Of a stretch of 64,000 bases of DNA, positions 1-64,000 are shown in pieces. The stretch is taken from NCBI RefSeq assembly GCF_002797535.1, contig NZ_PGFD01000004.1, positions 124,001 through 188,000 on the forward strand, given 5' to 3'. Both the position numbers and the translations under genes were made by a program. Position 1 is the first letter of the stretch; each line of letters begins with the position of its first letter. The DNA is from Chryseobacterium geocarposphaerae. Its GTDB lineage: Bacteria > Bacteroidota > Bacteroidia > Flavobacteriales > Weeksellaceae. Below the pieces are notes generated by a model that was not told the DNA's origin, searched no databases, and saw only the letters and a list, made by a program, of their open reading frames with translations.

Positions 1-360
1 ATCTGCTCGATGATGAGTGAGCTTGGTCGTGATAATGTAGTGGCATATGCTTCTGCAAAAGGCGGTCTTAAAATGCTTACTAAAAATCTGGCTACGGAAT
101 GGGCAAAACACAATATTCAGGTGAACGGAATCGGTCCCGGATATTTTGCAACTTCTCAGACAGAACCCATAAGAGTGGATGGGCACCCATTCAACGAATT
201 TATCATCAGCAGAACGCCGGAAGGAAGATGGGGAAATCCGGAAGACCTTGCAGGAACGGCTATTTTCTTAGCTTCGGAGGCAAGTAAGTTCATCAACGGA
301 CAGATTATTTACGTTGATGGCGGAATTCTTGCAACCATCGGAAAACCTGCTAATGAATAA
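1..360 (+). CDS. SDR-family oxidoreductase, C-terminal part (KduD/gluconate 5-dehydrogenase type)
   Basis: The gene is cut by the window start; reading is open from base 1. The visible part has the SDR catalytic Y-x-x-x-K (YASAKGG), the substrate-loop pattern IGPGYFATSQT and a C-terminal IYVDGG, as in 2-deoxy-D-gluconate 3-dehydrogenase or gluconate 5-dehydrogenase. It ends 18 bp before uxaC, so it is probably in the same operon. In this pathway it would interconvert keto-uronate or keto-gluconate intermediates with NAD(P)H. The exact substrate cannot be told from the fragment. Confidence 0.85.
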   Translation: MCSMMSELGRDNVVAYASAKGGLKMLTKNLATEWAKHNIQVNGIGPGYFATSQTEPIRVDGHPFNEFIISRTPEGRWGNPEDLAGTAIFLASEASKFINGQIIYVDGGILATIGKPANE

Positions 361-378
361 CAACAGAATCAGACTAGA

Positions 379-1776
379 ATGAAACCTTTTATTACAGATC
401 AATTTTTACTACAAAATAAATACGCCGAAGAATTATACTTCAATTACGCAGAAAAACAACCCATCATTGATTATCACAATCACTTGATTCCTAAAGATAT
501 AGCTGAAGACACTGTTTTCGAAAATATCTCTAAGGTTTGGATTGCAGGAGATCATTACAAATGGAGAGCGATGCGTACCATGGGCGTAAACGAAAAATTC
601 ATCACAGGAGATGCTTCAGACAAAGAAAAATTTGAAGCATGGGCAAAAACAGTTCCGTATACCTTAAGAAACCCTTTATATCACTGGACACATTTAGAAT
701 TGAAAAGATATTTCGGAATCGATGAATTGCTGAACGGAGACAATGCATCAGAAATCTACGAAAATATCTCATCTCAGCTTCAGACTCCTGAAAAATCAAC
801 AAAAGGTTTATTAAAAATGATGAACGTAGAATCTCTGTGCACAACAGAAGATCCTACAGATATTTTGAATTACCATCAGGATTTGGCGAAAAGTGACTTC
901 TCTATTAAAGTAAGTACGGCTTTCCGTCCTGATAAAGCAATTTTAATTGAAAACCACAACTTTGCAGATTATATTTCTAAACTAGGCGAATCTGCCGGAA
1001 TTGAAATTAATTCTTACCAGACGTTATGCGATGCTTTACTTAAAAGAATTGAATATTTCCATGAAAACGGATGCCGACTGTGCGACCACGGATTGAATAA
1101 CATTTCTTTCGAAGAAGCCTCAGATGCTGAAGTTGAAGCTATTTTCAATGATAAAATTTCAGGGAAAGTAATCGCTGAAAAGCAGGTAAATCAATTCAAA
1201 ACCGCTATTTTATTATTCTTGGGTGAAGCTTACCATAAATATGGCTGGGTTCAGCAGTTCCACTTAGGTGCTTTGAGGAATAATAACGAAAGAATGCACA
1301 GAATTCTTGGACCGGATACAGGTTGGGATTCTATCGGTGACTTCGTTCAGGCTGAAACGTTGTCTAAACTGTTAAACACGTTAGACGGAAAAGATAAATT
1401 AACAAAAACCATTTTATACAACTTAAATCCTGCCGACAACGAAATTTTCGCCACAATGATCGGGAATTTCAATGACGGAAGCATCAAAGGAAAAGTACAG
1501 TTCGGTTCAGGATGGTGGTTTTTAGACCAAAAAGACGGAATGATCAAGCAGATGAATGCCCTTTCAAACATGGGATTGATCAGCTGTTTCGTCGGAATGC
1601 TTACGGATTCCAGAAGTTTCCTTTCTTTCCCGAGACACGAATATTTCAGAAGAGTATTGTGTAATTTATTCGGTGAAGAAATGAAAAATGGTGAATTACC
1701 TGACGATATTGAGCATATTGGAAAAATAATTTCTGATATTTGTTATCATAATGCCAAAAATTATTTCGATTTTTAA
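379..1776 (+). CDS. uxaC: Glucuronate/galacturonate isomerase (uronate isomerase)
   Basis: The 465-aa product matches the usual length of UxaC. It converts D-glucuronate to D-fructuronate and D-galacturonate to D-tagaturonate in the cytoplasm. The metal-binding motif of this amidohydrolase-superfamily enzyme is visible near residue 33 (DYHNHL). Further family hallmarks are WTHLELKRYFGI, STAFRPDK, FHLGALRNNN and GMLTDSRSFLSFPRHEYFRR. The start follows the previous gene closely, and the other uronate genes downstream support the assignment. Confidence 0.95.
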   Translation: MKPFITDQFLLQNKYAEELYFNYAEKQPIIDYHNHLIPKDIAEDTVFENISKVWIAGDHYKWRAMRTMGVNEKFITGDASDKEKFEAWAKTVPYTLRNPLYHWTHLELKRYFGIDELLNGDNASEIYENISSQLQTPEKSTKGLLKMMNVESLCTTEDPTDILNYHQDLAKSDFSIKVSTAFRPDKAILIENHNFADYISKLGESAGIEINSYQTLCDALLKRIEYFHENGCRLCDHGLNNISFEEASDAEVEAIFNDKISGKVIAEKQVNQFKTAILLFLGEAYHKYGWVQQFHLGALRNNNERMHRILGPDTGWDSIGDFVQAETLSKLLNTLDGKDKLTKTILYNLNPADNEIFATMIGNFNDGSIKGKVQFGSGWWFLDQKDGMIKQMNALSNMGLISCFVGMLTDSRSFLSFPRHEYFRRVLCNLFGEEMKNGELPDDIEHIGKIISDICYHNAKNYFDF

Positions 1777-2132
1777 TTAAATAAAAACCCTCGCAAATTT
1801 TGCAGATGATTATGCTTTAACAAATATCTGCGTGATCTGTGTAATCTGCGAGAGATAAAAATAAAATTTTTAACCATTAAGGAAATTAAGAAGTTAAGCT
1901 TAATTAAGTAAAATCAAATTGATTTAAAAAGTTAAAAGCGAAGCTTGACTTAATTCTTCAAAACTCCTTAAATAAAATCTTAATGGTTAAAAAATAAGTA
2001 TCTGTAATAAGAAACTTCGAGATCTTAGCTAAGTGAAACGCCTTTGCGAACTTAAAAACATTTAGTAGTCAAAAAATCTTTGCGCACTTTGCGTTTAAAA
2101 ACAGATATAAATTAAGAACATTTGTAAAAAAA
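1777..2132. repeat. Intergenic region with dispersed inverted repeats
   Basis: This 356-bp gap has no convincing gene. It contains an imperfect inverted repeat at 1867-1994 whose ends read TTTTTAACCATTAAG and CTTAATGGTTAAAAA. It is followed at about 2010-2105 by a dispersed motif (GTGAAACGCCTTTGCGAACTTAAAA, split here as GTGAAACGCC and TTTGCGAACTT) that recurs near 5700 and 28550. The part at 1787-1855 (TCTGCGTGATC, TCTGCGAGA) resembles another short dispersed repeat. These are intergenic repeats that may also act as mRNA-stabilising or terminating hairpins inside the operon. Confidence 0.6.
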
Positions 2133-3140
2133 ATGAGCAACAAAATAGTCACATTCGGAGAAGTCATCATGCGACTTTCGCCACCCGGAAACAGAACCAT
2201 GAAGCAAAGCCATGAGATGGAATTCTTTTTCGGAGGAACAGAGCTTAATGTAGCGTCTTCATTGGCAACAATGGGCTGTAATGTACGACATATCAGCAGT
2301 GTTTCTGATGATTTTGTGGGCGAATCAGCATTGTCTTTCATCAAAAGTTTTGGGATTGATACTTCTTTCATCGGCAAAAACGAACATCCTTTAGGATTAT
2401 ACTTTTTGGAGGTGGGTTCATCAGTTCGTGCAAGCAGGATTGCTTATAACAGATTGAATGGTTCTTTTTCGAATATTCAGCCCGAAAATATTGACTGGAA
2501 AAAAGCTCTTGAAGGCTGTACGTATTTTCATTGGACAGGCATTAGTCCCGGAATTTCCAAAACGGCTTATGAAACCTTAAAAGAGGGTTTGCAAACGGCT
2601 CGTGAATCAGGAATTGAAGTGACAACTGATCCTGCTTACCGTTCCAATCTTTGGAAATATGGTAAAAATGGAAACGAAGTTTTAAAAGAACTGGTTTCTT
2701 ATTCCACCATTTTCATCGGAGGAGTAAATGAAATTAATGAGATTTTAGGAACTCAGTTTTCATCAGATAAAGAAGGCTTCTTGAAAGCTTGCCAAGAATT
2801 AAAACAACAATGTCCTTCCATTCATAAAATTTTCGATAAAATAAGAATCGGAGTTACGGCAAGCTCCCAGCAAACGCAGGGAAGAGCTTTTAGCAATGAT
2901 ACTTATTTTGAAACTGAACTTTTAGAAGTAAATCCTGTAGTTGACAGAATCGGGACAGGGGATGCTTTTGCAGCAGGATTAATCTATGGTTTAATCAATT
3001 TCGATGACGAAAAAGCATTGAATTTTGCTAACGCAGCTTGTGCAATAAAACATACCATTTTAGGTGACATTAATTACAGTAGTGTAGAGGATATTTTGGA
3101 AGTAATGCAGGGAAATTCGGGAGGAAGGATAAAAAGGTAG
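2133..3140 (+). CDS. kdgK: 2-keto-3-deoxygluconate kinase (PfkB family)
   Basis: This 335-aa carbohydrate kinase of the PfkB/ribokinase family phosphorylates 2-keto-3-deoxygluconate to KDPG. It has the N-terminal signature FFGGTELNVASSLATMG and the C-terminal PfkB signature with catalytic Asp in DRIGTGDAFAAGLIYG. It lies between uxaC and the KDPG aldolase gene, which is the expected order of reactions. A generic sugar kinase is possible, but context favours KdgK. Confidence 0.92.
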   Translation: MSNKIVTFGEVIMRLSPPGNRTMKQSHEMEFFFGGTELNVASSLATMGCNVRHISSVSDDFVGESALSFIKSFGIDTSFIGKNEHPLGLYFLEVGSSVRASRIAYNRLNGSFSNIQPENIDWKKALEGCTYFHWTGISPGISKTAYETLKEGLQTARESGIEVTTDPAYRSNLWKYGKNGNEVLKELVSYSTIFIGGVNEINEILGTQFSSDKEGFLKACQELKQQCPSIHKIFDKIRIGVTASSQQTQGRAFSNDTYFETELLEVNPVVDRIGTGDAFAAGLIYGLINFDDEKALNFANAACAIKHTILGDINYSSVEDILEVMQGNSGGRIKR

Positions 3141-3311
3141 TTTGCTTCTGGCTATTTGCTTTTTGCAACTTGCTTATCATTCAAAACTAAACGTTATGGA
3201 CTTGGTTAAGTGAAATGCTTTTGCGTTGAAAATAAAGACCTTGAGGTATAGTATACAAAGGATGGATTGAATTCCATCAAAAATTATTTTTAAACAAGAT
3301 AATTAAACAAA

Positions 3312-3971
3312 ATGACAAAAATTCAAACCGTTACCAACGCCATCATCAATCAGGGGATTTTACCTCTGTATTACAATGCTGATGAAACGGTAACTATAGA
3401 AATACTGAGATCACTTTACAAAGCCGGAATCCGTGCGGTGGAGTATACAAGCCGTGGGGAAGCTGCGTTACATAATTTCACCAAAATGGTAGAAGTTCGC
3501 AATGCAGAAATGCCAGAAATGCTTTTGGGAATAGGAACGATTAAAAATATTGCGCAAGCAGAAGAATATTATAAAGCAGGTGCAGATTTTTTCATCAGTC
3601 CGGGTTTTGTTGCCGAAGTAGCAGCATTTCTGATTCCAAAAGATATATTTTACAGTCCGGGTTGTATGACGCCGACTGAAATCATCACTGCGGAAGCTGC
3701 AGGAGTAACTTTCATTAAATTATTCCCTGGAAATGCTTTAGGGACAGGATTTATGAGTGCCATTAAAGATGTTTTTCCCAATCTGAAATTTATGCCGACT
3801 GGAGGAGTTGATACTACAAAGGAAAGCATTGAAAGCTGGTTCAAGGCAGGTGTTTCTGCTGTAGGAATGGGAAGTAAGCTGGTAAGCAAAGAGCTGATGC
3901 TTGCTAAAGATTATGTGACTATTGAAAATGAAACTAAAAAAGTGCTGGAAATTATTCAGACTTTAAAATAA
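3312..3971 (+). CDS. kdgA: KDPG/KHG aldolase
   Basis: The 219-aa class I aldolase cleaves 2-keto-3-deoxy-6-phosphogluconate to pyruvate and glyceraldehyde 3-phosphate. The Schiff-base lysine lies in VTFIKLFPGN. The phosphate-binding patterns GIGTIKN and FMPTGGVD are present. The preceding 170-bp gap carries a short palindrome, GTATAGTATAC, near 3246, of unknown role. It follows kdgK and precedes the transporter by 22 bp. Confidence 0.94.
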   Translation: MTKIQTVTNAIINQGILPLYYNADETVTIEILRSLYKAGIRAVEYTSRGEAALHNFTKMVEVRNAEMPEMLLGIGTIKNIAQAEEYYKAGADFFISPGFVAEVAAFLIPKDIFYSPGCMTPTEIITAEAAGVTFIKLFPGNALGTGFMSAIKDVFPNLKFMPTGGVDTTKESIESWFKAGVSAVGMGSKLVSKELMLAKDYVTIENETKKVLEIIQTLK

Positions 3972-3993
3972 CAACTCAATTCAAAAGATTAAT

Positions 3994-5526
3994 ATGAGTT
4001 CAGTTAAATCTATTAAACCAACGAATTTCAGATGGACCATCTGCGTATTGCTGTTCATTGCAACAACCATTAATTATCTGGATCGTCAGGTTTTATCGTT
4101 AACATGGAAAGATTTTATCGCCCCGGAATTTCACTGGAATAATAACGACTACGGAAATATCACGGCTCTCTTCTCGATTTTTTATGCGATAGGAATGCTT
4201 TTCGCTGGAAAATTTGTGGATTGGATGGACACTAAGAAAGGTTTCCTTTGGGCGATCGGGATCTGGTCTATTGGTGCTGTTTTACACGCTTTTTGCGGAA
4301 TTGCAACCTCAGGATTTCTTACCGGAAATTGGTTTGCGGGTTTTCACGGATCTAAAGAATTAATCGCAACGGTTTCCGATACGTCTGCCATCATCAGTAC
4401 AAGTGTATCATTATTTATTTTTGCCCGTTTTGTGTTGGCCATTGGTGAAGCTGGAAATTTCCCTGCAGCGATTAAAACTACGGCAGAATATTTTCCTAAA
4501 AAAGATAGGGCATTATCAACCAGTATCTGGAACGCAGGAGCAACAGTCGGAGCGTTGGCTGCACCTATTACAATTCCTTTCATTGCAAAATCAATGGGAT
4601 GGGAATGGGCTTTTATTATTATAGGAGCACTAGGATTTATATGGATGGGACTTTGGGTATTTTATTATAAAAAACCTCACGAGCATCATAAAGTTAACGA
4701 ACATGAACTAACCTATATCCAGCAGGATCATGAAGAGATCCCGGCCGAAGAAAATGTGGTACCGGCTGAAGAAAGAAAGTTCTCTTTCAAAGAATGTTTC
4801 AGTCACAGACAGACTTGGGCATTTGCCTTTGGTAAATTTATGACAGATGGAGTCTGGTGGTTCTTTCTATTCTGGACTCCGGCCTATTTAAGTTCGGTTT
4901 ATAAAATGGATTCCACACAAAGTGCATTCCCGCTATTCGTTCTTTACATGATCACCTTATTGTCAATCATCGGAGGGTGGCTTCCAAAATATTTTGTGGA
5001 AAAGAAGGGAATGAATGCCTATTCAGGAAGAATGAAAGCGATGTTAATCTTCGCGTTTTTCCCGCTATTGGCTTTATTAGCCCAGCCTTTAGGTTCAACA
5101 ACGTACTGGATTCCGGTTTTAATTATCGGTATTGCAGGTGCAGCGCATCAGGCCTGGTCGGCAAACATTTTCTCCACAGTTGGCGATATGTTCCCGAAAA
5201 AAGCGATTGCAACCATTACAGGAATCGGAGGTATGGCAGGTGGAATTGGCTCATTTATTATCAATAAATCTTCAGGTGTACTATTCGACCACGCTCACAA
5301 AGCTTGGTCAACGGTAGATGGAATACCCTTACTGGAAAAATATCCGCAATACATCAACGAAAGATTACCTGATGGATTCTTCGAGCAATTGGAAAAATCA
5401 GGAGCAGTCGTTGTAGATGGAATTGATAAGGGGTATATGATTATTTTCTCAATCTGTGCCGTAGCATACCTTATTGCATGGAGTGTAATGAAAACATTGG
5501 TTCCAAAATATAAAGTGATTAAATAA
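3994..5526 (+). CDS. MFS hexuronate transporter (ExuT-like)
   Basis: This 510-aa major facilitator protein has about 12 membrane segments. It belongs to the anion:cation symporter group: NYLDRQVLS in the first helix loop, ARFVLAIGEAGNFPAAIKTTAEYFPKKDRA after helix 4, and IWNAGATVGALAAP. It is predicted to import galacturonate/glucuronate with protons. A long charged loop around residues 235-265 separates the two halves. It sits 22 bp after kdgA. Substrate is inferred from the cluster. Confidence 0.9.
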   Translation: MSSVKSIKPTNFRWTICVLLFIATTINYLDRQVLSLTWKDFIAPEFHWNNNDYGNITALFSIFYAIGMLFAGKFVDWMDTKKGFLWAIGIWSIGAVLHAFCGIATSGFLTGNWFAGFHGSKELIATVSDTSAIISTSVSLFIFARFVLAIGEAGNFPAAIKTTAEYFPKKDRALSTSIWNAGATVGALAAPITIPFIAKSMGWEWAFIIIGALGFIWMGLWVFYYKKPHEHHKVNEHELTYIQQDHEEIPAEENVVPAEERKFSFKECFSHRQTWAFAFGKFMTDGVWWFFLFWTPAYLSSVYKMDSTQSAFPLFVLYMITLLSIIGGWLPKYFVEKKGMNAYSGRMKAMLIFAFFPLLALLAQPLGSTTYWIPVLIIGIAGAAHQAWSANIFSTVGDMFPKKAIATITGIGGMAGGIGSFIINKSSGVLFDHAHKAWSTVDGIPLLEKYPQYINERLPDGFFEQLEKSGAVVVDGIDKGYMIIFSICAVAYLIAWSVMKTLVPKYKVIK

Positions 5527-5817
5527 TTTTAAACCATTAAGAATATTTAAGGCGTTAAGAACTATTAAGAATTTGCAAGCAAATTAAAGGCACGAGCTTA
5601 AGAAATTTATTTCTCTAAAATCATCTTAATTCCTTAATAAAAATCTTAATGATTTAAATCAATATAGAAAGTAAATTGAATTAAAACTTTGTGGTCTTAT
5701 TTAAGTGAAATCGAAGATTCGACGTAGGCCTTTGCGAACTTAAAAATACACATCAAATTTTAAAAAGAAATCTTAGCGTCCTTAGCGTTTAAAAACAACG
5801 CAACAATATTAGAAAAG
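5527..5817. repeat. Intergenic repeat block
   Basis: The block resembles the one at 1777-2132. An imperfect inverted repeat spans about 5530-5660 (AACCATTAAG at one end, CTTAATGATTTAA at the other). After it comes the dispersed GTGAAA...TTTGCGAACTTAAAAA motif at 5700-5755 and CTTAGCG...TTAGCGTTTAAAAACA just before uxaB. No gene or obvious promoter with both elements is seen. Confidence 0.55.
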
Positions 5818-7281
5818 ATGGAAAATCAGATAAAACAAAAATTAAGTCGTGAATTAAACAATTCTCAGGAAAAGCTTCCCATCAAAATCGTACAGTTTGG
5901 TGGCGGAAATTTTATGAGAGGATTCACAGATTATGTGATTGATAAATTAAACAAAGAAGCGGGGTTCAATGCGGGAATTGTAAACGTACAGCCCACTCCA
6001 AATGGTTCGGTTCATAAACTGGAGGAGCAGGATAATTTATATACGCTTTTCACAAGAGGAATTAAAAAAGGAGAAATTATCGATGAAAAACAGGTGATTT
6101 CTGCCATACAGAAATCGATTAATCCTTATACAAACTATGATGAGTTTCTGGCACTGGCAAAAGAAGAAGAATTAGAATTTATCTTTTCCAATACAACAGA
6201 AACAGGAATTGCTTATGACGAAATTGAAAATAATTATCAAGGGCCACACAAAAATTTCCCTGCGAAATTAACGGTTTTATTGTACGAAAGATTTAAGCAA
6301 TTCAACGGAGCTGCTGACAAAGGCTTAAGAATTATTCCTTGTGAACTTATTGAAGATAATGCATTTGTTCTAAGAGATATCACTATTAAATATGCACAGC
6401 TATGGAATTTAGGAGATGAATTTGTGCAATGGATTACACAAAATAATTATTTCCATAATACGCTGGTTGATAGAATTGTACCAGGTTATCCGAAAGACGA
6501 TGTTGAATCTTATGAGAATCAGCTTGATTATGAAGACCAGATGATGGTTGTTTCTGAAACATTCCTGCTTTGGGTGATTCAGGATGCCGGTAATTTAAAG
6601 ACAAGAATTCCTTTTGATCAGATTAACGAGCAGATTTTAGTGGTTGATGATATTCAGCCGTACCGATTAAGGAAAGTAAGAATTCTGAATGGAGGCCACA
6701 CCTTAATGTTGGCTCCGGCAGTTTTATCAGGTAAAGAAACGGTAAAAGAATCCATCTATGATGCTTTTATAGGTAAATTTTTAAGTGAAACCATTTTCAA
6801 TGAAGTTAATCCAACCTTAGGATTAGATATAAACGAATTGAAAGAGTTTGCGGAGGAAGTTTTTGACAGATTCAGAAATCCTTTCATCAAACATTATCAG
6901 GCAAGCATCGCTTTGTATTTTGTTTCAAAATTTAAAGTGAGAGTTCTTCCGAGCCTATTGGGATATATTGAAATTAATAAAAAATTACCGCTGAATTTAA
7001 CGTTCTCTTTGGCGAGTTTAATCAGATTCTATCAGGGAAGTTTTGGTGAAAGATCCTTACCAATCAATGATGAAGAAGCTATTGTTGCTAAATTCAAAGA
7101 GATTTGGGCGAACGAAGATTACGAAAAGGTTGTGGAATTATCATTAAGTGAAACAACTTTTTGGGAAACAGACCTCACTAAGGTTGAAGGCCTTAAGGAT
7201 GCAGTAGTAAAAGCTTTGTGGGAAATAGACCGTAATGGCGTGGAAACTGCATATAACAACTTTATACAATTTTATTCTTAG
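5818..7281 (+). CDS. uxaB: Tagaturonate reductase
   Basis: The 487-aa product is a polyol-type long-chain dehydrogenase that reduces D-tagaturonate to D-altronate with NADH. The N-terminal dinucleotide site reads IVQFGGGNFMRGF. Later family motifs are SNTTETGIAY, PCELIEDNA and the catalytic-region RKVRILNGGHT. It is 6 bp upstream of uxaA, so the two are translated together. It could also accept fructuronate (UxuB-like), but its pairing with altronate dehydratase supports UxaB. Confidence 0.93.
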   Translation: MENQIKQKLSRELNNSQEKLPIKIVQFGGGNFMRGFTDYVIDKLNKEAGFNAGIVNVQPTPNGSVHKLEEQDNLYTLFTRGIKKGEIIDEKQVISAIQKSINPYTNYDEFLALAKEEELEFIFSNTTETGIAYDEIENNYQGPHKNFPAKLTVLLYERFKQFNGAADKGLRIIPCELIEDNAFVLRDITIKYAQLWNLGDEFVQWITQNNYFHNTLVDRIVPGYPKDDVESYENQLDYEDQMMVVSETFLLWVIQDAGNLKTRIPFDQINEQILVVDDIQPYRLRKVRILNGGHTLMLAPAVLSGKETVKESIYDAFIGKFLSETIFNEVNPTLGLDINELKEFAEEVFDRFRNPFIKHYQASIALYFVSKFKVRVLPSLLGYIEINKKLPLNLTFSLASLIRFYQGSFGERSLPINDEEAIVAKFKEIWANEDYEKVVELSLSETTFWETDLTKVEGLKDAVVKALWEIDRNGVETAYNNFIQFYS

Positions 7282-7287
7282 GAAATC

Positions 7288-8907
7288 ATGCAAAAGAAAG
7301 TACTGAAAGTAAATCCTAAAGACAATGTTATCGTAGCATTGCAGGATTTGCATGCAGGAGAGTCGGTACATCTTGACGGTGCAGATTACACGATTCTCAA
7401 AGATATAAAAGCAAAACACAAATTCGCTGCTTTAGATTTTAAAGATGGTGACCACATCATTATGTATGGGGTAATTGTAGGAAAGGCAAATCAGCCGATC
7501 AAAAAAGGCGAAGTAATCACTACCGAAAATGTAAAGCACCAAAGTGCAAAAGTAGAAGGAAAAACGGCTACTTTAGGCTGGACTCCTCCTAATGTAGAGA
7601 AATGGAAAGACCGTACCTTTATGGGGTATCACCGCGAAGACGGACAAGTGGGTACTGAAAACGTATGGCTGTTTTTTCCTTTGGTATTCTGTGAAAACAA
7701 GAATATTGAAACCCTGAAAGATATTTTTGAAAAAGAATTACTGCATGATAAAGCAAGCAAACATCAACTGTTATTAAGGTCGTTATTGAATGGTGGAACC
7801 GATGCTGATGTTGCAGTGGAAGAGGAAGAACAGGATACAAGAATATTTAAAAATATCGATGTAAGATTCATTACCCATCAAGGCGGTTGTGGCGGAATTC
7901 GTCAGGATGCCGAAGCATTGGGAAGATTATTTGCAGGATATGTGAACAATCCGAATGTTGCCGGTGCTACGGTTCTCAGCTTAGGCTGTCAGAATCTTCA
8001 GGTGCAGATTTTTATGGATGCGCTTCACGCGCTGGCTCCAAATAATAAAAAGCCAATTGTTGTTTACGAACAGCAAAAGTCGGGTACCATAGATGAAATG
8101 CTTACCGGGGTTATTAAAGATTCTTATGAGGGTATTAAGAAAGCAAACGAAATAGAAAGAAAACCTGCATCCATCACTAAACTGAATATTGGTTTGGAAT
8201 GTGGTGGTTCGGATGGTTTTTCCGGAATTTCGGCAAATCCTGTTTTAGGTGAAGTTTCCGATATTATGTCTGCAGTAGGAGGAACAACTATGCTTGCTGA
8301 ATTTCCGGAGCTTTGCGGGGTAGAGCAGGAGCTGGTTAACCGTTGTGTGAATGATGAAGATGGAATAAAGTTCCTTAAGCTAATGAAAGATTTTGAAAAG
8401 TCTGTTGTAGCAGCAGGATCAGGTTTTGATATGAATCCATCGCCCGGAAATATCAAAGACGGTTTAATTACCGATGCGATGAAATCTGCAGGTGCTGCTA
8501 AAAAAGGCGGTGCTGCACCGATTGTGGAAGTTCTTGATTTTACAGAATATGCTACGAAGCCTGGACTTAATCTTTTGTGTACACCAGGAAATGATGCCGA
8601 ATGTACAACAGCTTTAGCAGGATCAGGTGCTACTATTGTACTTTTTACAACAGGTCTTGGAACGCCGATGGGAAATCCGATTTCTCCGGTCGTTAAAATT
8701 TCTTCTAATTCTGTTTTGGCAGATAGAATGCCGGATATTATAGATTTTAATGCTGGTACTGTAATCACCGGAGAAAAAACAATTCCGGAAGCTGCAGACG
8801 AACTTCTTGAATTTATAATCAAAGTAGCAAGCGGCGAGGTAAAAACCAAAGCTGACCAACTTAATCAGAATGACTTCATTCCATGGAGACGAGGTGTCTC
8901 ACTGTAG
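7288..8907 (+). CDS. uxaA: Altronate dehydratase
   Basis: The 539-aa protein dehydrates D-altronate to 2-keto-3-deoxygluconate, the substrate of KdgK. The N-terminal SAF domain (about residues 1-95) is followed by the main domain with GYHREDGQVGTEN, ITHQGGCGGIRQD, ECGGSDGFSGISANP and TTGLGTPMGNP. The cysteines of these motifs bind iron. It ends the catabolic operon and is followed by a strong terminator. Confidence 0.95.
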   Translation: MQKKVLKVNPKDNVIVALQDLHAGESVHLDGADYTILKDIKAKHKFAALDFKDGDHIIMYGVIVGKANQPIKKGEVITTENVKHQSAKVEGKTATLGWTPPNVEKWKDRTFMGYHREDGQVGTENVWLFFPLVFCENKNIETLKDIFEKELLHDKASKHQLLLRSLLNGGTDADVAVEEEEQDTRIFKNIDVRFITHQGGCGGIRQDAEALGRLFAGYVNNPNVAGATVLSLGCQNLQVQIFMDALHALAPNNKKPIVVYEQQKSGTIDEMLTGVIKDSYEGIKKANEIERKPASITKLNIGLECGGSDGFSGISANPVLGEVSDIMSAVGGTTMLAEFPELCGVEQELVNRCVNDEDGIKFLKLMKDFEKSVVAAGSGFDMNPSPGNIKDGLITDAMKSAGAAKKGGAAPIVEVLDFTEYATKPGLNLLCTPGNDAECTTALAGSGATIVLFTTGLGTPMGNPISPVVKISSNSVLADRMPDIIDFNAGTVITGEKTIPEAADELLEFIIKVASGEVKTKADQLNQNDFIPWRRGVSL

Positions 8908-8936
8908 TGGATTATTATATTAAATATTAGGGTTGA

Positions 8937-8972
8937 AAATGCTTCTTACGCTTTTGTAAGGAGCATTTTCTT
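8937..8972 (+). terminator. Rho-independent terminator after uxaA
   Basis: AAAATGCTTCTTACGC and its imperfect complement GTAAGGAGCATTTTC form a hairpin followed by T-rich sequence, about 30 bp after the uxaA stop. Confidence 0.75.
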
Positions 8973-9125
8973 TTTGATAAGTAAAGAATTTCATAAAATC
9001 GCATATAAAACTACGGTATATCGTTAATTTAAATATTAAGAATTTCACTAAGTTATTGATAGTTAGTGTTTTGTGATTCACGCATAGTTGTTGGTAACAC
9101 ATATTTATATTTTTAAATAATAATT

Positions 9126-9512
9126 ATGAGTACTAAAGAATTTAAAACGTTTAATATGCCTTGGGAAAAGGTATATGGATATGTACAATCTGTAAAAAAT
9201 GGTAATACAGTATGGATTTCTGGACAGTTGGGGCACGACATGGATGGAAATCTTACAGACGGGATGGAAAACCAGTTCAGGCAGTCGTACAGGAATATTG
9301 AAAAGCTTTTAGCTGAATATGAAATGGGCGCTGGAAATGTTGTGGAAGAAGTAATTTATGTGACAGATATGAAAGAAGGTTTCGAAAGCAGAAAAATAAC
9401 AGGGAAAGAATTTTATGGTGAAGAATGTATTGTGGCAAGTACCATTATAGGAGTAACAGAATTGGCACTTCCAGGTCAGAAAGTAGAAATTAAAATTGTT
9501 GCTAAAAGTTAA
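9126..9512 (+). CDS. RidA family protein (enamine/imine deaminase-like)
   Basis: This 128-aa protein has the YjgF/YER057c/UK114 fold pattern. VWISGQLGHD near residue 30 and NIEKLLAEYEMG-NVVEEVIYVTDM in the middle are typical. RidA proteins hydrolyse reactive enamines. The canonical arginine motif near the C terminus (R-x-x-V) is replaced by ECIVASTIIGVTELALPGQKVEI, so this is probably a non-archetypal subgroup. It has its own gap of 218 bp after uxaA and is followed by a hairpin shared with the LacI gene. Confidence 0.8.
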   Translation: MSTKEFKTFNMPWEKVYGYVQSVKNGNTVWISGQLGHDMDGNLTDGMENQFRQSYRNIEKLLAEYEMGAGNVVEEVIYVTDMKEGFESRKITGKEFYGEECIVASTIIGVTELALPGQKVEIKIVAKS

Positions 9513-9527
9513 CTTCGCAGATTAAAC

Positions 9528-9566
9528 ACAGAATCCGCAAAATTGTAAATCTTGCGGATTCTGTAA
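9528..9566. terminator. Bidirectional terminator between RidA and LacI genes
   Basis: ACAGAATCCGCAA pairs perfectly with TTGCGGATTCTGT around a short AT loop. It sits between the convergent ends of the RidA gene (+) and the LacI-family gene (-). Confidence 0.8.
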
Positions 9567-9575
9567 TTATTAGAA

Positions 9576-10604
9576 CTACTTTCTTTTCGAAGACTTTCTA
9601 ATATAAATCTGCGGTTTTAAAACCACTTTTTTCTCAATAGAAACACCAGAAGAATTGTCTTTAATATGGTCTAAAAAGACTTGTCCTGCCATTTGTCCCA
9701 TCGTAACGGGAGTTTGGTCAACTGAGCTTATCGGAAGCTCCATAAACTGGGTGAAAGGTTCATTAGAAAAACCAATAACAGCTACTTCTTCCGGAATCTT
9801 TATTTTACGCTTTTTCAATTCCTGACAGGCACCTAATGCGGCAAAATCACTCGAAGAAAAAATAGCATCCGGAACCGATTTTTTGCTCCAGAGTTTCTTT
9901 ATCGCTTCAATACCGGCATCAATAGAACTTCCGGTAGATATGATGTTATCTTCGTTTACGGGTAAATGATGATCAAGTAAAGCCTGTTTGTAGCCATTTA
10001 AACGGTTTTGATAAATTTCCAGGTTGAGATCCCCTGAAAAATGGCAGATATTTTTGTAGCCTTCCTTGATGAGGTGTTCAGTGGCCATATAACCTCCTCT
10101 GTAATCATCTATAGTTACCGTACTGATCCCCGGAATATCTTTCTTACGGTCAAAAAATATGATCGGGGTGTTGGAAGTGTTTAAAATATGCTGAATATGC
10201 TCTGTATCTACGGTGGTTCTGGAAACAGACATGAAAATTCCGTCAACCTGAGCATTGAGCAATGTATTCAAATGCCTTTTTTCAATATTGACATCTTCAT
10301 GGCTTTGACAGATAATGACATGATAGCCATAGGTAGAAAGTTCTTCTTCGATACCGCGAATAACCGATGAGAAAAAATTGGTGTTTACAAACGGAACAAT
10401 GATTCCTACATTTTTGGTTTCCCCACTTTTTAATGCCTTGGCAAGATTATTCTGCTTGTAGTTCATTTCCTTTGCGGTTTTCACTACAAGTTCTTTCGTT
10501 GCCTGGCTGATTCTCGGATGATTGTTTAATGCCCTTGAAACGGTTGCTACACTTATGTTTAGCTTTTTTGAGATGTCATAAATAGTGGCATTTTTCTTTG
10601 TCAT
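9576..10604 (-). CDS. LacI-family transcriptional regulator
   Basis: The 342-aa regulator has an N-terminal LacI helix-turn-helix (TIYDISKKLNISVATVSRAL, residues 8-27) and a periplasmic-binding-protein-like sensor domain (KNVGIIVPFVNTNFFSSVI, FSSSDFAALGACQELK, VIGFSNEPFTQFM). It faces the hexuronate operon and probably controls it by binding a uronate intermediate. Its -33/-7 promoter is not clear. A TAACGTTA palindrome lies 14 bp upstream of its start. Confidence 0.9.
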   Translation of the reverse strand: MTKKNATIYDISKKLNISVATVSRALNNHPRISQATKELVVKTAKEMNYKQNNLAKALKSGETKNVGIIVPFVNTNFFSSVIRGIEEELSTYGYHVIICQSHEDVNIEKRHLNTLLNAQVDGIFMSVSRTTVDTEHIQHILNTSNTPIIFFDRKKDIPGISTVTIDDYRGGYMATEHLIKEGYKNICHFSGDLNLEIYQNRLNGYKQALLDHHLPVNEDNIISTGSSIDAGIEAIKKLWSKKSVPDAIFSSSDFAALGACQELKKRKIKIPEEVAVIGFSNEPFTQFMELPISSVDQTPVTMGQMAGQVFLDHIKDNSSGVSIEKKVVLKPQIYIRKSSKRK

Positions 10605-10617
10605 AGGTATTCTGGAC

Positions 10618-10625
10618 TAACGTTA
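10618..10625. promoter_or_regulatory. Possible LacI-type half operator (TAACGTTA)
   Basis: The 8-bp palindrome TAACGTTA with central CG lies just upstream of the LacI-family gene. LacI-family operators usually have a central CG and autoregulation is common, so it could be an operator. Only part of a similar site (AAACGTTA, 3187) is seen near the catabolic genes, so support is weak. Confidence 0.3.
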
Positions 10626-10707
10626 AATTTTCCTCCCATACTCCTTTCAGAATAGACGTAAATTTAATCAAATTAATGATACCGATAGCCGAAAAACTGC
10701 TTTTTTC

Positions 10708-11055
10708 TTATTTTTTATAAAGAGCAATCTTTCTTTCAGGATATTCAGTTTTTAAAACAAGTTTATCATCCTTAATAGTGATAATTTTGAATAACCTGTT
10801 AGAAGTATCTTCCAGCTCAGGACCCTCATACAATAAAGTCAGAACATCGTTCCCGATTTGATAGCTTCCTGTAGTAATTGTTGTAATATCAAATGAGAAG
10901 GTCTCTTTAAACTTGTTCCCCTCCAAAATGTGTAAACAGTATTTTTCAGTTTTTGTACAATATTTACCGGGTTTAAATTCTTTCGTTTGTGAAAAGAGGA
11001 GATTGAAGCTGAAAACTAAAAACACAAGAAGGCAAAAAAGTAGTGTTTTTTTCAT
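10708..11055 (-). CDS. Small secreted protein, unknown function
   Basis: This 115-aa protein has a typical N-terminal signal peptide (two Lys, then LLFCLLVFLVFSFNLLFSQ) and a beta-rich mature part with paired cysteines (YCTKTEKYCLHI). It resembles small secreted flavobacterial proteins of unknown role. It stands alone between the LacI gene and a 391-bp non-coding gap. Confidence 0.65.
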   Translation of the reverse strand: MKKTLLFCLLVFLVFSFNLLFSQTKEFKPGKYCTKTEKYCLHILEGNKFKETFSFDITTITTGSYQIGNDVLTLLYEGPELEDTSNRLFKIITIKDDKLVLKTEYPERKIALYKK

Positions 11056-11446
11056 ATGCTACTGGTCTTTTTTTAATAATCTTCAAGTTTAAGAATTTTC
11101 TTTTAAAAATTTGAGAAATAATTTGAGAAATTAATAAAAAGTGGAATCAAATTCTTAGTACTTCTCATCCAACTTTATATAGAATATTTAAATAGTTTTG
11201 TTATGTATAAAAAATTTTTGATGACCATGAAATTGTAGGGAAAGTATTAGATGCTTTTTTAATTTTAAAATTTTTTCAGGAAATCTTTTTTCGCGGCATC
11301 AACTTTTTAATTTTAGAGTAAAAATGGATTTTTAGTATGGGGTAATTTTATTGAAATAGCTTATCCGCTTCAAAAGGAAATACGCTTGTTATTCCGATTC
11401 TAAAACCAATTTTATATGTACGCCGGAAAATAACTTCACATAAAGT
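11056..11446. other. AT-rich intergenic gap, 391 bp
   Basis: No gene, tRNA or clear repeat is seen. A TAATTTTATTG stretch at 11343-11353 could be part of a promoter for the DUF434 gene. The shared TRCGYA inverted repeat of the RNA-related promoters is not present here. Confidence 0.4.
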
Positions 11447-12166
11447 ATGAACAACAGAAATCGAGGAAAGAACACAGGAGATGATACATTATTCGGTCCA
11501 CAAAAACAGAGGGAAAAATTAACATCGGCAGTCCAGGATATGTACTATCTATTGAGCCGTGGTTATGCTGAAAAAGCCTCTGCTGAATTGGTAGGGAACA
11601 GATATAGACTGAAAACCCGTCAGATTCAGTCAGTTCGTGGAGCTTCCGCTTCCGCTGCTCAAATTCAAAACAGAAAATCAAAACGGCTGAATGTTTCAGA
11701 TCTTCAGGATAAAGTCGTTTACCTGGATGGTTTCAATGTTTTGATCTTACTTGAAAGTTTGCTTTCAGAGGCATATATTTTTGAAGGTTTAGACGGTTGT
11801 TTTCGCGACCTTTCTGAAGTTCACGGAACTTATAAGAGAGTAAATCAAACTCTCGCTGCAATAGAATTAGTTGCTAAATTTTACCGCTATTCAGCAGTTC
11901 AAAAGGTGATCTGGATATTTGATAAGCCGGTTTCCAACAGTGGAAGAATTAGACAAATGATTCTGGACTTTGCTTTGGAAAATAATATGAAATGGGAAAT
12001 AGATTTAGAATTCAATCCGGATAAATTTTTAGTAGAGAATGCTGAAATCGTTGTTTCTTCTGATGCGTGGATTTTAGATCATTGTAAAAACTGGTTCAAT
12101 CTTATTCAATATCTGATTGATAAAGAAAAGCTTTCCGTTAATCTTGTAAAAATGCTTGAAGAATGA
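11447..12166 (+). CDS. DUF434-type protein with PIN-like domain
   Basis: This 239-aa protein has an N-terminal basic part (residues 10-75: LTSAVQDMYYLLSRGYAEKA, VGNRYRLKTRQ) of DUF434 type. A second domain begins VVYLDGFNVLILLESLL, the nucleotide-binding start of PIN-like nuclease folds, and continues with KVIWIFDKPVSNSG and VVSSDAWILD. PIN domains are often metal-dependent RNases. It overlaps the next gene by 4 bp and lies just before the RNA-type promoter at 12835, so a role in RNA handling is plausible but inferred. Confidence 0.75.
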   Translation: MNNRNRGKNTGDDTLFGPQKQREKLTSAVQDMYYLLSRGYAEKASAELVGNRYRLKTRQIQSVRGASASAAQIQNRKSKRLNVSDLQDKVVYLDGFNVLILLESLLSEAYIFEGLDGCFRDLSEVHGTYKRVNQTLAAIELVAKFYRYSAVQKVIWIFDKPVSNSGRIRQMILDFALENNMKWEIDLEFNPDKFLVENAEIVVSSDAWILDHCKNWFNLIQYLIDKEKLSVNLVKMLEE

Positions 12167-12813
12167 ATCTTTTTGAAAAATATATTCCTTTGTTTTCTAA
12201 GGCATGGAAAGAAAAATATCACGCCATTTTTGAGACTGAACATTTAAACGCCTTACATGACAATATTCAGAATTTTCAGCATAAAATTTCAGATTGGAAA
12301 CTTCCTTATTTTAATGAAGAAATAAAAATCGACAGGGAGAAAAGCTTTGATTTGTTTTTAAGCATTTTCAACATTGAAGGGCCGGACGAAATTAAAGTTC
12401 AAAAGTTGGAAGAAATATCCTTAGAACACTGGCTGAATATTTTAGGGCAAAGAATAACTTCTGCGAGTATTCGCGATGAAAAAGCAATTCCACCTTCAAG
12501 AAAAGTGCTGATTGAAGCCTGCCAAAAACCGTTTAATGAAGAAATAACCATCGCTCAGAGAGCCTGGGAAAAACATGTAGGGAGAATGGAAGATCAGTTT
12601 TGGGGCGAAGTAAAAGGAAACAACCGGCAGAAACAGGAAAAGGTAATGGCGAAAATTAATTTCATCTTAGATAACAAAACCTGGTGGAATGTCTTCTTTC
12701 ATTATAAACATGAGCTGGTGTTTGAAGTGAGAGAAAAAGGAGGTCATGGAATCCGCTGGAGTCATGGCGGAAAGCATTTAATTGGCTTTCTTGAAGTTTT
12801 TATCAACGAATAA
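12163..12813 (+). CDS. Hypothetical protein, 216 aa
   Basis: I do not recognise this gene. The product is soluble, rich in Lys/Glu/Trp, and has a conserved-looking C-terminal block (MEDQFWGEVKGNNRQKQEKV, then TWWNVFFHYKHEL and GGHGIRWSHGGKHLIGF). There is no signal peptide or membrane segment. It overlaps the DUF434 gene by 4 bp, so the two are translationally coupled. Its location next to the tRNA-like array and SDR fusion suggests membership of the same island. Confidence 0.6.
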   Translation: MNLFEKYIPLFSKAWKEKYHAIFETEHLNALHDNIQNFQHKISDWKLPYFNEEIKIDREKSFDLFLSIFNIEGPDEIKVQKLEEISLEHWLNILGQRITSASIRDEKAIPPSRKVLIEACQKPFNEEITIAQRAWEKHVGRMEDQFWGEVKGNNRQKQEKVMAKINFILDNKTWWNVFFHYKHELVFEVREKGGHGIRWSHGGKHLIGFLEVFINE

Positions 12814-12834
12814 TTTAAGTGAAATATTTTTGTG

Positions 12835-12870
12835 TACGTAAAAACATTGCGTACCCATCCAATAATTTTG
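12835..12870 (+). promoter_or_regulatory. Shared operator/promoter, copy 1 (SDR fusion and tRNA-like array 1)
   Basis: TACGTA-N7-TGCGTA (12835-12853) is an inverted repeat with the N7 AAAACAT. Exactly 9 bp later is the -7 box TAATTTTG (12863-12870), and the start codon follows 20 bp further on. The same arrangement occurs at 32293, 38823 and 41597. The repeat replaces the usual -33 TTG element, so it is probably an activator site or the signature of an alternative sigma factor. Confidence 0.75.
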
Positions 12871-12890
12871 TAAGTGTAAAATAAAAAGTA

Positions 12891-14255
12891 ATGAATTTTT
12901 CTAATCACAACTTTACGAAAAACGAATGGGAAGTATGTCTCAAGATTCTTCATGCTTTGAAAGATGAGCCATTTCAAAATCCTGATAATAAAACTTTTTC
13001 GGGATTAATTACAAAAATTCATAAGAATGCCAAAAAACAAAACCGCCAGGAAAGTTATTCAGAAATGAAAGCTCATGATTTGGAAATTAATTCTGAATCT
13101 GTCCTAATGAAAAAGGCTTTGGCAGGAATTTCTGCTTTTTATGACGATCAGAAAGATGAAACACAACTGACAAAGTTACAGATTCCGAAAAACTGTTACT
13201 GCTGTAACCAAAGTTATCAGTATGCCCATTCTTTTTACACGAGATTGTGCCCGAAATGCGCTGATGAAAATTACGAAAAACGTTTTTTATCAGCTGATTT
13301 AGAAGGGAGAAATGTGATCTTAACGGGAGGACGAGTAAAGGTAGGTTTCGCAACAGCGTTGAAATTGTTGAGAAGTGCTGCCAATTTGGTTTTGACGACC
13401 CGTTTTCCGGCTTTGGCATTGGAAACTTTACAGCAGGAAGCAGATTTTGATGAATGGAAAGATAGATTTTGGGTGTACGGATTGGATCTTAGAAATTTAA
13501 AGGCAATTCAGGAATTTATAGATTTTTATAAATCGAATTTTGAAACGTTGGATATTTTAATCAATAACGCAGCGCAGACAATTAAATATCCGGATCAATA
13601 TTATTTACCCATCATCAAGCGTGAAAATGAGATGTTGGTTGAATTTAAAAACAATAAGAAATTAATTCCGAACACAACAGAAATTTCCACAGAAATTGGA
13701 AAACTGGAGTATGCACAAAATGAAGAAACGAATATTGTTTTAACGCGTTTCGGACAACCTGTCGATAATCGTGACAAAACAAGCTGGAATTCTACATTGG
13801 AAGAAATTTCGATGTATGAATTGGTTGAGGTTAATTTAATTAATCACATTGCCCCTTATTTTTTGATTAAAGAATTAAAACCTGTAATGAAAAAATCGGC
13901 TTTTAAAGAAAAGTTTATTGTCAATGTGACGTCTTCGGAAGGTATTTTCAGTTATGATAACAAAACGATTTTCCATCCGCACACAAATATGACGAAGGCT
14001 GCCTTAAATATGATGACGCTGACTTCCGCAAAAGAATTTGAAAAAGATCAGATTTATATGACTGCGGTTGATGTTGGTTGGATTTCTACAGGAGCAAAGG
14101 AAAGTTTGAGAAAGAAACAGTTTGAGCGGGGATATATTCCGCCGTTGGACTCTGTGGACGGAGCAGCGAGAATTCTGCATCCGATTGTGGAAGGAATCGA
14201 TGGGAATTATTTCAGTGGAGTTTTATTGAAAAATTATAAAATTAATAACTGGTAA
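12891..14255 (+). CDS. Zinc-ribbon/SDR fusion oxidoreductase
   Basis: The 454-aa protein has an N-terminal helical region (1-100) and then a four-cysteine module of zinc-ribbon type (CYCC...CPKC, about residues 102-124). A Rossmann SDR domain follows (VILTGGRVKVGFATA, DILINNAAQ, NVTSSEGIF). The region of the catalytic Tyr is atypical (FHPHTNMTKAALNMMTLTSA has T-x-x-x-K rather than Y-x-x-x-K), so activity may be altered. It is transcribed from the shared operator promoter and its stop is 7 bp before a tRNA-Val-like gene, so the tRNA-like genes are likely on the same transcript. Substrate unknown. Confidence 0.75.
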   Translation: MNFSNHNFTKNEWEVCLKILHALKDEPFQNPDNKTFSGLITKIHKNAKKQNRQESYSEMKAHDLEINSESVLMKKALAGISAFYDDQKDETQLTKLQIPKNCYCCNQSYQYAHSFYTRLCPKCADENYEKRFLSADLEGRNVILTGGRVKVGFATALKLLRSAANLVLTTRFPALALETLQQEADFDEWKDRFWVYGLDLRNLKAIQEFIDFYKSNFETLDILINNAAQTIKYPDQYYLPIIKRENEMLVEFKNNKKLIPNTTEISTEIGKLEYAQNEETNIVLTRFGQPVDNRDKTSWNSTLEEISMYELVEVNLINHIAPYFLIKELKPVMKKSAFKEKFIVNVTSSEGIFSYDNKTIFHPHTNMTKAALNMMTLTSAKEFEKDQIYMTAVDVGWISTGAKESLRKKQFERGYIPPLDSVDGAARILHPIVEGIDGNYFSGVLLKNYKINNW

Positions 14256-14262
14256 AGATAGA

Positions 14263-14338
14263 GGAAGCGTTAGCTCAGCTGGAAGAGCGCCTGTCTTACA
14301 CGCAGGAGGTCGTGGGTTCGAGTCCCACACGCTTTCCA
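14263..14338 (+). tRNA. tRNA-Val (TAC), divergent
   Basis: All four arms form. The acceptor is GGAAGCG/CGCTTTC, the D arm is canonical TAGCTC...GAGC, and the anticodon stem CCTGT/GCAGG holds loop CTTACAC (anticodon TAC at 14297-14299). The T arm is GTGGG-TTCGAGT-CCCAC. It starts 7 bp after the SDR stop codon, which suggests co-transcription and processing from the mRNA. The acceptor stem is unlike usual tRNA-Val. Confidence 0.85.
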
Positions 14339-14342
14339 GAAC

Positions 14343-14414
14343 GGAGATAATAGTAATAAAGGAAAAATACATTTTGCTAAAATGAGTTGCAGGTTCGATT
14401 CCTGCTTATCTCCC
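14343..14414 (+). tRNA. Degenerate tRNA-like gene, anticodon GCT (Ser-like)
   Basis: A perfect 7-bp acceptor stem GGAGATA/TATCTCC and a perfect T arm GCAGG-TTCGATT-CCTGC are present. The anticodon arm CATT/AATG holds a 7-nt loop TTGCTAA, giving GCT. The D arm is AT-rich and hardly pairs, and the long variable arm expected for tRNA-Ser is missing. It may be a tRNA mimic rather than a working tRNA. Confidence 0.6.
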
Positions 14415-14420
14415 AAAATA

Positions 14421-14494
14421 GAAATGTTAGCTCAAAGGAAGAGTACTGACCCTCCAAGTCAGAGGTTGCGGGTTCGAATCCTGTACATTTCACA
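14421..14494 (+). tRNA. tRNA-Gly-like (TCC)
   Basis: The acceptor is GAAATGT/ACATTTC, the D arm TAGCTCAAAGGAAGAGTA, and the anticodon stem CTGAC/GTCAG holds loop CCTCCAA (TCC). The T arm is GCGGG-TTCGAAT-CCTGT, with wobble pairs. The discriminator is A (normal bacterial tRNA-Gly has U). It lies 6 bp after the preceding tRNA-like gene. Confidence 0.75.
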
Positions 14495-14568
14495 GGAATA
14501 TATTGTCTAACGGAGGGACTCTATTACTTCATGATAGCAGTGCAGGTTCGAATCCTGTTATGTTCCCA
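14495..14568 (+). tRNA. Degenerate tRNA-like gene, apparent anticodon TTC
   Basis: It begins at the base after the tRNA-Gly-like gene. The acceptor is GGAATAT/ATGTTCC and the T arm GCAGG-TTCGAAT-CCTGT. The anticodon stem CTATT/GATAG holds loop ACTTCAT. Base 33 would be C instead of the universal U, and the D arm is poor, so decoding is doubtful. Isotype cannot be assigned safely; TTC would read Glu codons. Confidence 0.5.
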
Positions 14569-14589
14569 AAATGAATACAATAATTTTAG

Positions 14590-14818
14590 TGTTATAAACG
14601 CTCACAAAACCGACCTAGGAAACTGAAGCGTTAAGAAAATTAAAATTTAATCCGTTAATAAATTCCCATTGTCCGAAGCGCGATACGAATATTGAACCGA
14701 AGAATAAATATTCAATTCGTGCAAGTTTTGGGAATTTTAGGATTAATTTTTAATTTTTAGCATTCAGGTTCCAAGTCTTGAATTTTTGTTTCTTTTGCTT
14801 CAAGACAAAAGAAAATAA
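14590..14818 (+). repeat. Dispersed intergenic repeat, copy 1
   Basis: The segment contains, in order, CGACCTAGGAAACTGAAGCG, AATCCGTTAATAAA, a variable middle, TTTTAGCATTCAGGTTCC and AAGTCTTG...TCTTTTGCTTCAAGACAAAA. The same blocks in the same order and orientation occur at 41221-41402. AAGTCTTGAA and TTCAAGAC can pair. No coding potential is seen. Confidence 0.7.
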
Positions 14819-14857
14819 TTATTGAAAAACAAAAATAAATTTAATGAAAACAAAAAA

Positions 14858-15643
14858 ATGAATATACTTATCGACATTGGTATTAACCTAACCAATAAAC
14901 AATTCTACAACGAACAGGAAGAAATCATCAATCGTGCGCTTGACAATGGCGTAGAGCAAATGATTCTCACAGGAACAAGTGTTCGTGGCAGTAAAGAATC
15001 TGCGGCTATTGCAGAAGATTATCCTGAGATTTTATTTTCAACAGCAGGAATTCACCCGCATGATGCAAAATCCTTTACTCATGAAAGTATCAGTGAACTC
15101 AGAAAATTATTAAAACAAGATCACGTTGTTTCCGTCGGGGAATGTGGACTGGATTTTGACAGGGATTTTTCTCCAAGACCTGTTCAGGAAAAATGCTATC
15201 TTGCCCAACTTGAATTGGCCATAGAAGTAAACAAACCGCTTTTTCTTCATGAAAGATCGGCTTTCAAAAGGTTTAATGAGGTTACAGACGAATATCTTCC
15301 TAAATTTCCAAATGCAGTCGTTCACTGTTTTACCGGAACTTTAGATGAAGCCAAAATATATTTAGACAAAGGGTTCTATTTAGGGTTTACTGGGGCAATC
15401 AGCGATCAGAATAGATTCAAACATCTGGAAGAGGTTATTAAATATGTTCCTCTCGATCGTGTAATGATTGAAACCGATGCGCCATTCATGCTGCCGAAAA
15501 ATATGCCTAGAATGCAGAACCGTAGAAATGAGCCGGCCTTTTTACCTTACGTTGCCCAGACAGTTGCGAATCTAAAGAAAATCAGTATTTCAGAAGTCGC
15601 CAGTGAAACGACAGAAGTCGCCAGGAATTTTTTCAGGATATAA
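14858..15643 (+). CDS. TatD-family metal-dependent nuclease
   Basis: The 261-aa product starts at the ATG giving MNILIDIGINL. It has the TatD signatures: an initial metal site (here DIGINL in place of DTHTHL), TAGIHPHDAK, SVGECGLDFDRDFS, HERSA, VVHCFTGTLDEA and MIETDAPFMLPKNMP. TatD proteins are Mg-dependent 3'-5' exonucleases/deoxyribonucleases. The longer reading from 14822 uses TTG and adds a lysine-rich tail of low plausibility. It directly follows a dispersed repeat. Confidence 0.88.
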   Translation: MNILIDIGINLTNKQFYNEQEEIINRALDNGVEQMILTGTSVRGSKESAAIAEDYPEILFSTAGIHPHDAKSFTHESISELRKLLKQDHVVSVGECGLDFDRDFSPRPVQEKCYLAQLELAIEVNKPLFLHERSAFKRFNEVTDEYLPKFPNAVVHCFTGTLDEAKIYLDKGFYLGFTGAISDQNRFKHLEEVIKYVPLDRVMIETDAPFMLPKNMPRMQNRRNEPAFLPYVAQTVANLKKISISEVASETTEVARNFFRI

Positions 15644-15682
15644 AAAAGAGTTTTACAGATGAAGTAAAACTCTTTTTTTTAT
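15643..15682 (+). terminator. Terminator after tatD
   Basis: AAAGAGTTTTAC and GTAAAACTCTTT form a perfect hairpin followed by eight T. Confidence 0.85.
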
Positions 15683-15739
15683 TTTAAAGCAATCAATTTA
15701 TTTGTTTGCTTTCTAAGATTTATAAGTAATCTTTACTTT

Positions 15740-16450
15740 TTATAAGCTTTTAATGGCAGATTCCAAAGCAAGCTCCATCATTGGTTTCAAAGCTGTTTCC
15801 CTTTCATCAGCAGAGATTTTCTCATGAGTTGGGATAATATCGGTTACCGTAAGAATGGTTGCCGCATTTTTTCCTAAATATTGAGCATTGGCGAACAATC
15901 CAAATGCTTCCATTTCTACTGCCGGACAGTTATATTTTGTAGCAATAGAAGGAACGGCAGGATCTTTTCTATAAAAAATATCACTACTGTGAACGTTGAT
16001 TGCTTTTGGGGTTAAAGATAATTCCTTAGCAGTTGTCTTGATGGTGTCAAAAATACTTCCCTGGTGAGAAAGAATTTCATCTTCAATTTCCCAGGCAAAT
16101 TTGGCGTAGGTACTTTCACTCGCTGCCTTTTCAACGTTTAAGATATCAAAAGTTTTCAGGTCTGTTGTGTAAGCTCCACAGGTTCCGATTCTGATGATTG
16201 TATCCACCTCATATTCCGTAAACAGTTCGAAAGAATAAATTCCGATACTTGGGAATCCCATTCCACTAGCACCTACAGTGATTTCTTTTCCCTTGTAAAG
16301 ACCTGTATAATAAAAAATGCCTCTCGTTTTGCTTACTAATTTTGCATTTTCCAGATAGTTTTCAGCAATATATTGTGCGCGAAGCGGATCTCCCGGCTGC
16401 AACACGACTTTAGCAATTTCTCCTTTTTTTGCACTAATGTGAATACTCAT
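15740..16450 (-). CDS. deoD: Purine-nucleoside phosphorylase (DeoD type)
   Basis: The 236-aa protein starts MSIHISAKKGEIAKVVLQPG and has the DeoD family signature VGASGMGFPSIGIYSFEL, then IRIGTCGAY and NCPAVEMEAFGLFANA. It splits purine nucleosides to base and ribose-1-phosphate. A longer frame starts at 16480, but that ATG lies inside the -7 box TATATTTG (minus strand), so the shorter start is preferred. Confidence 0.9.
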   Translation of the reverse strand: MSIHISAKKGEIAKVVLQPGDPLRAQYIAENYLENAKLVSKTRGIFYYTGLYKGKEITVGASGMGFPSIGIYSFELFTEYEVDTIIRIGTCGAYTTDLKTFDILNVEKAASESTYAKFAWEIEDEILSHQGSIFDTIKTTAKELSLTPKAINVHSSDIFYRKDPAVPSIATKYNCPAVEMEAFGLFANAQYLGKNAATILTVTDIIPTHEKISADERETALKPMMELALESAIKSL

Positions 16451-16690
16451 AATTTTATTTTGAAGCTGCAAATATAACAAATATGTGAATAGAGAATTGA
16501 TAATTTAGTGTTTCAAGAATTTTTTTTAATTGATAATACTTTTTAGGTAAAATTTATTAATCAAGCCTTCTTTTAAAGTATTTAGGAAAAGTTGTAAACA
16601 CGAATTTAAATTTATTCACAATATTTATTTCAATAGTTTTGTTTATTTGAAACAAGGATTAAACAAAAATTAATATAAAATAAAGATTAC

Positions 16691-17080
16691 ATGAAAATAG
16701 AACACGTAGCTTTTTGGGTAAAGGATTTAGAGAAGATGAGAAGCTTTTATGAAAAATATTTTGGCGCAATTTCCAATGAAAAATATCGTAATCCTGTAAA
16801 AAATTTTGAATCTTATTTCCTAAGTTTTGAAAACGGAAGCAGACTGGAAATCATGACAAGACCGGATATTCAGGAGGGAAACAATTCTTTTGAAGCTCAG
16901 AAATTCGGAATTATTCATCTTGCATTTTCTACAGGAAGCAAGGAAAAGGTGGATGAATTAACTGAAATACTTAGAAATGACGGCTACAAAGTGGCCGGAG
17001 AACCCAGAACTTCGGGTGATGGCTACTACGAAAGCGTAATTCTCGATCCTGAAAACAATATCATTGAGATTATAAAATAG
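16691..17080 (+). CDS. VOC-family (glyoxalase-like) protein
   Basis: This 129-aa protein of the vicinal oxygen chelate fold has MKIEHVAFWVKDLEKMRSFY at the start, RLEIMTRPD and GIIHLAFSTG in the middle, and the C-terminal DGYYESVILDPENNIIEI. The metal ligands H5, E56, H and E are in place for a metalloenzyme. A TAGTTTTG -7 box lies near 16632. Substrate unknown. It stands alone and is closed by a strong terminator. Confidence 0.88.
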   Translation: MKIEHVAFWVKDLEKMRSFYEKYFGAISNEKYRNPVKNFESYFLSFENGSRLEIMTRPDIQEGNNSFEAQKFGIIHLAFSTGSKEKVDELTEILRNDGYKVAGEPRTSGDGYYESVILDPENNIIEIIK

Positions 17081-17107
17081 TTCTAGTTCTCAAGTAGGCT
17101 TATTACT

Positions 17108-17146
17108 TGGCTCGGCTCAGATCGAAGATCTGAGCCGAGCTTTATT
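17108..17146. terminator. Strong terminator/palindrome
   Basis: GCTCGGCTCAGATC pairs perfectly with GATCTGAGCCGAGC around GAA, followed by TTTATT. It separates the VOC gene from the MoxR cluster. Confidence 0.85.
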
Positions 17147-17255
17147 GGCCGTATTCATTTTCTGTCGTTTTAATCTTTATCAAGAAAAATAGTATTTAAT
17201 TCTTAATCATTGAATTAAAAATTTTATTCTCAGAGAAATAATTATATTTTTGTTT

Positions 17256-17924
17256 ATGATGGAAACCAAATCCCCGTTTTTAGATACTTTATTTCTGCTC
17301 CGGAAAGAAGAATGCATCACCATTTTTGCGGATGTAAAACAAATTTCATTAAAGGAGGAACAGGAAGTGGCAGAATATTTTGAAACCGAATTTGAAAAAG
17401 AAAGACTGGAGTTCTTATCTGATCAGATTCCGTTTGATAAAGAAGTCGCAGTTTGGGCGGCAAAAATCCTGTATCATAGCGTTCAGCTTTATCTGGTTAG
17501 GGAAAATACAGCCAAAGATCTTGCTAAACTGATTCCGGAGTTTAACGGGAAGCTTAATCCTTCTGCAAGGCTATCTGCAGATCTTTCATTAAGGTTCTTA
17601 CCGCAGATTATAGTCGCTCTGAAAAACGTAGATGCAGATGATCCTTTGATCGCATTACTTGAAAATATTTTAAAACAATTCCATTATTCTGGAATTGAAG
17701 CAGACATAGAAGTGGAACATCTGAACTGGGAAGAAGAGCTGAAAGATACAACCTACAGAAAACTCTATCTTGAAAGAATTGTAGACAATAAAGTATACAG
17801 ACTGGCTGAAATTCCTTATATCAATAAATTACTGAATGCAGAATTTGGATGGTATAAAAATGCTTTCTGGAAAGAATTAAAAATAAATGAAACACAAGAA
17901 AATGAGCCAAGAGACAGTATTTGA
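17256..17924 (+). CDS. Helical protein of MoxR/vWA/beta-propeller cluster, gene 1
   Basis: This alpha-helical protein of about 222 aa has no membrane segment. Residues run METKSPFLDTLFLLRKEECI at the start, and RLSADLSLRFLPQIIVAL in the middle. It is the first of seven overlapping genes and is assigned to the accessory proteins of MoxR-vWA-beta-propeller ternary systems by position; the exact family is not certain. The upstream TTG at 17250 is part of the -7 box TATTTTTG, so an ATG at 17256 or 17259 is chosen. That leaves an extremely short leader. Confidence 0.7.
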   Translation: MMETKSPFLDTLFLLRKEECITIFADVKQISLKEEQEVAEYFETEFEKERLEFLSDQIPFDKEVAVWAAKILYHSVQLYLVRENTAKDLAKLIPEFNGKLNPSARLSADLSLRFLPQIIVALKNVDADDPLIALLENILKQFHYSGIEADIEVEHLNWEEELKDTTYRKLYLERIVDNKVYRLAEIPYINKLLNAEFGWYKNAFWKELKINETQENEPRDSI

Positions 17925-18438
17925 TTTTGTAAAAGACCCCACCAAAGAAAATTTTCTGAAATCCAGAGAATTAATTATAACCAATCCGGGATATGATCCC
18001 TATTCTGATGATTTAGAGATCATGGAAAAACTGTTTGAGAATAAGGAATATGATAAGCTTAATTATTATGTTACCATTAACGTATTACTAAGTCCCAGAG
18101 CACATTTTATAAAATACTTTTCTTTAAAGCAGGTTGGAAATACAAAAGCGGCAGAAAGTATCATGTTCATTTGTCATAATATTTTAAGCTGTATAGAGAA
18201 AACGGGAGATGGAACCCTGCAGAATCCATATATCGTCACTAGAGTTTCTGATGAAAAAGATTTTTTGCAGCTTCATTTGAGAAAAGAATATACTCAACAA
18301 AGGTTGATGGAATATGAAGACAAATATTTAGATGTCCTAACATTAGAGGATGGCTCAGAAATATATTTCGATATTACCGTTCCTTATGAAAGAATTGCTT
18401 TTTCATTAAAAAAGAGAAATGAAGAAACAAGGGAATAA
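17887..18438 (+). CDS. DUF4919-like helical repeat protein
   Basis: The product is 183 aa (or 178 from the ATG at 17902). It begins with TPR-like helices (NPGYDPYSDDLEIMEKLFEN) and continues with GDGTLQNPYIVTRVSDEKD, typical of the DUF4919 group. It ends with an acidic beta segment, LDVLTLEDGSEIYFDI. It overlaps gene 1 by about 38 bp and precedes the MoxR gene. Its role is unknown, probably as an adaptor in the conflict system. Confidence 0.65.
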   Translation: MKHKKMSQETVFDFVKDPTKENFLKSRELIITNPGYDPYSDDLEIMEKLFENKEYDKLNYYVTINVLLSPRAHFIKYFSLKQVGNTKAAESIMFICHNILSCIEKTGDGTLQNPYIVTRVSDEKDFLQLHLRKEYTQQRLMEYEDKYLDVLTLEDGSEIYFDITVPYERIAFSLKKRNEETRE

Positions 18439-18481
18439 AGAAGAGGAAAAGAAAAATGGTAGAAATTTTAAAACTTAACAA

Positions 18482-19615
18482 ATGACTCAACATATTGATA
18501 AATTAAACAATGTTCTTAACTACGTAAAAAATACATTTGTAGGTAAAAACGATGTAGTGGATTTATTGGGAATCTGCTTGCTGGCAAGAGAAAATGCATT
18601 TTTATACGGCCCTCCTGGAACTGCAAAATCGGCTCTCGTAAGAACACTGGCAAAAACCGTAAAAGACGGAAAAAATTTCGAATACCTTCTCACCAGATTT
18701 ACGGAACCGAACGAAATTTTCGGACCTTTTGATATCAGGAAATTAAAAGAAGGAGAATTGTTGACGAACACAGAAGGAATGATGCCGGAAGCTTCAATGG
18801 TATTTCTGGATGAGATTTTCAATGCAAATTCTGCAATTCTGAATTCCCTTTTGATGGCTTTGAACGAAAAGATTTTCAAAAGAGGAAAAGAAACGAAAAA
18901 TCTCCCCGCACTGATGTTTGTGGGGGCAAGTAATGTTCTTCCTGAAGATGAAGCACTGAATGCATTGTTCGACCGTTTTCTGATCAGAATTAATGTTGAT
19001 TACGTAAATCCTGAGTTGCTTCAGCAAGTACTTTTAGCCGGAAGAAAGCTGGAAAATATGGTGGATATTGAAACACCGGAAATTCTTTCCCATGAAATCA
19101 AAGAACTTCAAAATTTGTGCAGAACGGTTGATCTGAAACCTATTTATGAAGTCTATCTAAATACAATTATCACCCTTAGAAATACAGGAATTGCGATTTC
19201 CGACCGTCGGGCAGTGAAATTACAGAATCTGATCGCCGCAAGTGCATTAATTTGCGGAAGAAATGAAGCTATTTTATCAGATTTATGGGTGTTGAAACAT
19301 ATTTGGGACACCGAAGAACAGATCGAGATACTGGAAGGAATTATCAACAGGACGATCGAAAAAGACGACCATCCGAAATCTCATCCACAAGCCTTACAAA
19401 ACAAAACTCCGAATCCGGAAGAAGTGATGAAAGATGTAAAAATCTTAGTGGAAAAATGGGAAAATGATACGCTGAGTTTTGAAGAACAGAATGTGATTAA
19501 AGATAAATTAAGATACCTTCAAACACGTTGCGACTGGATCAAGAATCCTGAACAAAAACAATATATCCAACAGGAAATCGAAAGTTTATGGCAGAAGATT
19601 CTCCAAAGCATATAA
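18482..19615 (+). CDS. MoxR-type AAA+ ATPase
   Basis: The 377-aa AAA ATPase has Walker A GPPGTAKSALVRTLAK (about residues 43-58), Walker B MVFLDEIFNAN (about 105-115), sensor 1 MFVGASNVLPED and arginine finger FDRFLIRI. MoxR ATPases remodel client proteins together with vWA partners. The product is the motor of this cluster. It overlaps the next gene by 28 bp. Confidence 0.92.
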   Translation: MTQHIDKLNNVLNYVKNTFVGKNDVVDLLGICLLARENAFLYGPPGTAKSALVRTLAKTVKDGKNFEYLLTRFTEPNEIFGPFDIRKLKEGELLTNTEGMMPEASMVFLDEIFNANSAILNSLLMALNEKIFKRGKETKNLPALMFVGASNVLPEDEALNALFDRFLIRINVDYVNPELLQQVLLAGRKLENMVDIETPEILSHEIKELQNLCRTVDLKPIYEVYLNTIITLRNTGIAISDRRAVKLQNLIAASALICGRNEAILSDLWVLKHIWDTEEQIEILEGIINRTIEKDDHPKSHPQALQNKTPNPEEVMKDVKILVEKWENDTLSFEEQNVIKDKLRYLQTRCDWIKNPEQKQYIQQEIESLWQKILQSI

Positions 19616-20331
19616 AAGAATTTTGGGCAGAGCTTCCCCGCGCAGATGAAGATTTTTTAGGTTCGATTCGTGACTGGAAAAATGTTCAGATTGCATTGGA
19701 TGATGAAATAATCTGGCTGAAAGGTTTTACTGGTGAACAGGCTGTTTCACCGGAAATCCAGCAGTTGCCGAATTTTTTGCTGTATGAATTAAGAGACGGA
19801 CTGTTGTTCCGAAAAGATGCATTGGTTCCGAGTAAAAAAGTGAGAACGGCTTTACTTTGGACTCCTATTGACAAAACGTTACGGTTGACTTTTCCTTCTT
19901 CCAATCATAATTTTTTCGGAATTGATGAAAAGATTGAAGTTAAATTAAAGCCAAGCGAAGAAGAACAGCCTGCAGCGGCTTTGTTGTGCTCAATTCCTGA
20001 AATTAAAGATACGATTATTGCATTGCCAAAATTTAAACTGGAAAAAATAGATTGGATTATTATTGATGATAAAGCATTATTCTTAGGAAATCCGTTGTTG
20101 AGCTTTCCGGGAAAAACGTTTTGGTCGAAAGACGGTCATCTTTTGCCGACAGGTTTTGATTTTGAATTTAAAAATTTGAGTTGTTTATTGCAAAAAAAAT
20201 ATAATGCAAGTAAGGATCAATGGCTTTTATGGAGTGAAGACGGAAGTGTTTTAAACATCAATAAAGAAGATCTCCGCAAGTTATCTGTAAGCTCATTCCG
20301 CCTGACTGAAAAATCACAAGAATGGATATAA
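19588..20331 (+). CDS. Beta-propeller-associated (bpX-type) protein
   Basis: This 247-aa beta-rich protein has a Trp-containing start (EFWAELPRADEDFLGSIRDW) and repeated aromatic/acidic strands (DEIIWLKGF, KLEKIDWIIIDDKALFLG, DQWLLWSEDG). It sits between the MoxR and vWA genes, where ternary MoxR-vWA systems carry a bpX subunit. Assignment to that family is from context and general appearance. Confidence 0.65.
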   Translation: MAEDSPKHIKEFWAELPRADEDFLGSIRDWKNVQIALDDEIIWLKGFTGEQAVSPEIQQLPNFLLYELRDGLLFRKDALVPSKKVRTALLWTPIDKTLRLTFPSSNHNFFGIDEKIEVKLKPSEEEQPAAALLCSIPEIKDTIIALPKFKLEKIDWIIIDDKALFLGNPLLSFPGKTFWSKDGHLLPTGFDFEFKNLSCLLQKKYNASKDQWLLWSEDGSVLNINKEDLRKLSVSSFRLTEKSQEWI

Positions 20332-22712
20332 TTGCTTATTTTCAATCATATATAAATTATTTTTGGGAATGGACTACTGATGAAGATGTTCCCGACGATA
20401 CCGGATACAATGAAAACAACCTTATTTCGATTCCGAATGTAGGGGCAATTGCTTATAGACCTTATGTGATAGAAGTTTTAAAAGAATTAAAAGATTTGGG
20501 ATTTCCGCCTTTTGGTTCATTACTTCTTGCTTTATATGCTACTCAGGGTGGATATTTAAATCTGGATGGAGTTTTTTATTATTTGAACAGGCAAAAAAAT
20601 ACTTTGCCAGAAATAGACTCGGATATTAATTCTGCAATTAAGTTTTTAGAGAATTTAAGTCATATCGGAGCTTCATTTAAAAAAGGGCAAAATAAAATTA
20701 TTCTTTTACAGACAATTTTTAGAGATTGTCATAATAAAGTTTCATCCGTAGCTTCAGAATTAATTGTAAAAATATTTGAAAAAAGACCTTATATAATTGC
20801 TGAAGCAGCGAATAAAAAAGATTTAACCTCAATTGCTATTAATCGGGATATTAAAACTTTGGCTTTACTTCACCATAAATTTCCTACAACAGAATCAATT
20901 ATTAATGCGATTAGAGGAACTGTTGATATTCCCGAATTAGAAGACGAAGTCATTGAAGAAGAAACCACCGTTGAAACCGACAAAGATTTCATTCAGGAAC
21001 TGATTGAAGAACCAAAAACATTTCAGGTCGGAAGTTTAATTAAAAGAATCTGGAGCGGGCTGAAAATCCCGATGCGCCACCTTTCTCCCGGCGAACAGCC
21101 GATCGGGGGAATTTCTGATATGACGAATAAAGGTGATTTCCACAGAATGCTTTTGTCAGAATTTGCCAATGAAGATGAGGTTTTCATGAATCGCGTTGCG
21201 AATAACGAAGCCCTGTATATTCAGCGTGAAATTCCACCTGAGGAAAATATTTTTGAAAGAGTGATCCTTATTGATACTTCCCTGAAAAACTGGGGAACTC
21301 CGAAGGTTTTGGGTTTTGCATCGGCGATTGCGGTAATCAAGCATCCAAAGGCGCATTCTGAATGTAAAGTTTTTGCGTTGGGACAGGCCAATATCCCGAT
21401 TTCTTTGGATAAAGTGGAGCAGGTTATCGAAAATCTGAATCAGGTGAGTTCAGCTCTGGAAGTTTCTCATGCATTGGAAAAATTCTTTGAAGAAGAGCAC
21501 CGTGAAAAAGATCTTGAAGTTTTTTTTATTACGCATCAGGAAAATTTAGCCCATCAAAAACTGCAGAAAGTTATCCACGAAAACAGAGATCGACTAAAAT
21601 TTTTGGTAACAACTTCTGCAGATGGCGAACTGAATTTTTACAAACATCAAAAAGGAACGAGAAAACATATTCAGAAAATTCTTCTTCCCTTAAAAGAATT
21701 GTGGGCAAATCCACCACAACGTAGACAAAAAGGTGAAGATAATTCATCTAAAAACTGGAAAAAGACCGATGTTCCCATCAATTATCCGATTTTGTTTCCG
21801 ACACCGGTTAATAAAATTGCGATTTTTCTATATGAGGGCGAATTTTTTATTTTAAGCAATAAAAAACAGCTGTTGAGGACTTATTTGACGGATAATTATT
21901 ATAATAAAAATTATTATGATCATTACAAAATCCATCGTGGCTGTGAAGTTTTATTTGAAGGTATTTCTGTGAAACCGAGAGGGCAGTTTGCTTTGGCGAG
22001 AAATAAACAGCAGCAATTTATTTTGTGTCAATATCAACCGGATAAAAAGCTGATTTCTAAATTAAATTTAAATACTAAAGAATATTCCGAATTGAATTTG
22101 ACAGGAATGGCGATTCCTAAAGAATTGAAGCTGGTATATTTTGATAAGAAATTTTATCTGTTTTTCCCTAAAAGGGATTCTATTTATGAAATTAATTTAG
22201 AAGGAAATATTTCAATTGGTCAAATTCAAAATGATCCGGAAATCGCAAAAAATTATGCTAAAGTTGAGACAGAAATTGGAAAATTAAAAACCAGCGGAAT
22301 TAAAATTTTAAACAATTTCAGTAATATCGGAATTAATTCTGAGAAAAATCTTGTGGTTTCGAATAATGAATTTAATAAAGTGTATGATAATTCATTAACA
22401 TTGTATAGAAACAGACATCGGATTGAAATTTTTGCCCATCAGAACAAAAACAGGTTCTCGTTTTCTGATGGGAGCGAAATTATTACAGATTCCCGCGGAA
22501 TGCTGACTTTTAAAAGCAGCAACAAAAATATCCCTGAATTCTTTATTCCATCAACGGAATATGGCTTTTTGGCGTTGGCAACACATACGGAATTTGGGGG
22601 TTCAGAATATTATCTGCCGGAAAGTACTTTATTAAAAGTGAAAAAAATGGAAGATATGTATGCTGAACACTTAAGGAGATTTATAGATCAAATTTGGGAA
22701 TATGGAGCTTAG
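20322..22712 (+). CDS. vWA domain plus beta-propeller protein
   Basis: The 796-aa protein has three parts. Residues 1-250 are helical. A vWA-like domain of about residues 310-450 (ERVILIDTSLKNWGTPKVL, then LEVFFITHQE) follows. A C-terminal half of repeated YxxxKFYLFFPKRD-type beta strands fits a propeller. The MIDAS motif is imperfect (D-T-S-L-K instead of D-x-S-x-S), so metal binding may be reduced. It is the partner of the MoxR ATPase and overlaps both neighbours by about 10 bp. Confidence 0.78.
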   Translation: MDIIAYFQSYINYFWEWTTDEDVPDDTGYNENNLISIPNVGAIAYRPYVIEVLKELKDLGFPPFGSLLLALYATQGGYLNLDGVFYYLNRQKNTLPEIDSDINSAIKFLENLSHIGASFKKGQNKIILLQTIFRDCHNKVSSVASELIVKIFEKRPYIIAEAANKKDLTSIAINRDIKTLALLHHKFPTTESIINAIRGTVDIPELEDEVIEEETTVETDKDFIQELIEEPKTFQVGSLIKRIWSGLKIPMRHLSPGEQPIGGISDMTNKGDFHRMLLSEFANEDEVFMNRVANNEALYIQREIPPEENIFERVILIDTSLKNWGTPKVLGFASAIAVIKHPKAHSECKVFALGQANIPISLDKVEQVIENLNQVSSALEVSHALEKFFEEEHREKDLEVFFITHQENLAHQKLQKVIHENRDRLKFLVTTSADGELNFYKHQKGTRKHIQKILLPLKELWANPPQRRQKGEDNSSKNWKKTDVPINYPILFPTPVNKIAIFLYEGEFFILSNKKQLLRTYLTDNYYNKNYYDHYKIHRGCEVLFEGISVKPRGQFALARNKQQQFILCQYQPDKKLISKLNLNTKEYSELNLTGMAIPKELKLVYFDKKFYLFFPKRDSIYEINLEGNISIGQIQNDPEIAKNYAKVETEIGKLKTSGIKILNNFSNIGINSEKNLVVSNNEFNKVYDNSLTLYRNRHRIEIFAHQNKNRFSFSDGSEIITDSRGMLTFKSSNKNIPEFFIPSTEYGFLALATHTEFGGSEYYLPESTLLKVKKMEDMYAEHLRRFIDQIWEYGA

Positions 22713-24417
22713 AATACAGCCTTTTCCGAAAAATAATTATCCTAAAAAAGGACTTTTAATAAAAGGTCCATCACCTTTGACGTGGCTTCATGAGATGGAA
22801 ATATTAGGAATAGATTTAAACCAGATCCGATCTTTTCCGATTCCTTCCAACAAACCGAATGTATTGTATGGCTGTTTCCTGATCTTTGAAAATCTGGCTC
22901 CAAACGAAATTGGAAGAAATTCTTATTTTCAGTGTATTGATAGTAAATTTTTCATTCCTGAAAACACTACTTTTTATCCTAAACTCAATCCGGAAGACTG
23001 GCAAAATGCCGATACCGAATTTCTCATTATGCATCCTGAATTTGGCTTGGTTAAATTAAATGAAGAGATCGACTGGATTTCATTAATTCAAAATCCAAAA
23101 CCAACGGAAGCCAAATTGAGAAAGCCTTCAAATGGCGTGAAAATTCCTCAGAAAATTCAGAGTTACACCGTAGAAATGGATGATGAAAAGGTATTGGAAG
23201 CTCTTGAAAAGCCACAAACTGAAGAAGAATGGATGAAAAACCTTCCTTTCGACATGAAAAAAGTAATGAAAGGCAACAAAAAGGAAATCGAAAAATATTT
23301 AAAATATATTGAAAGATATCCTGACAGAGCCGTAGAATTGGGTGTTCCGCTTGATATCATGGGGACTTCACGAGGTGATGGATTCAGCAAATTTAAATTT
23401 TTAGAAGGAACCTGGCTTGAGAAATTACTTGGTGGAAAAGGTAGAGATACTGAAGGTGGAAGTTCTTCGGGACGCGGTTACAGCTGGATTTTCTGGGTAA
23501 TTTTGTTATTTGTTGGATTGGTAAGAATCTTTGTTCATTTTAATAAAGAAGATTTTTCAAAAGAGACCCCGGTTTCCTCCGGGAAAATTACAAGAAAAGA
23601 AGCCGAAAATATGATGAAGCCTGTTATTGCTTATCAATCGGGCGTTACGGATATTGATATGAAGATCGATTCGATGTATGGAAAAAAGAGACAGGATTTA
23701 ATGAATGAACATATAAAGGCATTGAATTTTAGTGGAAAAGATGAAAAGAGCTATGAAGAATATATAAAAAATGGAGGAAGACCGATTGATAAAATTCAGA
23801 ACGAGATTTTTAGTCTGAATGATAAGACTAAATTGGCAACAGATTCGTTAAAAAGGGTTTATCGAAAGAAAATCGTAAAGTATTTAGTTCAGAACGAAGA
23901 AAAAATAAAGAAAAAAATTACTGATTCTATTAAAAAATCAAGCTCAGGAAAACCTGCAGATGAAGGCATTGTAAAAAAAATAATCATAAAAAAGCAAATG
24001 CTGATTGAAGATTCTTTAGGCAGACTTTACGGAACCAAAGATTATGTGGAACCACCTATTGATCCGAATAAGGCAAAGAAAGTGGAAACCCTGGAAAAGG
24101 AAAAACCAACCGAAAAACACGATATTTCTTTTGCCGAAATTTTCTGGCTGATTGTTGCTATGACAGGTGCTGTTGGCTTATATTCTTTCGTTGTGAAAAG
24201 AAGGTCCTTGAATGTTGGCGGAGAAAATGTTCCGAGTGGGATCAAAGTTTTTTTGATGATCGTTTTGGTGGCGATGTTGGTATATATTTTCTATCCTTTG
24301 ATCGAAATGTTCGGGTACAATTGGTTTGTATGGCTTTTGATAATTTGCGTGATAGTTCTTCTTTACAGACTTTTCAGTGAAGAAAAAACGATTTTAAAAT
24401 CTGATAAGGATGAATAG
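22702..24417 (+). CDS. Membrane protein of the MoxR/vWA cluster
   Basis: The 571-aa protein has a soluble N-terminal domain (residues 1-245, Trp/Pro-rich, with LTWLHEMEILGIDLNQIRSF). A first membrane segment (YSWIFWVILLFVGLVRIFVH, about 257-276) follows, then a charged coiled region of about 200 residues and three C-terminal membrane helices. It probably anchors the system at the inner membrane. The two flanking overlaps show operon membership. Confidence 0.75.
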   Translation: MELRIQPFPKNNYPKKGLLIKGPSPLTWLHEMEILGIDLNQIRSFPIPSNKPNVLYGCFLIFENLAPNEIGRNSYFQCIDSKFFIPENTTFYPKLNPEDWQNADTEFLIMHPEFGLVKLNEEIDWISLIQNPKPTEAKLRKPSNGVKIPQKIQSYTVEMDDEKVLEALEKPQTEEEWMKNLPFDMKKVMKGNKKEIEKYLKYIERYPDRAVELGVPLDIMGTSRGDGFSKFKFLEGTWLEKLLGGKGRDTEGGSSSGRGYSWIFWVILLFVGLVRIFVHFNKEDFSKETPVSSGKITRKEAENMMKPVIAYQSGVTDIDMKIDSMYGKKRQDLMNEHIKALNFSGKDEKSYEEYIKNGGRPIDKIQNEIFSLNDKTKLATDSLKRVYRKKIVKYLVQNEEKIKKKITDSIKKSSSGKPADEGIVKKIIIKKQMLIEDSLGRLYGTKDYVEPPIDPNKAKKVETLEKEKPTEKHDISFAEIFWLIVAMTGAVGLYSFVVKRRSLNVGGENVPSGIKVFLMIVLVAMLVYIFYPLIEMFGYNWFVWLLIICVIVLLYRLFSEEKTILKSDKDE

Positions 24418-25432
24418 ACAGAAGTTTGTAAATAAATTTATGGCAGCTTTTTTTATTTTGGTAATCATTAAGGTTATCGGGATATTGGCGCAGCTATTCC
24501 ATCAGAGCTTTTGGAGCGTAATCGGGACTTTGCTGATTTTTGCTATCATTGCTTTTATCATTTTCGCTGTGTTGCTGCAGTTGGAAAAGAAAGAAAAGGA
24601 AAAAAATCAATCTGCAGGAAGAGTTGCAAATGGTGGCGGAAATTTTTACGTTGAAACTTCACTTTTTGATAAAATAAGAAATAAATATGAAGAATTGGCT
24701 CAAAAATACATTGACGAAAAAGATTATAAACGAGCCGCAAAAGTATATATAAATCTTCTTCGGGATAATTATCGTGGTGCAAAAACGTTGGAAGATGGTG
24801 AATTTTACAACGAAGCAGCCGTGATCTATTTAAAAAAATTAAAAAATAAATCTGAAGCAGCAAACTGTTACGAAAAAGCTAGGCAATACAAAAAGGCAAT
24901 CGATTTATACAAAGAGCTTGAGCAGAAAGAAAAAGTAGGGGATCTGTATCGTGAAATTAACGATATTAAAAATGCAAATACCTATTATCAAATGGTTGTG
25001 GATGATTATGTGAACAATAATCAGATGGTAAAAGGTTCGTTGATTTACCGTAAAAAAATGGAGATGCCGGATGAAGCCCAAAAAATTCTGTTGAAAGGTT
25101 GGGAAGAAGATCATGATGCATTCAATTGTCTGAATAATTATTTTGCGAATATTCATGATGTTAAAAAATTGGAGACGGAAATTCAGGATTTATATCAAAA
25201 GACGCCTGAATATAAGAAGATCACTTATCTTGAAGCGATGAAGTATGAGTTTAAAAAAGATCCGAAACTTCAGTTCACAACAAGAAATATTGCCTATGAA
25301 ATTATCGCAGAGAAGGTAGCCAACCGTTCCGAAATCGTCAATGAGCTGAAATATTTCAATCCTGATGATGAGATAATTTTAAAAGACATTTCGAGGTATA
25401 AAATGGGAAGGAATAAAATGTTTAGAAACTGA
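24410..25432 (+). CDS. Membrane-anchored TPR protein of the MoxR/vWA cluster
   Basis: The 340-aa protein has two N-terminal membrane helices (FFILVIIKVIGILAQLF and WSVIGTLLIFAIIAFIIFAV). They are followed by about five tetratricopeptide-like repeats (YIDEKDYKRAAKVYINLLRD, NEAAVIYLKKLKNKSEAAN, CYEKARQYKKAIDLYKELEQ). It is the last gene of the cluster and overlaps the previous gene by 8 bp. It probably acts as a scaffold. Confidence 0.8.
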   Translation: MNRQKFVNKFMAAFFILVIIKVIGILAQLFHQSFWSVIGTLLIFAIIAFIIFAVLLQLEKKEKEKNQSAGRVANGGGNFYVETSLFDKIRNKYEELAQKYIDEKDYKRAAKVYINLLRDNYRGAKTLEDGEFYNEAAVIYLKKLKNKSEAANCYEKARQYKKAIDLYKELEQKEKVGDLYREINDIKNANTYYQMVVDDYVNNNQMVKGSLIYRKKMEMPDEAQKILLKGWEEDHDAFNCLNNYFANIHDVKKLETEIQDLYQKTPEYKKITYLEAMKYEFKKDPKLQFTTRNIAYEIIAEKVANRSEIVNELKYFNPDDEIILKDISRYKMGRNKMFRN

Positions 25433-25516
25433 TTTAAAATTAAAGATCAGTGTCTTAAATACATTTGATTTTATTACCCTTAACTGTGAAAATTACAAAC
25501 TAATAAAGAAAAAGAT

Positions 25517-25728
25517 TTATCTTTGCCCCAGAAAAATTATGACAATACAAAGAGCACATATCAGTTTAAATCTATGCGATCGCCCTGTACTAAAGGGATC
25601 GTTTGGATATGAATGGATGATATTGAATGAGGCGAAATGTGCTTGCTTTGAAAATTATTTACTGTAAACCCGTAAAAGTTTGATCAAAATACTGCAGAAA
25701 CGCCTCGATTATCGAGGCGTTTTTTGTG
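25517..25728 (+). ncRNA. Small structured transcription unit 1 (possible 42-aa peptide)
   Basis: A -7 box TATCTTTG (25517-25524) is followed by a short unit and the terminator CGCCTCGATTATCGAGGCG-T6 at 25700-25726. Inside, AGCACAT and ATGTGCT form a perfect 7-bp closing stem. An inner hairpin GATC(G)CCCT/AGGGATC has the 7-nt loop GTACTAA. An ORF 25539-25667 (42 aa, starts MTIQRAHISLNLCDRPVLKG) fits the same unit. Whether it is an RNA gene, a peptide or a leader cannot be told. Confidence 0.5.
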
Positions 25729-25970
25729 TTTTTAGAGCAGAAATTATTTAGAATGAAAAAAAATAACCATAAAAGTGAAAATTATTTAAACAAAAATGAA
25801 CAATTAATAAGAAAATAAAGCGTGATCAATAACCCGATGAGAGACAGTCATTTAGGTATTCGAGGTATCTGCAAACCATTGCGGACAGAGATTCTCTATT
25901 CTAAATTTTAATTGTATTTAACTGATTTTCAATTGTTTAAATGAAAAATAAATTTGCGAGTTAAAAAAAA
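25729..25970. other. AT-rich gap with one hairpin
   Basis: No gene is seen. TCTGCAA-ACCA-TTGCGGA (25868-25885) forms a 7-bp hairpin with a four-base loop within a GC-richer patch at 25836-25906, which may be another small RNA. The rest is AT-rich. Confidence 0.35.
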
Positions 25971-25972
25971 AC

Positions 25973-26243
25973 ATATTTACTTTGCAACCGAAAATTGAAA
26001 GCAATAAGTTTTCAAGCCTTTCAAAAAAACTTTTAAAACAAGAATAATAAAATGAAACAATTACATAACATATCTAATTTATCTTCAAGACAACGCGGTG
26101 TAGAACCGATGGGGCAGGGGTATGCTTGTATTATTCTTCTTGATAGTGAATTTGTAGAGAAAAGGTGCTTATATACATGGGTCAGCTAACGAACTGACAC
26201 GTCTAAAAATATAAAGCGCCTCCTGAAAAGAGGCGCTTTTTTT
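25973..26243 (+). ncRNA. Small structured transcription unit 2 (possible 45-aa peptide)
   Basis: A promoter-like TTTG...TTTACTTTG lies at 25955-25984, and the terminator AAGCGCCTC...GAGGCGCTTTTTTT at 26214-26243. An ORF 26052-26189 (45 aa, starts MKQLHNISNLSSRQRGVEPM) lies inside and has no recognisable family. The short hairpins CGGT/ACCG and GTCAG/CTGAC are visible. The architecture copies unit 1 (box, about 130-bp ORF, strong terminator) immediately before the tRNA array. Confidence 0.45.
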
Positions 26244-26245
26244 AT

Positions 26246-26319
26246 GGTTTCTCTAGCTTATTTGGTAAAGCGTCGGTCTGTGGAACCGAAGAACAGGGTT
26301 CGATCCCCGGAGATACCCA
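26246..26319 (+). tRNA. tRNA-His (GTG), divergent
   Basis: The anticodon stem TCGGT/ACCGA holds loop CTGTGGA, giving GTG at 26280-26282. The acceptor GGTTTCT pairs with AGATACC with one T-T mismatch. With a one-base shift it can be read as G-1:C73, the His identity pair. The T stem has one A-G mismatch. First gene of array 2, 3 bp after the terminator T-run. Confidence 0.75.
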
Positions 26320-26323
26320 AAAT

Positions 26324-26403
26324 GTGAATGGTCAATGGTGAACTTTGTTTCACAAGTGAATTTAAAATTGGCAAGCAAAGCAAATTGCCACTTGACCATT
26401 CAC
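26324..26403. repeat. Inverted-repeat spacer in tRNA array
   Basis: GTGAATGGTCAA and its complement TTGACCATTCAC bound a spacer with inner repeats (TTGGCAAGCAAAG, CAAATTGCCA). Similar spacers lie at 26496-26576, 26881-26961 and 27700-27769; all fold as long hairpins between tRNA genes. Confidence 0.75.
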
Positions 26404-26415
26404 AAATAAAAAAAC

Positions 26416-26491
26416 AATCTCATAGCTCAATTGGTTGGAGCATCGACCTGATACGTCGAAGGGTGAAGGTTCGAGTCCTTCTGGGATTACA
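26416..26491 (+). tRNA. tRNA-Ile (GAT), divergent
   Basis: The acceptor AATCTCA/TGGGATT starts with A instead of the usual G. The D arm is TAGCTCAATTGGTTGGAGCA. Anticodon stem TCGAC/GTCGA has loop CTGATAC (GAT). T arm GAAGG-TTCGAGT-CCTTC, discriminator A. Confidence 0.85.
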
Positions 26492-26495
26492 AAAT

Positions 26496-26576
26496 GTGAA
26501 TGGTTAATAGTGAATTTTGCTTCACAAGTGAGTTTAAAAATTGACCAGCGAAGCGGATTGACAATTCACCATTCAC
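26496..26576. repeat. Inverted-repeat spacer in tRNA array
   Basis: It begins GTGAATGGTTAATAGTGAA and ends TTCACCATTCAC; the same family as the spacer at 26324-26403. Confidence 0.7.
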
Positions 26577-26581
26577 GTAAA

Positions 26582-26657
26582 AGGTTCCGTGGCTCAATTG
26601 GATAGAGCATGGGTTTTCTAAACCCAGGGTTACAGGTTCGAGTCCTGTCGGAATCAC
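26582..26657 (+). tRNA. tRNA-Arg (TCT), divergent
   Basis: Acceptor GGTTCCG/CGGAATC, D arm TGGCTCAATTGGATAGAGCA, anticodon stem TGGGT/ACCCA with loop TTTCTAA (TCT), T arm ACAGG-TTCGAGT-CCTGT, discriminator A. It is well formed and closely resembles a working tRNA-Arg. Confidence 0.88.
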
Positions 26658-26660
26658 AAA

Positions 26661-26735
26661 AGGTCTATTGAGGTAATGGCTAACCTGCCTGACTGTCGCT
26701 CAGGCACTGCGAGTTCGATTCTCGCATAGACCGCA
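26661..26735 (+). tRNA. tRNA-Asp (GTC), divergent
   Basis: Acceptor GGTCTAT/ATAGACC is perfect, anticodon stem CCTGA/TCAGG with loop CTGTCGC (GTC), T arm GCGAG-TTCGATT-CTCGC. Discriminator G followed by CA agrees with Asp identity. Only 3 bp separate it from tRNA-Arg. Confidence 0.88.
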
Positions 26736-26736
26736 A

Positions 26737-26797
26737 AGATTCACGGAAAATTTCGGATCCGACTGTCTCTCGGAAAAGAATTGAAAGTGAATCTGCA
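26737..26797 (+). ncRNA. Armless tRNA-like hairpin, anticodon-like GTC
   Basis: AGATTCAC pairs with GTGAATCT (8 bp). Inside, TCCGA/TCGGA encloses the 7-nt loop CTGTCTC, as in the neighbouring tRNA-Asp. The segments where D and T arms would lie are short and unpaired, and GCA follows the stem as in tRNA-Asp. It may be a minimal mimic or a decayed copy. Confidence 0.35.
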
Positions 26798-26800
26798 AAA

Positions 26801-26875
26801 CTGGAAAGATAACGGTGGTTGTTTACCCGTCTTGGACGCGGGAGGTCGCAAGTTCGAATCTTGCTTTCCAGACCA
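26801..26875 (+). tRNA. tRNA-Pro (TGG), divergent
   Basis: Acceptor CTGGAAA/TTTCCAG is perfect, anticodon stem CCCGT/GCGGG has loop CTTGGAC (TGG), T arm GCAAG-TTCGAAT-CTTGC is perfect. Discriminator A with encoded CCA. The D arm is weak. Confidence 0.85.
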
Positions 26876-26880
26876 TAAAA

Positions 26881-26961
26881 GTGAATAGTCAATAGTGAAT
26901 TTTGTTTCACAAGGGAGTTTAAAAATTGACCAGCGAAGCGAATTGACCATTCACTATTCAC
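26881..26961. repeat. Inverted-repeat spacer in tRNA array
   Basis: GTGAATAGTCAATAGTGAA at one end and TTCACTATTCAC at the other; same family as 26324-26403. Confidence 0.7.
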
Positions 26962-26987
26962 AGTAAGTTAATTGTTTCAAAAGAGAA

Positions 26988-27058
26988 AAGAAAAGGTTTG
27001 TCGGGAGCAGAAGATCTTTACGCCAAAAACACGATATAATATAGGCAAACTTTTTCTT
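26988..27058 (+). ncRNA. Long-stem element, copy 1
   Basis: AAGAAAAGGTTTGTC and GGCAAACTTTTTCTT form a 15-bp stem with two G-U pairs. The 41-nt loop starts GGGAGCAGAAGATCTTTACG. Three other copies (27130, 27386, 27868) share TTTGTC plus the loop motif RRGCGCAGAAGWTCTT. The stem is kept by compensating changes, which points to a functional RNA. Confidence 0.6.
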
Positions 27059-27129
27059 AACTCACTTGAGGCTGGAAGATTGAAGATGGATGATGAAAAG
27101 TTTTAAACATAATATAAATTTTTAGGTAA
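27059..27129. other. Spacer in array 2
   Basis: AT-rich sequence with a short purine-rich stretch (GAGGCTGGAAGATTGAAG). No structure or gene is seen. Confidence 0.3.
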
Positions 27130-27196
27130 AATAAAGTTTGTCAAAGCGCAGAAGTTCTTATATCAAACAAAAATTAAGACAGGCTTTGTTTTTTTA
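27130..27196 (+). ncRNA. Long-stem element, copy 2
   Basis: AAAGTTTGTC (27133-27142) pairs with GACAGGCTTT (27178-27187) using two G-U pairs. The loop begins AAAGCGCAGAAGTTCTTATA. A run of T follows the 3' strand, so the element could also end transcription. Confidence 0.6.
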
Positions 27197-27277
27197 GTAG
27201 AATTTAGAATTTAGAGATAAAATATTATCCAAAAACTATCAACTATCAACTGTCAACCAGCAACTAGTTGCAAAAAC

Positions 27278-27361
27278 GATGGTTCGCCGAAGTGGAAGAG
27301 TCGGGGCGGTCTGCAAAACCGTTGCGTAAGCTGAGTGGGTTTGACTCCCATAACCATCTCA
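27278..27361 (+). tRNA. tRNA-Cys (GCA), divergent
   Basis: Acceptor GATGGTT/AACCATC is perfect. Anticodon stem GCGGT/ACCGT has loop CTGCAAA (GCA). T arm GTGGG-TTTGACT-CCCAT has an unusual T loop (TTTGACT). Discriminator T is the Cys identity base. An extended variable region (TGCGTAAGCTGA) is unusual for Cys. Confidence 0.8.
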
Positions 27362-27385
27362 AATAACTAAAATGAGATGAGTTCC

Positions 27386-27462
27386 GAAGAAAAAAAAAAG
27401 TTTGTCGAGCGAAGAAGTTCTTATATCAAACTAAAAATTAAAGACAGGCTTTGTTTTTCTTC
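27386..27462 (+). ncRNA. Long-stem element, copy 3
   Basis: GAAG, an A-run and AAAGTTTGTC pair with GACAGGCTTTGTTTTTCTTC to give a stem of about 20 bp, the longest of the four copies. The loop begins GAGCGAAGAAGTTCTTATAT. Confidence 0.6.
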
Positions 27463-27530
27463 AAAAAATTAGAAATTGGAAAGATTAGTATGAATATTAT
27501 TCATTATCAACTACTTATTGCTCATGAAAG

Positions 27531-27617
27531 GGAAGTGCGCCGGAGTTGGAGAGCCGGGGCAGACTGTAAATCTGTTGCTTCATTGCTGAATAGGTTCGAA
27601 TCCTATTACTTACACCA
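27531..27617 (+). tRNA. tRNA-Tyr (GTA), divergent
   Basis: Acceptor GGAAGTG/TACTTAC has one mismatch. Anticodon stem GCAGA/TCTGT with loop CTGTAAA (GTA). The long variable arm typical of bacterial tRNA-Tyr is present (GCTTCATTGC). T arm ATAGG-TTCGAAT-CCTAT; discriminator A with encoded CCA. Confidence 0.85.
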
Positions 27618-27620
27618 ACA

Positions 27621-27693
27621 CCACTGATAATGTAATGGCAGCATGCAGGAAATGTACTCTTGTTGTTCAGGTTCGACTCCTGGTCAGTGGTCA
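27621..27693 (+). tRNA. tRNA-like gene, apparent anticodon TGT (Thr-like)
   Basis: Acceptor CCACTGA/TCAGTGG is perfect and the T arm TCAGG-TTCGACT-CCTGG forms. The anticodon stem CAGGA/TCTTG has loop AATGTAC, in which position 33 is A instead of the universal U. That should disturb decoding, so isotype Thr is tentative. It is 3 bp after tRNA-Tyr. Confidence 0.6.
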
Positions 27694-27699
27694 AAGAAG

Positions 27700-27769
27700 G
27701 TGAATGGTGAATAATTCAATTGTCAATTTTAAAATTGACTGCAAAGCAAATTGACAATTCAGAATTCAC
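27700..27769. repeat. Inverted-repeat spacer in tRNA array
   Basis: GTGAATGGTGAATAATTC at one end and GAATTCAC at the other, with the inner pair CAATTGTCAATTTT and AAATTGACAATTC. Same spacer family. A short ORF overlapping it and the next tRNA is not a gene. Confidence 0.65.
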
Positions 27770-27778
27770 AAAAATAAC

Positions 27779-27853
27779 GCTCTATTCGTCTAACGGTTCA
27801 GGACGTCTGTCTTTCGAGCAGAAAACAAGGGTTCGATTCCCTTATAGAGTACA
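27779..27853 (+). tRNA. tRNA-Glu (TTC), divergent
   Basis: Acceptor GCTCTAT/ATAGAGT (one G-U), D arm TCGTCTAACGGTTCAGGACG in the Glu style, anticodon stem TCTGT/GCAGA with loop CTTTCGA (TTC), T arm AAGGG-TTCGATT-CCCTT. Discriminator is A. Confidence 0.85.
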
Positions 27854-27867
27854 GATTAAAAGGGAAA

Positions 27868-27942
27868 GAGGAGGTTTTGTCAAGCGCAGAAGATCTTTAC
27901 AAAAACATTACAGGCATAGTTTATAATCAGACAAGCCTTCTC
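27868..27942 (+). ncRNA. Long-stem element, copy 4
   Basis: GAGGAGGTTTTGTC pairs with GACAAGCCTTCTC with one bulge. The outer stem bases differ from copies 1-3 yet pair with each other. The loop starts AAGCGCAGAAGATCTTTACA, matching the shared loop motif. Confidence 0.6.
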
Positions 27943-27954
27943 AGACCTACATAT

Positions 27955-28051
27955 AAGTAATGAGCAATGGGTAATAAGTAATCCTGACAATGCTGAATTG
28001 TGAAATAGTAAAATTTAAAATATTACTAATTACCCATTACTAATAGCTCAT
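27955..28051. repeat. Inverted-repeat spacer, second type
   Basis: ATGAGCAATGGGTAAT and ATTACCCATTACTAATAGCTCAT face each other. A related spacer (ATGAGTAATG...CATTACCTAT) is at 28218-28290 and a decayed one at 28373-28440. Confidence 0.7.
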
Positions 28052-28057
28052 CAATCT

Positions 28058-28133
28058 GCGGGAATGGTGGAAATGGTAGACACACTTGATTTAGGCTCAA
28101 GGCTTTGGGGGTTCGAATCCCTCTTTCCGTACA
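28058..28133 (+). tRNA. tRNA-Leu (TAG) lacking the long variable arm
   Basis: Acceptor GCGGGAA/TTTCCGT, Leu-like D arm (TGGTGGAAATGGTAGACAC), anticodon stem CTTGA/TCAAG with loop TTTAGGC (TAG), T arm GGGGG-TTCGAAT-CCCTC. The variable region is only about 5 nt (GCTTT), whereas bacterial tRNA-Leu normally has a paired variable arm of 10 or more. Confidence 0.8.
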
Positions 28134-28139
28134 ACAATT

Positions 28140-28215
28140 GCCTCTCTATTCCAATTGGCAGAGAAAACGGCTTTAAACCCCGTAAAGTCCCGGTTCGAAT
28201 CTGGGGAGAGGTACA
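28140..28215 (+). tRNA. tRNA-Leu-like (TAA), divergent
   Basis: Acceptor GCCTCTC/GAGAGGT and T arm CCCGG-TTCGAAT-CTGGG form. The anticodon arm ACGGC/CCCGT has a C-C mismatch next to loop TTTAAAC (TAA). The D stem is weak and the long variable arm of Leu is missing. Confidence 0.65.
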
Positions 28216-28217
28216 AA

Positions 28218-28290
28218 ATATGAGTAATGAGTAATGTGTAATGATTAAATAAATTACGCGCCAAAATATTACTAATTACTCATTACCTAT
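28218..28290. repeat. Inverted-repeat spacer, second type
   Basis: ATGAGTAATGAGTAATG and CATTAC-type complement AATTACTCATTACC form a hairpin between tRNA-Leu (TAA) and tRNA-Phe. Confidence 0.6.
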
Positions 28291-28297
28291 AAAATTT

Positions 28298-28371
28298 GGA
28301 AGAGTGGTGTAGCAGGTCTGCACATTAGTCTGAAAAACTAAAGGTACAGGTTCGATTCCTGTCTGTTCCAC
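28298..28371 (+). tRNA. tRNA-Phe (GAA), divergent
   Basis: Acceptor GGAAGAG/CTGTTCC has one G-G mismatch. Anticodon stem TTAGT/ACTAA with loop CTGAAAA (GAA). T arm ACAGG-TTCGATT-CCTGT, discriminator A, CCA not encoded. Confidence 0.82.
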
Positions 28372-28446
28372 GAAATATGGATAATCAATAATGTACAATG
28401 AGTAATAACTCAAAACTCATAATTAATAACTTATAACTAAAAAAAC

Positions 28447-28521
28447 TGATTCATAGTGTAATTGGTCAGCACACAAGACTTTGACTCTTGTTGTTCAGGT
28501 TCGAGTCCTGATGAATCAACA
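28447..28521 (+). tRNA. tRNA-Gln (TTG), divergent
   Basis: Acceptor TGATTCA/TGAATCA is perfect and has the weak T1-A72 pair typical of tRNA-Gln. Anticodon stem CAAGA/TCTTG with loop CTTTGAC (TTG), T arm TCAGG-TTCGAGT-CCTGA. Last gene of array 2. Confidence 0.87.
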
Positions 28522-28532
28522 AATTTCGCATT

Positions 28533-28630
28533 AAGAGAAACTCTGTGTTCTTAGCTGAGTGAAACGCCTTTGCGAACTTAAAAACGGATAGTAGTAAAAA
28601 AACTTAGCGCACTTTGCGTTAAAACAAATA
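28533..28630. repeat. Dispersed repeat upstream of ykuK-like gene
   Basis: It contains GTGAAACGCC-TTTGCGAACTTAAAA and CTTAGCGCAC-TTTGCGTTAAAA, the same blocks as at about 2030-2105 and 5700-5795. The repeat directly precedes the next gene and may contain its promoter. Confidence 0.6.
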
Positions 28631-28659
28631 TTTAAACAAAGACAAAACATGTAGAAAAA

Positions 28660-29145
28660 ATGGAAACGCAACAACAAACATGGCAGAACATGACCGGAAA
28701 AATTTTCCAACAGTCTATCACACAGTTGGTAGAAGAAGCCATCATCCGCGAACAGGCCAATGGACATCGACTGAAAGTATGTGTGGGTTCAGACTCTCAC
28801 GTTTATGGGGATGCCATTAATTATGCTACGGCAGTTGTCTTTATTCGTGAGGGAAAAGGAGCGTTTACCTTTATCAGAAAAGAAAGAGAAATACAGAGTA
28901 TCAGTATCAAAGAGCGTATGCTGAACGAGGTGAACAAATCCGTAGAAATCGCTTATGCAATTTGCTCTATTCTGGAAACTTATGATGTGGAAATGGAGGT
29001 ACACGCAGACATAAACACTGATCCGGATTTCAAATCCAATGTTGCTTTGAGAGATGCAATGGGTTACATTCTGGGAATGGGATATGTGTTTAAAGCAAAA
29101 CCTTATGCATTCGCAAGTTCAAATTGTGCTGATATGATGGTGTAA
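28660..29145 (+). CDS. YkuK-family RNase H-like protein
   Basis: The 161-aa protein of the YkuK/DUF458 family has the RNase H-like fold. VCVGSDSHVYGDAINYATAV supplies the first acidic residue, and VEMEVHADINTDPDFKSN the next ones. The C terminus YVFKAKPYAFASSNCADMMV is typical. The fold suggests nuclease activity on RNA or RNA-DNA hybrids, not proven. It lies 138 bp after tRNA-Gln and begins the run of RNA-processing genes. Confidence 0.85.
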   Translation: METQQQTWQNMTGKIFQQSITQLVEEAIIREQANGHRLKVCVGSDSHVYGDAINYATAVVFIREGKGAFTFIRKEREIQSISIKERMLNEVNKSVEIAYAICSILETYDVEMEVHADINTDPDFKSNVALRDAMGYILGMGYVFKAKPYAFASSNCADMMV

Positions 29146-29256
29146 AATAGCTGGAAGTGGGATGATGGATGCAGGAAGTTTAAAATGCTTCGATTGCTTC
29201 CATCCTCCAGCTTCTAACTTCCATCCAAAAAAGTAATAACCTTAAAACTAATAACC

Positions 29257-30033
29257 ATGTATTTTTTAATTCAGGCTAATGTATATTTAGATCCCGATCA
29301 TTATAAAATTTTCGATGCTTTGGAAGAATTAAATATTGATTATAGCGTAATTAATATTCCTCCAACTGCAGAGAAAATCGATTTTGAAACAGACAGAAAA
29401 GATGTTTTCGTATATGGTTCGGTAACGATTGCTAGATTGGCAAAACAAAATATCGATTGGTTTCCAGGTTCTTTTTACGAAGGCAATCATTTGTATGAAG
29501 TGTATTCTCAATATTATGGCGAAAACCTTTTGAATCACAAAGTTTCCGTTCACAAAATTTCTGAAGAACTGATTTGGAAAAAAGATGAGCTTAAATTCAT
29601 TAAACCTTACAATGAAGCGAAAATTTTTACAGGAAAAGTTTTCAATGAAGCGGAATGGAAAGACTTTGTTTTTGAAGCATTGGAAAATCAATCCAACAGA
29701 ATTACAGAAGATTCTTTGGTTCAGATTTCCGAAGCAAAACGGACAATAAAAGAAGCAAGAATTTGGATTGTTGGCGGACAAATAATCGATGCAGGATATT
29801 ATAAATTCAATGATAATACTCCTTTCGAAGAAAAAGTTTCGGAAGGCGGATTGAGTTTCGCTAATGAAATGATTCAATTGTTCAATCTTGAAGAAGCTTT
29901 TGTAATGGATATTTGTTTAACAGATGAAGGCTGGAAAATTGTTGAAATCAATTGTATTAACAGCTCCGGATTTTATCCGAATACGAATGTGAAAAGTATT
30001 ATCAAAGCTTTGAATATCTACTTTTCAAATTAG
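29257..30033 (+). CDS. ATP-grasp domain protein (DUF4343 type)
   Basis: The 258-aa product has an N-terminal pre-ATP-grasp part (YFLIQANVYLDPDHYKIFDA) and an ATP-grasp fold with KRTIKEARIWIVGGQIIDAG and the Mg/ATP site VMDICLTDEGWKIVEINCIN. ATP-grasp enzymes form amide/thioester bonds or ligate through acyl phosphates, and this subgroup is known next to RNA ligases. It is 12 bp before the receiver-like gene, so they share an operon. Confidence 0.8.
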   Translation: MYFLIQANVYLDPDHYKIFDALEELNIDYSVINIPPTAEKIDFETDRKDVFVYGSVTIARLAKQNIDWFPGSFYEGNHLYEVYSQYYGENLLNHKVSVHKISEELIWKKDELKFIKPYNEAKIFTGKVFNEAEWKDFVFEALENQSNRITEDSLVQISEAKRTIKEARIWIVGGQIIDAGYYKFNDNTPFEEKVSEGGLSFANEMIQLFNLEEAFVMDICLTDEGWKIVEINCINSSGFYPNTNVKSIIKALNIYFSN

Positions 30034-30044
30034 AAAATAAAACA

Positions 30045-30416
30045 ATGAAAATGACAAAAAGATTATTGTTTCTGGATGATATAAGATACCCGATTGAAGC
30101 GTATCATTATACCCAACAGGACATTTTCCTCAGAAACGACTGGCATATTGTTCGGAATTACGAGCAGTTTGTCAACAGGATTTTGGAAAAAGGACTTCCG
30201 GAGATGATCTCTTTTGATCATGATCTGGCTGATGAACATTATCTGAAACAGGATTCTCAGGAATTTGTTGAGAAAACAGGATACGACTGTGCCAAATGGC
30301 TGGTAGAATATTGTATGGATTATTATCTGGAGCTTCCAGAATTTTACTGTCATTCCATGAATCCTGTTGGAAAGGAAAATATTGAAAGTCTTTTAAAAAA
30401 CTTTAAAAATTTGTAA
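30045..30416 (+). CDS. Cyclic-phosphate-processing receiver-like protein
   Basis: This 123-aa protein of receiver-like fold has LFLDDIRYPIEAYHYTQ at the start, MISFDHDLADEHYL in the middle, then TGYDCAKWLVEYCMD and a C-terminal CHSMNPVGKENIESLL. It lacks the features of two-component receivers and matches the cPRD-type family predicted to process 2',3'-cyclic phosphates of broken RNA. It fits an RNA-repair operon: end healing before ligation. The stop codon overlaps the next start. Confidence 0.78.
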   Translation: MKMTKRLLFLDDIRYPIEAYHYTQQDIFLRNDWHIVRNYEQFVNRILEKGLPEMISFDHDLADEHYLKQDSQEFVEKTGYDCAKWLVEYCMDYYLELPEFYCHSMNPVGKENIESLLKNFKNL

Positions 30417-30973
30417 TGGACATTTTTAGATTAATGAAGGATATAAAAACGCATTTGAAACTCAGTTTTGATGAGGTCAACAGATGGTTTGATAAAGATA
30501 ATGAAATATTGAATTTTCAGCCTTCAAACGGAGGCTGGACGATTCGACAGATTTTAGAACATATTTATCTCACGAACTTTTATTTGTTGATTTTAATCGA
30601 AAAAGGTTCAAAAAAAGCAATGCGTAATTATCTCGATCTTGATTTAAATCTTGAAATAGAAAATTACAGTTTCAGTCAGGATAAGTTTGAAAAAGTGGGT
30701 AAGTATGGTGCTTTCGAATGGATAAGACCGGAGCATATGGAGCCGAAAGGAGAATTGAATTTAACTGAAATCAGAAGTTTAATCTCTCAACAATATCATC
30801 AGTGTTTAAATTATTTAGACTTGATGAAAAATGGTGAAGGTCTTCTCTGCAAAACAACCATGACGGTAAATGAACTCGGGAAAATCAATGTGTACGAATA
30901 CATTTATTTCCTTTCACTCCATGCTCAAAGACATCTTACTCAGATGACAAATAATGAATTAGAAGTGATTTGA
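30416..30973 (+). CDS. DinB-superfamily protein
   Basis: The 185-aa four-helix protein of DinB/YfiT type has the conserved His pattern GGWTIRQILEHIYLTNFYLLI near residue 40 and SLHAQRHLTQMTN near the C terminus. These supply the metal ligands. DinB-like proteins are metal-dependent thiol transferases or hydrolases of unclear roles. It overlaps the receiver-like gene by one base and ends before a perfect palindrome. Confidence 0.82.
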   Translation: MDIFRLMKDIKTHLKLSFDEVNRWFDKDNEILNFQPSNGGWTIRQILEHIYLTNFYLLILIEKGSKKAMRNYLDLDLNLEIENYSFSQDKFEKVGKYGAFEWIRPEHMEPKGELNLTEIRSLISQQYHQCLNYLDLMKNGEGLLCKTTMTVNELGKINVYEYIYFLSLHAQRHLTQMTNNELEVI

Positions 30974-31005
30974 ATACTTGGATTGTCTTTTTTCAAACAG
31001 TGGTG

Positions 31006-31039
31006 AAACCTCACAGGTTTTCAAAACCTGTGAGGTTTT
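31006..31039. terminator. Perfect palindrome/terminator
   Basis: AAACCTCACAGGTTTT pairs with AAAACCTGTGAGGTTT around CAA-sized loop and is followed by T-rich sequence. Such palindromes are also dispersed repeats in flavobacteria. It separates the DinB and RNA ligase genes. Confidence 0.8.
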
Positions 31040-31067
31040 AAGTAAAAACAATTTAAAAATTTAAAAA

Positions 31068-32084
31068 ATGATTTTCAAAACATATAACTCTATAGAAAAT
31101 GCTTACCAGACTCGCGTGATCGATCAGATTAAGATGCAAGGGTTTGGGGATGAGGTTTTCATCGTGCAGGAGAAGGTTCACGGGGCAAATTTCTCTTTCT
31201 TTACCGACGGAAAGGAAATTAAAATCGGAAAAAGGACCGCTTTCATTGAAAAAGATGAAAAGTTCTTCAATGCACATCAGATTTTAGAACGTTACAGAAA
31301 AAAAGTAATAGAAGTTTTCGGAAGAGTGAAAACAACGTATCCCGATGTTGAAACTGTAGTAATTTACGGTGAATTATTCGGTGGCGGTTACAAACACAAA
31401 GAAGTCGAAGCTGTAAAAGATGCAGTGAAGGTGCAGAAAGGTATTGAATATGCACCTTACAACGAGTTTTACGCATTCGACATCAAATTGAACGGAACTA
31501 CTTATTTGGATACGGATTTAGTGAATCAAATTTTTGAGGAAACCGGGTTTTTCTATGCAAAGATTCTATTTCAGGGAACTTTAGAAGAGGCTTTGAAGTT
31601 TCCGAATGTTTTCGATTCTAAAATTCCGGATTGGTTGGGATTACCGGAACTCGAGAACAATATGTGCGAAGGAACCATCGTGAAAACTTTGAAAACCAGA
31701 TATTTTGGAAATGGCTCAAGAGTCATTTTGAAAAATAAAAATGAAAAATGGGTTGAAAAATCTAAAGTAGTAAGAAAACAGAATAAATCAGCTCAAAAAC
31801 AAATCAGCTTTAGCGAAAAAGCTCAAAATATTTGGGAAGAAATCCAAAAATATGCAACTGTAAACAGGTTGAATAATGTTGTCAGCAAGATTGGCGAATT
31901 TGAACCCAAAATGATTGGTAAAGTGATCGGTCTTTTTGCACAGGATATTTTAGAGGATTTTGAAAAAGATTTTCCTGAGGTTTTCACAACCATTGAAAAA
32001 GAAGAACATAAAAGGATCAACAAAAAGTTGAATTCTTTAGTCATTGATATGGTAAAAGAAGAATTAATGACAGTAAAAGTATAG
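31068..32084 (+). CDS. Rnl2-type ATP-dependent RNA ligase
   Basis: The 338-aa protein has the nucleotidyltransferase motif I K36-V-H-G-A-N (EKVHGANFSF) with Lys36 as the AMP acceptor. Motif III reads YGELFGG, motif IV MCEGTIVK and motif V VILKNKNEKWVEKSK. This matches T4 Rnl2 family ligases that seal 3'-OH/5'-PO4 nicks in duplex RNA. The C-terminal 90 residues are a helical extension. With the cyclic-phosphate-processing and ATP-grasp genes it forms an RNA-repair set. Confidence 0.92.
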   Translation: MIFKTYNSIENAYQTRVIDQIKMQGFGDEVFIVQEKVHGANFSFFTDGKEIKIGKRTAFIEKDEKFFNAHQILERYRKKVIEVFGRVKTTYPDVETVVIYGELFGGGYKHKEVEAVKDAVKVQKGIEYAPYNEFYAFDIKLNGTTYLDTDLVNQIFEETGFFYAKILFQGTLEEALKFPNVFDSKIPDWLGLPELENNMCEGTIVKTLKTRYFGNGSRVILKNKNEKWVEKSKVVRKQNKSAQKQISFSEKAQNIWEEIQKYATVNRLNNVVSKIGEFEPKMIGKVIGLFAQDILEDFEKDFPEVFTTIEKEEHKRINKKLNSLVIDMVKEELMTVKV

Positions 32085-32160
32085 TTTCGGTAATTATTAT
32101 CGAAACTTTTTTACATGTTAAATTGAACCATAAATTTCTTGATTTAATGTGTAGAAAGTT

Positions 32161-32238
32161 TGTCATTCTGACGAAGGAAGAATCTCTGCGTTATGTATTA
32201 GAGATTCTTCATTCCACTTTGTTCCATTCAGAATGACA
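32161..32238. repeat. Dispersed inverted repeat
   Basis: TGTCATTCTGACGAAGG and CATTCAGAATGACA bound AGAATCTC / GAGATTCTT arms, so the element forms a long hairpin. A diverged copy is at 38556-38647. It is a MITE-like intergenic repeat. Confidence 0.75.
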
Positions 32239-32292
32239 GTTTTGGCATGGAATTAAAATAAAAATTACAGAAGTTTTGAAAATTATTTTTAC

Positions 32293-32329
32293 TGTGTAAA
32301 TAGAATGCGTACTGTTGGTTTTACCTTTG
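32293..32329 (+). promoter_or_regulatory. Shared operator/promoter, copy 2 (exonuclease pair)
   Basis: TGTGTA-N7-TGCGTA (32293-32311) is followed after 10 bp by the -7 box TACCTTTG (32322-32329). It is the same arrangement as at 12835, 38823 and 41597. Confidence 0.72.
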
Positions 32330-32442
32330 CAAAGCTTTAGCAGCAACGTCAATTCTTCTTCAAAGAACTTCTTCCTAATTCTCCTTCAACCAAAAAGAAC
32401 CCAATGTAATGAGTGAAAACAAGTAGAATTAAATTAATCAAA

Positions 32443-32988
32443 ATGAAAACAACTAATGAAATAATAATCATCGATCTCGAAGCCACATGTTGGGAAAACG
32501 ACAGAATTCCTATTGGGCAAAAAGTCGATATCATAGAAATAGGAATTTGCGAATTAAACAGAACAACAAAAGCAATTTCCAAGAAACAGAGCATTTACGT
32601 AATTCCCGAAAGATCTAGGATCAGTAGATTTTGTACAGACCTTACCGGGATTACTCCACAACTTATCGAAGAAAAAGGAATCTATTTCGAAGAAGCCTGT
32701 GAGAAAATAAAGAATGAATACCATTCTTCTCAGCTTACCTGGGCTGGTTTCGGAAGTTTTGATCAGGAACAGATCATGGAGCAGTGTGATTATCTGGGTA
32801 TTGAAAATCCTTTTTCAGAAAATTATATCAACGTGATGCATCAGTTTAAAAATTATAACGGACTTCATAAAATGATGGGGCTGAAAAGAGCTTTAAAGTT
32901 TCTGAATATGAATTTTGAAGGCAATCATCACAGTGGAGCAGATGATGCTTATAATGCCGCAAAGATTTTAAAAGAAATTTTACGGTAA
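32443..32988 (+). CDS. DEDDh 3'-5' exonuclease, copy 1
   Basis: The 181-aa exonuclease (from the ATG that aligns with its paralogue; a longer frame begins at 32413) has motif I IIIDLEATCW, motif II AGFGSFDQEQ and motif III HHSGADDAYNAAKIL, the DEDDh set of the RNase T/oligoribonuclease/KapD group. It likely trims 3' ends of RNA. It sits under the shared operator and 26 bp before a second copy. The paralogues share roughly half their residues. Confidence 0.85.
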   Translation: MKTTNEIIIIDLEATCWENDRIPIGQKVDIIEIGICELNRTTKAISKKQSIYVIPERSRISRFCTDLTGITPQLIEEKGIYFEEACEKIKNEYHSSQLTWAGFGSFDQEQIMEQCDYLGIENPFSENYINVMHQFKNYNGLHKMMGLKRALKFLNMNFEGNHHSGADDAYNAAKILKEILR

Positions 32989-33014
32989 ATTTTTAACAAT
33001 AAATAATTAAAAAA

Positions 33015-33563
33015 GTGAAAACAACAGACAATATATTAATTATAGACCTCGAAGCCACGTGTTGGAACGACCGGCCGCCGAGAGGTCAGGAAAGCGAAAT
33101 TATTGAAATCGGAGTTTGTATTATGAATGCAAAAACCGGTAAGATTTCCCAAAATGAGGGGATTTTAGTAAAACCTCAATTTTCAAAAGTGAGTCCGTTT
33201 TGTACGGAACTGACTTCCATTACCCAGAAAATGCTTGATGATGAGGGGATTTTGCTGGAAGATGCGTTAGATATTCTGAGAGCGGAATACGATTCTGAAG
33301 ACCTGACCTGGGCAAGTTATGGAAACTACGATCTGAACATGCTTCAAAATCAGGCAAGAAGATTCAATGTCGATTATCCTTTGAGTGAAGACCATATTAA
33401 CGTGAAAACCTTATTCGGAGAATTGCATCCGACGGTTCGCAAAAGTGTCGGGATGGCAAGAGCATTGGGTGAACTGAATCTCAAGCTTGAAGGTACACAT
33501 CACAGAGGTGTGGATGACGCTAAGAATATTGCGAAAATTTTACATTGGTGTCTGCAGCAGTAA
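33015..33563 (+). CDS. DEDDh 3'-5' exonuclease, copy 2
   Basis: The 182-aa product begins at a GTG codon. It has LIIDLEATCW, YGNYDLNMLQ and THHRGVDDAKNIAKIL, giving a full DEDDh active site. It is clearly a tandem duplicate of the preceding gene, in the same operon. Different substrate loops (WNDRPPRGQES against WENDRIPIGQK) suggest some divergence. Confidence 0.87.
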   Translation: MKTTDNILIIDLEATCWNDRPPRGQESEIIEIGVCIMNAKTGKISQNEGILVKPQFSKVSPFCTELTSITQKMLDDEGILLEDALDILRAEYDSEDLTWASYGNYDLNMLQNQARRFNVDYPLSEDHINVKTLFGELHPTVRKSVGMARALGELNLKLEGTHHRGVDDAKNIAKILHWCLQQ

Positions 33564-33591
33564 TGCAACAATTGAGCAGTACAATCTATAA

Positions 33592-33624
33592 CAAAAACTC
33601 CCTTACGAAAAAGGGAGTTTTATT
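33592..33624. terminator. Bidirectional terminator
   Basis: AAAACTCCCTT and AAGGGAGTTTT form a perfect stem between the convergent exonuclease and DUF4249 genes. Confidence 0.85.
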
Positions 33625-33635
33625 TAATTTAAATG

Positions 33636-34457
33636 TTATTGAATCGTGTAATTTTTAACAGCCACCTCAGATAGTCTGAAATATCCGAAAGGAAAATTAT
33701 TGCTATTGCTCTGGTTAATGATATTTCCGCGTACAGCCGTCGGTATGGTAGAAAACGGATTGTCGTTATTACCAGATGCAGAAAGTATTTTTTTGAAATA
33801 ATCGTAATATCTTTTGGATATTCCATAGAGTTTGATATCTACGGCATCTCCGGCTTTCAGGTCTTTGTTTGAAAAAAATATCGGGGTAAGGTTTCCCTGG
33901 TTGTTTTCATCGTTTTCCACACGGTATTGAGGAAATGCTATTTCAGGGATGGTTACTCGGTTCAGATAATAATTTTCCTGTGCTCCGTCATCATGATAAT
34001 AATAAATGATCTCGACTTCATCTCCGGCTATTCCTCCTTCGTTATTTTGTTCGATATTATTTTCAATATTCGGAACGTTGATCAGCTTTTCCGTAGCGCT
34101 GTAGGTTTCGCCATTTACAACAATCTTTAACGTATAAGTTTCACCAATTACAGGCTGGAAGTTGTTGCAGATATATTCTCCCGTTCCCGGATTTTCGATG
34201 AAATTAAAAACAGTATTGGATGAATTATTCACCGTAACGCTGGCTCCGGAAACCGGGGGGAATTCATTGCTGTAATAAGCTGTTGTAGTAGATAATTTAA
34301 TTTTTTGGACATTTCCTGAAGTGTTTTTTACCCAATCGATGGAAGCATCAATCACGAGCTTTGGTTCTGCTGTTTCCAGATCCACTTCAATTACTTTTTC
34401 ACATGAGATGAGGGTAAAACCGGCCATGATGATTAGAAATTTTTTAAATATTTTCAT
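33636..34457 (-). CDS. DUF4249 lipoprotein
   Basis: The 273-aa protein has a lipoprotein signal (IIMAGFTLISC, lipidated Cys19) and the DUF4249 beginning EKVIEVDLETAEPKLVIDAS. These proteins accompany TonB-dependent receptors in Bacteroidota and sit on the outer membrane. Its gene is 17 bp after the receptor gene in the same operon. Cargo unknown. Confidence 0.88.
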   Translation of the reverse strand: MKIFKKFLIIMAGFTLISCEKVIEVDLETAEPKLVIDASIDWVKNTSGNVQKIKLSTTTAYYSNEFPPVSGASVTVNNSSNTVFNFIENPGTGEYICNNFQPVIGETYTLKIVVNGETYSATEKLINVPNIENNIEQNNEGGIAGDEVEIIYYYHDDGAQENYYLNRVTIPEIAFPQYRVENDENNQGNLTPIFFSNKDLKAGDAVDIKLYGISKRYYDYFKKILSASGNNDNPFSTIPTAVRGNIINQSNSNNFPFGYFRLSEVAVKNYTIQ

Positions 34458-34474
34458 GTTATATTTTCTTTAAA

Positions 34475-36874
34475 TTAAAATTTGAAATTATAAGTCACAC
34501 TCGGAATAATCCCGAAAATGGACATCCTTCTCACTTCACTGGCCCCGGTGTCTGTATTCTGCCCGAAAGTGAAAGCTGCAGCATTATTTCTTCCATAAAC
34601 ATTGTAGATGCTGAAAACCCATTCGCTTTTCCATCTCTTGGCTTTATCCGGCTTTGGAGTATACGTTGCAGACAGATCCAAATGGTGATAAGCTGAAAGT
34701 GAGTTTTCGTTTCTTAAACAGTAGCTGGCAATGGTAACACCCTGATAGTGATACTTTCCGTTGGGAAATGTAGCCGCTTTTCCGGACTGAAAAGTGAAAA
34801 TTCCGCCAAACGACCATTTTTTACTGAACTGATACGCTGCCGTAATGGAAAAGTTGTGCATTTTATCATAATTGGCACGATACCATTCTCCGTTATTGAT
34901 TCCGGGTTCGTTTGCATTTCTTCCCGGAGTTCTTTGTTCTGCCCTGGAAAGGGTATAAGACAACCAGCCTGTTAATTTTCCGGTATTTTTTTTAGCCATG
35001 ATTTCCAGCCCGTACGCTCTTCCTTCGCCGTTCAGAAGAACTCTCTCAATAGCTTTGTTGGCAATAAGTTCGGCTCCGTCTATATAGTCTGCCTTATTTT
35101 TTATTTTTTTATAAAAAGTTTCCACTTCCAAAGAATATTTTCCGTTTTTAAAGTTTTGAAAATAACCCAATGCCACCTGATCCAGAATTTCAGGCTTCAG
35201 ATACTGATCACTCGGTGCCCAGATATCAAGCGGGGAAACGGAAGCCGTATTGGAAATAAGATGTACATACTGGCTCATGCGGTTATAACTGGCTTTCAAA
35301 GATTGATTCTCATTGAAAGAGTAGGCGGCGGAAAAGCGGGGCTCAAGATTTCCGAAATCAATGATTTTCTTGTTTTTTTCATAAGTGACTGTTCCTGTAG
35401 GTTTTGCTTCTTCGTAAATCTGTAATTCCGGATTAAAGACCACAGGTTGATTACTTTCATATGTACTTATGGTCTCCTTTCCGAGCCTTTGAAAATAACT
35501 GTATCTAAGACCATAATTAATGGCAAGCTTCTCGGAGATTTTTTGTTCTGCACTGATGTATAAAGCGTTTTCAAAAGCATACTTTTTTGCGATCTGATCC
35601 GGATTAATGCTCGAAGTTTCGCCAAATGGCTTTATCGTTCCGGGATTAAATTGATAATAAATGGAATTAAGACCATAGCTCAGATTGAGTTTATTAGACA
35701 AATAATGTTTAAAATCATACTTAAAGTTGTAATTTTTGATATCCGATTTCCAGTCGATGCCCACAAATTTCAGCTTCAATCCATAATTATAATCACTGTA
35801 AATCATTGAGGCATTGGAAAATAACTTATCAGAAAAAATATGATTCCATCTTACATTCAGAATAGAATTTCCGTAGGTGTTGATAAACCCGTCATTGAAA
35901 TTCATATTGTCATTCCCCAAATATCCGGACAGGAAAAGATTGTTTTTATCATTCAGCTTATAGTTTAATTTGGCGTTCAAATCATAGAAATAGGCAGAGT
36001 TTGGTTCATTGGCAAGCTTCATAATGAGATGTGCGTAGGAAGCGCGGCCGGCTACCACAAACGAGCTTTTTTCTTTTACAAGCGGGCCTTCAACCAGTAA
36101 TCTGCTGGAGATGGCTCCAATTCCGCCGCTTGCATGATATTCTTTATTATTTCCTTCTTTTTGGTAAATATCCAGAACGGAAAAAATACGGCCCCCGAAA
36201 TTGGCAGGAATTCCTCCTTTATACAATTTTAAATCTTTAATGACATCAGAATTAAAAACAGAAAAAAATCCGAATAAATGTGAAGTATTGTAAACAATAG
36301 CTTCATCGAGTAAAACCAGATTTCCGTCTACAGAGCCTCCTCTTACGTTAAATCCGGATGAACCCTCCTGTGCATTCGAAACGCCGGGAAGCTGTAAAAT
36401 GGATTTCAATACATCTACCTCTCCCATTACCGCGGGCATTTTTTTTATGGTCGCAATAGATAGCTTGTTTACGCTCATCTCAGGTTTCTGAATGTTTGCC
36501 TTGGTACTGTTTGCTTTTATGACAACCTCTTCAATGGCTTTGCTTTTTTCAGACATAACGAAATTTCTCTTTATGCTTTCCGAAAGCGATATTTTTTCTT
36601 CAATATTATCAAAGCCTGTATTGCTGATGATAATGGTGTAATCTCCTTTTGGTAAAGTGATGGAGTAAAACCCGTACGAATTGGTGGTAATCGTTGTATT
36701 GATTTCAGGAATGGTAATATTGGCACCGATCAGTGTTTCATTATTAAGGCTGTTGGCAACGGTTCCGCTTAAGGTGAATTTCTGCTTTACCTGATCATTT
36801 CCCTTTTCCTGAGAATATGTCTTTAATGAAAAAGCAAGGAAAAAAAGCAGGGTGCTCTGGATTTTGTATTTCAT
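34475..36874 (-). CDS. TonB-dependent outer-membrane receptor
   Basis: The 799-aa receptor has a signal peptide and a carboxypeptidase-like regulatory domain (FTLSGTVANSLNNETLIGAN, residues 33-115). A plug domain (PAVMGEVDVLKSILQLPGVS, FNVRGGSVDGNLVLLDEAIV) and a C-terminal beta barrel ending in Phe (VTYNFKF) follow. It imports an unknown large or scarce substrate with TonB energy. It pairs with the DUF4249 lipoprotein. Confidence 0.92.
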   Translation of the reverse strand: MKYKIQSTLLFFLAFSLKTYSQEKGNDQVKQKFTLSGTVANSLNNETLIGANITIPEINTTITTNSYGFYSITLPKGDYTIIISNTGFDNIEEKISLSESIKRNFVMSEKSKAIEEVVIKANSTKANIQKPEMSVNKLSIATIKKMPAVMGEVDVLKSILQLPGVSNAQEGSSGFNVRGGSVDGNLVLLDEAIVYNTSHLFGFFSVFNSDVIKDLKLYKGGIPANFGGRIFSVLDIYQKEGNNKEYHASGGIGAISSRLLVEGPLVKEKSSFVVAGRASYAHLIMKLANEPNSAYFYDLNAKLNYKLNDKNNLFLSGYLGNDNMNFNDGFINTYGNSILNVRWNHIFSDKLFSNASMIYSDYNYGLKLKFVGIDWKSDIKNYNFKYDFKHYLSNKLNLSYGLNSIYYQFNPGTIKPFGETSSINPDQIAKKYAFENALYISAEQKISEKLAINYGLRYSYFQRLGKETISTYESNQPVVFNPELQIYEEAKPTGTVTYEKNKKIIDFGNLEPRFSAAYSFNENQSLKASYNRMSQYVHLISNTASVSPLDIWAPSDQYLKPEILDQVALGYFQNFKNGKYSLEVETFYKKIKNKADYIDGAELIANKAIERVLLNGEGRAYGLEIMAKKNTGKLTGWLSYTLSRAEQRTPGRNANEPGINNGEWYRANYDKMHNFSITAAYQFSKKWSFGGIFTFQSGKAATFPNGKYHYQGVTIASYCLRNENSLSAYHHLDLSATYTPKPDKAKRWKSEWVFSIYNVYGRNNAAAFTFGQNTDTGASEVRRMSIFGIIPSVTYNFKF

Positions 36875-37134
36875 CGTTTAAATTTTAAATAATTACTACT
36901 ATTTCAGAGCGAAACTATGGTTTTAAAAGGCCGTCTTTCAATGAATTATACCAAACAAAAAAACTAATAGATAAAAGTATGTTTGATTACTACTAAAATA
37001 AAGTTGACTTATTTTATGAGACAGCGGGAAGAAACCAGCCATTTTTAATTTGGTCTATAAATCATCTGTTTTTGTATAAAATTACCATTCAGATATATTT
37101 TTACGTTATACATTTGTTTTATTATTATGGAGAA

Positions 37135-38142
37135 ATGAATAAAGCTTTAGATAAACAATTTGCAAACGAATCCTGGGCAATCCAATTTCTGATTTCTTCC
37201 AGATACAGAATTTTCAGACATTTGCTGCTCGTTTTTATGATCAGTACGGTTCTGTACAACAGCACCTCTGAGATCACTGAGCCTACTCTGGTCTTACTTT
37301 TTGTACTGCTTTTGTTTTATATCAATATGTATGTGCTGGTACCGAAACTTTTGTTTAATAACAAATATGTCTTATATATTCTGTCAATTTTGGGAATTGT
37401 TGCAATTTCTGTTTTTGCCGGGACTTCTTTGTCTGATTCCGGGGCAGACGGACTGAATATTCCTCTTTTTGTAGCACTTGTTCTGATCCTTGTTTCCGCT
37501 TCGGCATCAATAAAGTTTTTTCAAAAATGGGTGGTTGATAAGCAGGTTATTTATGCATTGGAAAAATCGAAAATTACAACTGAGCTTGATCAGCTTAAAA
37601 ACCAGATCAATCCGCACTTTCTTTTTAATATGCTCAACAATGCGAATGTTCTTACCAAAAAAGATCCGGAAAAGGCATCGCAGGTATTGATGAAGCTCAG
37701 CGATCTTCTTCGTTATCAGCTGTATGACAGCTCCAGGGAATTTGTTTTTCTGACTTCGGATATTCATTTTCTTGAAGATTTTCTGAATCTGGAACAGGTA
37801 AGGCGTGATAATTTTGATTTCCTCATTTCCAAGGAAGGGAATTTAAGCGGCGTTCAGATTCCTCCACTACTCTTTATTTCATTTGTAGAAAATGCTGTGA
37901 AACATAATAATGACTCCTCAAAACCGTCTTATGTTAATCTGTTTTTTGAGGTTAAAAATAATGAGCTTCACTTCAAATGTATCAATTCAAAGCCTGATAC
38001 AAAAGCTGTACATACAGATTCCGGAGGTTTAGGGCTTGCCAATATCAAACGCAGGCTGGATCTGCTTTTTCCTTCTTCCCATTCTTTAATAATTGAAAAT
38101 AATCCTGAAACATATTGCATCAACTTGACTTTTGAGCTTTAA
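37135..38142 (+). CDS. LytS/YehU-type sensor histidine kinase
   Basis: This kinase of about 335 aa has four membrane helices (residues 30-145 of the product) followed by the His-kinase core LKNQINPHFLFNMLNNAN with the phospho-accepting His. An ATPase part (FISFVENAVKHNND and GGLGLANIKRRLDLLF) follows. The ATG at 37135 preceded by GGAG is chosen over the ATG at 37072. A short receiver gene follows 36 bp later. Confidence 0.88.
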   Translation: MNKALDKQFANESWAIQFLISSRYRIFRHLLLVFMISTVLYNSTSEITEPTLVLLFVLLLFYINMYVLVPKLLFNNKYVLYILSILGIVAISVFAGTSLSDSGADGLNIPLFVALVLILVSASASIKFFQKWVVDKQVIYALEKSKITTELDQLKNQINPHFLFNMLNNANVLTKKDPEKASQVLMKLSDLLRYQLYDSSREFVFLTSDIHFLEDFLNLEQVRRDNFDFLISKEGNLSGVQIPPLLFISFVENAVKHNNDSSKPSYVNLFFEVKNNELHFKCINSKPDTKAVHTDSGGLGLANIKRRLDLLFPSSHSLIIENNPETYCINLTFEL

Positions 38143-38178
38143 TCTAAGCTATTCATCCAATTAATAACTTTAGAAATT

Positions 38179-38487
38179 ATGATGAACTGTATTATTGTAA
38201 ATGAAGAACCTGTGGCAAGAAATGCAATTAAAAAACTTATTGGTAAAACCAAAAGCTTAAAGCTGCTGGCTACTTTTGACGACACCAGGGAAGCCACTAA
38301 TTTTATGATGACCCATATGGTGAACGTTATTTTTTTCGATATCCAAACCTTGGATGCTAATGAAATTGAATTCCTGAAATTCATCCCGGAAGAAACATTT
38401 CTTCATAAGAAAGTACACCCAATTCAGGTTTTCCAACACCTTCGAGAATTGATTCAAAAACTTTATACTTCCAATTCCTTTATTTAA
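38179..38487 (+). CDS. Stand-alone truncated receiver domain
   Basis: The 102-aa product looks like the receiver half of a LytTR response regulator (CIIVNEEPVARNAIKKLIG, then VIFFDIQ with the phospho-acceptor Asp). The usual DxD acidic pair is N-E-E, and the LytTR DNA-binding domain is missing. The middle of the receiver is shortened, and FIPEETFLHKKVHPIQVFQH resembles the end of a receiver. It may be a decayed gene or a phosphate sink for the adjacent kinase. Confidence 0.65.
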   Translation: MMNCIIVNEEPVARNAIKKLIGKTKSLKLLATFDDTREATNFMMTHMVNVIFFDIQTLDANEIEFLKFIPEETFLHKKVHPIQVFQHLRELIQKLYTSNSFI

Positions 38488-38822
38488 AATGAATGATAGG
38501 TAGATTGTATTTGGTTGCTGGTTGATAGTTGCTTATTGTTGGCTAAGCAGTTCGTTTGTCATTCAGAGCGAAACGAAGGAGCGTGGAATCTAAATTATTA
38601 TAAATTTTTTTGTTAATACTTTACTTAGATTCCTCCGGAATGACAAATTTTATCGATTTTTATTTTGAAATTGCTTCGTCATTATTTTCCACTCAATAAC
38701 ACTACAAAATTTTATCACAGATAAAAATCCTCGCGCCTTAAAAGCTGTTTAAATTAAGAAAAACTTAGTGCCTTTGCGATTTTCCAACAAAAAAATAAAA
38801 ACTTTTTTACAAAAATTTTCAC
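38488..38822. repeat. Intergenic repeats before Rsr promoter
   Basis: A 92-bp inverted repeat (TTTGTCATTCAGAGCG at 38556, CCGGAATGACAAA ending 38647) is related to the element at 32161-32238. It is followed by a decayed copy of the CTTAGTGCC-TTTGCGATTTT motif near 38760-38785. No gene is seen. Confidence 0.65.
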
Positions 38823-38858
38823 TACGCAAAAACATTGCGCAAAACCTTCCTTACTTTG
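38823..38858 (+). promoter_or_regulatory. Shared operator/promoter, copy 3 (Rsr)
   Basis: TACGCA-N7-TGCGCA (38823-38841) is followed after 9 bp by the -7 box TTACTTTG (38851-38858). It has the same N7 (AAAACAT) as copy 1. The transcript would start near 38865. Confidence 0.75.
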
Positions 38859-38874
38859 CATCAGAAATCAGAGA

Positions 38875-38891
38875 GGAGGTGATAATCCTCC
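38875..38891 (+). promoter_or_regulatory. Leader hairpin of Rsr mRNA
   Basis: GGAGG-TGATAAT-CCTCC is a 5-bp GC stem with a 7-nt loop in the 5' leader. A four-codon ORF (ATG TTT AAC TAA, 38896-38907) follows before the Rsr start. It may control translation. Confidence 0.5.
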
Positions 38892-38918
38892 AAAAATGTT
38901 TAACTAAAAACAGTAACC

Positions 38919-40436
38919 ATGAAATTTAATTTTTTAAGAAAAGAGAATAAAGTAGTCACAAACTACGAAGGTGCAAAGGCTTACACAATGACACCTGCAG
39001 AAGAATTATATAGTGCTGTTGTTACAACAGGATTATCAAACGCTACCTATGAAAAGGGAAATGACAGATTGGTCAGAATCCAGTCTCTGATTCTGAAAAA
39101 CGATCCGGAATTCGTTGCAAAATTGGCGGTTTATGCGAGAAAAGATATGCACTTGCGTTCAATTCCATTGGTTTTGACGACCGAATTGGCAAAACAGACT
39201 TCGGGTACAGACTTGGTAAGCAGAACTGTTGAAGGAGTGATCCAAAGAGCGGATGAAATCACGGAATTATTGGCATATTACCAATTGGCAAACGAAAGAA
39301 CAGATTTGAAAAAATTGAACAAACTTTCAAAACAAATTCAGAAAGGTTTGGTAAAATCATTCAATAAATTTGATGAATACCAGTTCGCAAAATACAACAG
39401 AAAAGCAGAAGTAACCTTGAAAGATGCCTTGTTTTTGGTTCACCCGAAGGCAAAAGATGAAAATCAACAGGCTATTTTCAACAAGATCGTCAAGGATTCG
39501 TTAGAAACTCCGTACACTTGGGAAGTAGAACTTTCAGTGTTGGGTCAGACAAAATTTGCGGATGAAGCAGAAAGAAAATCAGCTTTCAAAAACAAATGGG
39601 AAGAACTGATTTTCAGCAACAAGCTGGGTTATATGGCAACATTGAGAAACCTTAGAAATATCCTGGAAGCCAACGTTTCATCAGATGCGATGTACAAAGT
39701 GTGTAACTATCTGTCGGATGAAAAAGCGGTGAGAAATTCAAAGCAATTGCCATTCAGATTTTTGGCGGCGTACAGAGAATTGAAAAATATAGATTCAAAA
39801 TATACCTCATCCATCATGGAAGCATTGGAAAATGCGGTGATGATCAGTGCTAAAAACATCAAAGGTTTTGGTTTTGATACTTCGGTTGTGATCGCGGCAG
39901 ACGTATCCGGTTCGATGCAACAACCTGTTTCTCCGAAATCTAAAGTGTTGTTGTATGATATCGGTTTACTGATGTCGATGATGCTGCAGTCACAATGTAA
40001 AAATGTGATTACAGGTATGTTCGGTGACACCTGGAAAAGAGTTCCGATGCCAAAGAGCGGTATTTTGACCAACGTAGATGCTTTCTACAAAAGAGAAGGT
40101 GAGGTGGGGTATTCCACAAACGGTTATTTGGTAATTGAAGATTTGCTTAACAGACGTGAAAAAGTGGATAAAGTAATGTTGTTTACCGATACACAACTGT
40201 GGAACAGCAACGGAACCCGAAATTCTTTTGAAGATTCATGGAATCGATATAAAAACATCAATCCAAATGCAAAATTATATATTTTTGACTTGGCGGGTTA
40301 CGGAAAACAACCGTTAGATGTCAGAAAAAATGATGTATACCTTATTGCAGGTTGGTCCGACAAAATTTTTGACGTATTGAATGCTTTGGAAGACCGAAAA
40401 TCTGCCGTGGAAATGATTAAAAAAGTAGTGCTGTAA
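38919..40436 (+). CDS. rsr: TROVE-domain protein, Ro60/Rsr homologue
   Basis: The 505-aa protein has an N-terminal HEAT-like TROVE ring (FLRKENKVVTNYEGAKAY at the start, then PEFVAKLAVYARKDMHLRSI, IPLVLTTELAKQ). A C-terminal vWA domain with intact MIDAS follows, VIAADVSGSMQQ, with Asp328, Ser330 and Ser332. Ro60 proteins bind 3' ends of misfolded RNAs in the ring and Y RNAs on the outside. The adjacent Y-RNA-like array and the shared operator make an Rsr-Y RNA system here. Confidence 0.93.
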   Translation: MKFNFLRKENKVVTNYEGAKAYTMTPAEELYSAVVTTGLSNATYEKGNDRLVRIQSLILKNDPEFVAKLAVYARKDMHLRSIPLVLTTELAKQTSGTDLVSRTVEGVIQRADEITELLAYYQLANERTDLKKLNKLSKQIQKGLVKSFNKFDEYQFAKYNRKAEVTLKDALFLVHPKAKDENQQAIFNKIVKDSLETPYTWEVELSVLGQTKFADEAERKSAFKNKWEELIFSNKLGYMATLRNLRNILEANVSSDAMYKVCNYLSDEKAVRNSKQLPFRFLAAYRELKNIDSKYTSSIMEALENAVMISAKNIKGFGFDTSVVIAADVSGSMQQPVSPKSKVLLYDIGLLMSMMLQSQCKNVITGMFGDTWKRVPMPKSGILTNVDAFYKREGEVGYSTNGYLVIEDLLNRREKVDKVMLFTDTQLWNSNGTRNSFEDSWNRYKNINPNAKLYIFDLAGYGKQPLDVRKNDVYLIAGWSDKIFDVLNALEDRKSAVEMIKKVVL

Positions 40437-40483
40437 AAGGCACTGCTTAAAAAAAAATAACTAATAACCATTAATTTGGGATT

Positions 40484-41170
40484 ATGAATAGAAGTTTTAA
40501 TGATTCGGCAAATCAGTCAATTCAAGTTTTTACAAATCTTTTAGATAAGGTTCAAAAATCAAATATTATAGCTGGTGAGATCAAAGTAAGATTAAGTAAA
40601 ATTAATTATGAAATTAATTTTGATGGACTTGATATTGTTAGAAAAATAAATGATATTGCTTCATTGATTGCTATTTCTGATCTTGATTTAGCTGTTGCAA
40701 GTAAAATATTATATAATGCCCCAAATAATTGGGAGAAAATATATAGTATTAAGAGTGCTTATTTGACAATATTTGAGGTATTTAAAACATATAATAAGCA
40801 TAGAAAATTTCTTAATGAAATCTCTATAAGCTCATCTATATTTTTGAATGAAGAATTTAAGAATATAAATAATTTGATAAAGGCTTTTAAAAATAAGCAT
40901 CGGTATGATAACGAAATGAGTGTTATCAGAAATAATATATGTGGACATATTAGTGATAACATTGAACTATATTACAATACTATCATTCAATTTAATGGTG
41001 AGAAGACAGGAGAGATGATAATTGAATTTTTACAAATTCTTGATATTCTTCAAAATTTTTTAATTAAGATTTTAGAGCAAGAAAAGTTGAAGTATAACCA
41101 CCAGGAAATAATAAAGTTAGCAAGAAAAATGTTTCCAGACTTAAATAATAAAATTAATTTATTGTTTTAA
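40484..41170 (+). CDS. Hypothetical helical protein, 228 aa
   Basis: I do not recognise this gene. The product is all-helical and rich in Ile/Asn/Lys. The gene is clearly more AT-rich than its neighbours, which suggests recent transfer. There is no signal peptide or membrane segment. It lies 48 bp downstream of rsr, and may be read from the rsr promoter. A role as an accessory of the island is possible but unsupported by motif. Confidence 0.6.
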   Translation: MNRSFNDSANQSIQVFTNLLDKVQKSNIIAGEIKVRLSKINYEINFDGLDIVRKINDIASLIAISDLDLAVASKILYNAPNNWEKIYSIKSAYLTIFEVFKTYNKHRKFLNEISISSSIFLNEEFKNINNLIKAFKNKHRYDNEMSVIRNNICGHISDNIELYYNTIIQFNGEKTGEMIIEFLQILDILQNFLIKILEQEKLKYNHQEIIKLARKMFPDLNNKINLLF

Positions 41171-41220
41171 AGATGTTTCGTCACTTCGCTGCTCGCGATG
41201 ATCTAAAAGAATAGTAGTAA

Positions 41221-41402
41221 AAACGACCTAGGAAATTAAGGCGTTAAGAAAATTTGAAAAAAATCCGTTAAAAAATATCCACTGTTTGAACAAGCGTTGG
41301 AAAAAGCTAGGCGTGAGTTTGGAGATTTTAGGAAGTTTTTAAAATTTTTAGCCCGAGTTTCCAAGTCTTGAACTTTTGGTTCTTTTGCTTCAAGGCAAAA
41401 CG
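41221..41402 (+). repeat. Dispersed intergenic repeat, copy 2
   Basis: It shares with 14590-14818 the ordered blocks CGACCTAGGAAA, AAGGCGTTAAGAAAATT, AATCCGTTAAAAA, GGAGATTTTAGGA and AAGTCTTGAAC...TCTTTTGCTTCAAGGCAAAA, in the same orientation. Both copies lie beside tRNA-like or Y-RNA-like arrays. Confidence 0.7.
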
Positions 41403-41596
41403 AACAAAATAAAAACAACCGATGCCGTAAGAAAAGAATTTCTTCGATTTCCACTTGAACAAGAGTCTTTTCGATGTATTGCTCGGTTTAAACTAACCAA
41501 TGTCGTTATCATAAGAGTTTCATCGTCAAACTTCCAATTTGAACAACATTCAAAGCTCTTATAATTTGTTACTTGGTTTTTAAAATAAATTTCAAC

Positions 41597-41632
41597 TGCG
41601 TAAAAAGAATGCGCACTGAAGTGATAATTTTG
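41597..41632 (+). promoter_or_regulatory. Shared operator/promoter, copy 4 (CxxC protein and Y-RNA array)
   Basis: TGCGTA-N7-TGCGCA (41597-41615) is followed after 9 bp by the -7 box TAATTTTG (41625-41632). It is the most symmetric of the four copies. Confidence 0.77.
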
Positions 41633-41653
41633 CTTCAACAAAAAACAATAACC

Positions 41654-41711
41654 ATGAACTACTATAAAAAATGTCTTAAAGGAACACTGTATTGAGGTTA
41701 ATACTCAATAC
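41654..41711 (+). promoter_or_regulatory. Leader with 13-codon ORF and hairpin
   Basis: A small ORF (41654-41695, MNYYKKCLKGTLY) ends inside a perfect 8-bp stem GTATTGAG-GTTAATA-CTCAATAC (41689-41711). This stem ends 2 bp before the start codon of the next gene. The layout resembles translational coupling or attenuation, and the 7-nt loop also resembles an anticodon loop. Confidence 0.5.
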
Positions 41712-41713
41712 TT

Positions 41714-41944
41714 ATGAAAAAATTAAAGTCATTAAGACGAGCTTTCGGAATCAATGAACAAGGGTTAATTGATTTTCCGAAGAAAATTTCAAATGTCCAG
41801 ATTTCCAGAATTTTATACGGAGATGAAATGGGATGCTCCTGGTGTTTTCCACATGGCATTGAAACTATTAATTCAAAAGAAATTAAGTTTCAGAGAAATT
41901 GGAAAAAATACAGAAAAACCCAATGGAAAGACTTAAAAAAGTAA
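41714..41944 (+). CDS. Small basic CxxC protein, 76 aa
   Basis: The product is highly basic, with SLRRAFGINEQGLIDFPKKI at the start, a central GCSWCFPHGIET and a Lys/Arg/Trp-rich tail (NWKKYRKTQWKDLKK). The CSWCFPH motif could bind metal and the basic parts RNA. The family is not recognised. It is the only protein gene between the shared promoter and the Y-RNA array. Its stop codon overlaps the first array unit, so one transcript probably carries both. Confidence 0.7.
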   Translation: MKKLKSLRRAFGINEQGLIDFPKKISNVQISRILYGDEMGCSWCFPHGIETINSKEIKFQRNWKKYRKTQWKDLKK

Positions 41945-42070
41945 GTGTCGTAAAACAGAGTTTCTTCGTTAAGGAGCGGTTATACAGGTTCGAGTCCTGT
42001 TTCCGAACATTTGGAATGACGTAATTGGCAGCGTGCCGTATACAAAGTCTCTGTTTGATTTTTTACCTTA
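41943..42070 (+). ncRNA. Y-RNA-like unit A (permuted tRNA mimic)
   Basis: The unit starts AAGTGTCGTA. Stem AAACAGAG/CTCTGTTT (41953-41960 with 42048-42055) is followed by TTTCTTCG. The core has T arm ACAGG-TTCGAGT-CCTGT, then acceptor-like TTCCGA-ACAT-TTGGAA capped by four bases, then a D-like arm ACG-TAATTGGCAG-CGT. This is the order T arm, acceptor, D arm, as in tRNA-mimicking bacterial Y RNAs. It ends TTTTTTACC. Confidence 0.78.
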
Positions 42071-42084
42071 CTTTAAAATAATCG

Positions 42085-42150
42085 GATGCCGTAAAAAAGA
42101 GTTACTTCTACTTTACATTGAAACATAATCTCTTTTTAGAAATTGCTCGA
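42085..42150 (+). ncRNA. Y-RNA-like unit B (short form)
   Basis: GATGCCGTA, stem AAAAAGAG/CTCTTTTT (42094-42101 with 42130-42137) and TTACTTC are present, but the loop is only about 28 nt and has no tRNA-like arms. The end is ATTGCTC. It is a minimal unit of the same design. Confidence 0.6.
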
Positions 42151-42180
42151 TTTTAAAATCATTATCTAAAAACAAAAGTC

Positions 42181-42312
42181 AAGTGTCGTTTTAGAATCAT
42201 ACTTCGAGATTGAATAAACATTGGGTCGCAGGTTCGATTCCTGTTTTTTCTCGAAAGGAGAAGTAGCTCAGAGGGTAGAGCAAATGCACGGAAGATTCCA
42301 TAATTATTACCT
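42181..42312 (+). ncRNA. Y-RNA-like unit C (permuted tRNA mimic)
   Basis: AAGTGTCGT, stem GAATC/GATTC, and TACTTCG are seen. The core has T arm GCAGG-TTCGATT-CCTGT, acceptor-like TTTCTC-GAAAG-GAGAAG, then a canonical D arm TAGCTCAGAGGGTAGAGCA. It ends TAATTATTACC. Confidence 0.75.
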
Positions 42313-42330
42313 TGATTTGAACAATAAAAG

Positions 42331-42433
42331 AGTGTCGTTAGAGAAAACTTACTTCGGTTAATCTTATGATGTTGGTTCGACTCCAGAATAAATCTGAAAA
42401 TGGTTTATATAAAGAGTTTTCTCGTCTGTTGCC
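42331..42433 (+). ncRNA. Y-RNA-like unit D
   Basis: AGTGTCGTTA, a perfect 9-bp stem GAGAAAACT/AGTTTTCTC (42341-42349 with 42415-42423), and TTACTTCG are present. The core keeps a T-loop (GTTGG-TTCGACT-CCAG) but little else of a tRNA. It ends CGTCTGTTGCC. Confidence 0.68.
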
Positions 42434-42454
42434 TCTTTAATAAAATCACAAATA

Positions 42455-42632
42455 AGTGTCGTAGAGAAAGGTTACTTCGTAACTATAACGGTCCTAAGGT
42501 AGCAAAATTCGGGTGACCGAATTAGTGAGGTTGGGTTGAAAACCAACTGGGCAAAAGTTTTCGAAAGAAGACGCAAGTCTTTCGCAGAGCGGCGCTCTGA
42601 AAAGAGCATAAATACCTTTTTCGTCTTTTACC
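42455..42632 (+). ncRNA. Y-RNA-like unit E carrying a 23S rRNA segment
   Basis: AAGTGTCGTA, stem GAGAAAGGT/ACCTTTTTC (42464-42472 with 42614-42622), and TTACTTCG are present. The core starts with the universal 23S rRNA stretch ACTATAACGGTCCTAAGG and its flanks (42480-42510, helix 69-71 region, nearly an I-CeuI site). Three hairpins follow: GTTGGGTT-GAAA-ACCAAC, AAGAC-GCAA-GTCTT and CAGAGCG/CGCTCTG, two of them with GNRA loops. It ends CGTCTTTTACC. Confidence 0.75.
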
Positions 42633-42656
42633 TTATCTCTTCAAAATAAAAATACA

Positions 42657-42799
42657 AGTGCCGTAGAATAGTGTTACTTCGCTCATCACGACGGGGTCAC
42701 GGGTTCGAGTCCCGTCTTTTCCATCATAAAACACAAAACTGATATAGGAAAAGTAGCTCAGTTGGTTAGAGCACGACATTACGCTTTTTGATTGTTGCC
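42657..42799 (+). ncRNA. Y-RNA-like unit F (permuted tRNA mimic)
   Basis: AAGTGCCGTA and TTACTTCG are present. The lower stem is weaker (AGTGT/ACGCT). The core is the clearest mimic: T arm ACGGG-TTCGAGT-CCCGT, acceptor 3' strand CTTTTCC, a linker, acceptor 5' strand GGAAAAG, and D arm TAGCTCAGTTGGTTAGAGCA. It is a complete tRNA minus the anticodon arm, circularly permuted. It ends GATTGTTGCC. Confidence 0.82.
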
Positions 42800-42816
42800 T
42801 TGTTAAAAAATAATAG

Positions 42817-42944
42817 AAGTGTCGTAGAAAAAAGTTACTTCGTTACCATTGGAAGGGGAGGAATAATGTAGTCAGTTATTCTGGCAAGATTATCCGGTTC
42901 GACTCCGGCATAACGCTGCCCCATTACTTTTTTCGATAATTATC
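42817..42944 (+). ncRNA. Y-RNA-like unit G
   Basis: AAGTGTCGTA, a perfect 9-bp stem GAAAAAAGT/ACTTTTTTC (42827-42835 with 42926-42934) and TTACTTCG are present. The core has GGGG...CCCC closing, a GAATAA/TTATTC hairpin and a T arm CCGG-TTCGACT-CCGG, in non-permuted order. It ends CGATAATTATC. Confidence 0.7.
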
Positions 42945-43161
42945 TTTTATTTCCTCTCTAAGTTTTCTATCCTCTCCAAAATATTGGCGAGGATATTTTT
43001 TGTTCAAACGAAAAGTAACCGATTATTTTTTTGTAATGCAATTTTTTTATTACCTGAAATACGAATGAATATCAGATTCTTTCAATTCCTTGCGTGAAGT
43101 TTGTATATTTGGAAACTGAGAGTGACACTATAAAAAGAATTCGTTAAAATAAATAAAAAGA
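42945..43161. other. Intergenic gap, 217 bp
   Basis: AT-rich sequence. GAGAGGATAGA-like repeats (CCTCTCTAAG, CCTCTCCAAA, GGCGAGGATATTTTT) may act as an imperfect terminator at 42953-43000 for the array. TGTATATTTGG near 43102 could be the -7 box for the MBOAT gene. Confidence 0.4.
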
Positions 43162-44610
43162 ATGCTCTTTAACTCTATAGAATTTTTAATTTTCTTACCA
43201 ACAGTTTTTATAATATACTGGTATCTTGCCAATAAAAATCTTAAATTCCAAAACAGATTATTATTTTTAGCAAGTTACTTTTTTTATGCCTGTTGGGATT
43301 GGCGCTTTCTTTTTCTGCTGATGTTTTCCACTTTACTGGATTATTTTACAGGTTTAAAAATGCAAAAGGCAGGAAGTTTAAAAATCAAAAGGATTTGGTT
43401 TTGGTTGAGTATTATTATCAATCTCGGATTCTTAGGAGTATTTAAATATTATAACTTTTTTGCTGAATCTTTTGCTGAATTTTCTTCTCAAATAGGGTGG
43501 AAATCCAGTCCGGTGTTACTTAATGTAATTCTTCCTCTGGGAATCTCTTTTTATACTTTTCACGGCCTTTCTTATGTGATAGACGTATATAAAGGTAAAA
43601 TTAAAGCAGAAAGTAATTTTGTGGATTATGCTCTGTTCGTAAGCTTTTTTCCTCTTTTAGTTGCCGGTCCTATAGAAAGAGCTACCCACCTGCTTCCACA
43701 GATCAAAGAGAAAAGAGTTTTTGATTATAATAAAGCGGTAGATGGTTTGCGACAGGTACTGTGGGGATTATTCAAAAAAATAGTGATTGCTGATAATTGT
43801 GCAGAATTTGCCAATCAGATCTTTAATCACTCTGCAGATATGAACGGAAGTACATTGGCTCTGGGAGCCGTGTTTTTTGCCTTTCAGATTTATGGAGATT
43901 TCTCAGGATATTCCGATATTGCTTTAGGTACGGCCAGATTATTCGGATTTGATCTGTTGCGTAATTTTGCCTTTCCCTATTTTTCGAGAGATTTTGCAGA
44001 ATTTTGGAGACGTTGGCATATTTCACTTTCTTCATGGTTTAAAGATTACCTATATATTCCTTTAGGAGGAAGTAAAGGCGGAAAATGGATGCGGATAAGA
44101 AATACATTTATCATTTTTATAGTGAGTGGATTCTGGCATGGGGCGAACTGGACGTTTATTGTATGGGGATTATTAAATGCCATATTTATTATGCCTTCTA
44201 TCCTTATGAAAACCAATAGGAAAAATTTGGAAATTGTTTCGAAAGGTAGACAATGGCCAACTATCCGTGAATTTTTACAAATACTCATAACTTTTGGACT
44301 AACTGTTTTCGCATGGATATTTTTCAGAGCTGAAAATATGACTCATGCCTATCAATATATCACTGAAATGTTTTCCGGCTCACTTTTCACAATCCCTGAA
44401 TTTGCAGAGAAGAAAAAGGCGGTCATAACAATTCTTCTTGTGATCATTTTTATTCTGGTAGAGTGGAAAGGACGCGAAAATCAGTATGCGATTGAAAAAC
44501 TAGGTTTGCATTGGAGGAAGCCTCTGAGATATGCCATGTATTACGCTATTATTATCTCTGTTTTTTGGTTTGGAGGAAATACGGAACAGTTCATTTACTT
44601 TCAATTTTGA
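43162..44610 (+). CDS. MBOAT-family O-acyltransferase (AlgI-like)
   Basis: The 482-aa polytopic membrane protein has MLFNSIEFLIFLPTVFIIYW, LPLGISFYTFHGLSYVIDVY, RDFAEFWRRWHISLSSWFKDYLYIPLGG (split here only by reading) and the catalytic His in FWHGANWTFIVWG. AlgI-type proteins move acetyl groups across the membrane to exopolysaccharide or cell-wall glycans. It is 3 bp before its usual SGNH-type partner. Confidence 0.92.
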   Translation: MLFNSIEFLIFLPTVFIIYWYLANKNLKFQNRLLFLASYFFYACWDWRFLFLLMFSTLLDYFTGLKMQKAGSLKIKRIWFWLSIIINLGFLGVFKYYNFFAESFAEFSSQIGWKSSPVLLNVILPLGISFYTFHGLSYVIDVYKGKIKAESNFVDYALFVSFFPLLVAGPIERATHLLPQIKEKRVFDYNKAVDGLRQVLWGLFKKIVIADNCAEFANQIFNHSADMNGSTLALGAVFFAFQIYGDFSGYSDIALGTARLFGFDLLRNFAFPYFSRDFAEFWRRWHISLSSWFKDYLYIPLGGSKGGKWMRIRNTFIIFIVSGFWHGANWTFIVWGLLNAIFIMPSILMKTNRKNLEIVSKGRQWPTIREFLQILITFGLTVFAWIFFRAENMTHAYQYITEMFSGSLFTIPEFAEKKKAVITILLVIIFILVEWKGRENQYAIEKLGLHWRKPLRYAMYYAIIISVFWFGGNTEQFIYFQF

Positions 44611-44613
44611 TGA

Positions 44614-45657
44614 ATGATAAAGAAATTTATACTTAAAACAGCATATTTTATCCTTCCGGCAGTATTTCTGTTCGGGATTTCATTAATTGGACTGATCAGA
44701 ACAGAAAGTCCGGATGTTTTAAGAATGGGAATGATTCCCAATATTTATAAACATTACAGGGATCGCTTTGATTTGTCTGAAAAAGAAAATTTTGAAAGAT
44801 TATCAAAAACAAAAAAAAGGAAATTTGATTTTTTGACCATGGGAGATTCTTTTTCAGAACAGAAAGGATACGGATATAATCATTTCTTAGCAGAAAAATA
44901 CACAACTTTACATGTTGATGAATTTATTTCAAATAATCAGATTCAGACCTTAATTAACCTTATCAACGGTGATTTTTTTGACCATTATACGATTAAATAT
45001 GTTGTTCTTCAAAATGTGGAACGTCATTTCATCGATAATATTACAGGAATAAACTTTAACACGAAAATAGAGCAAAAGCAAATAGATTCTTTGATTTTAA
45101 ATCATCATGAGGAATTAAAAGAAAATAAAACAGATTCTGAATTTTTTTCCAGATCAACCCTTCAGTTTCCGCTTTACTATATGCCTAAGTTTTTTATTTG
45201 TAAAGACTATCTCTCCAACGATTTAATTTATAATTATAATTTAAATTCGAAAAAATTATTCAGTAATGAGTCTGATAAATTGCTTTTTTACAAATACGAT
45301 ATCATCTCTCTTGCCGAAAGTAATAAAATCTCAAATGTCGTTTTGCTAAATAATGTACTCAATAAAATATCTCAAAAACTTCAGGAAAAAAATGTAAAAC
45401 TCATCGTGTTACCGGCTCCGGATAAATACGATATGTATTATGATGACATTGCCGATAAAATCAATCTGGAGAAGCCGTTATTCTTCGAGCATATTAAACC
45501 TCTTAAAAAAAATTATTTATATATAAATTCTAAAGAAATCCTGAAAAGTCATATGAATAATGAGCAGGATATTTATTTTTATGATGATACCCACTGGTCT
45601 CCAGTAGCCTCCCGGATCATTGTCAATGAGATTGATAAAGCAGTTCATGCCAGATAG
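44614..45657 (+). CDS. AlgX/DHHW-like O-acetylation partner
   Basis: The 347-aa protein has an N-terminal membrane anchor (FILKTAYFILPAVFLFGISL) and a SGNH-hydrolase-like fold: block I TMGDSFSEQKGYGYNHFL, block V YFYDDTHWSPVASRII. It would accept acetyl from the MBOAT protein and pass it to a glycan in the periplasm. The end D-x-T-H-W is conserved in AlgJ/AlgX proteins. Confidence 0.85.
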   Translation: MIKKFILKTAYFILPAVFLFGISLIGLIRTESPDVLRMGMIPNIYKHYRDRFDLSEKENFERLSKTKKRKFDFLTMGDSFSEQKGYGYNHFLAEKYTTLHVDEFISNNQIQTLINLINGDFFDHYTIKYVVLQNVERHFIDNITGINFNTKIEQKQIDSLILNHHEELKENKTDSEFFSRSTLQFPLYYMPKFFICKDYLSNDLIYNYNLNSKKLFSNESDKLLFYKYDIISLAESNKISNVVLLNNVLNKISQKLQEKNVKLIVLPAPDKYDMYYDDIADKINLEKPLFFEHIKPLKKNYLYINSKEILKSHMNNEQDIYFYDDTHWSPVASRIIVNEIDKAVHAR

Positions 45658-45862
45658 TGTGCTAGCTCTTAAATTGGAAAGTATTAAATTGTGCAATCAC
45701 CTTCAAGTTTTTATCTTTGCAGAAATTATGAGGGCAAAAAACAAAATTTCTTCTGAAGTTACAACGGTTTAAGGATTGTTTGCCAACCTGTTCCGAGTTC
45801 CCGAAAATCGGGATTTGGGTGTTTAAAAAATCATAATTTACCTCCTTAAATTATTTTTTCCA

Positions 45863-47401
45863 ATGGGAAATATTCTTAAACTTTTCGACTTTTCGCAAAA
45901 AATCAATTATAAAAACGAAATTTTAGCAGGATTTACGGTTGCCATGACCATGATTCCCGAATCGTTGTCATTTGCCATTCTTGCCGGGCTTTCCCCTCTT
46001 ACAGGTTTGTATGCTGCTTTTATGATGGGATTGGTTACAGCAATTTTAGGCGGCCGTCCCGGAATGGTTTCCGGTGGAGCAGGTGCAACGATTGTTGTTT
46101 TAATTGCTTTAATCAAAAGTCATGGAGTAGAATATCTCTTTGCCACTGTTGTTCTTGCCGGAATTTTTCAGTTGTTGGTAGGTATTCTGAAACTCGGAAA
46201 ATTCGTGAGATTAATTCCACAGCCGGTAATGTATGGTTTTTTAAATGGTTTGGCGGTAATTATTTTTATGGCACAGATCGAACAGTTCAAAATTACTGAT
46301 GCCAATGGAACTGTAAGCTGGCTTCAGGGAACTCCATTGTATATTATGGCAACCTTAACAGTTTTAACGATTGCAATTGTTTACTTCTTTCCAAAAATTA
46401 CAAAGGTGGTTCCTGCTTCTCTGGTTGCTATTTTGATTGTTTTTGGGGTTGTTTTAGGATTTGGTATTCATACCAAAACGGTTGCAGATATTGCGCATAT
46501 TAGTGGTAGCTTACCGAGTTTTCATTTTCCAAGCATTCCCTTTTCATTGGAGACTTTACAGATCATTTTTCCATACGCTTTGATTATGGCAGGAGTTGGT
46601 CTGATTGAATCATTGCTGACGTTATCAATGGTGGATGAAATCACGAACTCTAAAGGAAATACCAATAAAGAATCCGTAGCACAGGGACTAGCCAATATTA
46701 CAAACGGATTTTTCGGTGGAATGGGAGGTTGTGCGATGGTTGCGCAGACGCTGGTAAATTTAAATGCGGGTTCAAGAGCCAGACTTTCTGGGATTATAGC
46801 ATCCATAATGATCCTGATTATTATTCTAGTAGGTGCACCATTTATCGAGAAAATTCCGATGGCTGCTTTGGTGGGAGTAATGATGATGGTGGCAATCAGT
46901 ACATTTCAATGGGTATCTATCAGGATCGTCAACAAAATGCCGAAGTCTGATATTTTTGTTGGAATGACAGTGGCTTTAATTACTATTGTTCTTCACAATC
47001 TGGCATTGGCGGTTTTAGTAGGGGTAATTATTTCTGCATTGGTTTTTGCCTGGGATAATGCCACAAGAATTCGTGCCCGAAAATACACCGATGAAAACGG
47101 AATTAAGTACTACGAAATTTTAGGTCCGTTATTCTTTGGTTCAGTTAGTACATTTACAGATAAATTTGATCCGATGAATGATCCTGAACAGGTGGTAATT
47201 GACTTCAAAGAAAGTCGGATTGTTGATATGAGCGCTATTGATGCTTTAGACAAATTATCAAAAAGATATGCTCAGCAAAATAAAAAATTACATTTAAAAC
47301 ATCTGAGTGAAGACTGCCGGAAAATGCTGAAAAATGCTGAAGCAGTTATTGAAGTAAATATTCAGGATGATCCGACTTATAAAGTAATGCCTGAGAAATA
47401 G
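45863..47401 (+). CDS. SulP-family anion transporter
   Basis: The 512-aa protein has about 11 membrane helices with the SulP start AGFTVAMTMIPESLSFAILA and GLYAAFMMGLVTAILGGRPG, QGLANITNGFFGGMGGCAMV, and a C-terminal STAS domain (VVIDFKESRIVDMSAIDALD). It transports sulfate, bicarbonate or other anions. The 206-bp gap upstream has an imperfect hairpin at 45798-45815 (GTTCCCGAAAATCGGGATT). Confidence 0.92.
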   Translation: MGNILKLFDFSQKINYKNEILAGFTVAMTMIPESLSFAILAGLSPLTGLYAAFMMGLVTAILGGRPGMVSGGAGATIVVLIALIKSHGVEYLFATVVLAGIFQLLVGILKLGKFVRLIPQPVMYGFLNGLAVIIFMAQIEQFKITDANGTVSWLQGTPLYIMATLTVLTIAIVYFFPKITKVVPASLVAILIVFGVVLGFGIHTKTVADIAHISGSLPSFHFPSIPFSLETLQIIFPYALIMAGVGLIESLLTLSMVDEITNSKGNTNKESVAQGLANITNGFFGGMGGCAMVAQTLVNLNAGSRARLSGIIASIMILIIILVGAPFIEKIPMAALVGVMMMVAISTFQWVSIRIVNKMPKSDIFVGMTVALITIVLHNLALAVLVGVIISALVFAWDNATRIRARKYTDENGIKYYEILGPLFFGSVSTFTDKFDPMNDPEQVVIDFKESRIVDMSAIDALDKLSKRYAQQNKKLHLKHLSEDCRKMLKNAEAVIEVNIQDDPTYKVMPEK

Positions 47402-47504
47402 TAGAGTGAGGTGCTGTAGAATTGATAAATAAGTTAGAATCTTGAGGATAGATATAATCAGCAAAATCCATTATAGAAGAAACGACTATTCACCTTTATA
47501 ACCC

Positions 47505-47545
47505 AAACAAGGACTGTAAAATAAATTTACAGCCCTCGTTTTTTA
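47505..47545. terminator. Bidirectional terminator
   Basis: GGACTGTAAA and TTTACAGCCC form a stem followed by TTTTTT, between convergent SulP and EF-G-like genes. Confidence 0.75.
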
Positions 47546-49609
47546 GGTTACCAATGTATTTGCAATGAAATCAGGTACCAAAGCATAGTGTGACAATTTC
47601 ATACTGATCGAAGCTCTGCCGCTTGTCAACGCTCTCAGGTCAGAAATATATCCGAAAGTAGAAGCTAAAGGAACTTCCGCCGAGAAGATTTTTCTTCCTA
47701 ATTTTTCATCAATCGAAGTAATGATTCCTCTTCTTTTGTTGATGTCGGCGGTCACAGCTCCCGTATATTCTTCAATACTTTGAATTTCAACCTGCATGAT
47801 TGGTTCCAATAATTTCGGTTTACAACTTTTTGCCACCGCTCTGAAACCATCTCTTGCAGCCATTTCAAAATCATGAGCTCCCGAATCTTCAGAGTGGGTT
47901 GATCCATCCAAAAGCGTAACTTTCATGCTTTCCAAAGGATTTCCACTCAATGCTCCATTTTCCATCGCTTCTCTGAAACCTTTTTCAACAGACGGAATAT
48001 ATTCACTCGGAACAACTCCACCTTTGATTTGATTAATGAATTCTAAACCGATTCCGTTATCATTTCTAGGTCCGATTTCAAAAGTGATATCCGCAAATTG
48101 CCCGCTTCCGCCATTTTGTTTCACGAGTTTTTCTCGGTGAATTTTGGTTTCCGTTAAAATTTCCTTGTACGAAACTTTAGGTTTTCCTTGATTGATTTCA
48201 ATTCCGTGATTCAATCGGATCTTTTCCAAAGTTACCTCAAGATGCAATTCTCCCAAACCGCTCAACAAAGTTTCTCCTGTCTGTCGGTTTCTTTCCACCA
48301 ATAACGACGGATCTTCTTCCTGAATTTTCGCCAAAACCAATCCGAAAGATTTTTCATCAGCATTCGTTTTCGGTTCAATTGAAACTCGAATAACCGGAGC
48401 CGGAATCGTAATGGATTCAAGCAAAACAGATCGTTCAATACATGATAAAGAATCACCTGTTTTCGCACCTTTTATTCCAGTTAAAGCAACGATATCTCCC
48501 GCTTTTCCTTCTTCAATCGTTAACGTTTTGTCAGATTGCATCTGTAAAATTCTCGAAATCCTGAAACTTTCACCCGTCCTTACATTCTGAACCGTGTCAC
48601 CAGATTTTATTTTACCGGAATAAATTCTCAACATAGAAAGTTTACCCATGTGTTTATCAATCACGACTTTGAAAACCAATCCTGAAAAAGTTTCTTCTTC
48701 ATTTCTTTCCAATTCGATTGTTTCTTCCGTTTTCGCATCTTTTCCTTTGATAGAAGGTAGTTGATTCGGCGCAGGAAGGTAATTAACGATGGCATCAAGC
48801 AAAGGTTGAACGCCTTTATTTTTAAAAGCAGAACCACATAAAACGGGAACTAAACTTCTTGCCTGACAAGTTCTTTGGATCGCTTCACAAATCATTTCTT
48901 CAGAAATTTCGTTCTCAGAATTCATGAACATTTCAAAGAAAATTTCGTCATATTCAGCCAATGTTTCCATTAATTTTGATCTGAATTCATCAGCTTCAGT
49001 TTTATAATTTTCAGGAATTTCCTTTTCAATAATGATTTCTCCGTTTTCATCGATCCAGTACAACGCTTTTTGTTTAATCAAATCGATAACGCCTTCAAAT
49101 TGATCTTCAGAACCCATCGGAATTTGCAAAGCCAAAGGAACTGCATTTAGTTTGGTTTTAATTTCATTCAAGACAGCGAAGAAATCAGCCCCTATTCTAT
49201 CCATTTTATTGATGAAACAAATCTTGGAGATTCCATGCTTCTCGGCTTGAAACCAGACATTTTCGGTTTGTGGCTGAACTCCCGAAGAAGCGCAAAAAAC
49301 GGCAACAACACTGTCCAAAACTCTTAACGAACGCTCAACTTCCACAGCAAAATCAATGTGTCCGGGAGTGTCGATAATATTGATATTGAAAAAATTATTA
49401 TCCTTTTTCCACTGAGTTGAAATCGCTGCTGATGAAATGGTAATTCCTCGGTTTTTTTCCTGAATATCTTTATCCATTGTGGTATTTCCATTGTCGACAT
49501 TTCCGATTTTGTGAATTGTTCCTGTGTAGTACAGCAATCTTTCCGTTAAAGTTGTTTTTCCTGCATCAACGTGTGCTATAATCCCTATATTGCGTGTGTT
49601 GTATTTCAT
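47543..49609 (-). CDS. Elongation factor G paralogue
   Basis: The 688-aa GTPase has G1 AHVDAGKTTLTERLL, G3 DTPGHIDF, G4 NKMD and all EF-G domains to the C terminus. The switch-1 region NVDNGNTTMDKDIQEKNRGI departs from the usual EF-G [20 protein letters not shown]. The gene stands alone, not beside rpsG/tuf. It is therefore a secondary EF-G (EF-G2-like), perhaps for stress, ribosome recycling or antibiotic tolerance. It is not a TetM/TetQ-type protein by its N terminus. Confidence 0.85.
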   Translation of the reverse strand: MKYNTRNIGIIAHVDAGKTTLTERLLYYTGTIHKIGNVDNGNTTMDKDIQEKNRGITISSAAISTQWKKDNNFFNINIIDTPGHIDFAVEVERSLRVLDSVVAVFCASSGVQPQTENVWFQAEKHGISKICFINKMDRIGADFFAVLNEIKTKLNAVPLALQIPMGSEDQFEGVIDLIKQKALYWIDENGEIIIEKEIPENYKTEADEFRSKLMETLAEYDEIFFEMFMNSENEISEEMICEAIQRTCQARSLVPVLCGSAFKNKGVQPLLDAIVNYLPAPNQLPSIKGKDAKTEETIELERNEEETFSGLVFKVVIDKHMGKLSMLRIYSGKIKSGDTVQNVRTGESFRISRILQMQSDKTLTIEEGKAGDIVALTGIKGAKTGDSLSCIERSVLLESITIPAPVIRVSIEPKTNADEKSFGLVLAKIQEEDPSLLVERNRQTGETLLSGLGELHLEVTLEKIRLNHGIEINQGKPKVSYKEILTETKIHREKLVKQNGGSGQFADITFEIGPRNDNGIGLEFINQIKGGVVPSEYIPSVEKGFREAMENGALSGNPLESMKVTLLDGSTHSEDSGAHDFEMAARDGFRAVAKSCKPKLLEPIMQVEIQSIEEYTGAVTADINKRRGIITSIDEKLGRKIFSAEVPLASTFGYISDLRALTSGRASISMKLSHYALVPDFIANTLVT

Positions 49610-50145
49610 TTTTGTTTAGTTTAATTTGTTGATTTTTAAGATTGTATTTTAAATTTTTAGGCACGAAAATTCCATAATCTCACCTTTTGTTTCAGTAAGA
49701 AATTCAATTTTGTTTTCGTTAAAAATTGTAGACAACCTTTTCGAATGTAAAAAGCTGAAAGTAGGGTAGCAAAAAAGACCTATCTGAACAGATAGGCCTT
49801 GTTATATTTTTGATTTATAAAGGTCGATCGTTATTCAGATAAATATTTAGTGCTACCAAAGTACACAGCTCTGATAGGATTGCTTAAAGTTATAATATTT
49901 ATCATTTTTGTTGACATTGTTGATTGTTAATCGGTTGCGAAATTAGAAAAAAAAATCAATTGACAAAAATTTTTGTAAAATAAATTTCAAATCATAAAAA
50001 TATCTTAAAACAGTGAAGTAAATTGAATGATTAATTTTAAAATTTTATCTTTGGGAAGAATTGAGTAATTCGGACACAATAGATGAAAAAAATAAAAATC
50101 TTTTTCAAAGAAAGAGCTAAATCAAACTTTTAACTTGTAAATGTC
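49610..50145. other. Intergenic gap, 536 bp
   Basis: A bidirectional terminator-like hairpin lies at about 49776-49800 (GACCTATCTG-AACAGATAGGCC). The rest is AT-rich; TTTATCTTTGG at 50044-50054 is a good -7 box for the Ter operon. No gene is seen. Confidence 0.5.
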
Positions 50146-50817
50146 TTGAAAACAGATATCGATCTTCATAACCATAGTCATTTTTCTTTTGACTTATGGC
50201 TCACATTAATTAAGTCTCATCCTGAATTTAAAGCAAAAAGAGTTGAGCTGTTCTCTTCGTTTTTTGAAGTAAATGAACCTATTGATAAAGTTGCGAAAAC
50301 TGTAAAATATTACGATAATCTTTGTAACTCTATTAATGAAGTTACCGGAGGAAATATAGATACTTTTGAAATTTACCTGCTGATCTTAAATTCTCTGAAT
50401 GTAGATGTAAATCAGTTGAATAAAGAAATATTAAACGAATTTTATCAGAAAAGCGAAGACCTGTTTCTGGAATATAAACCGGTTGTGATTTTTGAAAATA
50501 TTCATGATTTTTTTGACGAAATTAAAAGCCAGGGAAAAACGATCAATATTTTAAGCAATACTGGATTTATCAAGGGAAAAACGATGCGGAAATTTTTAAT
50601 TAATGAAAACCTTGATCAGTACATCGATTTCCATATTTATTCTGACGAAATAAATTGTTCAAAACCCGATCCTAAGATATTTCAGCAGGTGAAAAATTTA
50701 ATTCGAAACCAGGAATTACATTTAAATCAGATTCTGCACATCGGCGATAACCCGATTGCTGATTATAAAGGAGCAAGGGATTTTGGTTTTAATGCACACT
50801 TACTTAAACACAATTAA
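50146..50817 (+). CDS. HAD-superfamily hydrolase of Ter operon
   Basis: The 223-aa product begins at a TTG codon. HAD motif I SFDLWLTLI lacks the usual second Asp (D-x-W instead of D-x-D), motif II is ILSNTGF, and motif IV HIGDNPIADYKGA. In Ter clusters a HAD and a phosphoribosyltransferase gene commonly precede terD and are thought to make a nucleotide-like metabolite. It ends 1 bp before the next gene. Confidence 0.82.
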   Translation: MKTDIDLHNHSHFSFDLWLTLIKSHPEFKAKRVELFSSFFEVNEPIDKVAKTVKYYDNLCNSINEVTGGNIDTFEIYLLILNSLNVDVNQLNKEILNEFYQKSEDLFLEYKPVVIFENIHDFFDEIKSQGKTINILSNTGFIKGKTMRKFLINENLDQYIDFHIYSDEINCSKPDPKIFQQVKNLIRNQELHLNQILHIGDNPIADYKGARDFGFNAHLLKHN

Positions 50818-50818
50818 T

Positions 50819-51643
50819 ATGAACAGGAGATACAGTTTACACCATATTCATTCGGCGGACGAGTTTACTTTTTCACCCGCAGAATACAGCTATTTCAAGT
50901 ATGGCGATAAGTCGTATGCTGAAAAATTTGCCAAAGAATTATTTGACGGGTTTATTGCAGATAATGAGCCGGTTTTAGAGACCGAAAAAGAAATTGTAAT
51001 CTTGCCAAGCCCTTATATGGCTATTCCTACCGCCTCTAATTTTTTATGTTTTTATTTTAAGAAGCATTTGGATTTTTATTTATTTCAAAAAGGCAAAAAA
51101 TCAAGTGTTTTATCAAAAATTAACAGAAATCATACCTATACTACAGATTATGGAAATCTAAGCTTTGAGGACCGTAAAAATTTGATTGCCAATGATACTT
51201 ATTACCTCGATAAAGATTTTTTAAGAGGAAAACTTTGTATTTTTATAGACGATATCAAAATCACGGGAAGTCATGAGTTTACGGTGGACAAGATTTTAAA
51301 ACAATATAATGTTGAGGGTGAATTTCTGTTCATATATTATGCTGAGCTGATGAATGTTGATATTGATCCGAAAATTGAAAACTTCTTTAATTATTATGCG
51401 GTGAAAAATGTAGAACACATTGCTGAGGTAATGATAAAGGATAGTTTCCAGTTTAATACAAGGATCGTAAAGTATATTTTGGGTTTAGAATCAAGTAAAT
51501 TTGATTATCTAACGTCTAAAGTAAAAAAAGAACAGATGGATCATCTGCTGGAACTGGCAATCAGTAATAATTATCATTTAATAAAAGAATACGAAAACAA
51601 TATTAATACATTAACGCAAACTGAATTATATTATGGCTATTAA
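50819..51643 (+). CDS. Phosphoribosyltransferase-like protein of Ter operon
   Basis: The 274-aa product starts at the ATG 1 bp after the HAD stop (MNRRYSLHHIHSADEFTFSP); an upstream ATG inside the HAD gene is less likely. The PRPP-site pattern is FIDDIKITGSHEFTVDKIL. It has the TerD-associated PRTase architecture and overlaps the first terD gene by 11 bp. Confidence 0.82.
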   Translation: MNRRYSLHHIHSADEFTFSPAEYSYFKYGDKSYAEKFAKELFDGFIADNEPVLETEKEIVILPSPYMAIPTASNFLCFYFKKHLDFYLFQKGKKSSVLSKINRNHTYTTDYGNLSFEDRKNLIANDTYYLDKDFLRGKLCIFIDDIKITGSHEFTVDKILKQYNVEGEFLFIYYAELMNVDIDPKIENFFNYYAVKNVEHIAEVMIKDSFQFNTRIVKYILGLESSKFDYLTSKVKKEQMDHLLELAISNNYHLIKEYENNINTLTQTELYYGY

Positions 51644-52187
51644 CTTACAAAAAGGACAGAGAGAAAATATAAACGCCCCTAAATTTACAGTAGGTTTAGG
51701 ATGGGATATCAACAATACTTCTACAGGAACCGCTTTCGATTTAGATGCGTCTTTATTTTTATTAGGTGAAAATAAAAAGTTAATTTCTGATAATCATTTT
51801 ATATTTTATAATAATCTTGAATCTCCGGATAAAGCGGTGATTCATTCCGGAGATAACCTTACGGGTGACGGAGCAGGAGATGATGAACAAATTAAAATTG
51901 ATTTAACAAAAATTGATGCTGCCGTAAAAGAAATTACCGTAGTAGTAACGATTCATGAAGCTGAGTCGAGAAGACAAAATTTCGGACAGGTGAGAAATTC
52001 TTTCATCAGAATTTTCAATACGGATACGAATGAAGAAATCTTAAAATATGAACTGGATGAAGATTTCTCAATAGAAACGGCAGTAGAATTCGGGAGAATC
52101 TACAACAGAAACGGAGAGTGGAAGTTTGAAGCAGTAGGAGCAGGGCAGAGAGAAGGTCTTGAAAAATTTGTATCAATCTATCAATAG
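51633..52187 (+). CDS. TerD-family protein, copy 1
   Basis: The 184-aa calcium-binding TerD domain has MAINLQKGQRENINAPKFTV, the Asp-rich site FDLDASLFLLGE and SGDNLTGDGAGDDEQI, and FVSIYQ at the end. TerD proteins confer resistance to tellurite, phages and membrane-active agents. It is 6 bp before telA. Confidence 0.93.
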   Translation: MAINLQKGQRENINAPKFTVGLGWDINNTSTGTAFDLDASLFLLGENKKLISDNHFIFYNNLESPDKAVIHSGDNLTGDGAGDDEQIKIDLTKIDAAVKEITVVVTIHEAESRRQNFGQVRNSFIRIFNTDTNEEILKYELDEDFSIETAVEFGRIYNRNGEWKFEAVGAGQREGLEKFVSIYQ

Positions 52188-52192
52188 TTATT

Positions 52193-53353
52193 ATGGATAA
52201 TCAACCCAATCAGCCGACTGATCCGCTTCAGTCAATTGAGCCCCTTAAAACATTTGAACCGACTCCTATGAGCCAGCCGGTTCAGGGTGCTGCTCCGGTT
52301 CTTGTAGACAGGGATGGAAATGTAAATCTTACCCAGTTACAGGTAGAAGAGCGCCAGAAATATGAAACGATGGCTAATGCCATTGATGAAACCAATCCTG
52401 GATCGATTGTAAACTTCGGAGCTGATCTTCAGAAGACCCTTGCCAATCAGAGTGACAGCTTTTTAGGAAATGTAAGAAGATCGAATTCTGGAGAAGTAGG
52501 GGAGCTGATTAATAATTTATTGATCGAGCTTAATTATGTAGATGTTGATGAAATCAATAACAAAAACCCTGTAAAAGGATTTTTGAGCAGACTGCCCTTT
52601 ATGAAAAAGGTAATGACGCAGGTGGAAAATCTTTTTGCTAAATATGATAAAATCATTAATAATATCGATCAGATTTCTCACAAAGTAAATGCCGGAATTA
52701 TCACTTCATCTAAAGATAATGCTGTCTTACAGACTATTTTTGATAGTAATGTAAATTCTATAAAGCAGATTGAAGATCTTGTCGTTGCCGGAAACTTAAG
52801 AATGGAAAGAGCATCCCAGGAATTGGCAGAGATGGAAGCCAATGTTCAGAATTATGCGGATTATCAGATTGCGGATAAGAGAGATTTTATTGCAAGATTG
52901 GATAGAAGAATGGCTGATCTGAAGGTCGTTCGCTTGATTATGATGCAGTCGCTTCCGCAAATCAGACTGGTTCAGAATAATAATGTTTCTATTGCAGAGA
53001 AAGCACAGACCATTCTTACGACAACATTGCCGGTTTGGAAAAATCAGTTGTCTTTGGCGGTTGCCATGCATAGACAGCAGCAAAATATTGAGATTCAGCA
53101 GAAAGTTTCTTCTACAACCGAAGAAATTTTAAGAAAAAATGCGGAAAGGCTGGGGCAGAATTCAAGAAATGTTGCGAGAGCCAACGAACAAACCATTGTA
53201 TCTGCTGAAACATTGAGAGAAACGACCAATATGCTGATCAGTACATTAAATGAAGTAAAACAGATCCAAAAGCAGGGTGCTGAAAACAGAAGAAAGCTGG
53301 ATCAGGATTTACAGACTTTGGAGCACGAATTGAAAGCTAATATCAGAGGTTAA
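52193..53353 (+). CDS. telA: TelA/KlaA toxic-anion-resistance protein
   Basis: The 386-aa helical protein has a disordered Pro/Gln-rich start (residues 1-45), then TelA signatures: SIVNFGADLQKTLANQSDSF, FLSRLPFMKKVMTQVENLFA, RMERASQELAEMEANVQNYA and long coiled helices. It acts with TerD/TerC in stress resistance at the membrane. Confidence 0.92.
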   Translation: MDNQPNQPTDPLQSIEPLKTFEPTPMSQPVQGAAPVLVDRDGNVNLTQLQVEERQKYETMANAIDETNPGSIVNFGADLQKTLANQSDSFLGNVRRSNSGEVGELINNLLIELNYVDVDEINNKNPVKGFLSRLPFMKKVMTQVENLFAKYDKIINNIDQISHKVNAGIITSSKDNAVLQTIFDSNVNSIKQIEDLVVAGNLRMERASQELAEMEANVQNYADYQIADKRDFIARLDRRMADLKVVRLIMMQSLPQIRLVQNNNVSIAEKAQTILTTTLPVWKNQLSLAVAMHRQQQNIEIQQKVSSTTEEILRKNAERLGQNSRNVARANEQTIVSAETLRETTNMLISTLNEVKQIQKQGAENRRKLDQDLQTLEHELKANIRG

Positions 53354-53368
53354 TAATACAGAATAAAA

Positions 53369-54313
53369 GTGGATGATGAAGCTGTAAGCATAATGTCTCA
53401 GAGTAAAAGAAGATTAACGAAACTTAAACTTCTTTCCAATTTTTTTGAAAATGTTGATATAATTTCGATCTACATCAAGACCGATATTATACACAAGCTT
53501 TTTGAAGAAAATAAGACATTAGATTATAATAAGTTAGAGCTTTTTCACCTCCAATATACAGACAGCTTAATAGAATTGCTGACCAAAATCAAAAAGAAAA
53601 AGGAAAACGATTTGCTGGCTGTTATTAATGAGATTAATATTAATAATCAATATATTGAGGCTTTTGAGGAAAAGAAAATTGATAGTTTTGAAACCGACAG
53701 GAAGATTTACAGTGGAATATTTTCTCAGCATTTGAGAAATCTGTATAAAGATCTTACAGAAGGAAAATTTACCCTGAACTGGAATGATGTTCTCTACTTT
53801 CAGAAAAGATTTGCAACTGAATTTTATAGAACGGAAGCGGATGAAAGCAAATTAAAAGCACATTCGTTCCCTTCTTATCAATATCAGGAGTATTCAATAG
53901 AAAGAAAATTATTGGGGAAACTCAATATACAAAATTTTAAAGTTCGTTTTGTGTGTGGCTATCGCATCGAAAGAAATGAATATGAACTGTTTAGGATTTT
54001 TCAGTCTGATGAACACTTTATATTTAATGTTGAAGAAAAAAAGATGTATTTAATTGATGATGAATTATCGTATTTAGATACTTCTGAAAATACATCGAAT
54101 CAGGCATCAATAGTCAATCAGCTGAAAAAAAAGAATGAAGAGCTGGAAGAAACGATCGATGAAAGAAAGCGAAAACTACCGGATGATGTAGAGTCTGTTT
54201 TAAAAGATTATCTTAGGAATCTCGAAAGTATTGATATAATGAGTAAGATATTTGACGTAAATGAAGAAACAAACATTCTTCGTGCCATGTTGAATCTGAA
54301 TCTTAATAATTAA
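53369..54313 (+). CDS. Hypothetical coiled-coil protein of Ter operon
   Basis: The 314-aa product begins at a GTG codon. It is helical with a C-terminal coiled coil (NQLKKKNEELEETIDERKRK). I do not recognise a family. Position between telA and the second terD gene shows it is part of the Ter operon. It is AT-rich. Confidence 0.65.
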   Translation: MDDEAVSIMSQSKRRLTKLKLLSNFFENVDIISIYIKTDIIHKLFEENKTLDYNKLELFHLQYTDSLIELLTKIKKKKENDLLAVINEININNQYIEAFEEKKIDSFETDRKIYSGIFSQHLRNLYKDLTEGKFTLNWNDVLYFQKRFATEFYRTEADESKLKAHSFPSYQYQEYSIERKLLGKLNIQNFKVRFVCGYRIERNEYELFRIFQSDEHFIFNVEEKKMYLIDDELSYLDTSENTSNQASIVNQLKKKNEELEETIDERKRKLPDDVESVLKDYLRNLESIDIMSKIFDVNEETNILRAMLNLNLNN

Positions 54314-54363
54314 AAAAATAAAGGGCAATTTGCCTGACAAATTAAACTATAAACTAAATATAA

Positions 54364-54975
54364 ATGGCTATTAACTTACAAAAAGGTCAAAGAATAAACC
54401 TGACCAAGGAAAACGGAACAACGCTTACTCAGGCTTGTGTTGGGATAAACTGGGGAGCAATTGAGAAAAAAGGCTTTTTCGGCGGAGTTACAAAAGAAGC
54501 GGTAGATTTAGACGGAAGCTGTATTTTATATGATTCAAACAAAAATGCAACTGAAGTAATTTATTTTGGGAATCTGAAATCTAAAAACGGATCTGTAAAA
54601 CATAGTGGAGATGATTTAACAGGAGATGTAAATGGAGACGACGGTCTTGATAATGAAGTGATAACAGTAGATTTCAGTAATTTAGAATCTAATGTTGAAC
54701 ATGTTGCATTGGTGCTGAACAGCTATAAAGGCCAGGATTTCGGAACAATTCCCTTTGCTTCAATCAGAATTTATGAAGGAACTCCAACCAACGTAAGAGA
54801 AGTTTTTGCTAAATACGATATTGCAAACGATGCCTCTTTCAAAGGTCATGTTGCCATGGTAATGGGTGTTTTTTATAAAAGAAACGGAGAATGGAAATTC
54901 AACGCGATCGGAGACCCTACTGCAGACAGAAAATTGCAGCAGACAATTGAAACTGTGAAGCAAAAGTATTTGTAA
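54364..54975 (+). CDS. TerD-family protein, copy 2
   Basis: The 203-aa protein has MAINLQKGQRINLTKENG, ACVGINWGAI, VDLDGSCILYDSNKN, and HSGDDLTGDVNGDDG for calcium binding, ending FKRNGEWKFNAIGD-like. It shares its first ten residues exactly with copy 1. It is 86 bp before terC. Confidence 0.93.
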   Translation: MAINLQKGQRINLTKENGTTLTQACVGINWGAIEKKGFFGGVTKEAVDLDGSCILYDSNKNATEVIYFGNLKSKNGSVKHSGDDLTGDVNGDDGLDNEVITVDFSNLESNVEHVALVLNSYKGQDFGTIPFASIRIYEGTPTNVREVFAKYDIANDASFKGHVAMVMGVFYKRNGEWKFNAIGDPTADRKLQQTIETVKQKYL

Positions 54976-55061
54976 AACTTATTACAAATCAAACAATAGT
55001 AAACTAGCAATAATTGTACATCGTGCAACTATTGCTTTTATCATATTATAAGTACATTAAA

Positions 55062-56108
55062 GTGGATAAACATCAAGGTATTTTAGATCTTCATCCGGGG
55101 TTGGTTTGGGGATTTGCGATAACGGTAGTTATCATGTTGCTCCTTGACTTGGGAGTATTTAATAAAAAAAGTCATGAAGTCTCTTCCAAAGAAGCTACCA
55201 TCTGGTCTATTGTCTGGATTTCTTTATCGATGGTTTTCTCTGGAGTGGTATATTGGGCATTCAATACAGATGCATCCCCCGAAAGTCATGCGCTGGCTGT
55301 AGAAAAATTCACACAGTATCAGGCGGCGTATTGGATCGAGAAAGCTCTTTCGGTAGATAATCTGTTTGTATTTATCCTTGTTTTTGGTTTCTTTAAAGTA
55401 CCAAAACACCTCCATCATAAAGTCCTTTTTTGGGGGATTATTGGAGCTTTGATTTTCAGAGCGATTTTTATTTTTGCTGGAGTAGGTCTTATCAATCTTA
55501 CTTACCTTCCGGAAATGAATATTTTCGGGCATCCTGTGAAGATTAATATTGTGATGACCTTGTTCGGATTGTTTTTGGTGTATGCCGGAATTAAATCCTG
55601 GGGTGAAGGAGATGATGACGATAATGAAGATTTCAGTGATACACCAGGAGCGAAATTGGTGAAGAAATTCTGGAAGGTTTCTGACAATTATGATGGAGAT
55701 AAATTCTTTACCATCCAGAATGGAATAAAAATGGCAACACCTTTATTGGTTGTAGTTGCGGTTATCGAATTTACTGATGTTCTTTTTGCTGTAGATTCTA
55801 TCCCTGCAATTTTTGCTATTTCAAATGATCCGTTTATTCTTTATACATCAAATATTTTTGCAATTTTAGGACTGAGATCTTTGTATTTCCTATTGGCAAA
55901 TTTTATTCATATGTTTAGCAAATTACCTTACGGATTGGCAATTATCTTATCTTTCATCGGTGTAAAAATGTTAATTGCACCTTGGATTCACATTCCGTCA
56001 CCTGTATCATTAGGTATTGTAGGCGGGGTATTAGTGATATCGGTTCTTTTATCAGTTATATTCCCGGAAAAAGTAACGGGAGATGATGAAAAAGAAATGG
56101 AAGAATAA
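55062..56108 (+). CDS. terC: TerC-family integral membrane protein
   Basis: The 348-aa protein starts at the GTG giving MDKHQGILDLHPGLVWGF (a TTG at 55014 gives a longer form). It has about nine membrane helices and the TerC hallmarks SVDNLFVFILVFGFF and EFTDVLFAVDSIPAIFAIS. It probably exports metals or provides the membrane anchor of the Ter complex. Confidence 0.92.
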   Translation: MDKHQGILDLHPGLVWGFAITVVIMLLLDLGVFNKKSHEVSSKEATIWSIVWISLSMVFSGVVYWAFNTDASPESHALAVEKFTQYQAAYWIEKALSVDNLFVFILVFGFFKVPKHLHHKVLFWGIIGALIFRAIFIFAGVGLINLTYLPEMNIFGHPVKINIVMTLFGLFLVYAGIKSWGEGDDDDNEDFSDTPGAKLVKKFWKVSDNYDGDKFFTIQNGIKMATPLLVVVAVIEFTDVLFAVDSIPAIFAISNDPFILYTSNIFAILGLRSLYFLLANFIHMFSKLPYGLAIILSFIGVKMLIAPWIHIPSPVSLGIVGGVLVISVLLSVIFPEKVTGDDEKEMEE

Positions 56109-56113
56109 AAAAA

Positions 56114-56146
56114 TAAGCTGTCTCAATTGAGACGGCTTTTTTTACG
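56114..56146 (+). terminator. Terminator after terC
   Basis: AGCTGTCTC-AATT-GAGACGGCTTTTTTT: near-perfect stem with a T-run. Confidence 0.88.
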
Positions 56147-56175
56147 AAAAATTTAAGCTCAGGTTTCTGCTAAAA

Positions 56176-57177
56176 TCACTTATACTTTAAAAGCTTATTG
56201 ATTTTTTTTCTTGTCTGCTGAGAAACTTTATAGGCTTCATCCCTCAATTTCTGAATTTTCCCGACCGGCTGAAAGATCTCTGCACTTTCAAAAGGATTAA
56301 AAGACAATAATTCATTGTCGCAGCTATCTGAACTTTGAAATGCATTTCTTTCAAATCTTATTTTTCCCAATTTTATGAAAGGAGAGTTTTTCCATTCAAT
56401 ATTTAATTGATTGATCGGTTGGTATTTTAGATCATAACAGAGCTGAATAAAAACTTCTGCCTCATAATCATTACTTTCAAAATAGTTTTTGATAGACTTC
56501 TTTACCTCCCTTCTCGTCCCGCATTTTTTCTGGATGCTTTGGGGGCTTATTTTTATTTTCATCATTTTATCATCAAGTCTGTATGCGCCCACCGAATAAT
56601 AATCAAAGGATAGGATAAAATCATTTCTTTTCAGGAAAAGGCCAATACTATGTTTTATAAAAGAGAATGTCAGCAAAGAAGGGACTACTTTCCATAGATT
56701 CCTTATAAATGATGTCCAGTTACCCCATTTTTTGGCATAAAATTTATTGATGGCTGTAAACATTTTTAAAAATGCAGAAACAGAATTGGTGGGAAACAAA
56801 GGAAAATTTACCAGGGGATAATTGGAGATTGTACGTCCGGCATCATCTTTTATCTTGATCGAAAAACCATACGCCGGAATATCTTTTTTGTTCTTTTTTA
56901 TTTTTAGATTGGCGTTGGAAAGTCTGGCGACAATATCATATTTTTCCTTATCAAAAAGATATTTTAAGTCTTGCGGAAGATGGGGATCAATAATAAAATA
57001 TCCTGACAAAACAGCGTAAGTTTTTGCATGAGCATTTCTGGTAGCGTAGTTGACATCACTTATAGAAGGAGATTGTTCTACAAAATCAGCGATACTTTTC
57101 TTCGTTTCTTCCAGAAGTTGTTTTTCTTCATACGAGAGTTTGTCGAAGTTCTTGTTATATTTTAGTGGATCTGGCAT
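56176..57177 (-). CDS. Catalase-superfamily (heme) protein
   Basis: The 333-aa product has catalase-fold motifs: RNAHAKTYAVLSGYF with the distal His, IVARLSNANL, FPLFPTNSVSAFLKMF and a C-terminal LSFNPFESAEIFQPVGKIQK plus the proximal region LRDEAYKVSQQTR. It is shorter than true catalases (about 480 aa), so it may be a catalase-like peroxidase or lipid oxygenase. It stands alone. Confidence 0.8.
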   Translation of the reverse strand: MPDPLKYNKNFDKLSYEEKQLLEETKKSIADFVEQSPSISDVNYATRNAHAKTYAVLSGYFIIDPHLPQDLKYLFDKEKYDIVARLSNANLKIKKNKKDIPAYGFSIKIKDDAGRTISNYPLVNFPLFPTNSVSAFLKMFTAINKFYAKKWGNWTSFIRNLWKVVPSLLTFSFIKHSIGLFLKRNDFILSFDYYSVGAYRLDDKMMKIKISPQSIQKKCGTRREVKKSIKNYFESNDYEAEVFIQLCYDLKYQPINQLNIEWKNSPFIKLGKIRFERNAFQSSDSCDNELLSFNPFESAEIFQPVGKIQKLRDEAYKVSQQTRKKINKLLKYK

Positions 57178-57411
57178 TCAGTTTTTAAATCCAATTATAA
57201 CGCCAAGTTTCCAAAATGTTGTTAACGCAGTATTAATGATATTTGAATTTTTTGAAGAAGGGAAAATAATTTTAAAGAAATTCAGTTATAATAGATTGAA
57301 AATAAATTGATTAATCGATGCGTTTTTGAATAGTATATTCCAAAATAACTTATTCTTTTTCAACTTCTTTCTTCCCGTCTTAAAATCTTATCTTTGTAAA
57401 AATATTTAATT
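57178..57411. other. Divergent promoter region
   Basis: Between divergent catalase-like and FKBP genes. TATCTTTG at 57389-57396 is a good -7 box for the FKBP gene, 16 bp before its start. Confidence 0.55.
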
Positions 57412-57846
57412 ATGGGAGTAGCAGATTTGTTATTTAAGCGTAAAAAAGAACTGGCAGAGAAAAACCTGAAAGACGGTAAAGAATATATGGAAGAATATGG
57501 GAAGAGAGAAAGTGTTGTTACTTTGCCAAGTGGATTACAGTATGAAATCATTACAGAAGGCGAAGGTGCAAAACCTGGTCCCAGATCTAACGTAAAATGC
57601 CACTATCACGGAACGACAATTACCGGGAAAGTTTTTGACAGCTCTGTAAAAAGAGGGACACCAGCTTCTTTTCCGCTAAACAGAGTAATTTCAGGATGGA
57701 CAGAAGCGCTTCAGCTTATGTCTGTAGGTAGTAAATGGAGACTTATCATTCCTCCGCATTTGGCATATGGAGACCAGGAGATTAGCAAAGAAATAGGTCC
57801 GAACAGCACACTTGTTTTTGAAGTGGAACTGCTAGGAATTAAATAG
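57412..57846 (+). CDS. FKBP-type peptidyl-prolyl isomerase
   Basis: The 144-aa product has a short helical N terminus and a full FKBP domain: VKCHYHGTTITGKVFDSSVK, FPLNRVISGWTEALQLMSVG, WRLIIPPHLAYGDQ and TLVFEVELLGI. No signal peptide is seen, so it acts in the cytoplasm. It catalyses proline isomerisation during folding. Confidence 0.94.
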   Translation: MGVADLLFKRKKELAEKNLKDGKEYMEEYGKRESVVTLPSGLQYEIITEGEGAKPGPRSNVKCHYHGTTITGKVFDSSVKRGTPASFPLNRVISGWTEALQLMSVGSKWRLIIPPHLAYGDQEISKEIGPNSTLVFEVELLGIK

Positions 57847-57861
57847 TCTGTCCTTAAAAAT

Positions 57862-57900
57862 AGCTTAAAAATTCACCTGAACCCGGGCGAATTTTTTTAT
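57862..57900 (+). terminator. Terminator after FKBP gene
   Basis: AAATTCACC...GGGCGAATTTTTTT forms a hairpin with a CCCGGG core and T-run. Confidence 0.75.
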
Positions 57901-57965
57901 TTATAGTATATTAGTGTTAGTTTGTTTCCACTTTTTTAGCTTACCAAGAACATAAATACAACGAT

Positions 57966-58916
57966 ATGAGAAAACTGTTTTACGTTTTGATAATTTTTAG
58001 TTTTTTAACGTCTTGTGTTTCCAAGAAAAATCAGGCAATCAAACAAAATATTCTTACCCTGAGAGATAGCTATTGCAAGGCTCCTTTTAAATATAATTAT
58101 ACCAATAAACTACCGTCATACAATTCGGACTCTATTCTCCTTGCAAATAAGGAATTAAAAGGAATATTTTCTGATCAGAGTATTTTAATCTTGAATGCAT
58201 TAAATAATCTTGATGAGGTTCATAAAATTATTGATCTTAAAAAAGATTCATCGTTGAGCGCTCAGGTAAAAGTATTGCAGTTAAAAAGCGTGATTAATAG
58301 TAAAATAACCATTGCATTAACGGAATTGGATGCGGTTGCTGCAGAATTTGACTGTGAAGGTGAAAGAGTAGCGCAAATTGGAAATTATGTGGATAATCTG
58401 AATGATTCCCGAAATAACAAGATGATTTTATATTCTATTGTTACTGGTGCAGCGGCATCTATTGCAGGCGGAATTGTCAAAAGTGATGCATGGAGCAGCG
58501 CAATAGATATTAGCGGAGGTGCTCTAGGTGCCGGTTTGGGGTTGGCTACTCTTAATCCTAAAGGGAGAAAAGTAGAATTTATTCATCAGAGAAACCTTTT
58601 GCGGGATATATGGAATGGGAAACTGGAATCTCCTAATTTTCCCCCGTTCATTTGGTATATGTACACCGAAAAAAAGTTCTCAAATAAAGAACAGCATTCT
58701 ATTATCAGCAGCATGAAAGAGAGATGGCTTCATTATCAGTTTGACGATGATAAAAACGCAGCAGATCATTCGGTGATTTTTAGTGACGGAGGATATTACA
58801 GAGCCAATGATCTTCATAACAGAGCAGCAATGCTTAACCAGATGCAATCGGCTACAAGAACCATTAATCAGAATATTAATTACCTGCTTTTAGACCTGGA
58901 TAAACTAATTTTATAA
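57966..58916 (+). CDS. Lipoprotein, unknown function
   Basis: The 316-aa product has a lipoprotein signal (VLIIFSFLTSCVS, Cys17). A helical region is followed by a glycine-rich hydrophobic stretch (ATGAAASIAGG-type, about residues 158-200). No family is recognised. It stands alone between the FKBP and Rrf2 genes. Confidence 0.65.
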   Translation: MRKLFYVLIIFSFLTSCVSKKNQAIKQNILTLRDSYCKAPFKYNYTNKLPSYNSDSILLANKELKGIFSDQSILILNALNNLDEVHKIIDLKKDSSLSAQVKVLQLKSVINSKITIALTELDAVAAEFDCEGERVAQIGNYVDNLNDSRNNKMILYSIVTGAAASIAGGIVKSDAWSSAIDISGGALGAGLGLATLNPKGRKVEFIHQRNLLRDIWNGKLESPNFPPFIWYMYTEKKFSNKEQHSIISSMKERWLHYQFDDDKNAADHSVIFSDGGYYRANDLHNRAAMLNQMQSATRTINQNINYLLLDLDKLIL

Positions 58917-58921
58917 TTTAA

Positions 58922-58943
58922 TTGTAATAAAATTTGTTACAAT
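58922..58943. promoter_or_regulatory. Probable Rrf2 operator, copy 1
   Basis: ATTGTAATAA and TTTGTTACAAT form an inverted repeat of half-site ATTGTAA just before the -7 box TATCTTTG (58954-58961) of the Rrf2 gene. The matching site is at 59401-59422. Confidence 0.65.
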
Positions 58944-58973
58944 TAAAAATTTGCTTATCTTTGCATAAGTAAA

Positions 58974-59384
58974 ATGAACAATACAAGATTTGCCACGGCA
59001 ATACATATTATGACTTTATTAGCGAAATCACCTCAGGATTGGTTAAGTTCTGAGTGGATTGCAGGTAGTATCAATATAAATCCTGTTATCATACGTAAAG
59101 AAATCAGTGTATTGAGAGAAGCAGGGCTTATTATAAGCAAACAAGGAAAGGAGGGAGGAAGCCAACTTTCTAAAAATGCGGAATTGATCAGTATTTCTGA
59201 AATTTATTCAGTAGTGAAAAATACTGATGTGCTGGGAAAGAAAAATCAAAATCCTAATCCTGCCTGTAGTGTTGGAAAAGAAATCAATCAACATTTACAT
59301 AATTTATTTATAGAAACAGATCAGCTGGTTTTGAATTTTTTAGGAAATAAATCGCTTCAGGAATTTAGTGATCAGTTCGAATAA
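58974..59384 (+). CDS. Rrf2-family transcriptional regulator
   Basis: The 136-aa winged-helix protein has TRFATAIHIMTLLAKSP-like start, SINPVIIRKEISVLREAGLI-type recognition helix and GKEGGSQLSK wing. It has a single Cys (ACSVG), so there is no Fe-S cluster of the IscR type; similar to YwnA-like members. Upstream, TTGTAATAAAATTTGTTACAAT (two pieces: TTGTAATAAAA and TTTGTTACAAT) is a palindrome at 58922-58943 that also occurs, as TGTAACAAAAATTATTACAAT, before the next gene. It is the likely operator. Confidence 0.88.
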   Translation: MNNTRFATAIHIMTLLAKSPQDWLSSEWIAGSININPVIIRKEISVLREAGLIISKQGKEGGSQLSKNAELISISEIYSVVKNTDVLGKKNQNPNPACSVGKEINQHLHNLFIETDQLVLNFLGNKSLQEFSDQFE

Positions 59385-59400
59385 AATTTTTTAACTATAA

Positions 59401-59422
59401 ATGTAACAAAAATTATTACAAT
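59401..59422. promoter_or_regulatory. Probable Rrf2 operator, copy 2
   Basis: TGTAACAAA and TTATTACAAT repeat the ATTGTAA half-sites seen at 58922-58943, 16 bp before the oxidoreductase gene. It suggests the regulator controls this gene and itself. Confidence 0.65.
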
Positions 59423-59437
59423 TTAATTTTAAATCAT

Positions 59438-60088
59438 ATGAAAAAAGTAGCAGTAATCGGTGCAACCGGGTTTGTGGGAACACAAATCGTTAACGAATTA
59501 GCAAACAGAGGATACAAAGTAGAAGCTATTGTAAGAGATGCTTCTAAAGTTCAGCAAAACGAAAATGTATCAGCAAAAAGTGTTGATGTGAAGAATGTAG
59601 ACGAACTGGCGGAAGCTTTAAAAGGTAATGACGCCGTAATCAGTGCTTTTAACGCAGGATGGACGAATCCTAATCTTTACGATGATTTCTTAAACGGTTC
59701 CATAAATATTGAAAATGCAGTTGAAAAGTCCGGAGTAAAAAGATTTATTACAGTAGGAGGAGCAGGAAGTTTATTTATTGATGGAAATCAATTGGTAGAC
59801 GGACCGGATTTCCCAGCCGAAATTAAGCCAGGAGCAACCGCAGCAAGAGATTATTTAAATAAAATTAAAGAAAATAAAACGTTAGACTGGACGTTCTTCA
59901 GTCCTGCTATTGAAATGCATCAGGGAACTGCAGGAGTAAGAACAGGAAAATACAGAACAGGTTTAGAAAATCCGGTTTTTGATGAAAACGGAAGAAGTGT
60001 ATTGTCTGTAGAGGATGTTGCAGTAGCTTTGGTGGATGAATTGGAACAAAATAATCATATTCGTGAGCGTTTTACGGCGGGGTATTAA
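59438..60088 (+). CDS. NAD(P)H-binding oxidoreductase (YwnB/NmrA-like)
   Basis: The 216-aa product has the Rossmann nucleotide site VAVIGATGFVGTQIVNELAN and the pattern GVKRFITVGGAGSLF. It resembles atypical SDR proteins that often neighbour Rrf2 regulators. A role in response to quinones or other electrophiles is plausible. It forms a small operon or regulon with the upstream Rrf2 gene. Confidence 0.88.
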   Translation: MKKVAVIGATGFVGTQIVNELANRGYKVEAIVRDASKVQQNENVSAKSVDVKNVDELAEALKGNDAVISAFNAGWTNPNLYDDFLNGSINIENAVEKSGVKRFITVGGAGSLFIDGNQLVDGPDFPAEIKPGATAARDYLNKIKENKTLDWTFFSPAIEMHQGTAGVRTGKYRTGLENPVFDENGRSVLSVEDVAVALVDELEQNNHIRERFTAGY

Positions 60089-60231
60089 TTAATAATTCCT
60101 AAACTATCGTTTCGATCATTTCTGAATGAAGCAAAGTGAAATTAAGAGTTGGATAAAATATTACAATACAAAATGATGATATAATTCTGTCCAACGTTGG
60201 GAATACTTACAATTTTGTATATTTATAACAC

Positions 60232-60262
60232 AAAAAACCTCGCAAGTGCGAGGTTTTTCTAT
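60232..60262. terminator. Terminator
   Basis: AAAAACCTCGC-AAGT-GCGAGGTTTTT: perfect hairpin, between the oxidoreductase and the RHS-linked genes. Confidence 0.88.
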
Positions 60263-60309
60263 ATTTATCCGCTCAAAGTCGGGAGACTTTGCGCAGCAGG
60301 GGGCTATTT

Positions 60310-60723
60310 TTATTTACTCTTAGCCCATTCCGGAAGCTCCTTCCAGCCTTCTGACGGAGCAACCTTAATGCTATCCGGTACAGGAATGTTAGGATAAATG
60401 GTAGAGAAAGAATGATCTTCCAATGAAAACTGTACCAAATATCTTGCAGGGATTTTAACTTCCGGATCTAATGCGTAAATATTGGTAGCTTCATAATTTT
60501 CACCTTTTACATTATAATTATACTCTATTCTTTTATAAGATATTATCGGCCAATACATTTTTGTAGCATAAGCAATAGTGTAGTTTCCTTTTTTTATCGG
60601 AGACTGCTTAATATATATATACCATAATAATGGAGAAATCAAAATAAAAAGAAATACAATATTCCATTTGGATTCTTTTACACAAAGATAATAGTGGATC
60701 CTTCCTAAAAGCTTCTTCATCAT
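60310..60723 (-). CDS. Small membrane protein, putative immunity for RHS toxin
   Basis: The 137-aa product has one membrane helix ([19 protein letters not shown], residues 20-38) and a soluble C-terminal domain. It overlaps the end of the RHS gene by 4 bp. A small gene directly after an RHS C terminus is usually the immunity gene; this is inference from position. Confidence 0.6.
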
Positions 60724-61919
60724 GGCACTTTATTTTGAAGGGTTGCTCTGGTATAATCAGGGGTATTCATCAATACATTAGCAACCGCTGTTCCTGCAGT
60801 CTGTCCAAAGCTTGAAGTGGTACGCATATAAGAACCAATCACGGTACTTTTAAATGACGATGAACTCGTAATCTTATTTACTGCGGCTCCTCCTACAATA
60901 CTCAGCCCTGCCTGGGTTACATAGGTCTGAGCAGATACACCACCTGTGAAGACTGATTTACTATCAGCAGCATTTAGATTAACAGCTGTTGAAACAACAG
61001 CATTCCCAATATAGCTCATTCCTGCACCTGCTAACAGAGACTGAGTTACATTCACATTACTTAAAGCTTTGCCTAAGTTTCCTCCGTTGGTAGAGAAGTT
61101 AGCTGCTGTCTGCACAGAGGCATCTGTTAAAAATCTTCCTCCAACAGCCGTGGCTGTCATTTCACCAGAGAACGCAAACCCACCAACTCCTCCGGTAGCA
61201 AGAGCAACAGGAACGCCTATAAATAAAGCTTTTTCAACACCTTCCAATTGCTTGCAAGCATTACAATTGTTAATTGCTGCACCTAATCTTTCACGATTAA
61301 CATCAGTAAAATCTTCAGACCAATTTCCTTCAGTTTTTAATGTTACTTCAGATCCAGATATAGATTTATAAGTATTATTAGTAACACCATCAGAATAACT
61401 ATCGTAACCAGCAGCGGCGGCTTGCGAGGCACTTTTTATCTTGTCCTCCCAATGCCATTGTGTACTTCCATTAGCATCAGTTTTTCCAACCCAGTCCGTT
61501 CCTTGCCTTCCATCAGGATCAATAAACCGAATCGGATTATTAAACGCATAATTATATGGAGAGTGTCTTCTCATTTTCTCCGCCAGCGGATCTACTACAC
61601 CCCATCTTCCAATATCCGGCATATAGAATCTTGCGCCATAATCATACATCCCCGTCTCCTGCAATTCCTTACCATTGTACTTGTACTGATAAGCATTTTG
61701 TGTTGTTGCCGTATAATTATGTAACATTCCAAATGGGTAATAATTGTTAACTTCCACAATCTCTCCCGGTTTCCAAACCGTGGTACAACCAAATTTTCCG
61801 ATACACTGGGTCACTGAATACTGTCGCGGCTGTATAACTCCATCTTTATTATTATCAGTATAACTCAATCTTATATTGCCTAAATGATCCGTAAAATTAT
61901 AGACATACTGATTGAGCAA
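60720..61919 (-). CDS. RHS-core C-terminal fragment with toxin-like tail
   Basis: This 399-aa frame opens with RHS-core sequence ([54 protein letters not shown]). After the core boundary comes a variable tail ([12 protein letters not shown]) with Gly/Ala-rich hydrophobic stretches and no recognised toxin motif. It begins at TTG only because the frame is broken upstream, so it is the end of a larger, probably inactive gene or an orphan tip. Confidence 0.8.
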
Positions 61920-62250
61920 GGCATCATAATAACCTTCCGCAGTAGGAATAATTCTTAGTTTCAGTTCCGGGACTTCATTAGGATCGGAATAAATGTCCCT
62001 TCGCCGTTCCAGGATTCTATTAAAAACGTGGATTTGTACTGGAACCCATCCAGATAATCGGTTTCTATATCTCCAAAGAGCTTTTTTACTTTGCTTCCAT
62101 CAGCTCTGTAGGTATACTGGGTTACCTTAGAGTCCTGGGTAATCTGCCTGGGTAAATTAAATAATTATACTGAATGGAAGAAATACCTTTATCCAAATGA
62201 TCGGTATATTATTATTTCCCAAATCATCCATCACTAACTCTGATACACCA
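61920..62250 (-). pseudogene. Decayed upstream part of the RHS gene
   Basis: Reading the minus strand through at least two frameshifts gives typical RHS repeats: DHLDKGISSIQYNYLNLPRQ, then [27 protein letters not shown], and [15 protein letters not shown] joining the intact frame. One frameshift is near 61985 and one near 62200. Confidence 0.8.
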
Positions 62251-62394
62251 GGATGATCTTCAATCATTTACCTATGCTTTTTTCTTCAAAAATAAACGAG
62301 AGCAGGTATTACCTACCCTTGTTTTAAGATTATCATTTTTAATAGTTACTGAAAATCAATGATTTAATTTTCAAAAAAGGCTCATCACTAACTC

Positions 62395-62465
62395 TGAAAC
62401 ACTACCAACTCTTGTCCTTGGTACTTATATTGGTACGGATTCTTAGTTGTACACTAAAATTATAT
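62395..62465 (-). pseudogene. RHS-core scrap
   Basis: The minus strand encodes TTKNPYQYKYQGQEL before a stop. It is the piece of another RHS core (NPYQYKYQGQELQ type), left by recombination between RHS tips. Confidence 0.6.
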
Positions 62466-62466
62466 A

Positions 62467-63051
62467 CTATTTAACAAATGACAGATTGTATTGGCTAAAA
62501 AAATCTAATATTTTCCTATATGGTTCTAGTTTCGCTAAATCAGCGTCACTTAAATTATCAGACAAAGAATCATAATAATAACTAAATATTTTTTTATCTT
62601 TTTTTATTAAACTAAAATAATTATAACATCCAAAACACATTCCACAATTTTTATACATTCCAACATTTTCAAAATTCTTAAATAATATTTCAAAATCTGA
62701 ATTGTTTATGTTCATTTCTTTTTGAGTAATTATTTTATTATTAGAAACTTCAATATAGAACCATTTATTGTCTTTATTATAGATTCTTTTAAAGATGATG
62801 TCAATTTCTCCCGATTTTGATTTATATAAAATAATATCATATTTATTATTTCTATCATAAAATTCTTTTAATTGATTCTTTAATATTTCATTATTTCCTA
62901 CATCTAATATCATTTCTTTATTAGAAGTTGCCAATACACATTTTTTATCACTCGAAATAGCTACTTGGCTTTTACAACTTGTATAAAATAATAAAATAAT
63001 AAAATAAGCAATGCTAATGATGGCATTATTTTTTCTTCTTATAATAATCAT
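62467..63051 (-). CDS. Putative immunity lipoprotein for RHS metallopeptidase
   Basis: The 194-aa product has a hydrophobic lipoprotein-like signal (IAYFIILLFYTSCKS, Cys26) and a soluble domain with a C-x-x-C-x-x-C-Y cluster (CGMCFGCYN). It overlaps the RHS gene end by 26 bp. It is very AT-rich. A periplasmic/outer-membrane immunity role is inferred from position. Confidence 0.55.
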   Translation of the reverse strand: MIIIRRKNNAIISIAYFIILLFYTSCKSQVAISSDKKCVLATSNKEMILDVGNNEILKNQLKEFYDRNNKYDIILYKSKSGEIDIIFKRIYNKDNKWFYIEVSNNKIITQKEMNINNSDFEILFKNFENVGMYKNCGMCFGCYNYFSLIKKDKKIFSYYYDSLSDNLSDADLAKLEPYRKILDFFSQYNLSFVK

Positions 63052-64000
63052 ATCCTGGTTTTATTACATTTAAATTTACTGTTCCTTGTTTTATTTTTCC
63101 TGTAAAAGGGTCTAAAGTAACATTTGGTGCGTTTTCAAATGTTTGTCTTAAGAGAATTTTAGTTCCTGTTGGGTCAATTTGAGCTCTAATTACATTCTCA
63201 ATATGTGAAACTTCTTTCTCTTCCGTTTGTCTTACGTTAGCAGCATGTTGTAATGACTTGAAAAAATAATTGGGATCAGAAATATTCCCTTCATAGTCTC
63301 CTTCTACTTTTCCTTGATCAAATCTAAAAGCATGTCCTTCTTCATGACCTATCCCAACTATATTAGTTCCTAAATCAACACCTTGAGAAGTTGTTTTATT
63401 TAAATCTATATAAATATCTGTTCCTCCTCCAGTTTCAGTATTATATCCATTCTTAGGTTCAGTTATATTTGAAATAAGATTTCCTTCTGAATCCTTTTGG
63501 TTAAGGTGTATAGTATGAACATTCTTAGATTTAACTAATGTATTCCAATTATTTCTTGCTTCTTCAGAACTTCTATTTAATTCTCTTTGAGATCTTTTGA
63601 ACTCCCGTCTCAATTCTCTGTTTTCTTTTTTAGATTTATTTGGATCATCAGCGTATTCAATCTTCATCCCATCAGGATCAATAAATCTGATTGGATTGTT
63701 CACAGCATAATTATAAGTAGAATGTCTTCTATATTGTTCCGTGAGTGGATCAACAACACCCCATCTTCCTAAATCAGGCATATAAAATCTCGCTCCATAA
63801 TCATACATCCCAGTCTCTTGCAACTCCTTTCCGTTGTACTTATACTGATAGGCATTTTGAGTCGTTGTAGTGTAGTTGTGCAACAATCCAAATGGGTAAT
63901 AATTATTAATCTCTACAATTTCTCCAGGTTTCCAATAATCAATACAGTTGGGCATATTCAGTGGATCAAACGGCCCATCGCATTGTTGTACCATATAGCT
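63026..64000 (-). CDS. RHS-core protein with HExxH metallopeptidase toxin tip (partial)
   Basis: The frame is open to the window edge, so the N terminus is missing. The RHS core ([40 protein letters not shown]) ends near residue 110. The tip carries GIGHEEGHAFRFD, an HExxH zinc-binding motif, after IYIDLNKTTSQGVDLG. It is a polymorphic toxin tip of zinc-protease type. Its immunity candidate overlaps its end. Confidence 0.83.
   Translation of the reverse strand, partial: SYMVQQCDGPFDPLNMPNCIDYWKPGEIVEINNYYPFGLLHNYTTTTQNAYQYKYNGKELQETGMYDYGARFYMPDLGRWGVVDPLTEQYRRHSTYNYAVNNPIRFIDPDGMKIEYADDPNKSKKENRELRREFKRSQRELNRSSEEARNNWNTLVKSKNVHTIHLNQKDSEGNLISNITEPKNGYNTETGGGTDIYIDLNKTTSQGVDLGTNIVGIGHEEGHAFRFDQGKVEGDYEGNISDPNYFFKSLQHAANVRQTEEKEVSHIENVIRAQIDPTGTKILLRQTFENAPNVTLDPFTGKIKQGTVNLNVIKPGYDYYKKKK

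Follow-up and report, generated by a model that had tools for sequence, protein, structure and literature searches.

The window, the whole 64,000-nucleotide stretch of DNA analysed here, is Chryseobacterium-like and encodes an Rsr/Ro60 homologue followed by an array of nine units that share one design. The features of the locus are given below, with the basis of each in parentheses.

38919..40436, + strand: Rsr/Ro60 homologue of 505 aa with TROVE and vWA domains (Pfam)
about 41415-41490, + strand: Y1, minimal hairpin unit, class cl1 (scanner, fold)
about 41494-41580, + strand: Y2, minimal hairpin unit, cl1 (scanner, fold)
41714..41944, + strand: conserved ORF of 76 aa inside the array (orthologues, codon-position differences)
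41938..42073, + strand: Y3, probable permuted tRNA mimic (T arm, acceptor-like hairpin, D-arm-like hairpin), subclass s1 (scanner, reading, fold)
42079..42155, + strand: Y4, minimal hairpin unit, cl1 (scanner, fold)
42178..42318, + strand: Y5, permuted tRNA mimic (YrlA match RF02553, acceptor test)
42326..42440, + strand: Y6, T-arm-only core, s3 (scanner, fold)
42449..42640, + strand: Y7, mimic of 23S rRNA helices 69-71, cl3 (sequence match, alignment)
42478..42510, + strand: segment of Y7, 33-nt copy of 23S rRNA (32/33 identity)
42652..42806, + strand: Y8, permuted tRNA mimic (YrlA match RF02553, acceptor test)
42812..42950, + strand: Y9, GGGGAGGAAUA..T-arm..CCCC unit, cl2, usually last in the array (alignment, model R2)
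42968..43001, + strand: terminator-like hairpin TATCCTC..GAGGATA followed by T6, after Y9 (read by eye; absent from the list of the terminator scan, in which the loop limit was 8)

The protein encoded by rsr matches the Pfam models TROVE (3e-29) and vWA_Ro60 (9.6e-7; 29.3 bits against a cut-off of 27.7), both above the curated cut-offs, and by these matches the Ro60/Rsr homologue noted beside the array in the first-pass annotation is real. Among TROVE proteins of solved structure it was matched by 9l5y/9kop (8e-29) and by Ro, 1yvp (0.0023). It scored 26.5 bits against the NCBIfam Rsr equivalog cut-off of 900 and is thus distant from the Rsr proteins that have been studied. It is 94% identical (best segment) to the Rsr of C. 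taiwanense (L004), where two genes that lie 3′ of the window array are also found 3′ of the array. The array starts about 1 kb past the rsr stop codon, and the gap contains an ORF of 228 aa that is present at only 3 of 91 related loci. Before rsr, and after a histidine kinase, an ORF of 102 aa (38179-38487) shows a partial match to the response-regulator receiver domain that falls below the Pfam cut-off (23.4 against 30.2 bits). At two related loci a Flavo-1 RNA (RF01705) lies directly 3′ of rsr on the opposite strand (L004 7598-7673; L007 7568-7657, - strand). Relatives of the window Rsr, all at <60% identity, are encoded by 95 of 50,697 phage records, including phages of Bacteroides and Brevundimonas and human-gut phages.

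Seven units of one design had been recognised at first inspection. These were confirmed, together with the stem pairs named for them, and two extra minimal units, Y1 and Y2, were found upstream, extending the array to nine (41415-42950). In every unit an outer stem is followed by a 5′ UG-Y-C-G motif, an inner stem, the core, the partner of the inner stem and a 3′ UU-R-C motif (UUAUC in Y9), and each unit closes on its own outer stem. The best 80 of 307 Rsr relatives in species genomes served as comparison loci. Across 79 arrays (78 of the 80 loci and the window) 493 units were detected, 1-14 per array with a median of 6; none were found in L025 and L048, whose contigs end 0.2 and 1.7 kb past rsr. 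A CUUCG-like stretch is present near the start of the core in 465 of the 493. The Y-R pair covaries over these units (U-A 220, C-G 231, U-G 29, C-A 5, other 8); they are related sequences and not independent counts, yet both pair states are found inside single arrays. This is the pattern expected if the lower stem is that of a Y RNA and holds a single bulged C. The units thus carry a lower stem with the bulged-C Ro60-binding motif, the equivalence to the vertebrate site being assigned by reading (we take the lower stem to correspond base by base to that of hY1), and they are coded at the rsr locus.

The scanner found seven of the nine window units and missed Y5 and Y8, which have short inner stems and were placed by reading and by YrlA matches; its counts are therefore lower bounds. 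On the + strand of the array regions 472 of 670 TGYCGY sites passed (76 of 81 loci; the other five have contigs that end early or rsr elsewhere in the locus), against 2 of 113 on the - strand and 7 of 139 and 9 of 171 on the two strands upstream of rsr. Further downstream 9 of 69 sites passed, and some arrays may extend there. Among the 31 singleton units some are probably false matches (e.g. L007_1, L079_5).

Clustering of the cores gave a tRNA-like superclass (225 units, 77 loci; T-loop pattern in 167), minimal hairpins (129 units, 63 loci), the Y9 class (58 units, 58 loci), a 23S class (18 units, 18 loci) and three smaller classes, cl4 (n=14), a further T-arm class (n=12) and a short class (n=6). 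The tRNA-like superclass splits into subclasses with differing D arms, plus T-arm-only forms. The first-pass annotation had overlooked that the cores are mimics of tRNA and 23S rRNA and that two core types resemble the two known types of bacterial Y RNA. The cl4 core (14 loci, e.g. L004 about 9006-9130) is built around UCCYGAAUAACAGUAAGGA and, by eye, may contain a loop-E-like motif; no Rfam match was obtained in L004, the locus of one cl4 member.

Y5 and Y8 both contain the permuted tRNA arrangement of T arm, 7-bp acceptor and D arm, with 7/7 acceptor pairs in each. In Y5 the T arm (42228-42244) precedes acceptor strands 42245-42251 and 42256-42262 and a D arm from 42263. In Y8 the T arm (42699-42715) precedes the 3′ acceptor strand (42716-42722); the partner of that strand (42747-42753) is directly followed by the D arm (42754-42773), which is identical over 20 nt to the D arms of host Asn/Met tRNAs. 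The other seven window units did not pass the acceptor test, Y3 among them; the test demanded a loop of at least 3 nt. The acceptor halves are joined by a tight loop in some units (CGAA in window Y5; UUCG, by eye, in L089). Both Y5 (32.9 bits, E 7.9e-5) and Y8 (36.0 bits, E 1e-5) match the YrlA model RF02553 at about half its gathering score of 69, and matches below the cut-off also occur in other arrays and in a viral contig, the best elsewhere at 44.4 bits. Of the 375 T arms in the window and the 80 loci, 154 are followed by an acceptor partner (at least 6/7 pairs) and then a D arm; 20 shuffles in which acceptor strands were exchanged between T arms gave a mean of 63.9 and a maximum of 74, a control that is itself not low. 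The passes come chiefly from two subclasses, s0 (46 of 146) and s2 (35 of 146), with 44 more in units missed by the scanner, and are rare in other subclasses (s1 5, s5 3, s7 2, s6 1). A Y9-class unit occurs together with a unit of a subclass labelled as permuted (s0, s1, s2, s5, s6, s7, cl5) in 54 of 79 arrays.

Two accounts of the tRNA-like cores were rejected. Recent capture of whole tRNA halves is at odds with the best host-tRNA matches of the window units, which cover only 18-22 nt. For isotype-specific mimicry the D arms are too alike: depending on the subclass, the best matches in a set of 40 distinct tRNA sequences, taken from a genome that has 66 tRNA matches, are Lys, Asn/Met/Gly or, for a few D arms, Leu tRNAs. 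The viral contig mentioned above (L089, 3995-7016; 63.7 kb) carries rsr (58% identical), two tRNA genes, an ORF that by reading resembles a homing-type endonuclease, and four Y units of the same design, also by reading, one of them the UUCG-closed permuted tRNA that gave the 44.4-bit YrlA match.

The structure of the Y9 class was examined in an alignment of 34 of its 58 members. Pairing was seen in 97.5% of cells, and 20 of 28 pairs have changed on both sides, against a shuffled mean of 11.0 (sd 1.4) two-sided pairs and pairing in 38-54% of cells with slid partners. Helices 1 and 2 are biased in this comparison by the scanner, which selected the inner stem and weighted the outer stem; core helices 3-5, outside scanner selection, covary too. 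The stem covariation put forward at first inspection is therefore seen on both stem sides and beyond the shuffled control. The class tends to close the array: in 54 of 58 cases no class 0-6 unit follows it. Model R2 (Y9 class) also matches distant Bacteroidota arrays, and in one relative, L181, it matches 5712-5831 at 62.7 bits. RF01053, the Deinococcus Y RNA model, matches the same stretch at 41.6 bits (E 4.9e-6) against its cut-off of 80, and the RF01053 search of window Y9 gave no match. The link of Y9 to the Deinococcus Y RNA is indirect, through this relative only.

The Y7 segment matches the genome's own 23S rRNA at 32/33 positions (96.97%; E 8.7e-9, whole genome), over helices that we take to be H69, H70 and H71. 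When 18 relatives are aligned, the AACGGUCCUAAGGUAGC stretch keeps 14 of its 16 columns invariant; for the rest of the trimmed unit the figure is 49 of 91. The H69-like hairpin is paired in 98.6% of cells, the short H71-like hairpin in 100%, and a GC/GC pair is kept at the H70 location. Six of the 18 relatives have a shortened H69 loop, so that the 3′ strand and junction form the more conserved part of the mimic. Model R1 of the 23S-type unit matched in 15 of 246 family genomes and 4 of 296 order genomes, one unit per genome under strict filters, and in both sets the unit is confined to the same genus. A further example lies on L074, a contig that was binned as Limnohabitans and encodes an Rsr of 69% identity. 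That contig carries, at about 10177-10367, a tRNA-like gene with a 7-bp acceptor and a T arm in which, by reading, a long unusual insert replaces the anticodon region.

Further rRNA mimics were sought by comparison with the genome's own 16S and 23S rRNA; the array regions covered were those of the window, L089, the 80 loci and such phylum loci as have an rsr. At >=30 bits only the H69-71 segment recurs (18 loci); three single matches (L074 and L078, both inspected, and L175) lie outside recognised units. A 35-nt string taken from the 23S unit did not occur in the viral contigs scanned. A group I intron insertion site is presumed to lie in 23S rRNA near the copied segment; an intron or homing-site origin of the segment was rejected, no intron model matching at E<=1 in the window array, L004, L007 or L074.

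The 76-aa ORF has orthologues at 38 of 91 loci, and the differences by codon position (515/314/989 in 37 pairs) show that it is under coding constraint. It was found in 33 of 246 family genomes. In 32 of these it follows a same-strand TROVE match at 1.3-3.7 kb, and 13 of the 33 matches include a single stop codon. The protein is basic and single copy in the genome. Searches of Pfam, NCBIfam and PHROG gave no match within the limits applied, and many relatives carry, in the sources they come from, the name phosphate ABC transporter protein. Its AlphaFold model (mean pLDDT 47.6) was of no use. The stop codon of the ORF overlaps the outer stem of Y3, and the protein is a candidate RNP component.

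The units recur near TROVE genes in relatives, as the covariance-model search suggested earlier was to reveal. In all 15 genomes that have it, the 23S-type unit is preceded by a same-strand TROVE match (1.6-4.1 kb), and so are strong Y9-class matches (R2 >=88 bits) in 59 of the 60 genomes, among 246, that have them; over both groups the distance from TROVE to unit is 1.5-6.3 kb. The exception, G226, retains a single unit whose UGYCG motif is, by eye, broken, and no rsr lies close to it; the sole TROVE match of that genome is distant and sits on a different contig. R2 matches in genomes lacking any TROVE were seen in G111 (two intact-looking units) and G193 (one weak match), and a strong Y9-class match was not found in 11 of 70 genomes with a stronger TROVE match. 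In the phylum survey TROVE was found in 24 of 296 genomes, and the Y9 model matched 12 of the 18 TROVE loci examined (18 of the 24 were taken).

The gap between detected units has a median of 19 nt. In 37 of 79 arrays a terminator-like site lies within about 160 nt past the final detected unit, and among the 47 arrays whose final detected unit belongs to the Y9 class the count is 33. This compares with 14 of 414 same-sized windows after other units and 19 of 395 random windows upstream of rsr. Such sites being far commoner after the last unit than after inner ones, we infer one transcript, from which the units would be released by processing. The promoter search gave sigma-70-type matches and 18 matches at 16 loci, three on the reverse strand, to what we assumed to be the Bacteroidetes promoter pattern, with no clear start.

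The covariation of motif and cores and the linkage to TROVE support the initial proposal of Y-RNA-like, structured, modular units tied to Rsr, and the identification of the array units as Y RNAs is strong. The locus is probably an Rsr-serving Y RNA operon whose swappable mimic modules recruit or distract tRNA- or rRNA-handling proteins. A single transcript would carry nine Y RNAs for the neighbouring Rsr. The common lower stem with its Ro60-binding signature (G-C, Y-R pair, bulged C, G-U) would dock these RNAs on the Rsr ring, and the upper effector modules would differ: permuted tRNA in Y5, Y8 and probably Y3, T arm only in Y6, Deinococcus-type in Y9, 23S H69-71 in Y7 and almost none in Y1, Y2 and Y4. 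Each module would bind the protein that normally handles the copied RNA, PNPase by precedent for the known types and tRNA- or 23S-modifying or processing enzymes for the others, and Rsr would be tethered to, or shielded from, different partners. A PNPase gene is present in the genome. Published work describes a complex of Rsr, Y RNA and PNPase, modification of YrlA by DusA/TruB, and the bulged C as the Ro60 site. By analogy, an adaptor mechanism combining Rsr binding with recruitment by mimicry is the suggested mode of action. The first-pass annotation had spoken of guides or decoys. No support was found for guides: the recognisable cores copy tRNA and rRNA in sense, and the search gave no minus-strand rRNA match of >=30 bits; decoys are possible, with tethers (adaptors) at least as likely by precedent.

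A reading to which we give a minor share of belief is that the RNAs act only as gates or decoys, capping the Rsr cavity or soaking up tRNA- and rRNA-binding enzymes, with modules that arose by drift after the capture of scraps. Y RNAs as gates are known from the literature; the gain and loss of units between species is patchy, as the range per array indicates, and the near-coreless minimal units are common. However, the cores covary and are conserved across families, and conservation is higher in the 23S segment than elsewhere in its trimmed unit. It is much less probable that the units serve in cis, as leader or processing elements within one long mRNA, and not as separate Rsr-bound RNAs. The short gaps, the few internal terminators or promoters and the overlap of the ORF stop with Y3 would fit such elements, but every unit is self-closing, with its own outer stem and Ro60-type motif, and strong Y9-class units occur in nearly twice as many family genomes as the 76-aa ORF. 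Degenerate debris of tRNA or rRNA genes, or functionless mobile repeats, would account for the resemblance of the cores to tRNA and 23S pieces and for the variable copy number, but this is hardly credible, being already contradicted by the both-sided stem covariation, the bias of the motif to one strand and the strong matches at one rsr-tied locus per genome.

On the preferred reading of an Rsr-serving operon, Rsr would be a general platform whose partner is chosen by the RNA, from many Y RNAs with distinct mimic modules, one of them an rRNA copy. A fuller version, which we hold tentatively and at somewhat below even chance, is that Rsr works with a one-operon library of swappable RNA adaptors that imitate different cellular RNAs, that the H69-H71 copy links Rsr to a 23S-specific enzyme or to the immature 50S, and that the 76-aa protein belongs to the particle. 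Which protein binds each module is a directly testable prediction. A further testable prediction is that the 23S mimic might explain the published roles of Rsr in rRNA maturation and decay.

The 2014 YrlA paper reportedly found Ro60 genes accompanied by Y RNAs in >250 bacteria and phages, every species having one or more of the tRNA-like kind; given that survey, loci with several Y RNAs would be partly known. The rRNA-copying Y RNA would be the new part. Apart from the primary YrlA and RYPER papers, the literature searched, as far as its text was accessible, reports no such array and no rRNA-mimicking Y RNA; the bacterial Y RNAs it describes mimic tRNA and tether one nuclease.

Like the vertebrate Y RNAs that bind Ro60, the units have a lower stem with a single bulged C; no common upper domain was seen. 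The core of the Y9 class, GGGnGGA..hairpin..CCGG-GUUCGAYU-CCGG..CCC(C/G), resembles via L181 the Y RNA of Deinococcus radiodurans, which acts as the PNPase tether in RYPER. It differs in that the RF01053 model does not match window Y9 and in that Y9 is one of nine RNAs. With YrlA the units share a lower stem closing a permuted tRNA domain of T arm, acceptor and D arm, coded near rsr, whereas the window units score below the Rfam cut-off, and several tRNA mimics and other core types stand in one array. With helices 69-71 of 23S rRNA, Y7 shares its near-identical segment and a similar order of hairpins, whereas H71 is replaced in Y7 by a short GNGA-capped hairpin and the whole is set in a Y RNA frame.
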